Shown: piece after piece, positions 1-39,477 of the stretch | Position numbering within the stretch: the first letter of the stretch is position 1 | Layout of the letters: every line of letters starts with the position of its first letter | Virus record (IMG/VR): IMGVR_UViG_3300031669_000093 | Span: 1-39,477 of that record | Source: a virus | Length of the DNA stretch: 39,477 nt | Direction: 5' to 3' (one strand) | The notes under the pieces: generated by a model | The model's database searches: none | The model's input: the letters and a program-made list of their open reading frames with translations, nothing else | Told to the model about the DNA's origin: nothing | Position numbers and translations under genes: made by a program

Positions 1-1
1 C

Positions 2-226
2 ATCTTCGGGAACGGCGACGGCTGTAACGGAAATGGCATAAAAAGCTGGAATGGATATGGAGAACCATCAATAGACCAGGCAATAGAGCTGGGAAAGTAT
101 ATCAGGAATAATAATCTGTTTGGATACTGCTACAAACTACGTTCTTGCTACCAGACCAAGGGTGAAGTCCACATAGAACTGGCTGATTTTAGTGCATTAA
201 AAGCATTGGCGGGAGGAATAAAGTGA
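2..226 (+). CDS. 3' end of an unidentified protein (truncated by the window edge)
   Basis: An open frame runs from the left edge to TGA at 224-226 and gives 74 residues without a start codon, so the N-terminus lies outside the window. The visible part starts Gly/Asn-rich (IFGNGDGCNGNG) and ends in a helical stretch (ADFSALKALAGGIK). The stop overlaps the GTG start of the next gene as GTGA, and GGAGGAATAAA inside this gene's last codons serves as that gene's ribosome binding site, so the two are translationally coupled. I do not recognise the family. Confidence 0.6.
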   Translation: MFGNGDGCNGNGIKSWNGYGEPSIDQAIELGKYIRNNNLFGYCYKLRSCYQTKGEVHIELADFSALKALAGGIK

Positions 227-675
227 ATAAGTATTATTATAATTTAACAAATGGGTTGCATTTTAATAATCGTAATAAACCATTTGGATTTATAAGAATT
301 CAATCTACGGCGTGTGAGCAAAAGAGATGGGATTTTATTATTCAGGATTTGGATAATGATTTTTTATATAATTTAGCAATCGGGAATATTTGTATTGTGT
401 ACGACTTATCTGAAAAGAAAAAGGAAACAAGAGCATTGTATCAAGGGTTAGAGTGGATTAAATATGTTCTTTACTGGCGGTGGTTTGGGCGATATTATAT
501 CCCAAAGGTTCGGGAATGCGATTGTTCTAAATATTTCTTAGGATGTTATATGGCTTTAGAAGATAGAACTAAAAAGAAAATAGATTACTTTAAAAAATTT
601 ATTACTGGAGAGGTAATTAATCTTGAAAAGGTAAGTGGTAATTTAAAAGGAGAAAAAGATGAAGAAGAAACCTAA
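223..675 (+). CDS. hypothetical protein, 150 aa, GTG start
   Basis: A GTG start lies 5-7 bases behind a strong GGAGG, and no ATG is as well placed. The protein is rich in aromatic and basic residues (LYWRWFGRYYIPKVRECDC around residues 83-101) and ends in a charged tail (LKGEKDEEET). Two close cysteines (CDC) are followed by a third a few residues on, which is too little to call a zinc site. It overlaps the next gene by 17 bases. No recognisable domain; most likely an early-region accessory protein. Confidence 0.6.
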   Translation: MNKYYYNLTNGLHFNNRNKPFGFIRIQSTACEQKRWDFIIQDLDNDFLYNLAIGNICIVYDLSEKKKETRALYQGLEWIKYVLYWRWFGRYYIPKVRECDCSKYFLGCYMALEDRTKKKIDYFKKFITGEVINLEKVSGNLKGEKDEEET

Positions 676-832
676 GTATGAGAAGGGCACAAAATTCATT
701 GTCAGAACAATCTGCATTGCCACACAGAAATTAGCTAATCCGCACTGCCCCATAACCCGAACACAACTTTTCTTGGAAGGAAAAGAACCCAAAGGTAGGT
801 GTAAAATCCATAGAAAATTAAAGGAGAAATAA
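659..832 (+). CDS. small basic protein resembling the C-terminal tail of class A penicillin-binding proteins
   Basis: 57 aa, ATG preceded by AAAGGAGAAAAAG inside the end of the upstream gene. The core reads ICIATQKLANPHCPITRT followed by QLFLEGKEP and a Cys...His end (GRCKIHRK). That order (small 'C-x-T-x-LA-x-P-x-C' block, then 'FLxGxEP', then 'CxxH') resembles the extreme C-terminal tail seen in many PBP1A-type transpeptidases. The resemblance is from memory of the family pattern and is not a proven homology. It carries no catalytic domain. AAGGAG in its last codons is the ribosome binding site of the next gene. Confidence 0.6.
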   Translation: MKKKPKYEKGTKFIVRTICIATQKLANPHCPITRTQLFLEGKEPKGRCKIHRKLKEK

Positions 833-833
833 A

Positions 834-1925
834 ATAGATAAAAAAACTAAAGCACCCTCGCCTGAAGAATTACAAGACTTCTTCAATAAGCTAAAGGAAT
901 ATATAACTGTAGATTTAAAACAAACCGACATAGAACGTGCCACCCGAACTAAAGATGCTACCAAAGTAGTCGCCACATTAAGGAAACTAGTCGGTGTATA
1001 TGAAGGGAATGAGCCTAGCCTGGCGGAATCTGTTCGTGAGTGGACAGAGGATACACACGGATGGTTTCATGTTAGGGATGTTTATACTGGGCTTCAGTTA
1101 AACAGCCGTTCAGACAGAAAGAACGTATCTGGTGAGCTTTCAAGGATGGTAAAGAAGGGAGAGCTAGAAAGAGATAAAGAGATAAATGGTAGGTTCAGGA
1201 AAATAGCCGACAAGGTAGATGTAATGAACTGGTGGGAAGCCTCGACTATCCCATTAAAGATTAGCCTTCCACTGGGGATTGGGGATTGGGTAGAAATTTA
1301 TACCAAGAATACAATTTGCGTTGCTGGAAAATCACAGGCAGGAAAAACTGTTTTGGCTTTAAATTCAGCAATAATGAATATAGATAACTTTGAGCGTATT
1401 CGTTTTCTTACCTCAGAAATGGGGGGGCCTGAATTGAAAAAGCGAATACTAAAGTATTCCAATAAAGAAGCTCTTGATAAATTCATTGGGGCATGTAAAT
1501 CGGGGAAGGTAGAATTTGTAGAACGGTCTATTAACTTTGAGGAACTAATACTGCCAGATGCTTTGAATATTATCGATTACCTAGTCACCAAAGATGCATA
1601 TATGATGGGGCCAAAGATTGGAGAAATAGATGATAGACTTAGAAATGGAGTAGCCATTATAAACATTGAAAAACATAAACGTCAATTTGGGAATAATGAT
1701 ATAGGGTATGGTGGGGCATCGACTGTTGATAGACCACGAGTTTATTTGAGCGTTGATATAAATAGGGTTAAGATAGTTAAGGGTAAAAACTGGATGACCA
1801 CGCAGAATCCAGACGGGTTGGTTCTGGAATTCAAGATAGATGACGGTATTAATTTAATATCACAGGGACTGTGGCATCCTGATTATGAGGAAAAGCATGA
1901 TAGTGAAGTATGGAAAAAATGGTGA
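834..1925 (+). CDS. RecA/DnaB-like P-loop ATPase with apparent AUA start
   Basis: 363 aa. A helical N-terminal region (residues 1-125) ends in a winged-helix-like segment (NVSGELSRMVKKGELE). A RecA-fold ATPase follows: Walker A GKSQAGKT at about residues 165-172, a DnaB-like 'FLTSEMG' block some 25 residues later, then a 'PDALNIIDYL' block and a 'GVAIINIEKHKR' strand. The domain probably handles DNA during replication or recombination. An ATG at 1146 would leave out 104 in-frame residues that read as good protein. The open frame extends back to ATA at 834, and that ATA sits exactly where ATG is expected behind AAGGAG (821-826; GGAGAAATAAA then ATA). I therefore take ATA as the start. No ATG, GTG or TTG fits better. 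Confidence 0.75.
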   Translation: MDKKTKAPSPEELQDFFNKLKEYITVDLKQTDIERATRTKDATKVVATLRKLVGVYEGNEPSLAESVREWTEDTHGWFHVRDVYTGLQLNSRSDRKNVSGELSRMVKKGELERDKEINGRFRKIADKVDVMNWWEASTIPLKISLPLGIGDWVEIYTKNTICVAGKSQAGKTVLALNSAIMNIDNFERIRFLTSEMGGPELKKRILKYSNKEALDKFIGACKSGKVEFVERSINFEELILPDALNIIDYLVTKDAYMMGPKIGEIDDRLRNGVAIINIEKHKRQFGNNDIGYGGASTVDRPRVYLSVDINRVKIVKGKNWMTTQNPDGLVLEFKIDDGINLISQGLWHPDYEEKHDSEVWKKW

Positions 1926-1933
1926 AGTAACAC

Positions 1934-1963
1934 TTGACAGGACGGATGCTAGTATGATATACT
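1934..1963 (+). promoter_or_regulatory. sigma70-type promoter, extended -10
   Basis: TTGACA at 1934-1939, 18-base spacer, TATACT at 1958-1963 preceded by TG-A (extended -10, full motif TATGATATACT). It begins just after the stop of the ATPase gene and drives the small genes from 1981. The predicted start point falls near 1969-1971. Confidence 0.75.
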
Positions 1964-1980
1964 GATTAATGGAGGAACCA

Positions 1981-2199
1981 ATGGTTGTATATGAATTTAG
2001 TGCAAATGCTTGGATAAAGCCAGGTGGAGCATGGGGTGGGAGATGTAAGGCTTTTGATGTTTTGCCCTGCATTAGAATAGAATTGTATTTAAATCGAAGT
2101 GGGACTGGAAGGGGAAGTTGGGTTCGAGTTTCGTTTTCGTGGCTAATGTTTGTGGCAGTAATACAGCGTAGGTGGGGATTTATTTATAAAGGAGAATAA
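1981..2199 (+). CDS. hypothetical protein, 72 aa
   Basis: GGAGG at 1971-1975 fits the ATG at 1981. An in-frame ATG at 1969 would add four residues and would coincide with the predicted transcription start, giving a leaderless mRNA. The protein opens MVVYEFSANAWIKPGGAWGGR, has a central 'CIRIELYLNRSGTGRGSWVRVSF' type strand pattern and ends hydrophobic and basic. I do not recognise a family. It is the first gene behind the 1934 promoter. Confidence 0.5.
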   Translation: MVVYEFSANAWIKPGGAWGGRCKAFDVLPCIRIELYLNRSGTGRGSWVRVSFSWLMFVAVIQRRWGFIYKGE

Positions 2200-2200
2200 A

Positions 2201-2371
2201 ATGAAAATGAAAAATGGTGAGTTAAAAATTTCTTACAGATTGGAGGGTGGTGGTGCTAATTTTAAAATGAATGACGCCATTGAAGAAACACTTAAAAAAT
2301 TTTGGTTCAACCTTATTAGTACAAGTGTGGGAGATGAACCTACTTTAAAATTTGAGTGGAAAATAAAATGA
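2201..2371 (+). CDS. hypothetical protein, 56 aa
   Basis: ATG follows AAAGGAGAATAAA, a textbook ribosome binding site located in the last codons of the previous gene. The product begins MKMKNGELKISYRLEGGG and ends TLKFEWKIK, alternating hydrophobic and polar residues as in a small beta/alpha fold. It overlaps the next gene by ATGA. Function unknown. Confidence 0.6.
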   Translation: MKMKNGELKISYRLEGGGANFKMNDAIEETLKKFWFNLISTSVGDEPTLKFEWKIK

Positions 2372-2538
2372 GTAAAAAAGGGGATACGAATATTAGAAAT
2401 TTAATTAAAAGCATAGAGACTGAGAAACAACAATTAGAGACAGACCTCTTTAATGGGAACATAAGGCATCAATTAGATACCCTGGAATGTTTATGCAATA
2501 CCACCACAATGCTAGCTATCCTTAAAACGTCACTATGA
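2368..2538 (+). CDS. hypothetical helical protein, 56 aa
   Basis: Start chosen at the ATG in the ATGA overlap with the previous stop. A GTG 12 bases upstream in frame lacks a binding site. The sequence is mostly helical and charged (NLIKSIETEKQQLETDLF), with two cysteines near the end (LECLCN). Function unknown. Confidence 0.5.
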   Translation: MSKKGDTNIRNLIKSIETEKQQLETDLFNGNIRHQLDTLECLCNTTTMLAILKTSL

Positions 2539-2562
2539 AATACACACAAAAGGAGGAATAAA

Positions 2563-2820
2563 ATGAGTAGAAAAACAGATATTAATGAGCATTTCAACCA
2601 CTTAGAAGAAGAGGTGCTTTATATTAAAGGTGTACTAAGAGAGATTAAGCAAGATAAAATTCTTACTGCTAGAGAAATTCGTTTAATAAAGAAGAAAATA
2701 GAAATACCTGGGCTATATGATATATCACTACAGGAACTAGTGCGAGCTATATTAGAATATCTAAAAGTAGAACTTACAGGACGAGAGATTAAACTTACAA
2801 AGATTGAACATAAAAAATAA
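2563..2820 (+). CDS. hypothetical coiled-coil protein, 85 aa
   Basis: The ATG has one of the best ribosome binding sites in the window (AAGGAGGAATAAA). The protein is Lys/Glu/Ile-rich with heptad-like spacing (HFNHLEEEVLYIKGVLREIK; later LQELVRAILEYLKVEL), suggesting a small oligomeric coiled coil. No enzymatic motif. Last gene of the 1934 transcript before the HNH promoter. Confidence 0.6.
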   Translation: MSRKTDINEHFNHLEEEVLYIKGVLREIKQDKILTAREIRLIKKKIEIPGLYDISLQELVRAILEYLKVELTGREIKLTKIEHKK

Positions 2821-2864
2821 AGTAATCAGTAACCAGTAATTTTTGACCGCCTTGAAAAAAAGAC

Positions 2865-2893
2865 TTGACTTTTTCATACTATTGTGATATACT
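2865..2893 (+). promoter_or_regulatory. sigma70-type promoter placed for a leaderless HNH mRNA
   Basis: TTGACT at 2865-2870, 17-base spacer, TATACT at 2888-2893 with extended TG (TGTGATATACT). A start point 6-8 bases after the -10 box falls at about 2899-2901, on the ATG at 2900, and no Shine-Dalgarno sequence precedes that ATG. Confidence 0.75.
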
Positions 2894-2899
2894 ATATGT

Positions 2900-3610
2900 A
2901 TGAAAAAATATAAAAACAAAGAATGGTTAAATCAAAAGTACACTATTGAAAAATTATCTACCTATAGAATAGCACAATTATGTAATGTCAATAATGTAAC
3001 AATTTTCCAGTGGTTAAAAAGATTTAATATTAAGAGAAGGGACAAAGGAAAAGCTGTAGCTTTATATTATTCAAAGGGAATTGAACAAATATTTGAATAT
3101 CGAAATTACAAATGGTTAAACCAGAAGTATGTTTTAGAAAAATATTCGATACCTGACATAGCTAAACTGTGTAACATTGGAACAACAACAATAAAAACAT
3201 GGCTTGAAAAACTCCGAATAAAAATTAGGACAAAAAGAGAAGGAATGAAAATATATTATTCAAGGCATCAAGGTATTAGGAGTGGCAACACTAACGCTAA
3301 CTGGAAGGGTGGGGCGTATAAAAGTGGGGGCTATCTCATTACTCACCAACCTAATCACCCACATGCAACCAAGGATGGGTATGTCCCTAAACATAGATTG
3401 GTAATGGAAAAGAAGCTAAGTAGATATTTAGAACCTGGTGAGATTGTTCATCATATAGATGGAGATAAATTAAATAATGATGAATTAAATTTATTTTTAA
3501 CCGATAAGACCGAGCACAGAAAAGCCCACTTCTCTTTAATGAAAGTAGGTTATGAACTATGTAAGCAAGGAATTATAAAGTTTAAAAATGGGGAATATTT
3601 TCCTAGCTAA
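2900..3610 (+). CDS. HNH homing-type endonuclease with two helix-turn-helix modules
   Basis: 236 aa. Two related DNA-binding modules lie in tandem at residues ~8-47 (EWLNQKY...IAQLCNVNNVTIFQWLKRFNIKRR) and ~73-110 (KWLNQKY...IAKLCNIGTTTIKTWLEKLRIKIR). A linker with 'NTNANWKGGAYKSGG' leads to an HNH domain: 'HPHATKDGYVPKHRLVMEKKLSRYL' then 'GEIVHHIDGDKLNNDELNL', where the HH-D-N series is the expected metal/catalytic core. Such enzymes nick or cut DNA and often spread as free-standing homing elements next to terminase genes, as here. A shorter paralogue with one module lies at 38212. The gene ends tail-to-tail with the terminase gene, overlapping by 4 bases, with no terminator between them. 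Confidence 0.85.
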   Translation: MKKYKNKEWLNQKYTIEKLSTYRIAQLCNVNNVTIFQWLKRFNIKRRDKGKAVALYYSKGIEQIFEYRNYKWLNQKYVLEKYSIPDIAKLCNIGTTTIKTWLEKLRIKIRTKREGMKIYYSRHQGIRSGNTNANWKGGAYKSGGYLITHQPNHPHATKDGYVPKHRLVMEKKLSRYLEPGEIVHHIDGDKLNNDELNLFLTDKTEHRKAHFSLMKVGYELCKQGIIKFKNGEYFPS

Positions 3611-5235
3611 TATCCCGTAATCTTACTGCGACAATCCACGCTTGGGTTTTGACTAATCCAGTTTTTCTTGGGTTTAACAGGCTTCCGTCTTGTCCAGTAC
3701 ATCTTGTTTAGCTTTGCCAACATATCAAGTAAGTCCTTTGTTAGCCCATTCGGGAAACTTGCTATTTCAGCTATCAAGTATTTCATATCTCTATGAATAT
3801 ATATTTCACCATTTGACATGGGGCTTATCAATGCTTGGATATCGCTGTCTTTTGCGTCCTTTCTAGTGTCCGCTTCGATAGGTGAGATATAGAATGGGGA
3901 TTTAAGTGCCCCACTTTTCTTCCATTTATCACGTTCTTCTAAGATATCTCTATAGATATACGGCTGTGTCCCAACAGTATCTATTCTCCACATCCTGGGC
4001 TTGCCTGTATTGTGAGCTGTTAGCACCTCATCCATAAACAGACTGGGGCGTTTGAATTTACCTGCCCAAGTATAGGTTACAAACTTTTTAATACCATTAT
4101 ATTGCTGTCCTCCAACAAGGAGTGCATTCCTAGACCCCTTCTTAATCATTTTCATTTCTGCAAACCCACCAGGGTCTATAAAGCCATAAGGATTAATATT
4201 AGATATTGATATCCTTTCCCCATCTGTATCGTCATCCTTAAGGCACACCATTTCAACCTCATTATTTTCATCTTTATCCCATCTATAATACTTGAGCCAC
4301 GATAAATCAAACTTAGTAAGTCCGCTAGATTTATGAGGTGCGTTCATGTGCTGTGCCCAATAGATAGTAACCTTCTCTGGGTTGTTTTGCATTTTAATAT
4401 AATGGTCTGTTGAGAATACTTCTGGATAATTGCTTTCACCAGCATTAACGCTTTTATTTTGAATATATGTTATATTATCAGTATCCTTAAGGCTATCATC
4501 TTTTTGACATGGGGTTATCCGCCACTGGTATTCTGAATACTTCTCTTGGATATAACAGAAGAAGTCACCTGGCTTCCAAAAAGTACCCACAATTGAAATA
4601 GTACTTGGGTTTGGTTCCGTGAGGATAGGCTGAACTAATAGTTCATCTACGTTATCCCACCATCTCAACACACCCTCTAATACTATCGGTGAATCCATAG
4701 CGTCCTGTCCAACAAGGTCATCTATGTGGATGTGCGTGAAGTGCCCGCCTTGAGCCGCCCCCTTCACTCCTATTGCGGCAATACTGGGTTCTGAATAAAT
4801 CCCTTTACGTGGAAGTTCAATCTCTGCACCACTCCAACGATGGTTGTTTGTCCATGACCTATCTACAATTTGTAGTTCAGGGTAGATTTGCCGCAGTCTA
4901 TCATTCCTAAGTATCTGCCGTGCAACCCAGTCCAGCATTCGGATACCGAGTTTCTCGTTTTCAGATACTATTAACTGCCGTTCCTCATTATCCTGAAGGT
5001 AATCCCAGATAGCTTTCCACTTAGTGAATACAGTAGTCTTACGCCAGATTCTAGGCATAGCGATAGCCCTGCGTTTGATTGTCGGGTCTTGTGAGAAGAT
5101 ACAGAGAGGGAGGTGTATTTCTTTACTTATGTCCTCGCCTTGATGAACATACCCTCCGCATATCTTTACGAAATGATAGAAAGAATTGTCTGTCAAAAAA
5201 CGGAGCTTAGGAATTGTCCACTTGATTTGTTTCAT
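3607..5235 (-). CDS. terL: terminase large subunit (ATPase and nuclease)
   Basis: 542 aa, normal length for a TerL that packages DNA through the portal. ATPase half: a degenerate Walker A region at residues 61-68 (PRIWRKTT in place of a Gly-rich loop), Walker B with catalytic acids at 168-173 (HIHIDD), and the 'SIVGTFW' coupling-type motif at 214-220. Nuclease half (RNase H-like): first acid in FIDPGG (Asp354), second in WRIDTVG (Asp419), third in KDLLDML (Asp501/Asp504). The start ATG has no clear binding site and lies inside the end of the upstream gene (29-base overlap), implying coupling. It is the last gene of the late operon. Confidence 0.93.
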   Translation of the reverse strand: MKQIKWTIPKLRFLTDNSFYHFVKICGGYVHQGEDISKEIHLPLCIFSQDPTIKRRAIAMPRIWRKTTVFTKWKAIWDYLQDNEERQLIVSENEKLGIRMLDWVARQILRNDRLRQIYPELQIVDRSWTNNHRWSGAEIELPRKGIYSEPSIAAIGVKGAAQGGHFTHIHIDDLVGQDAMDSPIVLEGVLRWWDNVDELLVQPILTEPNPSTISIVGTFWKPGDFFCYIQEKYSEYQWRITPCQKDDSLKDTDNITYIQNKSVNAGESNYPEVFSTDHYIKMQNNPEKVTIYWAQHMNAPHKSSGLTKFDLSWLKYYRWDKDENNEVEMVCLKDDDTDGERISISNINPYGFIDPGGFAEMKMIKKGSRNALLVGGQQYNGIKKFVTYTWAGKFKRPSLFMDEVLTAHNTGKPRMWRIDTVGTQPYIYRDILEERDKWKKSGALKSPFYISPIEADTRKDAKDSDIQALISPMSNGEIYIHRDMKYLIAEIASFPNGLTKDLLDMLAKLNKMYWTRRKPVKPKKNWISQNPSVDCRSKITGY

Positions 5236-5500
5236 TTATTATCTGTTGTATATCTAGCTTATCGCTTTCTGTGAGTTCTTCCTTTTTTGATTCTTTAGGT
5301 TTTGAAGCAGGTGATACCTTTTCGGGTGCAAGTGCACCCAGCATACGACTAATGCTTTTGACGGCTTCGTTGCGGTCTTTAGCACTATTCTCTGGGTTAT
5401 CCCGTATGTTCTTTGCTACTTCAAGATTTCTACTCATTTCTTCCTTGAAGTGTTTGGTACGAAATTCAGCGAGTGTTTGCTTTAGAGGGGACTTTGCCAT
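5207..5500 (-). CDS. candidate terminase small subunit or terminase-associated protein
   Basis: 97 aa, highly charged and helical. It begins MAKSPLKQTLAEFRTKHFKEEM, has an 'AKDRNEAVKSISRMLGAL' helix in the middle, then a Lys/Glu/Pro linker and an acidic end (DIQQIINETNQVDNS). It lies directly before terL and overlaps it by 29 bases, the usual place for a small terminase. No clear helix-turn-helix is visible, so the assignment rests on position and size. Confidence 0.5.
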   Translation of the reverse strand: MAKSPLKQTLAEFRTKHFKEEMSRNLEVAKNIRDNPENSAKDRNEAVKSISRMLGALAPEKVSPASKPKESKKEELTESDKLDIQQIINETNQVDNS

Positions 5501-5679
5501 TATTTAACCAGCATAGTTATAAAGCCACCTAAAATAGTAAGGAATATTCCAGACATTAACATTATAACCATCTTAAGAACGCCGTAGATATGTTTTAAGT
5601 CGTTGTCCTTAATATAAGTAACAACAGCCTCAATTCTTGCCATTCGTTCTTTCAGGGTTAGTTCTTTTTCTTTTGCCAT
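5500..5679 (-). CDS. XhlA-like small membrane protein
   Basis: 59 aa. The N-terminal half is a charged helix (KELTLKERMARIEAVVTYIKDN). The C-terminal half is one transmembrane segment (VLKMVIMLMSGIFLTILGGFITML) with Lys at the very end. This resembles the haemolysin XhlA family of phage lysis accessory proteins. The ATG at 5679 shares bases with the preceding TGA (TGATG); a GTG one codon upstream is possible. It neighbours a spanin-like and a holin-like gene, which supports a lysis role. Confidence 0.6.
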   Translation of the reverse strand: MAKEKELTLKERMARIEAVVTYIKDNDLKHIYGVLKMVIMLMSGIFLTILGGFITMLVK

Positions 5680-6308
5680 CACTTCACCACCTTATAGATT
5701 AGATACCCCCCTACCGCCCCTAATGCGATAGTCTTAACTGTAGAGCCGAGTCTTGCATTTCGTATCTTCTTGTCGGCAAGTTTTAATCTTTTGTCGGCAA
5801 GAAGCACTAACCGTTGGGACTTCTCATACATTTCTTTATAGTTTAAACTTATCTTCAGTTGAGTATTATACTTCTCCTGAAGATTAAAAATAATCTCATC
5901 TTTATCCTTGACAATGGTACTAATAATCGCAAACTTATCCTTCCATGCCTCGACCTGTTTCCGTAAGTTGACAATTTTGTCCTCATTTGGAATTAGGGTG
6001 TAAAAATCTAGCGTATCTTCAAGATTTTGCGTGGCAATATGCAAATCTTGTATCTTCTTATTCTTTACTGCAATTGTTGCACTAATCTCTTTAATTTTAG
6101 TGTCTCTCTCTGCTATCGTATTCTGATATTCAGTTATCTCTTTTTGACTTACTTTGATTAGAGTATTATTTTCAGTTTGCAATAGATTATATTGACCTTT
6201 GAGAACACTGTAATTATCATAGATGTTGCAGGATTTGACACTAAGAAATAGAATAGTAAATACCAGCATGGCAATTAAACCATATTTAACAATGTTTTTA
6301 GAGTTCAT
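5679..6308 (-). CDS. membrane-anchored coiled-coil protein, spanin-like
   Basis: 209 aa. An N-terminal hydrophobic segment (YGLIAMLVFTILFLSV, residues 9-24) is followed at once by Lys-Ser-Cys. Next comes a coiled coil of about 140 residues with many Lys/Glu/Asn, then a C-terminal hydrophobic stretch (TIALGAVGGYLIYKV). A membrane anchor plus long periplasmic coiled coil is the layout of spanins, which join inner and outer membranes at lysis. Hydrophobic ends at both termini with an early cysteine recall a unimolecular spanin, but the residues before Cys (VKS) are a poor lipobox. An inner-membrane Rz-like protein is the alternative. Confidence 0.5.
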   Translation of the reverse strand: MNSKNIVKYGLIAMLVFTILFLSVKSCNIYDNYSVLKGQYNLLQTENNTLIKVSQKEITEYQNTIAERDTKIKEISATIAVKNKKIQDLHIATQNLEDTLDFYTLIPNEDKIVNLRKQVEAWKDKFAIISTIVKDKDEIIFNLQEKYNTQLKISLNYKEMYEKSQRLVLLADKRLKLADKKIRNARLGSTVKTIALGAVGGYLIYKVVK

Positions 6309-6487
6309 TTTATACCCCCGTTAAAGTTTGTGTGTTTCTGTATGAGTTTCTTACCCGCTAACGCACCAAACACGGCTGTTACACTTGTTGCAAATATGGT
6401 ATAAGGAACGCCTTTAAAAAACGTAGCAAATACCATCCCCCCTAATAGAGTGATGATTGTTATTACAAAGCAAGTAGTTGTCTTAAT
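6305..6487 (-). CDS. holin-like protein with apparent AUU start
   Basis: 60 aa with two hydrophobic segments: FVITIITLLGGMVFATFF, then, after a short polar turn, YTIFATSVTAVFGALAG followed by KKLIQKH. Size and topology fit a small phage holin, the membrane protein that times lysis. The frame has no ATG, GTG or TTG before codon 18. ATT at 6487-6485 sits 7 bases after GGAG in GGAGAAATAAA, the context that places start codons elsewhere in this genome. The stop TGA overlaps the next ATG. The gene lies between the long ejection-type protein and the spanin-like protein. Confidence 0.6.
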   Translation of the reverse strand: MKTTTCFVITIITLLGGMVFATFFKGVPYTIFATSVTAVFGALAGKKLIQKHTNFNGGIK

Positions 6488-6488
6488 T

Positions 6489-9400
6489 TTATTTCTCCAA
6501 TTCCTTTAAAATATCTCGTAATTCATCCTGAAACTTCTTTACCCTATTGTCCAATTCCTTCTCTGATTTCGCAGGTTTTTCTCTACTAGTTCTAAGAAAC
6601 GTGCTTTTTAATCGCAGGATTTGATACTGTACCCGCTTCTCTGCGGGAGAACGTGTGTAAGGAAGTACAAACCATTTTAATACTTCCCCTGCGAATTTAC
6701 CGAGGTCTTTCTTTAAAGCACGTTGTGCCTCTCTCCGCTTCGCACCTGGCCCAGTAAGTTGTTCTGTGTAACGAAGGATACGCTGTATAGAATAGACGGT
6801 TCTGTCCTTTGCTATTTTATCCCAACTATCAAAGCTGTTAGAAATAGGTTCAAAGTCAGTGCCTTTATTACTCCACTGCTCTATAGCTAACTGCCACATA
6901 GGATGCAAGTCCCATTTAGCCGAATTAATAGTCTGGTCTATGTCGCCATCTTTAATGGATGTCCACATATTTGAAGCCCTATGATACATTCGTTGAATTA
7001 CGTTATCAGGAGAAGCTGTATGAATTACTAATTCTTTCTTCTCTCCCTCATCCGTAACGATTGATTTAGAATACCGTAACCCAAACCTATCTGTTTTAAA
7101 TCCCAATGCCCTAAAAAAGAAATGTCGTATTGCCATGCCACTTACTAATCCTAATAGAGCTTTAGCCATGTATTTTTCTCTTGGGTTTATTGGCTGTCCA
7201 GCCTTTCCTTTGGCCGCTCTTATTAATAATTTACCTGCGGATGTTACCATTTCTGTTTGTGCTGCTGTCATAGCTATTTTGAATGAGGGAGTAAAAATAA
7301 TTGGATTTACCCACTTCCTTGTTCTAGTGGGAATCCCAGCATAATCTGCATGGTCGGTTGCTGTTAATTGCGCTGCTTCTTTAGGTGATAACCCCTCGTT
7401 TAAATAATGATGATATGTTATCATCCGTATGAAATGGTCACCTGTCCATGCCGCAGTCCAGGATGCTCGCATAAGGGGAACTGGAAAAAGTGCTTTTTTT
7501 GCAATTGTTTTTAATATAGGATTCTTAGCAATCCAGTCTTTTGCTTCTGACATATGATTCTTATAGCTGGGGGTAAATGGTGTTGAAAATCCGCCCCAAT
7601 AGTGCATATCCCAATAAGCCTGGTCTTTTTGAAACATAGATTTAAATGCTTTTTGTATAAATACAGGAGTCTTTCTACTCCGCACAGAACCAGCCCACCA
7701 TGCTTGATAAACGTCATACATAGGTAAAAATATAGGATTATAAAACTGTAACATTTTAACCGTGCCGAGAACCGCACCTAATTGTGGTGGTAAAAACTTC
7801 ATCTTAATTAAATTATTCTCAAAATAATGAGCTAATACTGGATGAACTTTCTTGCCCCGTATAGTTGGAAATTCCTTAAAGGATAAAAACTGCCATTCAG
7901 GAGGTGCTTTTTCAGGGTCTTTTATTAAACCTTCTCGTTTAGCTGGATTGAATATTTCAGCCAAAGCAAGTTTTCTTCCTACCTGATGAGCATAAGAAGC
8001 CATAACGATAGCTGCATCTGTATCTTCTGGTTTGATTATCTTTTTACCCGTCAACCAACCAGCAAGTTCTTCAATGCTCTTGGTTTTTCGTTCATGGAAG
8101 AACTGTGTAATAATACTAGGAACATCCCTGCCTGTTTCCCTCTCGCTTTCAAACCACGATTCAAGCCAGAACTTTGGGATACCAACATATTGAATCTTCT
8201 TACTAGTAAGGAATTTTATAATTTCTAAATTATCTTTTATTTGAGCCTTCATGGTATCCCGTCTAGCAGAATCTAATTTTGGTCGTTTTAAAGAATTAGT
8301 TAAATGTGAGTTCTCTTCTCTTAAAGAAGCTATCATGCTTCCAGGCCATTCGGCTGGGATGCCAGCCTCTTTAAGTTTAGCCTGGTAATCATTATAAAAA
8401 TTTCTCACCTCACGATAAGCCACGCTCATCTCTTTTTTATAAGTTCCACGTTCAAGCTCTCGTTTAAATATTCCAGGACGTTCTGCCATCCAGGTTAAAT
8501 TCTGACGTGCCTTCCCATCGGGCATGGCTTTTATTACTTTTTTAATTTTTATCTTACTTTGTTCCCACTCATATTCCTGTATCCCAGAAAACCGCTTAAA
8601 TGCTAATCCAGTATCAGGTGCACCTATCCGTTTAAACTGAGGTTCTACTAGTAAAACATCAACTACTTTCCTGGCTAATTTAGTTGCCTTTGTTGTTTCA
8701 CCAAGCTGTTTAATTGTTTGTTGACTAATAGGTATTCCTGCATATTTTAATTCTATATCTTTGGTTTCTGTTTCTACTTCCTTATTAACATCTACTACTG
8801 GTTCTACACCTTTCTCCATCTGTTTTTCTATTTCAATAGGGGGTGTTACTTTTTTTACTATTGGTTTTATAGGGATTGGTTTCTCTACTTCTTTTATTAC
8901 TTCCTCTAAAACTGGTTTTGCACCACCAGCCTGTTTAAGTTGTTCTTTACTTATGTCAGGAAAGAATTTTTTCATAACATATTTAGCATTTCTCTCCCCA
9001 AGTTTAGCCTCTATTTTAGGATAATTACTGATGAATTCTTTCATACTTATTTTCTTACTGCCACCAGTTAATCCTAACACCGCAAACGTCAACCCCCCAG
9101 CAGTTCGTTCTTCTATGCCACCAGGTGTAGTAGCAGCACCTACAGTAAACCATGCGGGTAGTCTAGTGCCAGTTGGAAGTTTACCCAGCCCACCTATAAT
9201 ACCGTGCATTAATGCACCCTTTAAGCCACCAACGGCAGCACCTTTTGCACCACCCTCAACTGCACCACCTAAAGCACCATGAATAGGAAGCCCAAATTTA
9301 CCAAGAGTCATTATTTCAGGTATGACTTCTGCCGCACTACCAAGCCCAGCCATAACCTCACCAGGCAATCCTTTTGCACCCTTCTTTCTCCAATATTCAG

Positions 9401-9803
9401 CCCACTTGCCTCGCTTTTCCTGCATCTGTTCAAATATATTTTGTTTAGAAGGTTTGCCAATCAAGCGGAATTCTTCTACTGACTTTGGTATCCCTAATTT
9501 CTTTACCATATATTTACGGGTTTTTTCTAACTTTCCACCAAGCTCTGAAATACCACCAGAGATTCCCCCAGCAGCCCTTTCTAATAGAGAAGTATATGGA
9601 TATAATCCTTTGGGGATACCACCATACGTTTGTGTGGCTTCTACCCCAGCTATCCGAGCTTGAGTATAAGGGTCTGGTTTTTCATATTTTAATTCATCAG
9701 TCCCAGCCTGACTTATTTGATTCTGTACGAAGTCGTGAAAAGACGCACCAGTGGTGGTCTGTTTTTTCTGCTCTTCTACAAAATCACTAAATGATTGTGG
9801 CAT
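6489..9803 (-). CDS. very large virion protein, candidate DNA-ejection protein
   Basis: 1104 aa, the longest gene here. The N-terminus has a repeated SFxDFVxxQ motif (residues ~4-12 and ~21-29). A Gly/Ala-rich amphipathic stretch (GALGGAVEGGAKGAAVGG, about residues 180-200) could insert in membranes. Several hundred helical residues follow, including 'YAGIPTRTRKWVNPIIFTPSFK', then a basic C-terminus. It lies at the end of the virion genes, after the tail proteins, as the large ejection proteins of short-tailed phages do. Role inferred from size, composition and position; no enzymatic motif was identified. The ATG abuts the preceding TAA. Confidence 0.6.
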   Translation of the reverse strand: MPQSFSDFVEEQKKQTTTGASFHDFVQNQISQAGTDELKYEKPDPYTQARIAGVEATQTYGGIPKGLYPYTSLLERAAGGISGGISELGGKLEKTRKYMVKKLGIPKSVEEFRLIGKPSKQNIFEQMQEKRGKWAEYWRKKGAKGLPGEVMAGLGSAAEVIPEIMTLGKFGLPIHGALGGAVEGGAKGAAVGGLKGALMHGIIGGLGKLPTGTRLPAWFTVGAATTPGGIEERTAGGLTFAVLGLTGGSKKISMKEFISNYPKIEAKLGERNAKYVMKKFFPDISKEQLKQAGGAKPVLEEVIKEVEKPIPIKPIVKKVTPPIEIEKQMEKGVEPVVDVNKEVETETKDIELKYAGIPISQQTIKQLGETTKATKLARKVVDVLLVEPQFKRIGAPDTGLAFKRFSGIQEYEWEQSKIKIKKVIKAMPDGKARQNLTWMAERPGIFKRELERGTYKKEMSVAYREVRNFYNDYQAKLKEAGIPAEWPGSMIASLREENSHLTNSLKRPKLDSARRDTMKAQIKDNLEIIKFLTSKKIQYVGIPKFWLESWFESERETGRDVPSIITQFFHERKTKSIEELAGWLTGKKIIKPEDTDAAIVMASYAHQVGRKLALAEIFNPAKREGLIKDPEKAPPEWQFLSFKEFPTIRGKKVHPVLAHYFENNLIKMKFLPPQLGAVLGTVKMLQFYNPIFLPMYDVYQAWWAGSVRSRKTPVFIQKAFKSMFQKDQAYWDMHYWGGFSTPFTPSYKNHMSEAKDWIAKNPILKTIAKKALFPVPLMRASWTAAWTGDHFIRMITYHHYLNEGLSPKEAAQLTATDHADYAGIPTRTRKWVNPIIFTPSFKIAMTAAQTEMVTSAGKLLIRAAKGKAGQPINPREKYMAKALLGLVSGMAIRHFFFRALGFKTDRFGLRYSKSIVTDEGEKKELVIHTASPDNVIQRMYHRASNMWTSIKDGDIDQTINSAKWDLHPMWQLAIEQWSNKGTDFEPISNSFDSWDKIAKDRTVYSIQRILRYTEQLTGPGAKRREAQRALKKDLGKFAGEVLKWFVLPYTRSPAEKRVQYQILRLKSTFLRTSREKPAKSEKELDNRVKKFQDELRDILKELEK

Positions 9804-10742
9804 TTATTTTTTAATTGTTTTACCTTGTTCCTGTATCCATTTTAAATACCAGGCTAAAATCTGTTCTTCTGGGATTCCCTGTTTTTTTGCTAATTCTAAT
9901 TCAGCCTTTAATTCATCTGGTAGTTGTTTATATAAATCTTCTTCTTTTTGTGGTTTTATTGGGGTGGGTTTTTCTAGCCCTAATTCTTTTTCAGCACCTT
10001 TGGTATATGCCCTAAAAAATGCACCGCTTTTTATACCATCTGTATTACCTGCCATCTTAATCATTGTTTCTCTAAATTTACTAGCAGGATTTCCTAAAGC
10101 CGTATTTGATTGTATGGGTTCTAATACGGTTAATGCCTGTGCAATATTTGGTAATGCTTTCTGGGCTTCAAGAATCACGGGGTCTTTACTTCCTTTTATC
10201 ACCATCCTATCTATTGCTGATGTTGGAGTTACTATCCTTTGTAACCGTGCTTGTTCTTTCTGTAATTTAGTAATTACCTTATTTATTGCAGTATTTTGTG
10301 CCCTAGCTCTGGTTGTTTTTTCTTTAGCTAATCTATCCGTTTCTTTATAAATATCTTCGGCACTTCCTTTTGGTGGTCTACCTAATACAGCTTGCTGTAA
10401 TGCATCTTCTTCGGACATTCCAGACTGTAGAAGCATCTGATATTTTTCTTGAGCCGCAGTTATTTTTTCTGGAGTCGGCATTTCTAAATTTTTAATTTGA
10501 GCCGCATAATAATCTGCTCTAGCTTTAGTCTCCATCTCTTTTCGTTCCTGCTCCCTTGTCCATTGTTCTTTTTGTAATGCCTGTGCTCGTTCTGTTTCTT
10601 TTTTAGCTTGTGCCTGCTGAAAATAACCAGTCAAACTAGAACCTACTCCAGCAGCAATATTAGGTTTTGGAGAGAACGGATTATAGAATGGGTTTTGTTG
10701 ACCTTGTTGCATAAGATAAGGTAACGGATTTATTACTGCCAT
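9804..10742 (-). CDS. virion-associated helical protein, possible internal/ejection protein
   Basis: 312 aa. The N-terminus is Pro/Asn/Gln-rich (MAVINPLPYLMQQGQQNPFYNP) with a Gly/Ser linker. A long, charged, Gln/Lys/Glu-rich helix follows (about residues 40-180), and the end is acidic then basic. It sits between a Pro-rich virion protein and the 1104-aa protein, directly adjoining the latter. Composition and position fit one of the two or three co-ejected proteins of short-tailed phages. No homologue recognised. Confidence 0.5.
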   Translation of the reverse strand: MAVINPLPYLMQQGQQNPFYNPFSPKPNIAAGVGSSLTGYFQQAQAKKETERAQALQKEQWTREQERKEMETKARADYYAAQIKNLEMPTPEKITAAQEKYQMLLQSGMSEEDALQQAVLGRPPKGSAEDIYKETDRLAKEKTTRARAQNTAINKVITKLQKEQARLQRIVTPTSAIDRMVIKGSKDPVILEAQKALPNIAQALTVLEPIQSNTALGNPASKFRETMIKMAGNTDGIKSGAFFRAYTKGAEKELGLEKPTPIKPQKEEDLYKQLPDELKAELELAKKQGIPEEQILAWYLKWIQEQGKTIKK

Positions 10743-10754
10743 TTTATTTTCTCC

Positions 10755-11672
10755 TTAAAATGCACCTATAAGTGCGGGTAATAATTGACCCAATAAACCT
10801 AACCATTGCGACCCTCCACCTTGTTGATACATCTCTGGTGAATAGCCACCTGGTTGTGTCGCACCCAGGAGCATTTGTAGCCACGGATTATTCTCTGGTG
10901 CTGTTCTCAAAAATTCCTGCATAAGTGAAGAAATCTCTGTCTGCCCCATCCCCTGCATTTGTGTAGACATATTCATCATTTGCTGTGAAACATCTAATGG
11001 TAACTGGCTGTATAACGAACCCAGCCCCATTAGCCCTTGAGCACCCCCCATTTGCCTGCCACGTGCCGCTTCTTGCGACTCTAACCACTTACCCGCTATA
11101 TCTGCACCATACGTCTGTGCTAGCCTATTAGCCTGCTCAGTGATGTTTCTCTGTAATGGTGTAGACCAACGTGTTCCCGCTAATCCTGCCTGTTCTGATG
11201 CTTGTTTAGCCCAATCTGACATCTGTGTCTGTAACATAGGTAATTGAGCTTTTGCATAAGCATTAATATCTACGGGCATTCCTGTTTCTGTCATGTCTGC
11301 TAAAGTCATCCCAGCTAATCCCCATTCAGGAGGGAAGTTAAAATAATCCATTAGAGGCATAGTGTAATCTTCACCTGTTAATCCTGTAGGTGGATATTCG
11401 GCTGTAGTCCCATAAGGGCTTGCGTAAGGTGATGTGGATGGTGTTGGTGTAGGTGTTGGCGTGGGGGATGGTGGAGTAGGTTCTGGTTCAGGCTCGGGTG
11501 GTGGGGTAGGTGGATTAGTCCAATCTATTACTGGAAAATCTGGGAGTTGGGGTTTAGGTCCTGTCCATTGACCTCCTGGTATTTGTTGTTGAAACCATTC
11601 ATTTGGGTCTGCCCGTGTACGTGGGTCATAATAACCTGACCAATCGAGGTCATCTATATTTCGTTGTGCCAT
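10755..11672 (-). CDS. Pro-rich virion protein
   Basis: 305 aa. Residues ~50-85 are a low-complexity Pro/Glu then Thr/Pro run (PEPEPEPTPP and PTPTPTPTP), a flexible linker. The remainder is rich in Gln, Met, Gly and Leu with repeated QMxGxxQ-type segments (MMNMSTQMQGMGQTE; GAQGLMGLGSLYSQL) and ends in a hydrophobic helix (LLGQLLPALIGAF). The ATG follows GGAGAAATAAG. It probably belongs to the group of internal or tail-tip proteins encoded here; no specific function can be read. Confidence 0.5.
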   Translation of the reverse strand: MAQRNIDDLDWSGYYDPRTRADPNEWFQQQIPGGQWTGPKPQLPDFPVIDWTNPPTPPPEPEPEPTPPSPTPTPTPTPSTSPYASPYGTTAEYPPTGLTGEDYTMPLMDYFNFPPEWGLAGMTLADMTETGMPVDINAYAKAQLPMLQTQMSDWAKQASEQAGLAGTRWSTPLQRNITEQANRLAQTYGADIAGKWLESQEAARGRQMGGAQGLMGLGSLYSQLPLDVSQQMMNMSTQMQGMGQTEISSLMQEFLRTAPENNPWLQMLLGATQPGGYSPEMYQQGGGSQWLGLLGQLLPALIGAF

Positions 11673-11833
11673 CTTATTTCTCCTAATGCTTTAAAGTTCT
11701 TTTGACTCTCCAAAAATTCCGATTCAGGTTGACTGCTATGTATTTTTACAAATCTGGTTAAATCTGTTTGAGTCCAGTTCTTCGGTGCGATGTTTATAAA
11801 TTTTGAATAAGCCTCGCTAAATCCATTCTTCAT
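11654..11833 (-). CDS. hypothetical protein, 59 aa, overlapping both neighbours
   Basis: Begins at the ATG of an ATGA overlap with the preceding gene and ends at TAG inside the start of the next, overlapping it by 19 bases. The product reads MKNGFSEAYSKFINIAPKNW and continues with a charged helix ending GEIRWHNEI. The ribosome binding site of the following gene (GGAGAAATAAG) lies inside its last codons. The tight overlap on both sides supports a real gene. Function unknown. Confidence 0.6.
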   Translation of the reverse strand: MKNGFSEAYSKFINIAPKNWTQTDLTRFVKIHSSQPESEFLESQKNFKALGEIRWHNEI

Positions 11834-12270
11834 CTTCTTCCACCCATTATATTTGCCCTATAAATATCCCACGGACTCATTGGTGCTGCCAGAGCACCCA
11901 CATCTGGCGGTGCTGGAGCAGGTGCTGCCTGTGCCGATATACCTGGTGCTGCTTGAGCTGATGCTTGAGACGTAGCCGTCATTCTTGCAGGTGGGCCAGA
12001 GTGAGGAGGGGCAGCAGTTGGAAGTCCATAAGCACCAGCCGTTCCAAACCCTCTCTGTGTATAAGGCATTCCCAGAAAATAACTCATAGGTATATTCATT
12101 GCCTGATATGCACTTGTTGGCATAGGTGATGTTATCGGCATATTCTGTGGTAATTTAGTTGCTCCTAATCCTTGCCTTGCCTGAATATTTGTTAATAATT
12201 TCTCTCGCATTTCACGTTCAAAAGGAGACTGTATTGTTTCCCACAGCATTTTATCATTTTCCATACACAT
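11830..12270 (-). CDS. Pro/Ala/Met-rich virion protein
   Basis: 146 aa. The first ATG follows GGAGGATAAAAA; a second ATG two codons on is less well spaced. The N-terminal third is helical (ETIQSPFEREMREKLLTNIQ). The rest is low-complexity Pro/Ala/Met/Ser (QASAQAAPGISAQAAPAPAP), ending MSPWDIYRANIMGGRR. This looks like a disordered virion or assembly protein. Function unknown. Confidence 0.5.
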   Translation of the reverse strand: MCMENDKMLWETIQSPFEREMREKLLTNIQARQGLGATKLPQNMPITSPMPTSAYQAMNIPMSYFLGMPYTQRGFGTAGAYGLPTAAPPHSGPPARMTATSQASAQAAPGISAQAAPAPAPPDVGALAAPMSPWDIYRANIMGGRR

Positions 12271-12273
12271 TTT

Positions 12274-12747
12274 TTATCCTCCACGTATCTTTCTAAGAAG
12301 ATACATAGTCGTTAATTTTTTATCATCTATCATAAACCCAAATCTTTGAGTTCCCTCTACTTTAAACCCGAATATCTCTGAGAATTTAACCATTGTTTCA
12401 TCGGGTGAATCAGTCTCTATTCGCTTGAGTCTATAATACTTCATAAACTCATTGACTAAACTTCTTCCTTCTTTTGCTAATCCAAGACCCCAGATTGATT
12501 TATCCCAGAGCTTAAGAGCCAAGCCACATTTATATCCAGGCACAATATTCGTAAACCCCAAAAGTCCACTAAAGTTTCCTATTTCATAAAACACACTCTG
12601 TGAACTAAAAAACCAATATAACATCATCTGTTGGACTGTCATAGAAGTGCGATATTCTTTACTTATATAGAGAGGTTCAGTCATAAGTTTATTGTAAAAA
12701 AATTCCAGCTTCTTCTCATCTGGAACAAAAGGTCTTATAAATTTCAT
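12274..12747 (-). CDS. GNAT-like acyltransferase-fold protein
   Basis: 157 aa from the ATG in the TAATG overlap, with AGGTGG upstream; a GTG four codons earlier at 12759 is possible. The central strand pattern (FSGLLGFTNIVPGYKCGLALKLWD), then 'LGLAKEGRSLVNEFMKYYRLKRIETDSPDE', then 'FSEIFGFKVEGTQRFGF' matches the strand-helix-strand order of GNAT acetyltransferases: helix after the acyl-CoA loop, then the 'xxxGFxxEG' strand. The acyl-CoA loop is not canonical, so activity is uncertain. GNAT-like proteins near podovirus tail genes are common. Confidence 0.55.
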   Translation of the reverse strand: MKFIRPFVPDEKKLEFFYNKLMTEPLYISKEYRTSMTVQQMMLYWFFSSQSVFYEIGNFSGLLGFTNIVPGYKCGLALKLWDKSIWGLGLAKEGRSLVNEFMKYYRLKRIETDSPDETMVKFSEIFGFKVEGTQRFGFMIDDKKLTTMYLLRKIRGG

Positions 12748-13166
12748 TATCCTTGCCACCTAACACCTGGCCGCCAAAATTCTGAAGCCTTAGGAAAGAT
12801 TCTAAAAGCCAAATCTATGTGACAAAATTTCTCATATATCCCCATTCTTAAATCTGGAAACATATCCTCTACTATTGTCATAAACCGTTCTGATTCTGCC
12901 CAACTACCTGTAGTGCAATCAAGAGCACAGCCAAACATGTGAGCACTTAAATAACTTCCGCCAATTTCCTTATTGTGTTCTGGACACCTGTACCCAGTAA
13001 CCTTCATGGGCTTTCCAAACTCACTTCTTATTATTTCAAATGCGTCAAATATTTCAAGGAAAATTTCATTAGGACTATCAATATCAAAGGAAGGCGGTAA
13101 TTTAGTGCAACAGTTGCAGGAATATTCTTGTAAGCTGATGTGCGGAGAGACGTATAATTTATTCAT
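12747..13166 (-). CDS. endolysin, M15-family D-Ala-D-Ala-type peptidase
   Basis: 139 aa. Zinc-peptidase motifs of the M15A group are intact: His76 and Asp83 in SAHMFGCALD, and His116 in CHID. The N-terminus 'SPHISLQEYSCNCC' is the usual family opening, and 'VTGYRCPEHNKEIGG' is the conserved substrate-binding region. It should cleave peptidoglycan peptide bridges during lysis, or during entry if virion-bound. It lies between the beta-helix fibre and the GNAT-like gene, away from the holin-like gene at 6305. Confidence 0.88.
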   Translation of the reverse strand: MNKLYVSPHISLQEYSCNCCTKLPPSFDIDSPNEIFLEIFDAFEIIRSEFGKPMKVTGYRCPEHNKEIGGSYLSAHMFGCALDCTTGSWAESERFMTIVEDMFPDLRMGIYEKFCHIDLAFRIFPKASEFWRPGVRWQG

Positions 13167-13171
13167 TTTGT

Positions 13172-14716
13172 TTACGTATTATGGGCGATTTCTTCAACCG
13201 TTGCTGCTGATGTGTAAGGTGTCGGGCATTCGGAAAGATGATTACCAATAAGAGAAAGAAGACTTGCATCATTTGTTATTGAAACACCTGTAACACCAGC
13301 CTGGTCAGAAAATATTTTATTATTATTAATAAAGTTTTTATCTGCCGCACTCCAAATAACTGCTTCGTCAGGAACGATTCCAGGTAAATGAAATTCGCAG
13401 TTATCAATAGTAAGACGCTCTACGGTTGAGTAGGTAATTTTAATAAGTGCCTCTACGGTTGCAGCCACATCAGGGTCAGTTGTCGTTTGAAAAAAACGAC
13501 AACCATCAAGTTTTAAATTCATCCAATTAAGGTCACGATTAGCAATGCAATGAATATTACCATTGCTATATATATCACAATCTCGGAGCACGATATTACC
13601 ATTTGCCACGCCACAACTACCAACAACGGTAGAATTCTCAAAATAGATTTCATCACCCAAATGGACATCAATAGGATTATTTGACCGATGAGAGGTTAAA
13701 TAACTGTTTGTTATTCTAGCGAAACGTACAGGAAGCGTTCCCCCAAAAGTAATTGCATGTTGGACTTTTTCAACATGAGCTTCATTGACAATAATATCCG
13801 TAGTAGCGTCATAAGCTTGGATACCATAACCATAACTCCAACCACTAAGATTCCAAAGAGTTTCAGATACCATAGATTTATTAACCCTGATATTATAAGA
13901 TGTTTGAAACGTCATCCCAGTTGCACAGGTTCTAGTACATTTAATTTCGTCTATAATTGAATCCTTAATATAGGAAAAACGAAGTCCATTTACATTCTTA
14001 TTGGCGGCTATAGGATTACCCAGAATTTGAAAACCCTGTAACTTTATCCCAGATTTTGTATTTATTTTAGAGGCTTTTGCACCGTTAGCGGTAGTGTAGT
14101 CATCTTGTAGTCTACCACACAAAGTAACTGTTACGGTAGATACAGACAGGACTCGAACTATTTCAGCCTTATAGGCATTTGTAGGATGATTAGAATAACT
14201 ATCAGTGGACTGTAAAAGTAAAAGGTCATTCTCTACCCACGTAGGAGCTGAAGCCATCGTAAGGGTTATCTCTCCTTTACTCGCATTTGCATTTAAATCT
14301 ATAGAAGTTCCTAGAGACCCTGTTGCTTTCAATATATCATCAGTAACGGTTTTCCCGTAAATAATACTTGAGTCCATACCAGCACCAAGTAATGTAGTAT
14401 TACTTTTTAAGCTCAAGACACTTGATGTCAAATATGTTCCAGGTGGCAAATACACAGTTCCACCAGAACTAGGAACAGCAGTTAGTGCCGCTTGAATTGC
14501 AGTGGTATTATCATATGAAGAATCCCAGGGCTTTGCTCCATATTCTAATACATTCACAAAAGGTTTGTTAATTAAATTTGCCCATTTGATTTTCTTACTT
14601 AACTGCATAGCTGAATCATCCTGTAGTGATGCACGGAGTCTGCATAGATATTCCTTTACTGATGCAATATCAGTTACATCATGTGGATAAGGAAGATTAA
14701 CTACATATTCTGACAT
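13172..14716 (-). CDS. pectate-lyase-like tail fibre/spike
   Basis: 514 aa. After a short N-terminal helix the sequence reads 'VLEYGAKPWDSSYDNTTAIQAALTAVPSSGGTVYLPPGTYL', the classic start of a pectate-lyase-3 type right-handed beta-helix (residues ~55-100). Many short beta coils with Asn/Gly/Thr follow. Such proteins are tailspikes that bind or degrade surface polysaccharide. Catalytic residues cannot be assigned from the sequence alone. It directly adjoins the FN3 protein gene upstream. Confidence 0.75.
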   Translation of the reverse strand: MSEYVVNLPYPHDVTDIASVKEYLCRLRASLQDDSAMQLSKKIKWANLINKPFVNVLEYGAKPWDSSYDNTTAIQAALTAVPSSGGTVYLPPGTYLTSSVLSLKSNTTLLGAGMDSSIIYGKTVTDDILKATGSLGTSIDLNANASKGEITLTMASAPTWVENDLLLLQSTDSYSNHPTNAYKAEIVRVLSVSTVTVTLCGRLQDDYTTANGAKASKINTKSGIKLQGFQILGNPIAANKNVNGLRFSYIKDSIIDEIKCTRTCATGMTFQTSYNIRVNKSMVSETLWNLSGWSYGYGIQAYDATTDIIVNEAHVEKVQHAITFGGTLPVRFARITNSYLTSHRSNNPIDVHLGDEIYFENSTVVGSCGVANGNIVLRDCDIYSNGNIHCIANRDLNWMNLKLDGCRFFQTTTDPDVAATVEALIKITYSTVERLTIDNCEFHLPGIVPDEAVIWSAADKNFINNNKIFSDQAGVTGVSITNDASLLSLIGNHLSECPTPYTSAATVEEIAHNT

Positions 14717-16168
14717 TTAATTTATCTCAAAGAAGTCGCCGCCTATCGTATAAAGGGCTTTTAATGCTGTCCATTGAAAAGTTTTGGTATCACTATCATT
14801 CTGGATTTTAAACTGAAAAATATTACCAGTAACTATAAAATAATATAAGGCAGTTTTTTCTTTATCATCAGCAGTCCCAAAAGTTTTTGTCTGTGTTTCC
14901 CAAGTAACTCCACCATTAGTGCTTATCCCGACTGTTACTGGCACATCCGTTTCAATATCCTTATACCATAACTGCATTCCATAAACCGTTTTAAATTTAC
15001 CTAAACACGTAATATCTTCATCTGCAAAATCGGTCTGCTTACTCAACCAATAAGAATTAATTTTTTGTCCAGCATCCGATTTATAATCCTTGTTTTCAGC
15101 AAATACCTTACCATTGTATGAACCGAGATAATATTGGTAATCTGATGTAGCACTAGCACCAACCCCAGCATCACCAATAGAAGTTGCAACCGTAATAATA
15201 GATGACTCAGAAAATACCCTTGACCTAGAATAAGCAATAGATGATGATACCGTTATAGAAGATGAACCGGACAGGAGTGCTGAATCTGTAGTAGCATATG
15301 CAGTGTTAGAATATGATGAATTACCAGCACTATTGTAGGCTCGAACTCTATAGTACGTTTTAGTACCACTGTCTAATCCAGTTCTTGGATATGTAGTAAC
15401 ATTTGTCCCAACCGTATCAACTTGAGTCCAATCGCTTGACCCATCTGTACTCTCCTCTATTTTAAAACCAGTTTCGTCTGTTGCATTGTCAGTCCAACTT
15501 AAATTAATTTGACTCGTTGATACACTTGTTGCGGTTAAACCCGAAGGTGCAGTAGGAGTAGTAACTACAGCGTCACCACTAAACTCCAAATCATCCCAGT
15601 ATGTTAAAACTGGATAATTGCCACCGTTACTAGTTGTAAGCCGGATACTATAAACTTGACCAGTACCAATTGTTACATTAGATGCTTTTAATACACCACC
15701 AATATAAAAACTTGCCTTTCCTGTCGATGTGTTAAATGCTATTTTAAGAGCCTTGTAAATACCATATGAAAAAGTTCCGATACTATGCCATGCACCACCA
15801 GCCCAATAAACAATATTATATGCATTATCAAGTCCGATAGCAGTAAGTTCTGTCCCAGCAGAATTTCGTATAGAGAGCCAAGACCAAGCATAGTTGCCGG
15901 ATTGTCCTGCTACCGCCATTTGAATATAACCAGTATATGGGCGATAACCACTATTTAAAGTAAGATTACATCCCCCATGCGTAGTATTTGAATTTGACCA
16001 TAACTTTATGCGTTTGTCAAGACCAGTAGGAATGGCTATTGTTGCTGTGTCGCTACCCGTTGATTCATTAACCCAGGTTCCAGCATGAGTATAACTTCCC
16101 TGCCCGTTAATATTACCAACGGTAAAAGCAGTAAAATGCTCCGTGATAGAATTTGCACCGATAGACAT
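14717..16168 (-). CDS. tail fibre/appendage protein with fibronectin type III domain
   Basis: 483 aa from the ATG in TAATG, with GAGG six bases upstream; an upstream extension lacks a binding site. Three parts are visible. A beta-rich LamG-like N-terminal region (residues ~20-200) contains 'ASFYIGGVLKASNV' and 'YWDDLEFSG'. One FN3 domain (~205-300) shows PSGLTATSVSTSQINLSWTD...YYRVRAYNSAG. A C-terminal beta domain ends FFEIN. FN3 domains in virion proteins aid carbohydrate binding at the cell surface. It lies between the nozzle and the beta-helix spike. Confidence 0.75.
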   Translation of the reverse strand: MSIGANSITEHFTAFTVGNINGQGSYTHAGTWVNESTGSDTATIAIPTGLDKRIKLWSNSNTTHGGCNLTLNSGYRPYTGYIQMAVAGQSGNYAWSWLSIRNSAGTELTAIGLDNAYNIVYWAGGAWHSIGTFSYGIYKALKIAFNTSTGKASFYIGGVLKASNVTIGTGQVYSIRLTTSNGGNYPVLTYWDDLEFSGDAVVTTPTAPSGLTATSVSTSQINLSWTDNATDETGFKIEESTDGSSDWTQVDTVGTNVTTYPRTGLDSGTKTYYRVRAYNSAGNSSYSNTAYATTDSALLSGSSSITVSSSIAYSRSRVFSESSIITVATSIGDAGVGASATSDYQYYLGSYNGKVFAENKDYKSDAGQKINSYWLSKQTDFADEDITCLGKFKTVYGMQLWYKDIETDVPVTVGISTNGGVTWETQTKTFGTADDKEKTALYYFIVTGNIFQFKIQNDSDTKTFQWTALKALYTIGGDFFEIN

Positions 16169-17496
16169 TATGTATCCTCTGTTAATAAGCCACGACCACC
16201 ACAAAACATATCATCATAATATTTATAATAATACCATTCATTTGTTTTAAAATTCCAAACAAATACTAATCTCTCACCATCCTTACTTGTTGCAAACCAT
16301 CGCACCTCATTTTGCAAAACATTCGCATAGCCGAATGTATATTGTGCTTCCGTATTATTAACAAGATTAAAAAACTCACTCCGTATCTTTTCCCCTATTG
16401 AAATAGGAGTATCGCCATCTATTATGTAAAAATCCTCACGCCCTAAAAACGCATTTGTTCCCCTAATTGGAACTATACTGTGTGGTGCAATACAACCTAT
16501 TCCAGGTATAGTCCTGGGAAAAACAAGCGGGTTAGTTGCTTCACCTGTTGCGTTTCCTATAATAATAGAATCAGACTTATAAACTATAAGACTAGCCCCA
16601 ACCTTACCAAACCCTTTAAGAAAATCATCAGTCTGAAGCAAATCATAATCAGCCGCCGTACTGTCCGTCCAATCCGCATCCTCGACATTTATTACACCCT
16701 CTTTAGAACACCTAATTGTTAAGGGATGTCGAACTGCGGCACCATAGGGAAACCACAAGTCCCCCAATATTAATCTATTCGCATACTCGATACAATATCT
16801 AGCTCTTGTAGCATATGTTGCATTTAAATCCGCAGCGTAAGTTGCACCCCCAGCCCAATATTGAACATTTGTACTTCCATTAGTGAAACACAACTTACCA
16901 TCAACAGTCGCATACTGCCACCGTTCATTGGTAGGGGTGCTATATACTTTACGGATTAAATAGTCACCAGTCATATCACCAGTAGTACCAGAATAAGATG
17001 TAGTCAAAACAATCTCTGTCGCTGCTGCCGTTAGAATTGTAGCCCAATCATTATTTGGTTCTTTAGCCGCAGTATAATCGGTTGTTAGAATAAACTTATC
17101 CCCAGCCGCTAATCCTGCTGTATTCCAGACACAGTCCCCATCCCCAGTTACGGTAGCAGTTGTTATGTTTGTAACTTTTCCTGTGTTATACTTTTCTGTT
17201 CTGTATGACCATGTTTCATTACTTGCGGTTTCTCGTTTAATAAAATCAGTATCAGTTAAAAATACTGTTGACCTCACACCTGGTTTGGTTTGATGTGTAA
17301 GAATTTGCTGAACATTTACATATTGACCCAAATCCCTATCCTCGACATATCCCTGGCGTTTCTTCATGCTCTTCTGAAATAACTGTAAATTCTGTGTGCC
17401 CCAACCAGCATACCCGACACCCTGATGTAGCGATGTCTGGCTAGCATCCAACATGTGTTGAATCGGTCTCATTAAATATGGTTTATAATTTGCCAT
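16168..17496 (-). CDS. tail nozzle / packaged-DNA stabilisation protein (P22 gp10-like)
   Basis: 442 aa. N-terminus 'RPIQHMLDASQTSLHQGVGYAG', then 'KKRQGYVEDRDLG' as in nozzle proteins that report a list of fitted parameters. Repeated beta-propeller-like blades follow: 'LCFTNGSTNVQYW', 'DDFLKGFGKVGASLIVYKSDSIIIG', and 'FVWNFKTNEWYYY' near the end. In short-tailed phages this protein closes the tail tube. It sits among the tail genes after the adaptor. Assignment from overall pattern, not from a single motif. Confidence 0.65.
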   Translation of the reverse strand: MANYKPYLMRPIQHMLDASQTSLHQGVGYAGWGTQNLQLFQKSMKKRQGYVEDRDLGQYVNVQQILTHQTKPGVRSTVFLTDTDFIKRETASNETWSYRTEKYNTGKVTNITTATVTGDGDCVWNTAGLAAGDKFILTTDYTAAKEPNNDWATILTAAATEIVLTTSYSGTTGDMTGDYLIRKVYSTPTNERWQYATVDGKLCFTNGSTNVQYWAGGATYAADLNATYATRARYCIEYANRLILGDLWFPYGAAVRHPLTIRCSKEGVINVEDADWTDSTAADYDLLQTDDFLKGFGKVGASLIVYKSDSIIIGNATGEATNPLVFPRTIPGIGCIAPHSIVPIRGTNAFLGREDFYIIDGDTPISIGEKIRSEFFNLVNNTEAQYTFGYANVLQNEVRWFATSKDGERLVFVWNFKTNEWYYYKYYDDMFCGGRGLLTEDT

Positions 17497-17909
17497 TACG
17501 AAAGTATAACATCAAAAGTCCAGGTCAAAACATCACCCGTGGCTACAGTTGTTGTTGAAGATGGTACATCCCTAGCCAACATTACCCCCGCACTAGAAGC
17601 ATTAAATATTCCCCATTCACCAATAACCTTACCATCTCCTGTAGCCGCTACCGTAAAAGCCTTAACAAATCGCATTGTGTCATTAGTAACGGTTGTAGTT
17701 GCACGGGTAATTGTAGGTTTTATTCTCACAAGTCCACTAGCTGCTGTAGTAATTTCTGCCCCTAGAGTTGTATCCGTAATCGCAAATGCAGTAGTACCCG
17801 TACCGCATGCGATATAACCATATGTTGAATCAAATGCTGTTTGAGAACCCACACCAGTAACTACCCCCACGATTGCCGCTTTGCCTAAAGTCGTCACCCC
17901 TCCAGCCAT
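17496..17909 (-). CDS. small virion structural protein (tail/appendage type)
   Basis: 137 aa. The second of two ATGs is favoured because GGAGG lies six bases before it and it overlaps the preceding TGA. The protein is Thr/Gly/Ala/Val-rich, all-beta: 'YGYIACGTGTTAFAITDTTLGAEI', then 'GKVIGEWGIFNASSAGVMLARDV' and a final 'LTWTFDVILS'. The 'GEWGIFNA...MLAR' pattern recurs in small phage tail proteins. No exact role can be given. Confidence 0.55.
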   Translation of the reverse strand: MAGGVTTLGKAAIVGVVTGVGSQTAFDSTYGYIACGTGTTAFAITDTTLGAEITTAASGLVRIKPTITRATTTVTNDTMRFVKAFTVAATGDGKVIGEWGIFNASSAGVMLARDVPSSTTTVATGDVLTWTFDVILS

Positions 17910-18112
17910 CATATTCCTCCTTTAGATATTTTTGTTTCTATTAATTTACCCCTTAAAAACTCATTACATTCAGGGAAGTTTTCTTTAATGAAAATTACCG
18001 TATCCATCGCAATTTTTCTGTCATGTTCAAGCCCAAAAGATTTATAATAATCTGTCAGTTTTTCATTTCTATAATGACAAATTGTGCTTTTGTATGTTAA
18101 TTTAGTTTCCAT
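17909..18112 (-). CDS. hypothetical protein, 67 aa
   Basis: Charged, helical protein (METKLTYKSTICHYRNEKL; later IAMDTVIFIKENFPECNEFL). The start overlaps the end of the glycosidase-like gene by 11 bases, and its last codons carry the GGAGGAAT binding site of the next gene. No recognisable domain. Confidence 0.55.
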   Translation of the reverse strand: METKLTYKSTICHYRNEKLTDYYKSFGLEHDRKIAMDTVIFIKENFPECNEFLRGKLIETKISKGGI

Positions 18113-19088
18113 TTATTTTCCTACAATAATTTCCTATCCAGTCAAGATATACATACCACGGTTCTGGGTCAGGATATTTAAGGTCTGATAGTATAGACTT
18201 GTCCCGAAAGCCGTAGTAATTGCAATGCCCACCAGCCTCAATCGTTTCCTTCATTATCCGTTTAGTACCGTCTAATCCTAGGTCGCCCCTATCAAAATAT
18301 TCGTTTCTAATTACTGGTTTATTATGTCCCATGTATCTTATAATCCAATCCTTTGTCCATTCCCTGTGTACGGATACAATCTGATTATGACTATTTATTG
18401 GGTCAAATATCTCTGAATATTGCTGTCCATTAGGACTGTGTCCCCAAGCACCTGCTGAACAGATACCATTTAAGTTTCTAATATAATTTATTAACATTAC
18501 CGCATATGCAATATCTTCTTCTTTATCCACAAACTCATTATGCACATCGTAAATAATATTATCCAAATCTATCGTTCTATCAATAGCATCGAGTGGATTC
18601 CCCATATTATATTCAATTTGACTATTATAAATAGTGAGTTCTACTATAATCCCAGCCTTCTTCATACGCTTGCAGTGCTGTCTGACAAAGTCCAGGTCAG
18701 GAATTATCCCGTGTCGCACATAATTGATACCAGACTTTATAAGCTGGTTCTCATACCAATCAAAGTTTTTAGTCCCCCAGTTATACCAAATTCCTTTTGC
18801 CCTCGCTAGTGCTTCCCAACGTGAACAACCAATAAGAGTAATCGGTTTTGTGCCATTATTCTCATAGCATAAGATACCATTCTGGATTGCAAGTTTAGCA
18901 GGCTTTGGTTCTGGTATAGGTGGAGTAGGCTCTGGTTCTGGCGGAGGTGGTGGTGGTAGTGGCGGGACTGGTTCAGGGATAGGGAATATTGGTTCAGGTT
19001 TAAATTTTATAGGAATAATTTTCCACTGACTAAATAAAACAGCCCCCATAATTAACATAAGAACCAAAGCAACTATTGTAATTTTCAT
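18102..19088 (-). CDS. membrane-anchored GH-A-like glycosidase
   Basis: 328 aa. An N-terminal signal-anchor (ITIVALVLMLIMGAVLF) is followed by a Pro/Glu linker (residues ~31-62, runs such as PPPPPP and EPEPTPP). A TIM-barrel-like domain comes next. Two acidic sites fit a clan GH-A retaining hydrolase: Glu185 in DVHNEF (acid/base, after a beta strand) and Glu263 in VIRNEYF (nucleophile). 'WEALARAKGIWYNWGT' and 'INYVRHGIIPDLDFVRQHC' fit the first barrel strands. It would cleave a glycan at the cell envelope; the substrate is unknown. It lies directly after the adaptor gene (4-base overlap). A virion-bound role is possible, but the export-like N-terminus is unusual for that. Confidence 0.7.
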   Translation of the reverse strand: MKITIVALVLMLIMGAVLFSQWKIIPIKFKPEPIFPIPEPVPPLPPPPPPEPEPTPPIPEPKPAKLAIQNGILCYENNGTKPITLIGCSRWEALARAKGIWYNWGTKNFDWYENQLIKSGINYVRHGIIPDLDFVRQHCKRMKKAGIIVELTIYNSQIEYNMGNPLDAIDRTIDLDNIIYDVHNEFVDKEEDIAYAVMLINYIRNLNGICSAGAWGHSPNGQQYSEIFDPINSHNQIVSVHREWTKDWIIRYMGHNKPVIRNEYFDRGDLGLDGTKRIMKETIEAGGHCNYYGFRDKSILSDLKYPDPEPWYVYLDWIGNYCRKINGN

Positions 19089-19777
19089 TTATAATGACTC
19101 ACCCGTTCTGACGGATTAATTGTCAGTTTACCCCGATGTGCTAATTCTTCACTATCATAAATCCCCAGTAGATTTGTTGCCATATCAATAAATTCAGCCT
19201 TGCATTTCTCGGCATCATCATATTCCTTGAGCCACATATGACCTTTATATGCCGCAAATTCAAGGATTAGTTCATCCCACTCTTCCCCTATATCAGTAGT
19301 AGCCAGGGTGTCTGATAGGATAGTTATCATTTTACGGTAATAGACATACATTTCATATGCGTCATCTGGTGTTGGATATAAATAGATATAATTCCCAGAC
19401 CGCACCCATAAAGTTGGTTGCCCCTCTGAACTAGTATCGGCTCTACCGTTCTTTAGGAGATACGATTGCCCCCCAATATGGTTCAGTAATCTGTCATTTG
19501 TTTTATCCCAAACCTGCCTCACCACTAATGTTCCAGTAGGAACATTTATTTTATCTGTCCCATCTACTGTGCTTTGAGTAGTATCTATATCTTCAAGTTG
19601 AGGGAAATAAAAATGAAAAGTCTTACCAAAGAATCTGTTCCGTTTAGTTATATCCTGATAAGCATAGTTAATCCATATTTCATAAAAATTCTTACCGTCA
19701 ATATTTTCTAAATCTGAACGCCTACCCATTCGGAGTTTAAGTTCGGTCTTTAAATCAATAAATGTTTTATTTGACAT
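19085..19777 (-). CDS. head-tail adaptor protein
   Basis: 230 aa. N-terminal helix (TFIDLKTELKLRMGRR), 'YEIWINYAYQDITKRNRF', a beta stretch, then 'WVRSGNYIYLYPTPDDAYEMYVYYRKM', followed by 'WDELILEFAAYKGHMWLKEYDDA', where the repeated acids and aromatics fit the helical bundle of podovirus adaptors (gp4/gp11 class). The adaptor binds the portal and receives the nozzle. It overlaps the GroES-like gene by 11 bases and precedes the glycosidase-like and nozzle genes. Confidence 0.65.
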   Translation of the reverse strand: MSNKTFIDLKTELKLRMGRRSDLENIDGKNFYEIWINYAYQDITKRNRFFGKTFHFYFPQLEDIDTTQSTVDGTDKINVPTGTLVVRQVWDKTNDRLLNHIGGQSYLLKNGRADTSSEGQPTLWVRSGNYIYLYPTPDDAYEMYVYYRKMITILSDTLATTDIGEEWDELILEFAAYKGHMWLKEYDDAEKCKAEFIDMATNLLGIYDSEELAHRGKLTINPSERVSHYK

Positions 19778-20063
19778 CCTCGTCCTCTACCATCCCCATT
19801 ACTTCCTCTTGTGAAATTATCCTGTGAGTATCTGTCATTATATTATATTTTATAAGGTGAACCCTTATACCAGCACCATAACTCACTATAACCCTATCGC
19901 CAACCTTAAACTTACCACCCTCTATAACTTCTTCTCCAATTCCAACTACAGTCGCAAACCTTGACTGTTCACCATGAGTTTGTGGTAATTTAACTCCATT
20001 AACCTCATCTTGAAACTCATCTAATATAATATACATACGATGTCCGATAGGCTTTATTTTCAT
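19767..20063 (-). CDS. GroES-like co-chaperonin
   Basis: 98 aa, the size of GroES. The family pattern is visible throughout: 'MKIKPIGHRMYIILDEFQDEVNGVKLPQ' at the N-terminus, 'ATVVGIGEEVIEGGKFKVGDRVIVSYGAGIRVHL' in the centre (G-V-G, then K-V-G-D-R-V, then the Gly/Ala turn), and a C-terminal 'HRIISQEEVMGMV' matching the usual '..ILAxxE' strand. The residues between about 16 and 35, where GroES carries its mobile loop, are shorter than usual. It would cap the host GroEL ring to fold phage capsid proteins, as T4 gp31 does. It sits inside the virion operon. Confidence 0.85.
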   Translation of the reverse strand: MKIKPIGHRMYIILDEFQDEVNGVKLPQTHGEQSRFATVVGIGEEVIEGGKFKVGDRVIVSYGAGIRVHLIKYNIMTDTHRIISQEEVMGMVEDEDVK

Positions 20064-20076
20064 CTATTCCTCCTAT

Positions 20077-20604
20077 TTAAAATACTGTACCCCTATCTTC
20101 CTCATTTAAATCTACGCCTTCATCATCTTTATCATAACTGGAAAAATACCAGTTATAATGTGCAAGACAATAATATTTACCATCCCTCTCTACCAAAAGA
20201 GAAGCAGGATAGAAGTTCCCATACTTCTTTACCGTACCATCGCCCTTAGCAGTCATTATGGTATCACCATCACTATTTTTAATTGCCTCATCACCTGAAA
20301 AACAAACATCATTTGTTCCAATAACATTATCGTCATCATCCGTTTTAGAGGTAATCCCCGTTGGTGAGGATAATTCTACTATCCCAACCGCAGTACCAGC
20401 AGCATAAGTTCCAGATATAAGAGTTGTTCCGACTACTACTCCAGTAGCACCAGAAGTCCCACCAGTAAAAACTTCATCCGCAGTAGGTTCCACACTCCCA
20501 GAATCAAACCTTAATTCAACACGCTTATAAGAACCTCCACAAAAGACGCATGACCGCCACTCTTCCCCAGAAGTTGTTTTTGGTATTTTTGGTAACCGTA
20601 TCAT
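20077..20604 (-). CDS. virion-associated protein with split Cys pair and inserted beta domain
   Basis: 175 aa, start ATG in an ATGA overlap. Residues ~19-22 form CxxC (SCVFCGG); a further Cys and a His follow near the end (YYCLAHY), so a zinc ribbon may be built from both ends. Between them lies a Gly/Thr-rich beta segment (EVFTGGTSGATGVVVGTT...AVGIVELSSPTG) of the kind found in phage structural proteins. The end is acidic (DKDDEGVDLNEEDRG). Exact role unknown. Confidence 0.5.
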   Translation of the reverse strand: MIRLPKIPKTTSGEEWRSCVFCGGSYKRVELRFDSGSVEPTADEVFTGGTSGATGVVVGTTLISGTYAAGTAVGIVELSSPTGITSKTDDDDNVIGTNDVCFSGDEAIKNSDGDTIMTAKGDGTVKKYGNFYPASLLVERDGKYYCLAHYNWYFSSYDKDDEGVDLNEEDRGTVF

Positions 20605-20903
20605 ATTAAATAAACATAAGCTTTAGCTGACGTAGAAATAGCTGAACATTTCAACCCAGGAATACACCGCCCTTCTGGAAAAGTAAGATGCACTGGTGAA
20701 GTGTCACTAGCACCTGCTTTTAAATAAAGTGCAGTCTCACTACTTCCTGACTGAAATGTTATAGCATCACTTGCGGCATTAGGAATAAGAACTACTTCTG
20801 CAACAACTGGAGATGTTAATCCAGTTGCAGTTGTTACAACTACTAATGTACCAATCTCGCTTACTTCCCATAACATACTTGATACATTAAATGTATTTCC
20901 CAT
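20601..20903 (-). CDS. small beta-rich virion protein, decoration-like
   Basis: 100 aa, almost entirely Thr/Val/Ser/Ala beta strands: 'LVVVTTATGLTSPVVAEVVLIPNAASDAITFQSGSSETALYLKAG', then 'PVHLTFPEGRCIPGLKCSAIS'. Composition and size fit head-decoration or tail-surface proteins. It lies between a beta-helix protein and the split-Cys protein; the binding site is GGAGGAAAATAATG-like. Confidence 0.45.
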   Translation of the reverse strand: MGNTFNVSSMLWEVSEIGTLVVVTTATGLTSPVVAEVVLIPNAASDAITFQSGSSETALYLKAGASDTSPVHLTFPEGRCIPGLKCSAISTSAKAYVYLI

Positions 20904-20927
20904 TATTTTCCTCCAATAAATTATATA

Positions 20928-23027
20928 TTATAAACTCATGCCCATACTTAAATATATGCCATTTTGACCTGGACTCGCCCTCACTCCTTGATGTTCATAT
21001 GCACCAATATCAGGAAGTACCCCGACTGAATTTCCCGCATAATCAGTTGTTAAACTTACATTTGTCCCTGCATTAAGACAAGGTGAAGTTATTTGAAGCG
21101 TAAAATTACCATTAGCAGGGTCGGTCATGAGGGGGTCACCAACAGATGAATGGGCATCTTGAGATGAGTTTGTTTTCCAGTCGGCAAAGTTATAAGCATC
21201 CCCAAGCCATGTAAATCTAGTGCTAGTATCAAGATAAAATCTGTTATAATCACAAACAAAGTCCGTGCCTTGATTAGCAGCCACATAAACACTAATCCCA
21301 TTAGCACCATGATAAACAATATTATTTTTAACTAAATTTCCAGAGCAATTCTGATTAGTACCTGCCGCAAAAACAATACCAGTCCCATCAAAAACATTAT
21401 TATAAATTTTACAGTCCTTTGCTCCTATTGCCTCTAAACCGCTTGTAGTATCAGTTGCCCCCTCAAAAATATTATAGTAAATTTCGTTGCTATCACAACT
21501 AGATTCATCATCAATTAAATACATCCCGTAAACATTGTCATGGCAGTAATTGTAACGAACAATAATATTATCACCAGAGATTCTCATGGCCGAATCCCCA
21601 TTAGTTGTGTCAGTATGATTATAAATCTCGTTATTTTCTACTATACATCCGTTTCCACCATCAGATGTATTGTCGAAATAAAAACCATGAGAAGCATTTG
21701 TTTCTTCTAATCCGTTGTTATAAATAACATTATTTGAAAATGTCGAACTCTGAACAGTTATTTCGATTCCCTGTGACCCATTGGTGTGAATTGTATTGGA
21801 ATCATAAGTCTGACCTGATTGCACTCTATTACCAGCCTTTATACCACTTGCATAATTGTTATTAATAGTATTTGAACTGCAAGTTACATTATCTCCTTGA
21901 AGCCACAAGCCAGGTCCAGCTCCGTATTCTACAGTACAATTTTGAACAGTCCAATTTTGAGCATTACCATAAGCATTGTCTAAGACTCCCCTAGTTGTAC
22001 TGTTATTACATTTTAAATGTAAACCATCTACAGTAATATAAGTTCTTGTTGCAACGGTATTGCCCAAACAATAATCTCGTGCACCAGCCTCAATGTCTAC
22101 AGCACCATCGGGGTCTTCTTCATAATAAACATACAGAACATTAGCCTCCCAGAACCATTCGTTTTCGGCATCCACAGATGCAAGGTTCGCTGCCAATGTC
22201 CCTCTTGTTCCATCAAGCCAGACAACATTCGGTTCCGTAGCACAAGATGCCTGCCATTTATTAGCTATCGGATCACCCGTAGTGAAATATATCGCACCAG
22301 AATACCCATCGCTGTAAGTGCTACCAGCGTTGGCGGGAAACCCGTCATAAACCAAACTTTGTGTAATACTCGCAATCCCCGAGACGGTTTTACTAAAACT
22401 CATATATCCACCATCCCACCAATAGGCAATCCAATAATCAGTAGAACCGGATAAATCAGCCCCACCACTCACGGTAAATGTATTATAATCATCATACGTA
22501 AAGCTGGTTTTTTCTTCACTGGTAGTATTCGCAACTAAGCTCCCAGGCGATCCCGCATTGTCTGCATAAAGAGCTAGTTTCATATGATTGGCATTTTGTT
22601 GCCCGCTATCCAGATAGATAGAATAAGACTGAATTGTTCCCCCATCTGTAGTTGTAACTGGCACAAAAGTTAAGTCATCTTTTGCCCTTGCCCCATATGT
22701 ACCACCTTCCGTAGTCCCTACATCTTCACCGGAAGTAACGGATGTCCACGTCCCAACCAAATCACTCCCGTTTATAATCGGGTCAGCACCTTCTCCATAA
22801 GCTCCGAAAGTAATCGGGAGTCCATCAGACCCAGAAGTAGGGACGGTCAATTGTTCACGCCACTCATTACCCTTATTAAATAAAACAGAATCACCAGCCG
22901 CAGGAGATGCCGCATTAACCTGTGCAATAGTCTTAAAAGCACAGTGTTCACCCGTCAATTCTTGAGTTGTTCCGTCACCACCAGCATCAGCGGCAGTGTT
23001 CACATAATAAATTATAGGGTCAGCCAT
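20928..23027 (-). CDS. right-handed beta-helix tailspike / appendage protein
   Basis: 699 aa. The N-terminus 'YYVNTAADAGGDGTTQELTGEHCAFKTIAQVNAASPAAGDSVLF' is the usual opening of a DUF1565/parallel beta-helix protein. A beta-sandwich-like region follows. Residues ~320-600 contain many Asn/Gly repeats of the form 'xVxNNxIYxN' (for example 'NNVFDGTGIVF', 'NNIVYHGANGISVY'). The C-terminus 'DYAGNSVGVLPDIGAYEHQG' is a frequent cap of such helices. Probably a host-glycan binding or degrading spike. Largest of the three beta-helix proteins in the operon. Confidence 0.7.
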   Translation of the reverse strand: MADPIIYYVNTAADAGGDGTTQELTGEHCAFKTIAQVNAASPAAGDSVLFNKGNEWREQLTVPTSGSDGLPITFGAYGEGADPIINGSDLVGTWTSVTSGEDVGTTEGGTYGARAKDDLTFVPVTTTDGGTIQSYSIYLDSGQQNANHMKLALYADNAGSPGSLVANTTSEEKTSFTYDDYNTFTVSGGADLSGSTDYWIAYWWDGGYMSFSKTVSGIASITQSLVYDGFPANAGSTYSDGYSGAIYFTTGDPIANKWQASCATEPNVVWLDGTRGTLAANLASVDAENEWFWEANVLYVYYEEDPDGAVDIEAGARDYCLGNTVATRTYITVDGLHLKCNNSTTRGVLDNAYGNAQNWTVQNCTVEYGAGPGLWLQGDNVTCSSNTINNNYASGIKAGNRVQSGQTYDSNTIHTNGSQGIEITVQSSTFSNNVIYNNGLEETNASHGFYFDNTSDGGNGCIVENNEIYNHTDTTNGDSAMRISGDNIIVRYNYCHDNVYGMYLIDDESSCDSNEIYYNIFEGATDTTSGLEAIGAKDCKIYNNVFDGTGIVFAAGTNQNCSGNLVKNNIVYHGANGISVYVAANQGTDFVCDYNRFYLDTSTRFTWLGDAYNFADWKTNSSQDAHSSVGDPLMTDPANGNFTLQITSPCLNAGTNVSLTTDYAGNSVGVLPDIGAYEHQGVRASPGQNGIYLSMGMSL

Positions 23028-23039
23028 TTATTTATCCTA

Positions 23040-23387
23040 TTAATCAAAATATCCCATTGATTTTAATTGTTTTTCTATCTCTTTATCCTCTCTTTCCCAT
23101 TCCCAAATAGGTGGATAATAAAGAACCCTATTGTTCCGTAAAGATAGAACTTTTGACCAATATTCGTTTGGAATCCATATATCAAAGGTTGCAACAAAAG
23201 CACATCTAATACATTTATACTTCGGTACAATCATTATGGCTGTTTCGTCATGTCCAGACGCACCTTTCATTTCATTTACTAATGATGAATTACGCAGAAT
23301 CATCTTATTGCCACAAATGGGGCACTTCATTTCAAATAGAGGTTCTACCCCTTTTTTATCGTTACTTTTTTTCCACAAGTCTTGCAT
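23040..23387 (-). CDS. small zinc-ribbon protein
   Basis: 115 aa. One ribbon has CxxC at about residues 21-24 (MKCPICGNKM) and a second CxxC about 30 residues later (YKCIRCAFVA), separated by a polar loop, giving one four-Cys zinc site. The tail is charged (WEREDKEIEKQLKSMG). It starts within the end of the glycosyltransferase-like gene (26-base overlap) behind AAGGAGATTTTTA. That gene also ends in a zinc ribbon, so the two may act together. Confidence 0.55.
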   Translation of the reverse strand: MQDLWKKSNDKKGVEPLFEMKCPICGNKMILRNSSLVNEMKGASGHDETAIMIVPKYKCIRCAFVATFDIWIPNEYWSKVLSLRNNRVLYYPPIWEWEREDKEIEKQLKSMGYFD

Positions 23388-24285
23388 TAAAAATCTCCTT
23401 TGTTATTTGTGCATGATGTTCTTTAGTTACCGCCAACCCATACATTGAACGATAGCCACATTGTTTACAACGATAAACATTGTCCACGGCATAACCAAGT
23501 TTTATAGGTTTACTGTTAGGGTCAGTTTTAAAATCTAATAATTTAATATTAATTTTATCAAACGACCCACCGCAAAATGGGCAAACCATATCAAATTTAG
23601 GCTGAAAATTATGACCATCCTTAATCCAATAATCCGTATCTTCAGTCATGTTATCACAATAATGATAATATTTATCATCAAAACCAATATTAACTAAATC
23701 AAAATGTCCATAAACCAAATTAGTATTGCAATATACCTTTATTCCAGCCTTTTTACACCTGGAATAAAACATTAAGTCCTCTCCTAATGAAATATTCTTT
23801 TCTCGATTCCAATACATATTGAAATAAGGTGCCTGTAATTTCACAAACACAGATGGATGTATCATTATCCCACCAAATCCCATAGCATCTACTCGAACCG
23901 TTCCTTGATTTACACGAATATCTGTATTAAAATTTGAAAGTCCATTATCATCAATGAACTTATACACAAGAGGCGTACCGTTACCTTTAGTGGGTGTTAT
24001 GCCGCCAACGATGAGACAACCCTTATCTATATCTTGTGATAACACTTCGATAGTGTTTTCTGGATAATACTGGTCAGCATCCAACCATAAAATATAATCT
24101 GGGTCTTTCTCTAATGCTTTTTTTGCTAAATCATCTCTTACTATATCCATATAACAACTTTTACTTGTAATCATCTCTAAATCATATTTACCACTAGTAT
24201 ATCGTTCCATTTGAATATAAGAACGAAAAAAATCTACAGGTATATGTGTCCACGATAATGGAATACAGCAAACTACTTTCTTCAA
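23362..24285 (-). CDS. GT-A-fold glycosyltransferase fused to a C-terminal zinc ribbon
   Basis: 307 aa. The catalytic domain carries a DxD-type motif at residues 69-71 (YILWLDADQYYPE), the metal/nucleotide-sugar site of GT-A enzymes. Other family features are 'VDAMGFGGIMIHPSVF' and 'SLGEDLMFYSRCKKAG' with acids 169-170, then 'YGHFDLVNIG'. A zinc ribbon follows from about residue 232: Cys235/Cys238 (VCPFCGG) and Cys273/Cys276 (YRCKQCGYR). It would transfer a sugar to an unknown acceptor: virion protein, phage DNA or host surface. The gene follows a hairpin with a T-rich tract and is preceded by the 66-aa protein gene. Confidence 0.75.
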   Translation of the reverse strand: MKKVVCCIPLSWTHIPVDFFRSYIQMERYTSGKYDLEMITSKSCYMDIVRDDLAKKALEKDPDYILWLDADQYYPENTIEVLSQDIDKGCLIVGGITPTKGNGTPLVYKFIDDNGLSNFNTDIRVNQGTVRVDAMGFGGIMIHPSVFVKLQAPYFNMYWNREKNISLGEDLMFYSRCKKAGIKVYCNTNLVYGHFDLVNIGFDDKYYHYCDNMTEDTDYWIKDGHNFQPKFDMVCPFCGGSFDKINIKLLDFKTDPNSKPIKLGYAVDNVYRCKQCGYRSMYGLAVTKEHHAQITKEIFNARLVEKK

Positions 24286-24301
24286 ATCCTTACTCCTATC
24301 T

Positions 24302-24334
24302 TAAAAATGAGGGGGCTTCGACTTGGAAACCCCC
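24302..24334 (-). terminator. intrinsic terminator or attenuator inside the late operon
   Basis: On the minus strand GGGGG(T)TTC pairs with GAA(G)CCCCC around a 6-base loop (24311-24334), followed by TCATTTTT. The stem lies between the 66-aa gene at 24348 and the glycosyltransferase-like gene. As the operon continues, it may lower expression of distal genes rather than stop transcription fully. Confidence 0.65.
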
Positions 24335-24347
24335 ACGAATTATTAGC

Positions 24348-24548
24348 TTATTTCACTTTGTCAACGTCAGTAAGTCGTGCAAACTTAGGCTTCATACCAA
24401 CTCGGTCCTTGAATTTTCTCTCGGAATATCTCAGCTTATCTAACTGTCCATCATTCATGGTGCTACCCCACTCTTTACGTAGATTCATCTCTTGTTCGGA
24501 GCGTGTTTTTCCAAGTGAGGATTTACCCTTAATAATGATATTAGCCAT
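24348..24548 (-). CDS. hypothetical charged protein, 66 aa
   Basis: Highly charged, Lys/Arg/Glu-rich (KSSLGKTRSEQEMNLRKEW; later ERKFKDRVGMKPKFARLTDVD). It shares its first base with the stop of the preceding gene and is followed by the hairpin at 24311. Homologues may exist among capsid-cluster proteins of other phages, but none is recognised. Confidence 0.5.
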   Translation of the reverse strand: MANIIIKGKSSLGKTRSEQEMNLRKEWGSTMNDGQLDKLRYSERKFKDRVGMKPKFARLTDVDKVK

Positions 24549-25516
24549 TAGGTTCCAGGATTTGCGCCACTAGCATCTTCTATTGTTTTAAGTAAGAATT
24601 GAACTCCACCGTCAGCACTATACAATTCATCGTCTGTGTCATTGGTTCCCCATGTAACATCGGCACTTTGAAGGCGAATATCTGTAACCAATCCAGTATT
24701 GCTTCCACCAAACCAGAAATAATGATTATCAGCAGGTACTAAACCCATTGTAAGATTCTGAAATAACATATCCTTCTGTGCTCCAGCTACGCAATAAATA
24801 TACCTAAGTGCCTGATTATCTGCAAACATCTCGCCAAAATGAGAATTGATTACCTGATGTCCACCAGTAGGAAGTGTATTACTCGTTGACCACCATCCGC
24901 TATTTGCACTGCCACTAGCTTTGAACGTACAATTATCCGTACAACTATCGTATCCACCAGATACATTTAACTGTCCGTCTCTGAAGAAACAGTTATAAAC
25001 TGAAAAGCCAACAGAACCAGCCGTACTTGCATAAGCAGCAGCGTACATATGAACTGCACCGTAACTAGCCCTAATATAGTCCTTAGCTGAAAAGCCAAGA
25101 TTCTCTAAGGTTAGTCCAGGAGCATAGTTCAAAAGAACGTATCCAGTGTCTCCATCATCAGCACCATGCTGAAACCACACGCCCATGTATGGATTTCTGT
25201 GGTGTGCTGTCACGCCAATAATAGATAGGTTTACCGAAGCATAAGGAATGGTAACCTGGTCAGCCTCTTCAATGTAAGAATAGTCAGAGGCATCGGTTTC
25301 TGCACCCTTCGCTCTCACGTAAATCACATCATCTGTACCAGCGTGTGTTACTGCGTGAGTGAGGGTTTTAAATGCCCTCTGCGGAGCTGTCCCATCAAAG
25401 GCATCGCTTCCGTTATCATTATCAACAAAGTAATGTGTAGCCCAAGGGCTAGAAAATCTTGCGCCACCAACAGGGCTTCCACCCCACTGGTAAACGCCAT
25501 CTGGAAAAGTAGTCAT
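24548..25516 (-). CDS. beta-helix virion protein (third of its kind)
   Basis: 322 aa. ATG at 25516 has a GAGGAG seven bases upstream; the in-frame GTG at 25537 would place that binding site inside the gene. 'THYFVDNDNGSDAFDGTAPQRAFKTLTHAV' opens a DUF1565-like parallel beta-helix. Then follow coils such as 'PYMGVWFQHG', 'LTLENLGFSAKDYIRA' and 'VYNCFFRDGQLNVSGGYDSCTDNCTFKA'. Directly after the capsid gene and the HNH insertion, it may form head fibres or an appendage. Its binding site complements a segment in front of the HNH gene (see findings). Confidence 0.65.
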   Translation of the reverse strand: MTTFPDGVYQWGGSPVGGARFSSPWATHYFVDNDNGSDAFDGTAPQRAFKTLTHAVTHAGTDDVIYVRAKGAETDASDYSYIEEADQVTIPYASVNLSIIGVTAHHRNPYMGVWFQHGADDGDTGYVLLNYAPGLTLENLGFSAKDYIRASYGAVHMYAAAYASTAGSVGFSVYNCFFRDGQLNVSGGYDSCTDNCTFKASGSANSGWWSTSNTLPTGGHQVINSHFGEMFADNQALRYIYCVAGAQKDMLFQNLTMGLVPADNHYFWFGGSNTGLVTDIRLQSADVTWGTNDTDDELYSADGGVQFLLKTIEDASGANPGT

Positions 25517-25566
25517 TTTTTTTCTCCTCGTCGCCACCCTTTTCGGTACAGTCGCTGCGGTAACGG

Positions 25567-26123
25567 CCTGACGACACTTCTGAATTCTAATTAATTTATC
25601 CGCATTGAATTAATTAGTGTCTAAAATTCCCACTAGAAATCCATGAATATCAGAATGACAGTCAATGCAAACTGCAATACCATTTTCAATATCAAATCTT
25701 AATTCTTCATTCTTCCAAAAAGATTCTAAATGGTGAGTATGCAATAAATCTTTCCGTCCACATAACACACACATATAATTATCTTTTTTCAAAACAGCAT
25801 TTCTCCAGTGTTCATATTCACTCGAATTTCGCAGATGCTGTATTTTAGTTGTAATGCCACCCTTCCAATTAGGGTTTCTAGTACCTAAATTACAATATCG
25901 CAAGCGAGTCTTTGATTCAGATGTATGTTTACGATTTTTGTTTCCGAGCATTTTTTCACTTCTACTTTTGTTTGTATATAATGTACCACAAAGTTTTGAA
26001 CAAAATTTCCGATTATTCCTTACTTCATAAGGATATGCCAAAAACTTTTTATCGCATCGCACACATTCTAATTGAATCATTTCATAACTCGCTACAGCCG
26101 CAAGAGCACGACCTGACGACACT
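25567..26123. repeat. 12-bp direct repeats flanking the HNH gene
   Basis: CCTGACGACACT occurs at 25567-25578 and at 26112-26123, just outside the two ends of the HNH coding sequence and 545 bp apart. The identity is perfect, and looser similarity continues on one side. This is the pattern left when an element duplicates a short target or inserts by homology. Confidence 0.7.
25610..26080 (-). CDS. HNH endonuclease with N-terminal zinc finger
   Basis: 156 aa from the ATG of MIQLECVRCDKKF; an in-frame GTG at 26122 lies within the direct repeat and would add 14 unrelated residues. Four parts are visible. CxxC...CxxxC (ECVRCDKKF...KFCSKLC) forms a zinc finger. A NUMOD-type basic patch follows (RKHTSESKTRLR), then 'NPNWKGG'. 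The HNH domain has Cys pairs that bind a structural zinc (YMCVLCGRKD...CIDCHSDIHG) and the catalytic 'HTHHLESF'. It lies between the capsid gene and the next virion gene in the same orientation, like a free-standing homing endonuclease. Unrelated in N-terminal layout to the two HTH-HNH proteins in this window. Confidence 0.8.
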   Translation of the reverse strand: MIQLECVRCDKKFLAYPYEVRNNRKFCSKLCGTLYTNKSRSEKMLGNKNRKHTSESKTRLRYCNLGTRNPNWKGGITTKIQHLRNSSEYEHWRNAVLKKDNYMCVLCGRKDLLHTHHLESFWKNEELRFDIENGIAVCIDCHSDIHGFLVGILDTN

Positions 26124-26133
26124 GTTATGACGA

Positions 26134-26162
26134 GGAGAGCTTGTTCCCTTTTGAAGCTCTCC
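26134..26162 (-). promoter_or_regulatory. perfect 9-bp hairpin after the capsid gene
   Basis: On the minus strand GGAGAGCTT and AAGCTCTCC pair perfectly around an 11-base loop. It stands 55 bases after the capsid stop. No T-run follows, so it is more likely an RNA-stability or processing element than a terminator. Its descending arm overlaps the CTCCTCGTC segment that complements the next virion gene's binding site. Confidence 0.6.
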
Positions 26163-26217
26163 CCGCCAGTTATTCAAGGTAACCGTCCTATTCCCTTTCT
26201 TTGTTTATTTACACTAC

Positions 26218-27174
26218 TTATGCTGAACCGCAAAAATACATTCTAGTATCGCCATATCCGAATGTGTAATACTGTAAACTCAACACCAAAGTATCAAGCG
26301 ACGTATCAGGTGCATTCTTCGTAACAACAATCGGTTTCATAGAAGTCAAAACATTGATGTCAAACATGTCATCATTCTTTGCTTCCATAAACCAAGCTGT
26401 CGTACTTGTAAGTCTAGGATACTCTAAAAACGTCAACTTCATATTCTTTAGTTCGTTAATTGTATTACTCTGCTCAAATGGAATATGCTCACTACCGAAA
26501 ATCTCTTTTACGGTATAATAAAGAGTAGGTTCAAACGCTAAAACAGTAGGAATTGCACCGCAATACATTCCCTTGTCATCTGTCATTGTCGCAAAGTAGT
26601 ATCTTGCACTTTTGATGCTAGAAACAGCTAAAGCCTGATTTAAGTAGTTGTCATAAGTGTAATCAGTATCAGCTTTGTAGTGTGTGTCTTCAGCTAAATC
26701 AGTACCAGTTGCATCAAACCCTCCCCCAACCGTTCCTGCTCCAGTAGTAAGAGCAGCAGTCGCAGTAGGAGCATTAAACAATCTCGCAACATCAACATCC
26801 TTCGATTCTACCATAGTCTTTGATAAACTAGCCGTAAGCCGTTTCACCATACCAATCTTGTTGAAGTATTTCATCTTGTGAGTGATTCTGAAGCCTGCCC
26901 CTGTTCCGCCCTGTGTGTACCGCTTATCTTCACCGAGAGTCGGACTCAAGATTGGAATAGGTTCGCCTTCATTCACTGTCTGTGCCGCACCAAGTCCAGC
27001 ATACTGTAAGTCATCCACGTGGAGTTCACTCGTAGTCCTGTCATTCATTACGTTAGGGTAGAGTGAAATTGCTGTTCTCTGTGTAGCGTCAAAAATTTTA
27101 CTGACACCATCCTTTAAGATATACTTATAGGTACTGGTATCAAAATCCGTGGTTACTATTGTTGTATTTGCCAT
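26218..27174 (-). CDS. major capsid protein, HK97-fold
   Basis: 318 aa, within the usual range. A long N-terminal region (STYKYILKDGVSKIFDATQRT) is followed by 'FRITHKMKYFNKIGMVKRLTASLSKTMVESKDVDVARLFNA', a typical spine-helix region, and a beta-rich C-terminus (FLEYPRLTSTTAWFM; TSMKPIVVTKNAP). It has a strong RBS (AAGGAGG) and stands after the decoration-like and scaffold-like genes, as in many phages. HK97 fold is inferred from pattern, length and place. Confidence 0.8.
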   Translation of the reverse strand: MANTTIVTTDFDTSTYKYILKDGVSKIFDATQRTAISLYPNVMNDRTTSELHVDDLQYAGLGAAQTVNEGEPIPILSPTLGEDKRYTQGGTGAGFRITHKMKYFNKIGMVKRLTASLSKTMVESKDVDVARLFNAPTATAALTTGAGTVGGGFDATGTDLAEDTHYKADTDYTYDNYLNQALAVSSIKSARYYFATMTDDKGMYCGAIPTVLAFEPTLYYTVKEIFGSEHIPFEQSNTINELKNMKLTFLEYPRLTSTTAWFMEAKNDDMFDINVLTSMKPIVVTKNAPDTSLDTLVLSLQYYTFGYGDTRMYFCGSA

Positions 27175-27186
27175 ATCATTTCCTCC

Positions 27187-27645
27187 TTATGCCCCAACCG
27201 TCTGAATCATCGCACTAACAAACCTAACAATCAGTCTCCTGTGCTTATCATAAGCAGTTGAAGTGCTTGTTTGTGCACCATCTTCTGGATGTAAAGCAAC
27301 CACAAGAGCCTGGTCTCCACCAGTAGTCCATGTCTGTGCTCCGTGAGTTGTAACACCTATGTCTAAAATATCACCAATGAGAGTTTCTGCTGTTGCAGTA
27401 GCTGAAGTGTAATCAACCACATATAGACCATTAGGGTCAATTAACTCGACAGGAATTTTTGTACCAGACGTACCAGAACAAGTTTTTCTGGCTACACCAT
27501 GCAAGTGAGCATTAGTAGCGAGGTCAACATTACCAGTGGTATTTATCTGAACTGCATCTCCAGCTTCAAATGCACTAGCGGTAGAACCTTTTTGTGTTAG
27601 GGTAACAACCTTTGGGTCTGCTGCCCAAATTTCTATACTTGCCAT
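27187..27645 (-). CDS. capsid decoration-like / head protein
   Basis: 152 aa, beta-rich and Thr/Ala-rich: 'VVTLTQKGSTASAFEAGDAVQINTTGNVDLATNAHLHGVARK' resembles the small DUF2190-type proteins often encoded beside capsid genes. 'DILDIGVTTHGAQTW' and a final 'HRRLIVRFVSAMIQTVG' follow. It lies 12 bases before the capsid gene, which suggests capsid stabilisation. Confidence 0.6.
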   Translation of the reverse strand: MASIEIWAADPKVVTLTQKGSTASAFEAGDAVQINTTGNVDLATNAHLHGVARKTCSGTSGTKIPVELIDPNGLYVVDYTSATATAETLIGDILDIGVTTHGAQTWTTGGDQALVVALHPEDGAQTSTSTAYDKHRRLIVRFVSAMIQTVGA

Positions 27646-27703
27646 TCTTAATTTCCTCCAATTAAATTTTTCAGAAGAAACTAAAGAAACAAGTATTCTA
27701 TTA

Positions 27704-28327
27704 TTATCTAGGGTGTACTTTATCTACCCAAGAATCAATCATCTCTTGAGGAACATCAATCCCCTCTTTCTCTGTTATAGCCCTGAATTTAGCCAGCGTA
27801 TTTTTAGATGCGTTCTCTGACTTCTGAATATTGAACATCTGCATCTTGAGATAATCGTACAAAGGTATCTTCATAAGAATAAGGTCGCCACCAAAGTGGA
27901 AAAAATTATCCGCCCCAGGTGCAATTAACTCTGGTATATACTCACTCTTGTCAGCCTCAACAAATGTGTAACCGTCAGCCATAGCATCCGCAGATTCACG
28001 ATAATCGTTCATAGACACATATCTTTCCCACCTAAAAAACCAGTAGGGTCTACGTGACTTGTTTTTATAATCAATATATCGTCTCTCTTTGAACTTATAA
28101 CGTCCAGTCTTCATCCACATCTTCTTATCAGCCTCAAATTTATCTAATACCGTCTTGTATGCTTCCTCGGCTTTCTTAATTGCCTTCGCAATTTCAGCCT
28201 TATCTTCTTTCTTCGCACTAGATAATTCAAGTTTAAGCGACTCATACTTTCTTCTCAATTCTTCAGCACCACCGTCATCAAGAACGGAATGCTTCATGTC
28301 AATAATTCTTATATCACTACTATACAT
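27704..28327 (-). CDS. head-region protein, coiled coil plus basic domain
   Basis: 207 aa. A coiled coil (residues ~20-70: LRRKYESLKLELSSAKKEDKAEIAKAIKKAEEAYK, seen in short heptads) leads to a basic, Trp/Tyr-rich block (RYKFKERRYIDYKNKSRR) and a mixed domain with 'PYWFFRWERYVSMNDY' and 'LIAPGADNFFHFGGDLILMKIP'. It overlaps the scaffold-like gene stop by one base. Position between scaffold and decoration genes implies a head assembly role, not identified. Confidence 0.55.
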   Translation of the reverse strand: MYSSDIRIIDMKHSVLDDGGAEELRRKYESLKLELSSAKKEDKAEIAKAIKKAEEAYKTVLDKFEADKKMWMKTGRYKFKERRYIDYKNKSRRPYWFFRWERYVSMNDYRESADAMADGYTFVEADKSEYIPELIAPGADNFFHFGGDLILMKIPLYDYLKMQMFNIQKSENASKNTLAKFRAITEKEGIDVPQEMIDSWVDKVHPR

Positions 28328-29172
28328 TAATCTTCTCCTCTAGCCCGTCGCCGTCCCTCTTGAATACTTTTCTTCGCTTCTTCTTCATCTAAACCAAATG
28401 CATTCATCAAAGTCCTACTTGCCCCTTCAATCTTGACAGTAGGCCCCGCTTGCAACGGAACTGTTTTTGTTTGGTTTGGTGTCTGACCAAGAACTGGCGA
28501 AACAGGTATTATTCCAGCCCTTTGAGACGGTTTGAGATAATCATACTCTTCCCTCTGGAATCGTATCCACTTTGCTGTTTTGTCCCATGTTTCTGGATCA
28601 CTTACATATGTAGAAACATCATACCCCTGATTCAAGATAGGATTAAAAGTGTCGAGTATCGCTTTTTCAACCTCTTTCTCTATCCCTTTAAATAATTCAG
28701 GGTTGTTTCTCATAGACTGTTTTCCTCTTTCATGGGCTATCCCAGCAGTAGTTATAAGTCTCTTGCGTCCCGCTGTTTGCTGAACCTCTCTGTCCGCTTT
28801 AAGTTTCTGCTCAATGAATTTCTTCATTTCCGCAACAGTTAGATAGTCGGTGTCTAATAATTCAGCACCGCCCTCTGGCACTATTGGTTGTACCTGTTGT
28901 GCTACCTCACTATAAAGTTCCGTACTAGGTTGCTGCTTAGGCTTATTTACATCCTGTAAAATAGTTACAGTATCTTGCAACTCTTTCTCACGGGCTGCTT
29001 TTTGCTGTAATGTCTTTTCGGATTCTTTAAGCATAGCAACAAGTTCCTCTTGCGTTTTTTCTGAATACTTCTTAGATTCATCCGTAGAAACTTCAGGGGG
29101 TGCACCTTGAACTTCACCAGCAGTATTAACCGTCTGGTCGGGTTCAGTGAGTTTTTTCCCTTCTTCTCCCAT
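28327..29172 (-). CDS. scaffold-like protein
   Basis: 281 aa, Gln/Glu/Lys-rich, with an acidic, Pro-containing N-terminus (PDQTVNTAGEVQGAPPEV), a coiled coil (residues ~38-75), further helices, and a basic C-terminus (EEEAKKSIQEGRRRARGED). Coiled-coil core with a basic C-terminal helix is the usual build of scaffolding proteins, which bind the capsid protein through that end. Gene order portal, 83-aa protein, scaffold, capsid group fits. No protease motif seen. Confidence 0.6.
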   Translation of the reverse strand: MGEEGKKLTEPDQTVNTAGEVQGAPPEVSTDESKKYSEKTQEELVAMLKESEKTLQQKAAREKELQDTVTILQDVNKPKQQPSTELYSEVAQQVQPIVPEGGAELLDTDYLTVAEMKKFIEQKLKADREVQQTAGRKRLITTAGIAHERGKQSMRNNPELFKGIEKEVEKAILDTFNPILNQGYDVSTYVSDPETWDKTAKWIRFQREEYDYLKPSQRAGIIPVSPVLGQTPNQTKTVPLQAGPTVKIEGASRTLMNAFGLDEEEAKKSIQEGRRRARGED

Positions 29173-29204
29173 AAATTCCTCCTATTATTTTTTAACTGTT
29201 TTAA

Positions 29205-29456
29205 TTAACTTTTTTTAAAACGAGTTAAATTACTAAATATATCGTTAATGATTTTTAAACTATCAGTTTTTCCTATAATATCGTTGCAGGCTTTGACATA
29301 CCCCTGATTAAAACGCACATCATTTTCAACGGTGCAACAATAGTCTGAATAACATGCACGTTTCTTCTTTATGGAGTCAATAATCTCCTTAAAAAGGGAC
29401 ATTTTCTCCAACATTCCCCGTTCATCCTGTAGCTTCCTATAATATGTACCGTCCAT
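29205..29456 (-). CDS. hypothetical helical protein, 83 aa
   Basis: Its first base is shared with the portal stop (TAATG). Charged helices with three cysteines near the middle (RACYSDYCC) and one later (KACND). The repeated-helix pattern (LFKEIIDSIKKK; SLKIINDIFSNLTRF) is seen in small head-assembly proteins between portal and scaffold genes. Function unknown. Confidence 0.5.
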   Translation of the reverse strand: MDGTYYRKLQDERGMLEKMSLFKEIIDSIKKKRACYSDYCCTVENDVRFNQGYVKACNDIIGKTDSLKIINDIFSNLTRFKKS

Positions 29457-31441
29457 TATCTTTGTCCTTGGCTTGGCGGTTGTCCGCCCTGTGTCAGAGG
29501 TTGCCCAGGTTGCCCAGGTGGTTGCGGGGGCATAGTATCTATAGATTGTGCCAATGCCTTTTTTACATCTATAGTAGTTGCAACATTAGCTTTATATTCC
29601 TCTGCGTCTATCTCATTGAAGTCCCTAACAATCTTCTCTATCTGTATATCTCTTTTTTCAGTTAGTTTTATTAAAAACTTCTTAAAATCACTAGGTATTC
29701 CAGGAGTAAGTATTGCTTTAACCATCTCTGCTGTCTGCTGGTAATAGTCACTCATCATGTGATAAAGCATTATCTCACCCTGCTGACGTGTTTCCTGATT
29801 AAACATCTCGGTAGACATGAATAAGGTTAATTTCAGCCCGTTTCGGATGTCAGCAATAGGAAAAGTTACTTTCTTTGGAACAACTTCACCATTTACGTTC
29901 TCATTATATGTATAAGTTGGCTGGTTCTGCATAAACAACTCGAATATCTTATAAATTATCTCTATAAGACCATCACGAACATTGTCTATCCCCATCTTAA
30001 ACTTCTTATTCGTTTCCTCTCTTAAGATGAGTTCCTGCTTAGCTACTGGTCTTTCAGCCGTAGAAACCCCTAAAGCCACAGGGGTTACGCCAATAGCTCG
30101 ATATCCCATATCCAGTAAGTTTTGTTCCTCCCTAGCCGCAGAATAAGTAACATCTGAAAATCTAAATTCATACAAGTCATTTTTTGCATCACCATCAATA
30201 ACCTGTATTTTACCAGCCTCTAAATGTTTTAAATTCTCAAGTCCGCTTCCTGACCGCACAAATAATATTGGTCGGTTAATCTGATGTATCCTGTCAATCC
30301 TCTGGTTGTGCATAGTGTCAAGTTCTTCCTGTGTGTTTTCTAACACCTCACATACACCCTCACCATCGGGTGCATACTCCTGCCTATAAAAAATTAACTT
30401 CTGAAATGGTCGTTTATTTGTAAATATCGGGCAGTATATAGTTTTAAGCAGTATCTTTGATTCGAGATTAAAATGAACTACTATCTCATCCTCTTCACCA
30501 TCCTCATCTACATCATATTTCAGCCATAGTTCCCAAACATTAAACGGTTTGTTTTCATCAAGGAATTTTCTCTGTAACTTCTGGTTCTCTGCCCTACCTG
30601 CCTTTACCTCATCTTCAGGTGCAGTCCCCTCTCCACCCTTAAACATCTCGTCAAACCGTTCTTTATCAAAAAGCCCCTGTTTTACCCGTAATTCAGCCAG
30701 TGGTTTCCTGTACTCAGTCTTAAAACCACACATCTGTGCGTCATCTAGGTCATATGACTCACTGGATTGAACCCAATCCTCACGTGGAATGGGATAAATA
30801 TTCGGCCCCTTATAACTAGACTCAATAACCTTCACGCACTTATCGGTAGTTCCCTGAAGTGCGTATTTATGTATATCTGGATTGTTTAATTCGTCCTCAT
30901 TAGCATACCGATACCGTGGAGTCTTGTTGTCCTCATACACTAACTTTAATACCCCAGTACCAGTCTTTACACACTGCAACAGCGGAGAAAATACTTTATC
31001 TTTAAATTTTAATGTGTGTCTTTGAAACTGCTCAAACGCATCTTCAATCTCCCTGTCTAACCCACCACTATATTCTTTTGTTAGTGCCCTCATTAATGCT
31101 AACTTCTGTTTATTTGATACCGCATCCATTATCCGAACGAATATAGCATCACTACCAGAACGCATTAACGGAGTTGCAACATTAGCTTCACCCGCATTTC
31201 TGGGTTCCCGTACACCCTTATACATCCTCTGCCAGCGTGCAATAGCCTCAAGTCTGTCAGCCTGGTTCTCTATTTCTTGAGTAAGCAACCTGTCTACATA
31301 ATCGGTAAGTTCAACCCTTAAGGTTTTACCGCTCTCCATAACCCTGTCGACATCTACAGGCATTCCACCCTGCCAGCCAATTACGGTTGACTTCAGGGCT
31401 TCGGCATCTACTTTTTTTGTTTTCTTTTTAGTTTTCGCCAT
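29456..31441 (-). CDS. portal protein, P22-type
   Basis: 661 aa from the ATG at 31441; an in-frame TTG at 31450 would add three residues. The portal is the dodecameric gate for DNA entry and exit. Features: a Lys-rich start, 'LTDYVDRLLTQEIENQADRLEAIARWQRMYKG', a conserved-looking middle 'PFQKLIFYRQEYAPDGEGVCEVLENTQEELDTMHNQRIDRIHQINRP', then 'GYRAIGVTPVALGV', and a Gln/Pro/Gly-rich tail (PPQPPGQPGQPL). The order 'E-x-T-Q-E-E-L-D-x-M' is typical of P22-like portals. It has no clear binding site and is coupled to the preceding TGA. Confidence 0.85.
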   Translation of the reverse strand: MAKTKKKTKKVDAEALKSTVIGWQGGMPVDVDRVMESGKTLRVELTDYVDRLLTQEIENQADRLEAIARWQRMYKGVREPRNAGEANVATPLMRSGSDAIFVRIMDAVSNKQKLALMRALTKEYSGGLDREIEDAFEQFQRHTLKFKDKVFSPLLQCVKTGTGVLKLVYEDNKTPRYRYANEDELNNPDIHKYALQGTTDKCVKVIESSYKGPNIYPIPREDWVQSSESYDLDDAQMCGFKTEYRKPLAELRVKQGLFDKERFDEMFKGGEGTAPEDEVKAGRAENQKLQRKFLDENKPFNVWELWLKYDVDEDGEEDEIVVHFNLESKILLKTIYCPIFTNKRPFQKLIFYRQEYAPDGEGVCEVLENTQEELDTMHNQRIDRIHQINRPILFVRSGSGLENLKHLEAGKIQVIDGDAKNDLYEFRFSDVTYSAAREEQNLLDMGYRAIGVTPVALGVSTAERPVAKQELILREETNKKFKMGIDNVRDGLIEIIYKIFELFMQNQPTYTYNENVNGEVVPKKVTFPIADIRNGLKLTLFMSTEMFNQETRQQGEIMLYHMMSDYYQQTAEMVKAILTPGIPSDFKKFLIKLTEKRDIQIEKIVRDFNEIDAEEYKANVATTIDVKKALAQSIDTMPPQPPGQPGQPLTQGGQPPSQGQR

Positions 31442-31446
31442 TTTTA

Positions 31447-31716
31447 TCAACTAAATTTGTATTGTATGATATTACTATCTTCATCAAACACATTACCAGT
31501 GTAATTGTTAGTTTCATCACATCTGGTGTCCCTCCACCAATATCCATATGGATAATCTTTATCAATTCTAATAGGCGGCCAATACGGAATATATGTATAA
31601 TCACCAGTGGTGTCTGGATAACTATCGGCAAAATCACGTTTCTTTTTTAATTCATCTATAGACTTCTTAATCTCTTCTAAAAGCTCTAGCTCCCGACTCT
31701 TTTTTATTTTACGCAT
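31447..31716 (-). CDS. hypothetical protein, 89 aa
   Basis: N-terminal coiled-coil-type helix (SRELELLEEIKKSIDELKKKRD), then a Tyr/Pro/Trp/Asp-rich tail (YTYIPYWPPIRIDKDYPYGYWW). Its stop overlaps the portal's upstream region and couples the two. The aromatic tail suggests a docking segment. Function unknown. Confidence 0.55.
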   Translation of the reverse strand: MRKIKKSRELELLEEIKKSIDELKKKRDFADSYPDTTGDYTYIPYWPPIRIDKDYPYGYWWRDTRCDETNNYTGNVFDEDSNIIQYKFS

Positions 31717-31823
31717 GTCTTTTTCCTTTTACGGACAACCTTTTTACGTTTTTTTATTCGCTTTTTTTTGCCACGAAGCAAATATTTCTCTTTCGAGGTA
31801 TCAAAATCAGTGGATATAGTCAC
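31704..31823 (-). CDS. very basic small protein, 39 aa
   Basis: GTG start with weak binding site, overlapping the next gene by 13 bases. The protein opens MTISTDFDTSKEKYLLRGKK and its second half is almost entirely Lys/Arg (KRIKKRKKVVRKRKK). The strong basic charge suggests nucleic-acid binding. Start weakly supported; the reading frame itself is convincing because it fills the space between two genes. Confidence 0.45.
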   Translation of the reverse strand: MTISTDFDTSKEKYLLRGKKKRIKKRKKVVRKRKKTCVK

Positions 31824-31845
31824 GTTATTCTATCGTTCTTTGTGA

Positions 31846-32040
31846 TTACACTCTCTTTAAAAGCTCCTGGTATTTCCCCAACACATTTATTACCATAGGG
31901 CTATTGTCCTTGTAGGTTTTCTGATGCTTCTTTATTCTAAAAATATGACTCAACTCATGTTTTCCTGCCATCCTATACCGTTTACACTTCTCCGTATTCC
32001 TGCCCACTTTTCTAGCACCCCCACTCTTTGCTCCCTTCAT
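31846..32040 (-). CDS. hypothetical basic protein, 64 aa
   Basis: Lys/Arg-rich N-terminus (MKGAKSGGARKVGRNTEKCK) and a helical remainder with three His (HELSHIFRIKKHQKTY). It abuts the previous stop by a single base. One of a series of small basic proteins at the head of the late operon. Function unknown. Confidence 0.5.
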   Translation of the reverse strand: MKGAKSGGARKVGRNTEKCKRYRMAGKHELSHIFRIKKHQKTYKDNSPMVINVLGKYQELLKRV

Positions 32041-32247
32041 TTATTTCTTCTTCCCTATTTTCATCTTCTGCCCGTCCTTCAAAAAACCATCTAATAAGGC
32101 ACCGATAGCTTGGCAGAATCGCATCATGCTAACTGAAATAACTGTTATTTCATCAAATGAATATTCAAGCTTTTCTGGAATAGACATCTCCAAATCACCT
32201 GTATTCCCATCAATTTTAAAAACCCAGTCATCTTTATTTGTTTTCAT
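32041..32247 (-). CDS. hypothetical protein, 68 aa
   Basis: Begins at the ATG of an ATGA overlap. First half beta-like and acidic (FKIDGNTGDLEMSIPEKLEY), second half a hydrophobic helix (MMRFCQAIGALLDGFL) and a Lys-rich end (KDGQKMKIGKKK). Function unknown. Confidence 0.5.
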   Translation of the reverse strand: MKTNKDDWVFKIDGNTGDLEMSIPEKLEYSFDEITVISVSMMRFCQAIGALLDGFLKDGQKMKIGKKK

Positions 32248-32405
32248 TTTCTCTTCTTGGTTTTCTTCTTCTTAACCCTTTTAGGGAGTTTCTTTCCTTT
32301 AGGGGTAGCGTGTTCCCACTCATCTAGTGTCTTTTTAGAAATTTTCCCCTGGCGATAAAGTGCATAGAATTTCTTTCTCTGACTTTCGCTTTTAAATGGA
32401 CTCAT
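32244..32405 (-). CDS. small basic phage protein, 53 aa
   Basis: Starts MSPFKSESQRKKFYALYRQG, continues 'KISKKTLDEWEHATPKGKKLP' and ends in a Lys/Arg run (KRVKKKKTKKRK). The pattern 'xFKSExQRRKFYAL...KxxxxWExxTP-x-LP' recurs in small proteins of many phages whose role is not known. It lies near the top of the late operon. Confidence 0.65.
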   Translation of the reverse strand: MSPFKSESQRKKFYALYRQGKISKKTLDEWEHATPKGKKLPKRVKKKKTKKRK

Positions 32406-32406
32406 G

Positions 32407-32595
32407 TTAGTTAAATATAAATTTCACCCCACCACGGCTGGGCTGTATAGTCAACAACCAGGCGTTCTTATATATGAATATCCTGAAATCAAACGGGAGT
32501 TCAAGTAGACTGTCTAAATCATCAGCACCCATCACCCCCTGATGCTGGTCATCTAACCCATGGTTACTCGATGATATATCGTTAAGTAAATTCAT
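32407..32595 (-). CDS. hypothetical protein, 62 aa
   Basis: Acidic N-terminal half (DDQHQGVMGADDLDSLLELP), then 'FDFRIFIYKNAWLLTIQPSRGG'. The binding site is weak. The 'DDLDxLLELPFDFRIF-YKNAWLLTIQP' pattern suggests a small conserved phage head-region protein, but no function can be named. Confidence 0.5.
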   Translation of the reverse strand: MNLLNDISSSNHGLDDQHQGVMGADDLDSLLELPFDFRIFIYKNAWLLTIQPSRGGVKFIFN

Positions 32596-32635
32596 AGCGT
32601 TATCTATTCTTAAGGAATAATGCCATTAGAATAAG

Positions 32636-32806
32636 CTATCCTTCCGACCTGGATAAATTTGTTTTGCTTATTATTTTGCCCTCTTCGTCATCAGCCGAAG
32701 CCACACCATGTAAGATTGCGCTGTCTTTATAATCACTCTCTCTAAGATGCTGTAACATCTCGAGCACCCTACTTAACCTTTTCTTCTTTTTTGGTTTATA
32801 AAACAT
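32636..32806 (-). CDS. first gene of the late operon, 56-aa basic protein
   Basis: Starts MFYKPKKKKRLSRVLEMLQH and ends NLSRSEG. It lies 17 bases behind the predicted start point of the late promoter and has no Shine-Dalgarno-like sequence, so initiation may use the short AU-rich leader. Basic N-terminus, then mixed charged helix. Function unknown. Confidence 0.55.
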   Translation of the reverse strand: MFYKPKKKKRLSRVLEMLQHLRESDYKDSAILHGVASADDEEGKIISKTNLSRSEG

Positions 32807-32829
32807 CTATAATTTTTTCAGTCTTTAAT

Positions 32830-32858
32830 AGTATATCACACTTTAAACCTTTTGTCAA
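32830..32858 (-). promoter_or_regulatory. promoter of the leftward late operon
   Basis: On the minus strand TTGACA (32858-32853), 17-base spacer, TATACT (32835-32830) with extended TG (TGTGATATACT). Predicted start near 32823. It is the only promoter-like sequence found for the 29-kb virion operon, which contains few internal gaps. Confidence 0.75.
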
Positions 32859-33142
32859 GTATTATTTTTATTTATTTTATCGCAACCATATGTTACTATT
32901 CTGATGGGTTCATCTGTAGGGTCTAATTTATTTTTAATCATAAACCTTAAACCCCGAATAGGCACACCGTCCTTTACTCCGTCTATATAACCCCAAAAGT
33001 GATAGCCAAAATGTTCAATAGCCTCAATAAGCTTAATAACAAGCTTATTGTCATCCTTACTTCCACACTTATAGTAAAGCCTTAAGTGGTCATCTTCCAA
33101 TGCTTTAAATCCCAGTTCAATATCAGGTGTCGGTTTGTCCAT
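32855..33142 (-). CDS. hypothetical protein, 95 aa
   Basis: Strong binding site (AAAGGAGAATAAA) before ATG. Sequence: 'IELGFKALEDDHLRLYYKCGSKDDNKLVIKLIEAIEHFGYHFWGYIDGVKDGVPIRGLRF', an alternating alpha/beta pattern, ending NKNNT. No known domain. It stands alone between two promoters, probably a regulator or early effector in the leftward direction. Confidence 0.55.
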   Translation of the reverse strand: MDKPTPDIELGFKALEDDHLRLYYKCGSKDDNKLVIKLIEAIEHFGYHFWGYIDGVKDGVPIRGLRFMIKNKLDPTDEPIRIVTYGCDKINKNNT

Positions 33143-33191
33143 TTTATTCTCCTTTTCTATTAAAAGATAAGTCCCTCACGCTTGATTGTTT

Positions 33192-33220
33192 ATTATATCA
33201 TACTTATTTAGCCCTGCCAA
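33192..33220 (-). promoter_or_regulatory. promoter of the 95-aa gene
   Basis: On the minus strand TTGGCA (33220-33215), 17-base spacer, TATAAT (33197-33192) with extended TG (TATGATATAAT). It reads into the 95-aa gene, whose start lies about 50 bases downstream of the -10 box. Confidence 0.75.
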
Positions 33221-33417
33221 GCATTTTTTTTATACATTTTCATAATACCCACTAATCCCACATACAAAATAAGACCATATTTTACGTATGGTGTGTCGTC
33301 ATATTATCGACATACTATGCTAAAATAGTATACAAAACTGTTAACCAGTATGTAACTATATTTCGTAAAACAACACTCATATACGCAATCTTATTTCGCT
33401 AAGTCTACTTTTATGCT

Positions 33418-33762
33418 TTAGGTATGAACCTTATTAGGTTTTTTCAGTTTATTTATATAATCAATTATTCCCAGCAACCATTTAGCTATGCGCTTATTAT
33501 AAAACGACAGTAGCTTCACGTCATTATCACTGCCAGGTACGTTCTTCATGTGGTGTATCAGTTCCTTCACGAGCCCCTCAGAATCAAAATGACCACGTTT
33601 ATCCTTAGCCGTACTATGAGCGGCATAATCTTTAAAAGCATCCCCATCCAAAGGAATTCTTCTAAATTCCACAATAACCTGCTCAGTCCAATCCTTACCA
33701 GAACGTATAAACCCATACATTATCCCGTTCTTAATATAACTACCTATGCCCGTTTTAACCAT
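33418..33762 (-). CDS. hypothetical protein, 114 aa
   Basis: ATG behind GAGG. Sequence has 'IKNGIMYGFIRSGKDWTEQVIVEFRRIPLDGDAFKDY' then 'VKELIHHMKNVPGSDND' and a basic end (LKKPNKVHT). No catalytic or DNA-binding motif is evident. Own promoter immediately upstream. Function unknown. Confidence 0.55.
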   Translation of the reverse strand: MVKTGIGSYIKNGIMYGFIRSGKDWTEQVIVEFRRIPLDGDAFKDYAAHSTAKDKRGHFDSEGLVKELIHHMKNVPGSDNDVKLLSFYNKRIAKWLLGIIDYINKLKKPNKVHT

Positions 33763-33780
33763 TTTATTACCTCAGCTAAA

Positions 33781-33810
33781 AGCATACCATATTTACCTAT
33801 ACCTTGTCAA
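33781..33810 (-). promoter_or_regulatory. promoter of the 114-aa gene
   Basis: On the minus strand TTGACA (33810-33805), 18-base spacer, TATGCT (33786-33781) with extended TG (TATGGTATGCT). It is divergent from the rightward promoter at 35174 and faces away from the structured intergenic region. Confidence 0.75.
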
Positions 33811-33852
33811 GTCTTTTTTTCTGTGTATTTATACAACCTGTTAACCGAATGA

Positions 33853-34166
33853 CACCATTTGTTCTTAAGTAATAACAGCATGTCTGATTTTCACTATGTC
33901 AACCTTAAATGCGAAATATACCGTACCCTATCCTGTATGTGTTTCACTAATAGTCCCCATTTCAACAACCACTGAAACCCCCCACTAAAAAACGCAAATA
34001 TACATAACGCATGTCTGCATAATTACGTCAGGATTTCATCAGATTTGTGTCAGAACTGCGGAAGAACACTCGACAAATAGATGCCAATGTGGTATTATAA
34101 GAATAATGGAAGAAGTGCGGCGTCACACATCTGCCAAAAAAATCATATTCCAACGGAGGTAATATC
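33853..34166. other. gene-free AT-rich stretch, nothing identified
   Basis: No open frame, promoter or hairpin stands out here. A weak copy of TATACAA-x-CTGTTAACC at its left border (33830-33846) has a counterpart at 33329-33346. This may mark control sites of the two leftward promoters but is too imperfect to assert. Confidence 0.4.
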
Positions 34167-34247
34167 ATGCTTAAGGGTTGGAGAAAAAAATGTGAACTTG
34201 TTTGTGCTAACTGCCATTCAAAAATGCACTTTCCTCAATATCTATAA
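34167..34247 (+). pseudogene. remnant of an HNH endonuclease C-terminus
   Basis: A 26-residue frame behind CGGAGG reads MLKGWRKKCELVCANCHSKM and ends HFPQYL. 'KCELVCANCHSKMHF' is the standard C-terminal metal site of small HNH enzymes. Upstream bases can be read as 'CQNCGRTLD' before a stop, so a decayed HNH gene may extend left to about 34050. With no intact domain it is a relic. Confidence 0.5.
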
Positions 34248-34474
34248 AGCTCACTTCTGACATTACGCATTAAAACATACACTAAATGTTTGCATAAGAC
34301 CATATGCATGGAGCATAAGGCTCTATGTTTACTGCTAACCAACTGTACCTAGTTCATATGGTTCCCTCACAAGGTTCTGTCACCATAGACTCTCTATGCT
34401 GAGAAAATATTACTCATATTAGAGAACAGCTTATCTGCTTCTAAATGGTGATTGGGGGTAATGGGGTCATGCCC

Positions 34475-34556
34475 TTAGGGGTATGGGTGATTTAAGAACC
34501 ACACTACCCAGGGAACCTGTGACCGAAGGGAACCACACCCAGGATACCCCATCTAA
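34475..34556 (+). other. long interrupted hairpin in the intergenic region
   Basis: GGGGTAT-GGGTG (34478-34489) pairs with CACCC-AGG-ATACCCC (34536-34550), giving 12 base pairs with one 3-base bulge, extended by TTA/TAA. A smaller hairpin CTGTG...CACAG follows at 34561-34578. The stem is GC-rich in an AT-rich genome and has no gene overlapping it. It could be a structured RNA or part of an origin. Confidence 0.5.
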
Positions 34557-34631
34557 GGCTCTGTGCTGCCCGTCACAGCATGATTACAGGTAAGGCTGGG
34601 GTAATAATAATGGTAGTGGGGGAATACTATA

Positions 34632-34714
34632 TTTAAGGTGGACTCTTTATGAGTAGAAAAGAAGCCTTTTCCTCAAGAGGATTTTTAAAGTGACTAGTCC
34701 GAAAACACCTTAAA
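34632..34714. repeat. inverted repeat TTTAAGGTG/CACCTTAAA
   Basis: TTTAAGGTG at 34632-34640 pairs with CACCTTAAA at 34706-34714, and GGACT/AGTCC continues the pairing inside it after a small bulge. Between the arms are a GAAAAG/CTTTTC stem and a CCTC/GAGG stem, so the whole could form a branched cruciform or RNA. Confidence 0.55.
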
Positions 34715-34720
34715 CCACCC

Positions 34721-34784
34721 CAATTGCGAAGCAACTAGTGACCAAAGGGAACCAATTGCAAAGCAAATTGAAATCGCTGCGATT
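34721..34784 (+). other. three triloop mini-hairpins including GCGAAGC
   Basis: TTGC-GAA-GCAA (34724-34734), TTGC-AAA-GCAA (34756-34766) and AATCG-CTG-CGATT (34772-34784) lie in a row. The first contains GCGAAGC, known to form an extraordinarily stable DNA mini-hairpin. The first two lie in a CAATTGCRAAGCAA repeat with a 32-bp period. Candidate single-strand priming or initiator site. Confidence 0.5.
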
Positions 34785-34787
34785 GAA

Positions 34788-34815
34788 ACATGCGTGTGTA
34801 CGTGTGCGTGCGTAC
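34788..34815. other. 28-bp perfectly alternating purine-pyrimidine tract
   Basis: From A34788 to C34815 purines and pyrimidines alternate without a break, with GT, GC and AC steps dominating (GTGTGTACGTGTGCGTGCG core). This is a Z-DNA-prone sequence under negative supercoiling. Confidence 0.6.
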
Positions 34816-34871
34816 CCCTAATATATATCATAGGGAGCCCCCTACTGCCAGCCACGGCACGTATCAAGACA

Positions 34872-34927
34872 GGGGTATGGTATGGGTAGGGTAGCGTAGC
34901 GGGGGAAGAGGGGGAAGGCAGGGGAGG
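34872..34927 (+). other. G-rich tract, possible G-quadruplex
   Basis: Runs GGGG, GGG, GGG, GGGGG, GGGGG and GGGG lie on the plus strand between 34872 and 34924. One loop of nine bases weakens the strict G-quadruplex rule. The tract closes the structured part of the intergenic region. Confidence 0.45.
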
Positions 34928-35028
34928 ACAAGTTATAGTTTAGGCAGGTTAAAGACAATAGTAAATAGTATATTACTAGTGAATGATACTTATGTATCTA
35001 CTACTAATGGATAGATAACAGTCTATTG

Positions 35029-35125
35029 GCGTTTTTAGGGATAGTATAATAGTATAATAGAATATAAACTGTCTCACCCCCTATTAGTATAAAAGCACTA
35101 GATATTGTATTGATGCGTTTTTAGG
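35029..35125. repeat. 11-bp direct repeat GCGTTTTTAGG in an AT-rich zone
   Basis: GCGTTTTTAGG at 35029-35039 and 35115-35125, each preceded by TATTG at a short distance and followed by AT-rich TATA-type sequence. The surrounding 34970-35160 is the most AT-rich part of the intergenic region and may melt easily. Possible iteron pair or protein-binding sites. Confidence 0.5.
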
Positions 35126-35173
35126 TACAATATAGAGGAAATGATTATTTTTAAATATCATCGCACTTAGGGC

Positions 35174-35201
35174 TTGACATTGGTTTTATTTGTGATATGA
35201 T
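35174..35201 (+). promoter_or_regulatory. rightward early promoter
   Basis: TTGACA at 35174-35179, 16-base spacer, TATGAT at 35196-35201 with extended TG (TGTGATATGAT). An imperfect inverted repeat ATGATTATTT/TTAAATATCAT ends 13 bases before the -35 box and could be an operator. It drives the zinc-protein gene cluster. Confidence 0.75.
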
Positions 35202-35210
35202 ATGAGTGAA

Positions 35211-35282
35211 ATGAAAATTCAGTTTATCCCTGGACAGAAATTATTTAGAATTAAAAACACTAAAAAAGAGGTGAAAGAATGA
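35211..35282 (+). CDS. possible 23-aa leader peptide
   Basis: ATG at 35211, some 9 bases past the -10 box, reads MKIQFIPGQKLFRIKNTKKE and VKE, and ends at TGA overlapping the next ATG (ATGA). No binding site precedes it. Basic composition and coupling make it a plausible leader peptide, but it may be only a leader sequence. Confidence 0.35.
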   Translation: MKIQFIPGQKLFRIKNTKKEVKE

Positions 35283-35500
35283 AGTATAATCCAGATTTAA
35301 TTAACAAGTATCCTGGTATGTGGAAAAACCGTAAAACATTTAAAAGATATTGTGCATTAACTAAATTGCATCTTGGTCTTAGTGGTGAACCACATTACTA
35401 TTATTGCACAATCTGCAACAAACATTTTAAAACCTCTGTTGGTGCTGATAATCATCTACGAGTAAAACATGAAAAGGAAATATTAAACACTATTAAATAA
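35279..35500 (+). CDS. single C2H2 zinc-finger protein, 73 aa
   Basis: A classic C2H2 finger: CTICNKHFKTSVGADNHLRVKH, i.e. Cys-x2-Cys-x12-His-x4-His, at residues ~43-64, with the conserved Phe of the finger core. An N-terminal basic and aromatic part (KYPGMWKNRKTFKRY) precedes it. It may bind DNA or a protein. First well-supported gene of the rightward cluster, behind the duplicated GAGGTGAAAGA site. Confidence 0.8.
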   Translation: MKYNPDLINKYPGMWKNRKTFKRYCALTKLHLGLSGEPHYYYCTICNKHFKTSVGADNHLRVKHEKEILNTIK

Positions 35501-35512
35501 GGAGGTGAACGA

Positions 35513-35671
35513 ATGAATATAGTTTGTCCATATTGTAAAAAGGTAATGTTAGACAATCAATATATTAAACACATTGATAAATTCCATCCTGAAAAAGAGG
35601 GTAAGACAGTAACCATCTCTGTTTCATTAAACAAAGGTAAATTAGAATTAAAAACACTAAAAACGAGGTGA
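35513..35671 (+). CDS. small zinc-finger-like protein, 52 aa
   Basis: ATG behind GGAGGTGAACGA. MNIVCPYCKKVMLDNQYIKH followed by IDKFH gives Cys-x2-Cys-x11-His-x4-His, a C2H2-like spacing. The C-terminal half is beta-like and Lys-rich (TVTISVSLNKGKLELKTL). Its 3' end is overlapped by the second copy of the 38-bp start-region repeat. Confidence 0.7.
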   Translation: MNIVCPYCKKVMLDNQYIKHIDKFHPEKEGKTVTISVSLNKGKLELKTLKTR

Positions 35672-35675
35672 AAGA

Positions 35676-35858
35676 ATGAGTAAAATGAAAACAAAATTTA
35701 AATATCATCCAAATAATTGTCAAGACGCCTGGATATATATAGATAGGTACATAGATAATAGATGGTATAATAGCAGGTTGCTTGATTTGGATAGAGTGTG
35801 CTCAAAATGTTCAAAACTTAAAGCCTGCACGGTATCGGTATTAATTAAGGAGGTTTAA
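35676..35858 (+). CDS. Cys-rich small protein, 60 aa
   Basis: ATG behind GAGGTGAAAGA. Basic and aromatic N-terminal half (FKYHPNNCQDAWIYIDRY) and a CxxC...C cluster near the end (RVCSKCSKLKACTV). Together with Cys15 these could form one zinc site. Function unknown. Confidence 0.6.
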   Translation: MSKMKTKFKYHPNNCQDAWIYIDRYIDNRWYNSRLLDLDRVCSKCSKLKACTVSVLIKEV

Positions 35859-35859
35859 A

Positions 35860-36177
35860 ATGAGTTTTAAAGATTACATGAAAGACTATTATTCAAAAGA
35901 AGAATTACAAGACATGGTAGAACATGGTTGTGATTCTGGGTTTGGAGGATTAACCTATTACTCAGACACAGTAAAATTACATGATGACTATGAAGATGAA
36001 ATCTGGGATAGGCTTTATGAAGATGCAGAAAGTATGGGAAATGATAATATCATGGCGTTTATTGCTGATTTTAATGGTGCTAAAAATGTTGGTGGTTTAA
36101 CACAGTTAAAAAATTTATTAGTGTGGTGGATGGCAGAAGAAATTGCAAGAGAATTGACTGAAGAGGGGGACATATGA
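35860..36177 (+). CDS. conserved-type phage protein, 105 aa, acidic
   Basis: ATG behind AAGGAGGTTTAAA. Sequence 'MSFKDYMKDYYSKEELQDMVEHGCDSGFGGLTYYSDTVKLHDDYEDEIWDRLYEDAESMGNDNIMAFIADF', strongly acidic with regularly spaced aromatics, ending in a hydrophobic helix (LLVWWMAEEIAREL). The 'HGC.SGF.GLTYYS' opening recalls acidic phage proteins of unknown function. Acidic small early proteins often mimic DNA, but this is only a guess. Confidence 0.65.
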   Translation: MSFKDYMKDYYSKEELQDMVEHGCDSGFGGLTYYSDTVKLHDDYEDEIWDRLYEDAESMGNDNIMAFIADFNGAKNVGGLTQLKNLLVWWMAEEIARELTEEGDI

Positions 36178-36311
36178 AGCAGTTAAACAATCATTTCGCT
36201 GTTTGTGAATCTTGTGGTAAAAGACTTCAAGGTGTAGAATATATCTGGGATATAATTGAAGATAGGATTGTTTGTGAAGATTGTTATAATAAAGAGGAGG
36301 TATTTAAATGA
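36174..36311 (+). CDS. zinc-ribbon protein, 45 aa
   Basis: ATG in an ATGA overlap with the previous stop. Two pairs, CESCGK (residues 11-14) and CEDC (residues 34-37), with about 20 residues between them, form a complete four-Cys ribbon in 45 residues. Ends NKEEVFK. GAGG in its last codons is the binding site of the next gene. Confidence 0.7.
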   Translation: MKQLNNHFAVCESCGKRLQGVEYIWDIIEDRIVCEDCYNKEEVFK

Positions 36312-36484
36312 ATAAGAATTTTAAAGAATGGTTTTTATTCTGGCTCACGGTTGCAGTTATTCTCACTACTTTGCTTCTGTGTATGATACATGTAGTAGAG
36401 AAAAATACAGGAGTGTGGGATAACCAGATACAACAGAAACAAACGCAGGAAATAGATTCAGTAAGAATAAATACGGAAGACTAA
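36308..36484 (+). CDS. single-pass membrane protein, 58 aa
   Basis: ATG in an ATGA overlap. Residues ~8-29 are a transmembrane helix (WFLFWLTVAVILTTLLLCMI), preceded by basic residues (NKNFKE), so the polar C-terminal tail (QKQTQEIDSVRINTED) lies outside the cytoplasm. Function unknown; small membrane proteins of this kind in early regions can act in exclusion of other phages. Confidence 0.65.
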   Translation: MNKNFKEWFLFWLTVAVILTTLLLCMIHVVEKNTGVWDNQIQQKQTQEIDSVRINTED

Positions 36485-36501
36485 ACTAAATAAAATAAAT
36501 A

Positions 36502-36518
36502 ACTGCAACTGTTGCAGT
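36502..36518. promoter_or_regulatory. 17-bp palindrome ACTGCAAC-T-GTTGCAGT
   Basis: A perfect dyad, eight bases on each side of a central T, lies 14 bases before ATG 36532. The right half-site GTTGCAGT recurs at 36752-36759 and 38680-38687, in both cases between genes, and once inside a gene at 36991. Looks like an operator or RNA-level control site. Confidence 0.5.
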
Positions 36519-36531
36519 AAGGGGATAAAAA

Positions 36532-36741
36532 ATGAAGGCTAAAAAACGATATGTTTATTTAATCTATAATGATGATGGGTGTGGAAATTATACAGTAAGT
36601 AAAGTTTACGGAAAAAGAAAAGATGCGATTAAACATATTATAAAGAATGTTTTTAAGGATAATGATTATTATAAAGAATGGACTCAAAAAGAAAAAGAAA
36701 AACATGCATTAAAATATATTGAAAGGTGGAAAGTAATATGA
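36532..36741 (+). CDS. hypothetical protein, 69 aa
   Basis: Starts behind AGGGGATAAAAA. 'RYVYLIYNDDGCGNYTVSKVYGKRKDAIKHIIKNVF' has the beta-strand, turn, beta-strand, helix order of small phage proteins that report a rate- or increment-like fold. The remainder is a Lys/Glu helix. Function unknown. Confidence 0.6.
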   Translation: MKAKKRYVYLIYNDDGCGNYTVSKVYGKRKDAIKHIIKNVFKDNDYYKEWTQKEKEKHALKYIERWKVI

Positions 36742-36789
36742 TATATTTAATGTTGCAGTAAAATAAAAGAATAATAAAGGAGTAAAAGA

Positions 36790-36954
36790 ATGAAAAAGAT
36801 AAAAATAGAGTCAGATAAAGTAATAGTTAAACATGTTACTTGTCCATACTGTAAGAAATGGATTAATAATATGAGCTCTATTACCTGTAAACATCTTAAA
36901 CAATGGGATGGGAACTATGCTTATTTTGAAGACACAGAAAAAACAAATGAATAA
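36790..36954 (+). CDS. zinc-finger-like protein, 54 aa
   Basis: ATG behind AAAGGAGTAAAAGA. 'VTCPYCKKWINNMSSITCKHLKQ' offers Cys-x2-Cys, then Cys-x-His 13 residues later (CCCH). Its CPYCKK core matches that of the 35513 protein. It overlaps the next gene by eight bases. Confidence 0.65.
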   Translation: MKKIKIESDKVIVKHVTCPYCKKWINNMSSITCKHLKQWDGNYAYFEDTEKTNE

Positions 36955-37225
36955 ATACATAGAACAATTAAATAGAGAAAGAGAACAACAGTTGCAGTCC
37001 CAAGCTATCGAGGCACTAAAAAAGATTGAATTAGCAGAATACAGACTAAGAAATAAGACATACGGTATATGTGTAACCTGGGAACTCCAACAAATAGAAC
37101 GAATGAAACGGTATGTTAAGAAGTGGAAGCACTTACCTGGAAGCTGGGAGGAAATGTTAGAGAACTTCACTGTGATTAATAACTCAAGATACCTCTCTTA
37201 TATTGTAGATAAAAAATATCTATAG
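36947..37225 (+). CDS. hypothetical coiled-coil protein, 92 aa
   Basis: ATG at 36947 chosen because it overlaps the previous stop (ATGAATAA); an earlier in-frame ATG at 36908 would run through most of that gene's end. Gln/Arg/Glu-rich helix (YIEQLNREREQQLQSQAIEAL), then 'YGICVTWELQQIERMKRYVKKWKHLPGSWEEML', and a Tyr-rich end. Function unknown. Confidence 0.6.
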   Translation: MNKYIEQLNREREQQLQSQAIEALKKIELAEYRLRNKTYGICVTWELQQIERMKRYVKKWKHLPGSWEEMLENFTVINNSRYLSYIVDKKYL

Positions 37226-37572
37226 TAAAGATTTTGCAGACCACCAGCAGACAAAAATCCGACTCGAGAACAAACTTTCCTTAAGCAGTAGCTTGGGTAT
37301 TATTCTCTTGGGGAAGTAAAAATTAATCTCTTTCCCATAGGTGAAAAATATGATGAGCGAATTTTCAATAAAGGAAAATGAGCGAATCCCCTCTTATATA
37401 TATATTACTCTTCTTATGATTATAATATACTCAATAACACATAACATGTTTAAGACTAGTAGGTAGTAGTAGAATCCCCTTTATGGGGATTCTATAATAA
37501 ATATAAAGACTAGTAGTAGGGGGATAGGATTGTCAAGGGAAGGGGGGAGTTCTTGTTGTTGAAAAACAATAC
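37226..37572. other. intergenic region with hairpin and direct repeats
   Basis: No gene in 350 bases. AGAATCCCC/GGGGATTCT (37471-37493) is a perfect 9-bp stem with a 5-base loop, not followed by a T-run. AAGACTAGTAG occurs on both sides of it (37452-37462 and 37506-37516). ATGAGCGAAT is repeated at 37353-37362 and 37378-37387, 25 bases apart. May end the 35174 transcript and carry regulatory sites. Confidence 0.55.
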
Positions 37573-37601
37573 TTGACAGGTTGAGATGGGTATGGTATGC
37601 T
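37573..37601 (+). promoter_or_regulatory. promoter of the PC4-like gene
   Basis: TTGACA at 37573-37578, 17-base spacer, TATGCT at 37596-37601 with extended TG (TATGGTATGCT). Predicted start near 37608, 16 bases before the ATG, leaving AAGGAGGAATGAG in the leader. Confidence 0.8.
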
Positions 37602-37623
37602 TAATAAAACAAGGAGGAATGAG

Positions 37624-37854
37624 ATGAATGTATATGAATTTATGAAGAATGGTTTTGATAAGGTAATTATTCGGTTTGCAGAATTTCGTGATGTTAAATA
37701 TTTAGATATACGCACGTGGTATCAAAATGATAAAGATGAGTGGAAGCCGACAAAGAAGGGAATTATTATTCCTTTAAATAAAATTGAGGAACTTAAAAAA
37801 GGAATAGATAAAGCATGTGGAGAATGTGATAACTCAGTAAAAGAAAAGACTTGA
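37624..37854 (+). CDS. PC4/p15-like single-stranded-DNA-binding protein
   Basis: 76 aa from the ATG behind AAGGAGGAATGAG; an in-frame ATG at 37597 lies inside the promoter. The sequence 'VIIRFAEFRDVKYLDIRTWYQNDKDEWKPTKKGIIIPLNKIEELKKGIDKA' matches the PC4 C-terminal domain: strand, 'DIRxxY', acidic turn, 'xPTKKGIxIPLxxxxxLxxxI'. PC4-type dimers bind ssDNA and act in transcription or replication. The stop overlaps the next promoter's -35 box. Confidence 0.85.
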   Translation: MNVYEFMKNGFDKVIIRFAEFRDVKYLDIRTWYQNDKDEWKPTKKGIIIPLNKIEELKKGIDKACGECDNSVKEKT

Positions 37855-37879
37855 CAGCATTAAATAGATATGATATGCT
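37851..37879 (+). promoter_or_regulatory. promoter overlapping the PC4-like stop codon
   Basis: TTGACA at 37851-37856 includes the TGA of the PC4-like gene. 17-base spacer, TATGCT at 37874-37879 with extended TG (TATGATATGCT). Drives the 67-aa Cys-rich gene. Confidence 0.8.
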
Positions 37880-37899
37880 AAACAAAATGAGGTAATAAA

Positions 37900-38103
37900 A
37901 TGGTTAGTAATTTAGATATTGAGAAACACAATAAGGAAAAACAGAAGCGTGAGCAAAACTATAACGTTGCTGCTCCAGCTAAATATCAATGCCTTCAATG
38001 TAACAGGTGGTATAATACGGGCTGCAATGAATCGTTTTGTTCTGAGAAATGTTGTGTTATATGGATGGATGAATTTGAAGATTACTATTTAGGAGAGAAA
38101 TAA
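37900..38103 (+). CDS. Cys-rich zinc-binding candidate, 67 aa
   Basis: ATG behind GAGGTAATAAA. The N-terminal 25 residues are charged (IEKHNKEKQKREQNYNV). Then 'YQCLQCNRWYNTGCNESFCSEKC' carries five of the six cysteines, a double-CxxC zinc arrangement as in small phage finger proteins, and an acidic end (MDEFEDYYLGEK). It precedes a strong terminator. Confidence 0.65.
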   Translation: MVSNLDIEKHNKEKQKREQNYNVAAPAKYQCLQCNRWYNTGCNESFCSEKCCVIWMDEFEDYYLGEK

Positions 38104-38134
38104 TTTTAATGAGAAATCAAACAACAAAAAGAGG

Positions 38135-38206
38135 AAAGCCCTTTAGTAGGCAGATAAGTCTATCTTGTTATAGCTTATTCTCTACTGCCGAAAGAGGGCT
38201 TTTTAT
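38135..38206 (+). terminator. long-stem intrinsic terminator
   Basis: AAAGCCCTTT at 38135-38144 pairs with AAAGAGGGCTTT at 38191-38202, with further pairing inside (AGATAAG with CTTATTCT) and T4 after it. It follows the 67-aa gene and precedes the HNH gene by about 10 bases. Its long internal section is unusual for a simple terminator. Confidence 0.75.
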
Positions 38207-38211
38207 TTAAC

Positions 38212-38676
38212 ATGGAAAAAATTGATAAAGAATGGTTAAGCCAAAAATATTTGGGTGAAAAAAAATCTATGCACAAGATAGCAAAAGAATGCCGTGTTAG
38301 TTATGGGAAGATACAATATTGGATGAAAAAGTTTAATATTAAAAGAAGAAGCTTGTGGAGTAGATGGGGCAGTAGGGGGACAACATGTAGAGGATATGTC
38401 CTCATACATCAACCTAATCATCCCCATGCAACTAAAATAGGGTATGTTCGTGAACATCGGCTTATTATGGAAAAGAAATTAGGTAGGTATTTAACAAAAA
38501 ATGAAATCGTGCATCATAGAAACGGAATTAGGGATGATAACCGCCCTGAAAATCTTCTTCTTGAGAACAAAAAAACACACCCTAGTGGTTATGCTGCTGC
38601 CTATCAAGAAGGATATAAAATGGGATTCAGGGGGGGATTTAATAGGGCAATAAACAAAACAATAGTATTAGCTTAA
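38212..38676 (+). CDS. HNH endonuclease with one helix-turn-helix module
   Basis: 154 aa. One N-terminal module (EWLSQKYLGEKKSMHKIAKECRVSYGKIQYWMKKFNIKRR) of the kind found twice in the 2900 protein, then a short linker and the HNH domain (HPHATKIGYVREHRLIMEKKLGRYL...NEIVHHRNGIRDDNRPENLL). HH and the Asn/Asp series are retained. No binding site precedes the ATG, and no promoter lies between it and the terminator, so expression depends on read-through or an unseen start. Probably a mobile homing gene. Confidence 0.8.
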   Translation: MEKIDKEWLSQKYLGEKKSMHKIAKECRVSYGKIQYWMKKFNIKRRSLWSRWGSRGTTCRGYVLIHQPNHPHATKIGYVREHRLIMEKKLGRYLTKNEIVHHRNGIRDDNRPENLLLENKKTHPSGYAAAYQEGYKMGFRGGFNRAINKTIVLA

Positions 38677-38740
38677 ACAGTTGCAGTAAATGGATGGATT
38701 AAATAAATTTTTTAATGTCTTTGGACAAGGAGGAATAAAA

Positions 38741-39187
38741 ATGATTTGTAAGATTACTAAAGTTTACGATAACATTAAAACAAATGGAGAACTATACAAA
38801 ACACTAGTGTTTGATAATGGATTAAAAGCTAGTGCTTTTGAGGTAGATTTATATGAACATTGTGTTGAGGGCAGTGAAGTTGATGTTACGATAGTTCAAA
38901 AGGGGCAGTATAAGAACATAGTAAAGATTCTACCTGTTATTCAAGAGGGTGGCAAAAAGCCCGCAGAAAAAGAAGATGATGATAGTCACCAATGGGAAGA
39001 ACCTGGAGGTAGTAGAAAATCCACAAGAGAACCAAGTGATATTCATATCATAAGAGAGTCATCCGTTAAAAGTGCCGCTCCTATATTTGCAGAAATGATA
39101 AAAATTGATGGGATGAAGGAAATAGGGTCAGAAGATTTAATAATTATAGCAAAAAGGATTGAGAGCTATATAAAAACTGGTGTTTAA
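38741..39187 (+). CDS. OB-fold-like protein, possible ssDNA-binding/recombination protein
   Basis: 148 aa from the ATG behind AAGGAGGAATAAAA; the ATG at 38690 has no such site. The N-terminal 65 residues have five-strand OB-like order (MICKITKVYDNIKTNGELYKT; LKASAFEVDLYEHCVEGSEVDVTIVQKGQYKNIVKI). An acidic linker (EKEDDDSHQWEEPGG) precedes a C-terminal helical region (SSVKSAAPIFAEMIKIDGM; DLIIIAKRIESYIK) that occurs in phage replication-region proteins. ssDNA or replication-factor binding is an inference. Confidence 0.55.
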   Translation: MICKITKVYDNIKTNGELYKTLVFDNGLKASAFEVDLYEHCVEGSEVDVTIVQKGQYKNIVKILPVIQEGGKKPAEKEDDDSHQWEEPGGSRKSTREPSDIHIIRESSVKSAAPIFAEMIKIDGMKEIGSEDLIIIAKRIESYIKTGV

Positions 39188-39225
39188 TGCTAATAAATGG
39201 AGACTTGAACTATAAGGAGGATTAG

Positions 39226-39465
39226 ATGAGAGAAAAATATAGAATTGTATTCCATACTAGTAAGGAACTAATTCGTATTTATTCTATTGAATATGGTGCT
39301 CAATTATGGGCTTTAACTAATCAGGTAACTAGAAAAAATCATAAATGCGGCATTTGTGGAAAAAGAATACACAGAGGCAAGGATAAGGCATATAGACCGC
39401 TAACTAATTTAGGGAATCGAATGGATAGAATTTGTTTAAACTGTGGTAATGAAAAGGAGGAATAG
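39226..39465 (+). CDS. zinc-ribbon protein, 79 aa
   Basis: ATG behind AAGGAGGATTAG. Four-Cys ribbon: 'KCGICGKRIHRGK' and, 27 residues later, 'RICLNCGNEKEE', with 'YRPLTNLGNRMDRIC' between. The N-terminus is basic and aromatic (REKYRIVFHTSKELIRIY). Function unknown; another zinc-binding candidate in this region. Confidence 0.7.
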   Translation: MREKYRIVFHTSKELIRIYSIEYGAQLWALTNQVTRKNHKCGICGKRIHRGKDKAYRPLTNLGNRMDRICLNCGNEKEE

Positions 39466-39477
39466 ATGAGCAAGACG
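39466..39477 (+). CDS. start of a further gene, cut by the window edge
   Basis: ATG behind AAGGAGGAATAG reads MSKT before the window ends. The strong binding site and the 0-base spacing to the previous stop support a real gene start. Nothing more can be said. Confidence 0.5.

Follow-up and report, generated by a model that had tools for sequence, protein, structure and literature searches.

A putative free-standing HNH homing gene at a recurrent insertion site behind the capsid gene of a virus, with HNH genes of related phages enclosed in predicted long RNA hairpins

Between the genes for the major capsid protein and a beta-helix protein, the window (the whole 39,477-base virus record analysed here) contains a stretch of ~700 nt that is an insertion with a free-standing HNH gene, a putative homing endonuclease. 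The reading that we favor, and regard as probable, is that such a gene sits at a recurrent site behind the capsid gene, and that in sister phages it is closed inside a hairpin. The HNH frame of two of these lineages is predicted to lie within the loop of the hairpin at this place, so that the hairpin could still form in the mRNA. Family members without the HNH gene possess either a bare spacer of 11–13 nt with the ribosome binding site (RBS) of the next gene or a GC-rich hairpin. In the window, a 15-bp capsid hairpin is intact upstream, and the HNH gene is located behind it, between two diverged copies of a short repeat. The presence of HNH genes in the loop of a long RNA hairpin in related phages is unusual and testable.

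All three genes are encoded on the minus strand, in the order capsid (27174-26218), HNH (26080-25610), and beta-helix gene (25516-24548). The segment contains the following features:

26218..27174, minus strand: major capsid protein gene, 318 aa (Pfam Phage_capsid_4, 6.8e-9; capsid of G008/L118 54% identical)
26128..26168, minus strand: 15-bp hairpin 3' of the capsid gene, with an 11-nt loop and without a trailing T run (-24.6 kcal/mol, pair probabilities 0.99-1.0)
26129..26138, minus strand: upstream complementary arm TCTCCTCGTC, within the 3' arm of the capsid hairpin
26108..26123, minus strand: direct repeat copy A, with similarity extending to ~26088
25610..26080, minus strand: HNH endonuclease gene, 156 aa from the ATG at 26080 (PF01844, 2.8e-5; GC 0.316, GC3 0.22)
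25587..25617, minus strand: 10-bp hairpin, AT-rich, at the stop codon of the HNH gene
25563..25578, minus strand: direct repeat copy B, with similarity extending to ~25542
25523..25532, minus strand: downstream arm GACGAGGAGA, containing the Shine-Dalgarno sequence of the beta-helix gene
24548..25516, minus strand: 322-aa beta-helix-like (tail-fibre-like) gene (phrog_9851, 6.1e-4)

An earlier note on this DNA had placed an HNH gene between the two complementary arms, and the Pfam match bears this out. The protein exceeds the cutoff of PF01844 and matches 12 PHROG families, nine of which are named HNH endonuclease. The gene has its own start and stop codons; an alternative start (GTG 26122), used in the ORF listing, would extend the product to 170 aa, and it is this longer frame that matches phrog_1271 (7.7e-14). 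With a GC content of 0.316 and a GC3 of 0.22, the gene is AT-rich compared to its neighbours at 0.40 and 0.44. The window encodes a second HNH gene (2900-3610) with HNH_3 and helix-turn-helix regions, whose end overlaps the end of a convergent terminase gene. This gene lacks a flanking stem, as p<0.01 was not reached in the helix test.

Searches with single proteins (capsid, portal, and a terminase fragment) retrieved no near relatives. These were found via pair alignments instead: an alignment of the window terminase with that of the Methanomicrobiales-associated vir526 led to terminases that are ~50% identical, a capsid 54% identical to that of the window was then located in G008, a record behind these terminases, and an alignment of both capsids yielded 16 loci, 11 of them at 43-53% identity. 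In five of these relatives, which have no HNH gene, the capsid and beta-helix genes are adjacent, which supports the earlier view of the HNH gene as an insert between the two. The spacers at these junctions measure 11 nt each in L108, L109, and L111, 13 nt in L118/G008, and 95 nt, with a GC-rich hairpin, in L110. The positional homologue of the beta-helix gene in G008, located 3' of the capsid gene, is 32% identical over the first 100 aa. The exact empty site of the window was not found in any near relative, the best capsid identity being 54%. Among the 13 HNH-free loci of the 16, a hairpin is predicted in six spacers (L110, L115, L116, L117, L120, and L121; MFE -19.6 to -34.4 kcal/mol), and no hairpin worth naming was seen in the other seven (L108, L109, L111, L118, L119, L122, and L123).

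Post-capsid HNH genes occur in three of the 11 loci (L112, L113, and L114). Their domain types differ, with NUMOD3 and HNH_3 in L112/L113 and HNH PF01844 in L114 and the window; the L114 protein is 33% identical to that of the window. In the capsid tree, L112/L113 group (100/100) with the HNH-free L115-L117 on very short branches. The intergenic regions within this capsid group differ, with a short hairpin in L115/L117 and an HNH gene in L112/L113. Because the capsids are so close, the HNH gene was gained or lost recently in L112/L113 relative to L115-L117. Taken over the family, the site just 3' of the capsid gene is a recurrent HNH insertion site that has received at least two domain types on three capsid branches.

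The HNH genes of the sister phages are enclosed by long stems. The L112 frame lies between GGCAGACGCATCGCTTTATGGACTC, ahead of its start codon, and GAGTTTATAAGGCGGTGCGTCTGCC, immediately behind its stop codon, and these two sequences form 25 uninterrupted pairs (duplex -47.2 kcal/mol, z -8.0). The stem of L113 comprises 28 pairs and includes the start codon (z -7.1), and in L114 (z -6.4) the arms cover ~33 positions, the stop codon among them; they contain one bulge and differ at three sites, two of which still pair as G.U. The helix z values for L112, L113, and L114 are 13.5, 13.7, and 6.2, respectively. Since 97% of the insert positions agree between L112 and L113 (676/695), these two count once and two independent long-stem cases remain. 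Both the L112 and the L114 stem are present in the minimum-energy and in the centroid fold of the whole segment, and both precede a T-rich run followed by the RBS of the next gene. At the DNA level the arms differ at eight positions (four in L112, one more in L113, and three in L114), and seven of these eight differences are T/C or G/A exchanges that are G.U-compatible in the mRNA. Because they leave G.U pairs, they suggest pairing in the transcript rather than terminal repeats of the DNA. No alignment was obtained between the hairpin sequences of L112, L115, and L117, so that the gene may have entered an existing loop or may have arrived together with its stem.

The flanks of the window HNH gene can pair as well, with a duplex energy of -49.7 kcal/mol (p 0.026 when the intergenic stretch is taken whole), and 0 of 1000 were as good as a 60-nt arm that was chosen afterwards. 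However, the expected number of pairs across the HNH gene is only 6.4 in the window, as opposed to 26.2 in L112 and 25.3 in L114, because the best arm is taken up by the capsid hairpin. The window would show a weak version of the enclosing stem at best. The notion of an HNH gene within a stem applies to the sisters L112/L113 and L114, but not in the form originally claimed, since their stems differ and miss the RBS of the next gene: the L112/L114 stems end before that RBS without overlap, whereas the downstream arm of the window is the RBS itself.

Flanking stems are no general attribute of HNH genes. Across the window gene and 64 others, drawn from 80 HNH loci, the mean z was 0.05, and two of the 65 reached z>=3, compared to 6 of 300 control genes. 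None of 11 HNH genes from named phages reached p<0.01 for a flanking stem (the fused methyltransferase locus L129 was dropped). The stem is associated with the post-capsid place of the window's phage family, not with HNH genes at large. Flanking direct repeats were rejected as a general mark of this HNH family, as repeats of at least 12 nt occurred in 2 of 70 loci, both A/T-rich (73 of the 80 loci were given after near-duplicates had been left out, and three had short flanks). The sole Rfam matches near HNH genes were group I introns, at L016 and L017; no other intron or family was detected there. Two further loci in this survey deserve mention. In ctDrO704 (L124, MW202512.1, 2476-2998) a homing endonuclease gene follows 3' of a 305-aa head-region gene and overlaps the next gene by 4 nt; no stem flanks it. 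In ctLwi270 (L083, MW202554.1, 9804-12341) the terminase large subunit is annotated as two pieces around a small gene, and the first piece carries extra sequence that, by its motif, may be an intein with a homing domain.

The complementary arms and repeats described for the window are real. The 9-mers CTCCTCGTC (26137-26129) and GACGAGGAG (25532-25524) are perfect complements at the positions and on the strand reported, each occurs once on the minus strand, and the match actually extends to 10 nt (TCTCCTCGTC/GACGAGGAGA). CTCCTCGTC does not come just after the capsid hairpin, as had been stated; it forms the base of the hairpin's 3' arm. The two 15-nt arms of this hairpin (26154-26168 and 26128-26142) are 87% complementary and form 15 pairs counting G.U. 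The repeats that bound the HNH gene (25563-25578 and 26108-26123) are 16 nt long with 15 identical positions. Each copy is followed after 10-11 nt by a second block of similar sequence. This similarity, picked after being seen, was equalled by 6 of 5000 shuffles and, among 20,000 random stretches, by 32 and 43. A search of viral contigs with the pattern of repeat plus second block gave 0 matches. Neither the arms nor the repeat, each taken alone, is extraordinary: a 10-nt upstream complement of the start region exists at 2 of 52 gene starts in the window, the best helix flanking the window HNH gene has p = 0.04, and an exact repeat of at least 12 nt flanks 3 of 49 window genes.

Other repeats and shared segments were noted in the window. 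Positions 24431-25426 cover the beta-helix gene together with part of the small gene that follows; their DNA is 76.6% identical to L103/L104 (83% and 60% for the proteins), where a different gene precedes them. The remaining 31 window proteins that were tested gave no match in L103, and in L104 only a weak terminase match was found. Judged from these comparisons, the segment appears to be a recently exchanged cassette. Part of the window repeat, AGTGTCGTCA (25578-25569), resembles AGTGTCGCCA in L104 (1528-1537), located in the spacer before the related beta-helix gene, and this match might mark the cassette boundary; the alignment score of the L104 spacer against that of the window has p = 0.064. 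A 22-nt exact direct repeat, TTAGAATTAAAAACACTAAAAA, flanks a small plus-strand gene at ~35279-35500 and is possibly an early promoter or leader repeat.

Several other explanations of the capsid–beta-helix region were weighed. A plain HNH insertion, which landed in the spacer by chance and left both the window arms and even the L112/L114 stems without function, is the strongest of them but still rather unlikely. It would account for the marginal helix of the window arms (p 0.04) and for the lack of flanking stems both at HNH genes generally (65 rows) and, at p<0.01, at all 11 of the named-phage genes. However, chance falls far short of producing uninterrupted stems of 25-28 bp and a nearly complete one of 33 bp, which abut or overlap the HNH start and stop codons in two lineages, and seven of the eight arm mismatches in the DNA still allow G.U pairing in the mRNA.

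Improbable, too, is a transposon-like element that is moved as a unit by the HNH protein, with the inverted arms of L112/L114 as its terminal repeats and the direct repeats of the window as target duplications. The 16-nt direct repeat around the window HNH gene and the long inverted arms at L112 and L114 are features one would expect of such an element, but the arm sequences of L112 and L114 are unrelated, nearly all mismatches preserve RNA pairing, and flanking direct repeats do not characterize HNH loci (2 of 70 with at least 12 nt, both A/T-rich).

The earlier note had proposed a translational switch, in which the capsid hairpin competes with a stem between the upstream arm and the beta-helix RBS so that only one of them can form, and in which a stem that once hid this RBS, with a 60-nt loop, was weakened by the HNH insert. 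The perfect 10-nt complement does include the RBS, and the stem reaches -27.4 kcal/mol if the flanks are joined and the 5' arm of the capsid hairpin is removed. Once this 5' arm is included, however, the probability of the stem is 0.000, both in the native stretch of 801 nt and in the 256-nt stretch minus the HNH segment, and the capsid hairpin forms with 0.99-1.0 in both. The beta-helix RBS is unpaired to a much alike degree with and without the HNH segment (0.40 and 0.35), and the joined segment loses ~10 kcal/mol relative to the fold with the capsid hairpin if the arm-RBS stem is imposed on it (-29.3 vs -39.6). The arms of the capsid hairpin are just 11 nt apart and are transcribed before the downstream arm. 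Because this hairpin has so short a loop, forms first, and outcompetes the arm-RBS stem, a switch would need an agent that opens it; a terminating ribosome presumably would not, as the capsid stop codon is located ~50 nt upstream. The relatives speak against the switch as well. In none of the five HNH-free relatives with both genes does the junction contain the arms or the repeat, the closest matches having at least two mismatches to the upstream arm, at least three to the downstream arm, and at least five to the repeat core; this is the outcome that the earlier note itself had named as a refutation. Because these relatives lack arms and repeat and mostly have spacers of 11-13 nt, the segment is best seen as an HNH-bearing insertion, and the arms are apparently not an interrupted ancestral stem. 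They are better read as a fortuitous match between the CTCC-containing arm of the hairpin and the beta-helix Shine-Dalgarno sequence, or at most as a weak form or remnant of an enclosing stem. The switch is thus largely refuted and highly unlikely, and the result for the window is mainly corrective: an attractive switch drawn from complementary letters fails against relatives and folding. Finally, an undetected self-splicing intron, whose excision would remove the whole insert and join the capsid and beta-helix spacers, is hardly conceivable, as some HNH homologues do adjoin group I introns (L016, L017) but no match, including to the Intron_gpI model, was obtained at permissive thresholds in the window (25400-26400, Rfam scan at E up to 10) or in L110, L112, L113, L114, and L117.

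The preferred explanation, in which a free-standing homing gene occupies a recurrent site behind the capsid gene, resembles known systems in several respects. Phages commonly carry HEGs in the neighbourhood of their capsid genes (PMC10448857). Like the free-standing HNH homing genes of other phages (T4 mob genes; ICP1-type HEGs), the window gene is a small HNH frame between essential genes; unlike these, the L112/L113/L114 frame is enclosed by a long stem, and homing is putative here. PMC2988022 and PMC3014915 describe RNA hairpins that hide the translation start of T4-type homing genes (I-TevI, segB, and Aeh1 mobE), and the stems of the sister phages, too, would be expected to hide the endonuclease start. 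However, those hairpins are located at the gene start, whereas the L112/L114 arms lie at both gene ends, ~600 nt apart. Homing genes also reside in peripheral loops of group I introns, where the frame lies in a loop and the fold of the host RNA is kept (PMC2988022); here, no intron was detected and the host structure is an intergenic hairpin. The same source places T4 segD beside gene 23 (major capsid), amid terminators (PMC2988022), and thus offers a homing gene next to a capsid gene, but segD is of the GIY-YIG type and antisense, whereas the window and L112-L114 genes are of the HNH type and in sense orientation. The searched open-access literature, as far as its accessible text extends, yielded no description of a free-standing homing gene placed within an intergenic hairpin loop.

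In the sister phages the pairing extends into the HNH start codon or directly up to it, and would thereby keep HNH translation low. A more far-reaching possibility, which we put forward only tentatively, is that the post-capsid hairpin acts as a landing pad. HNH genes would settle in its loop, and the hairpin, now with a loop of ~600 nt, would still serve as a terminator or mRNA 3' end and silence its passenger by closing over the HNH start codon. The window would then represent this arrangement in degenerate or displaced form, with nothing but bulged arms left of the enclosing pairing. Comparable stems close large loops in pre-rRNA processing. If the explanation is true, homing genes outside introns may be tolerated by sitting in the loop of an RNA hairpin, with the hairpin kept working and the gene silenced. 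The post-capsid space would be a place of repeated insertion in this family, and the near-identical capsid backgrounds with and without the HNH gene (L112/L113 vs L115-L117) make this idea directly testable.
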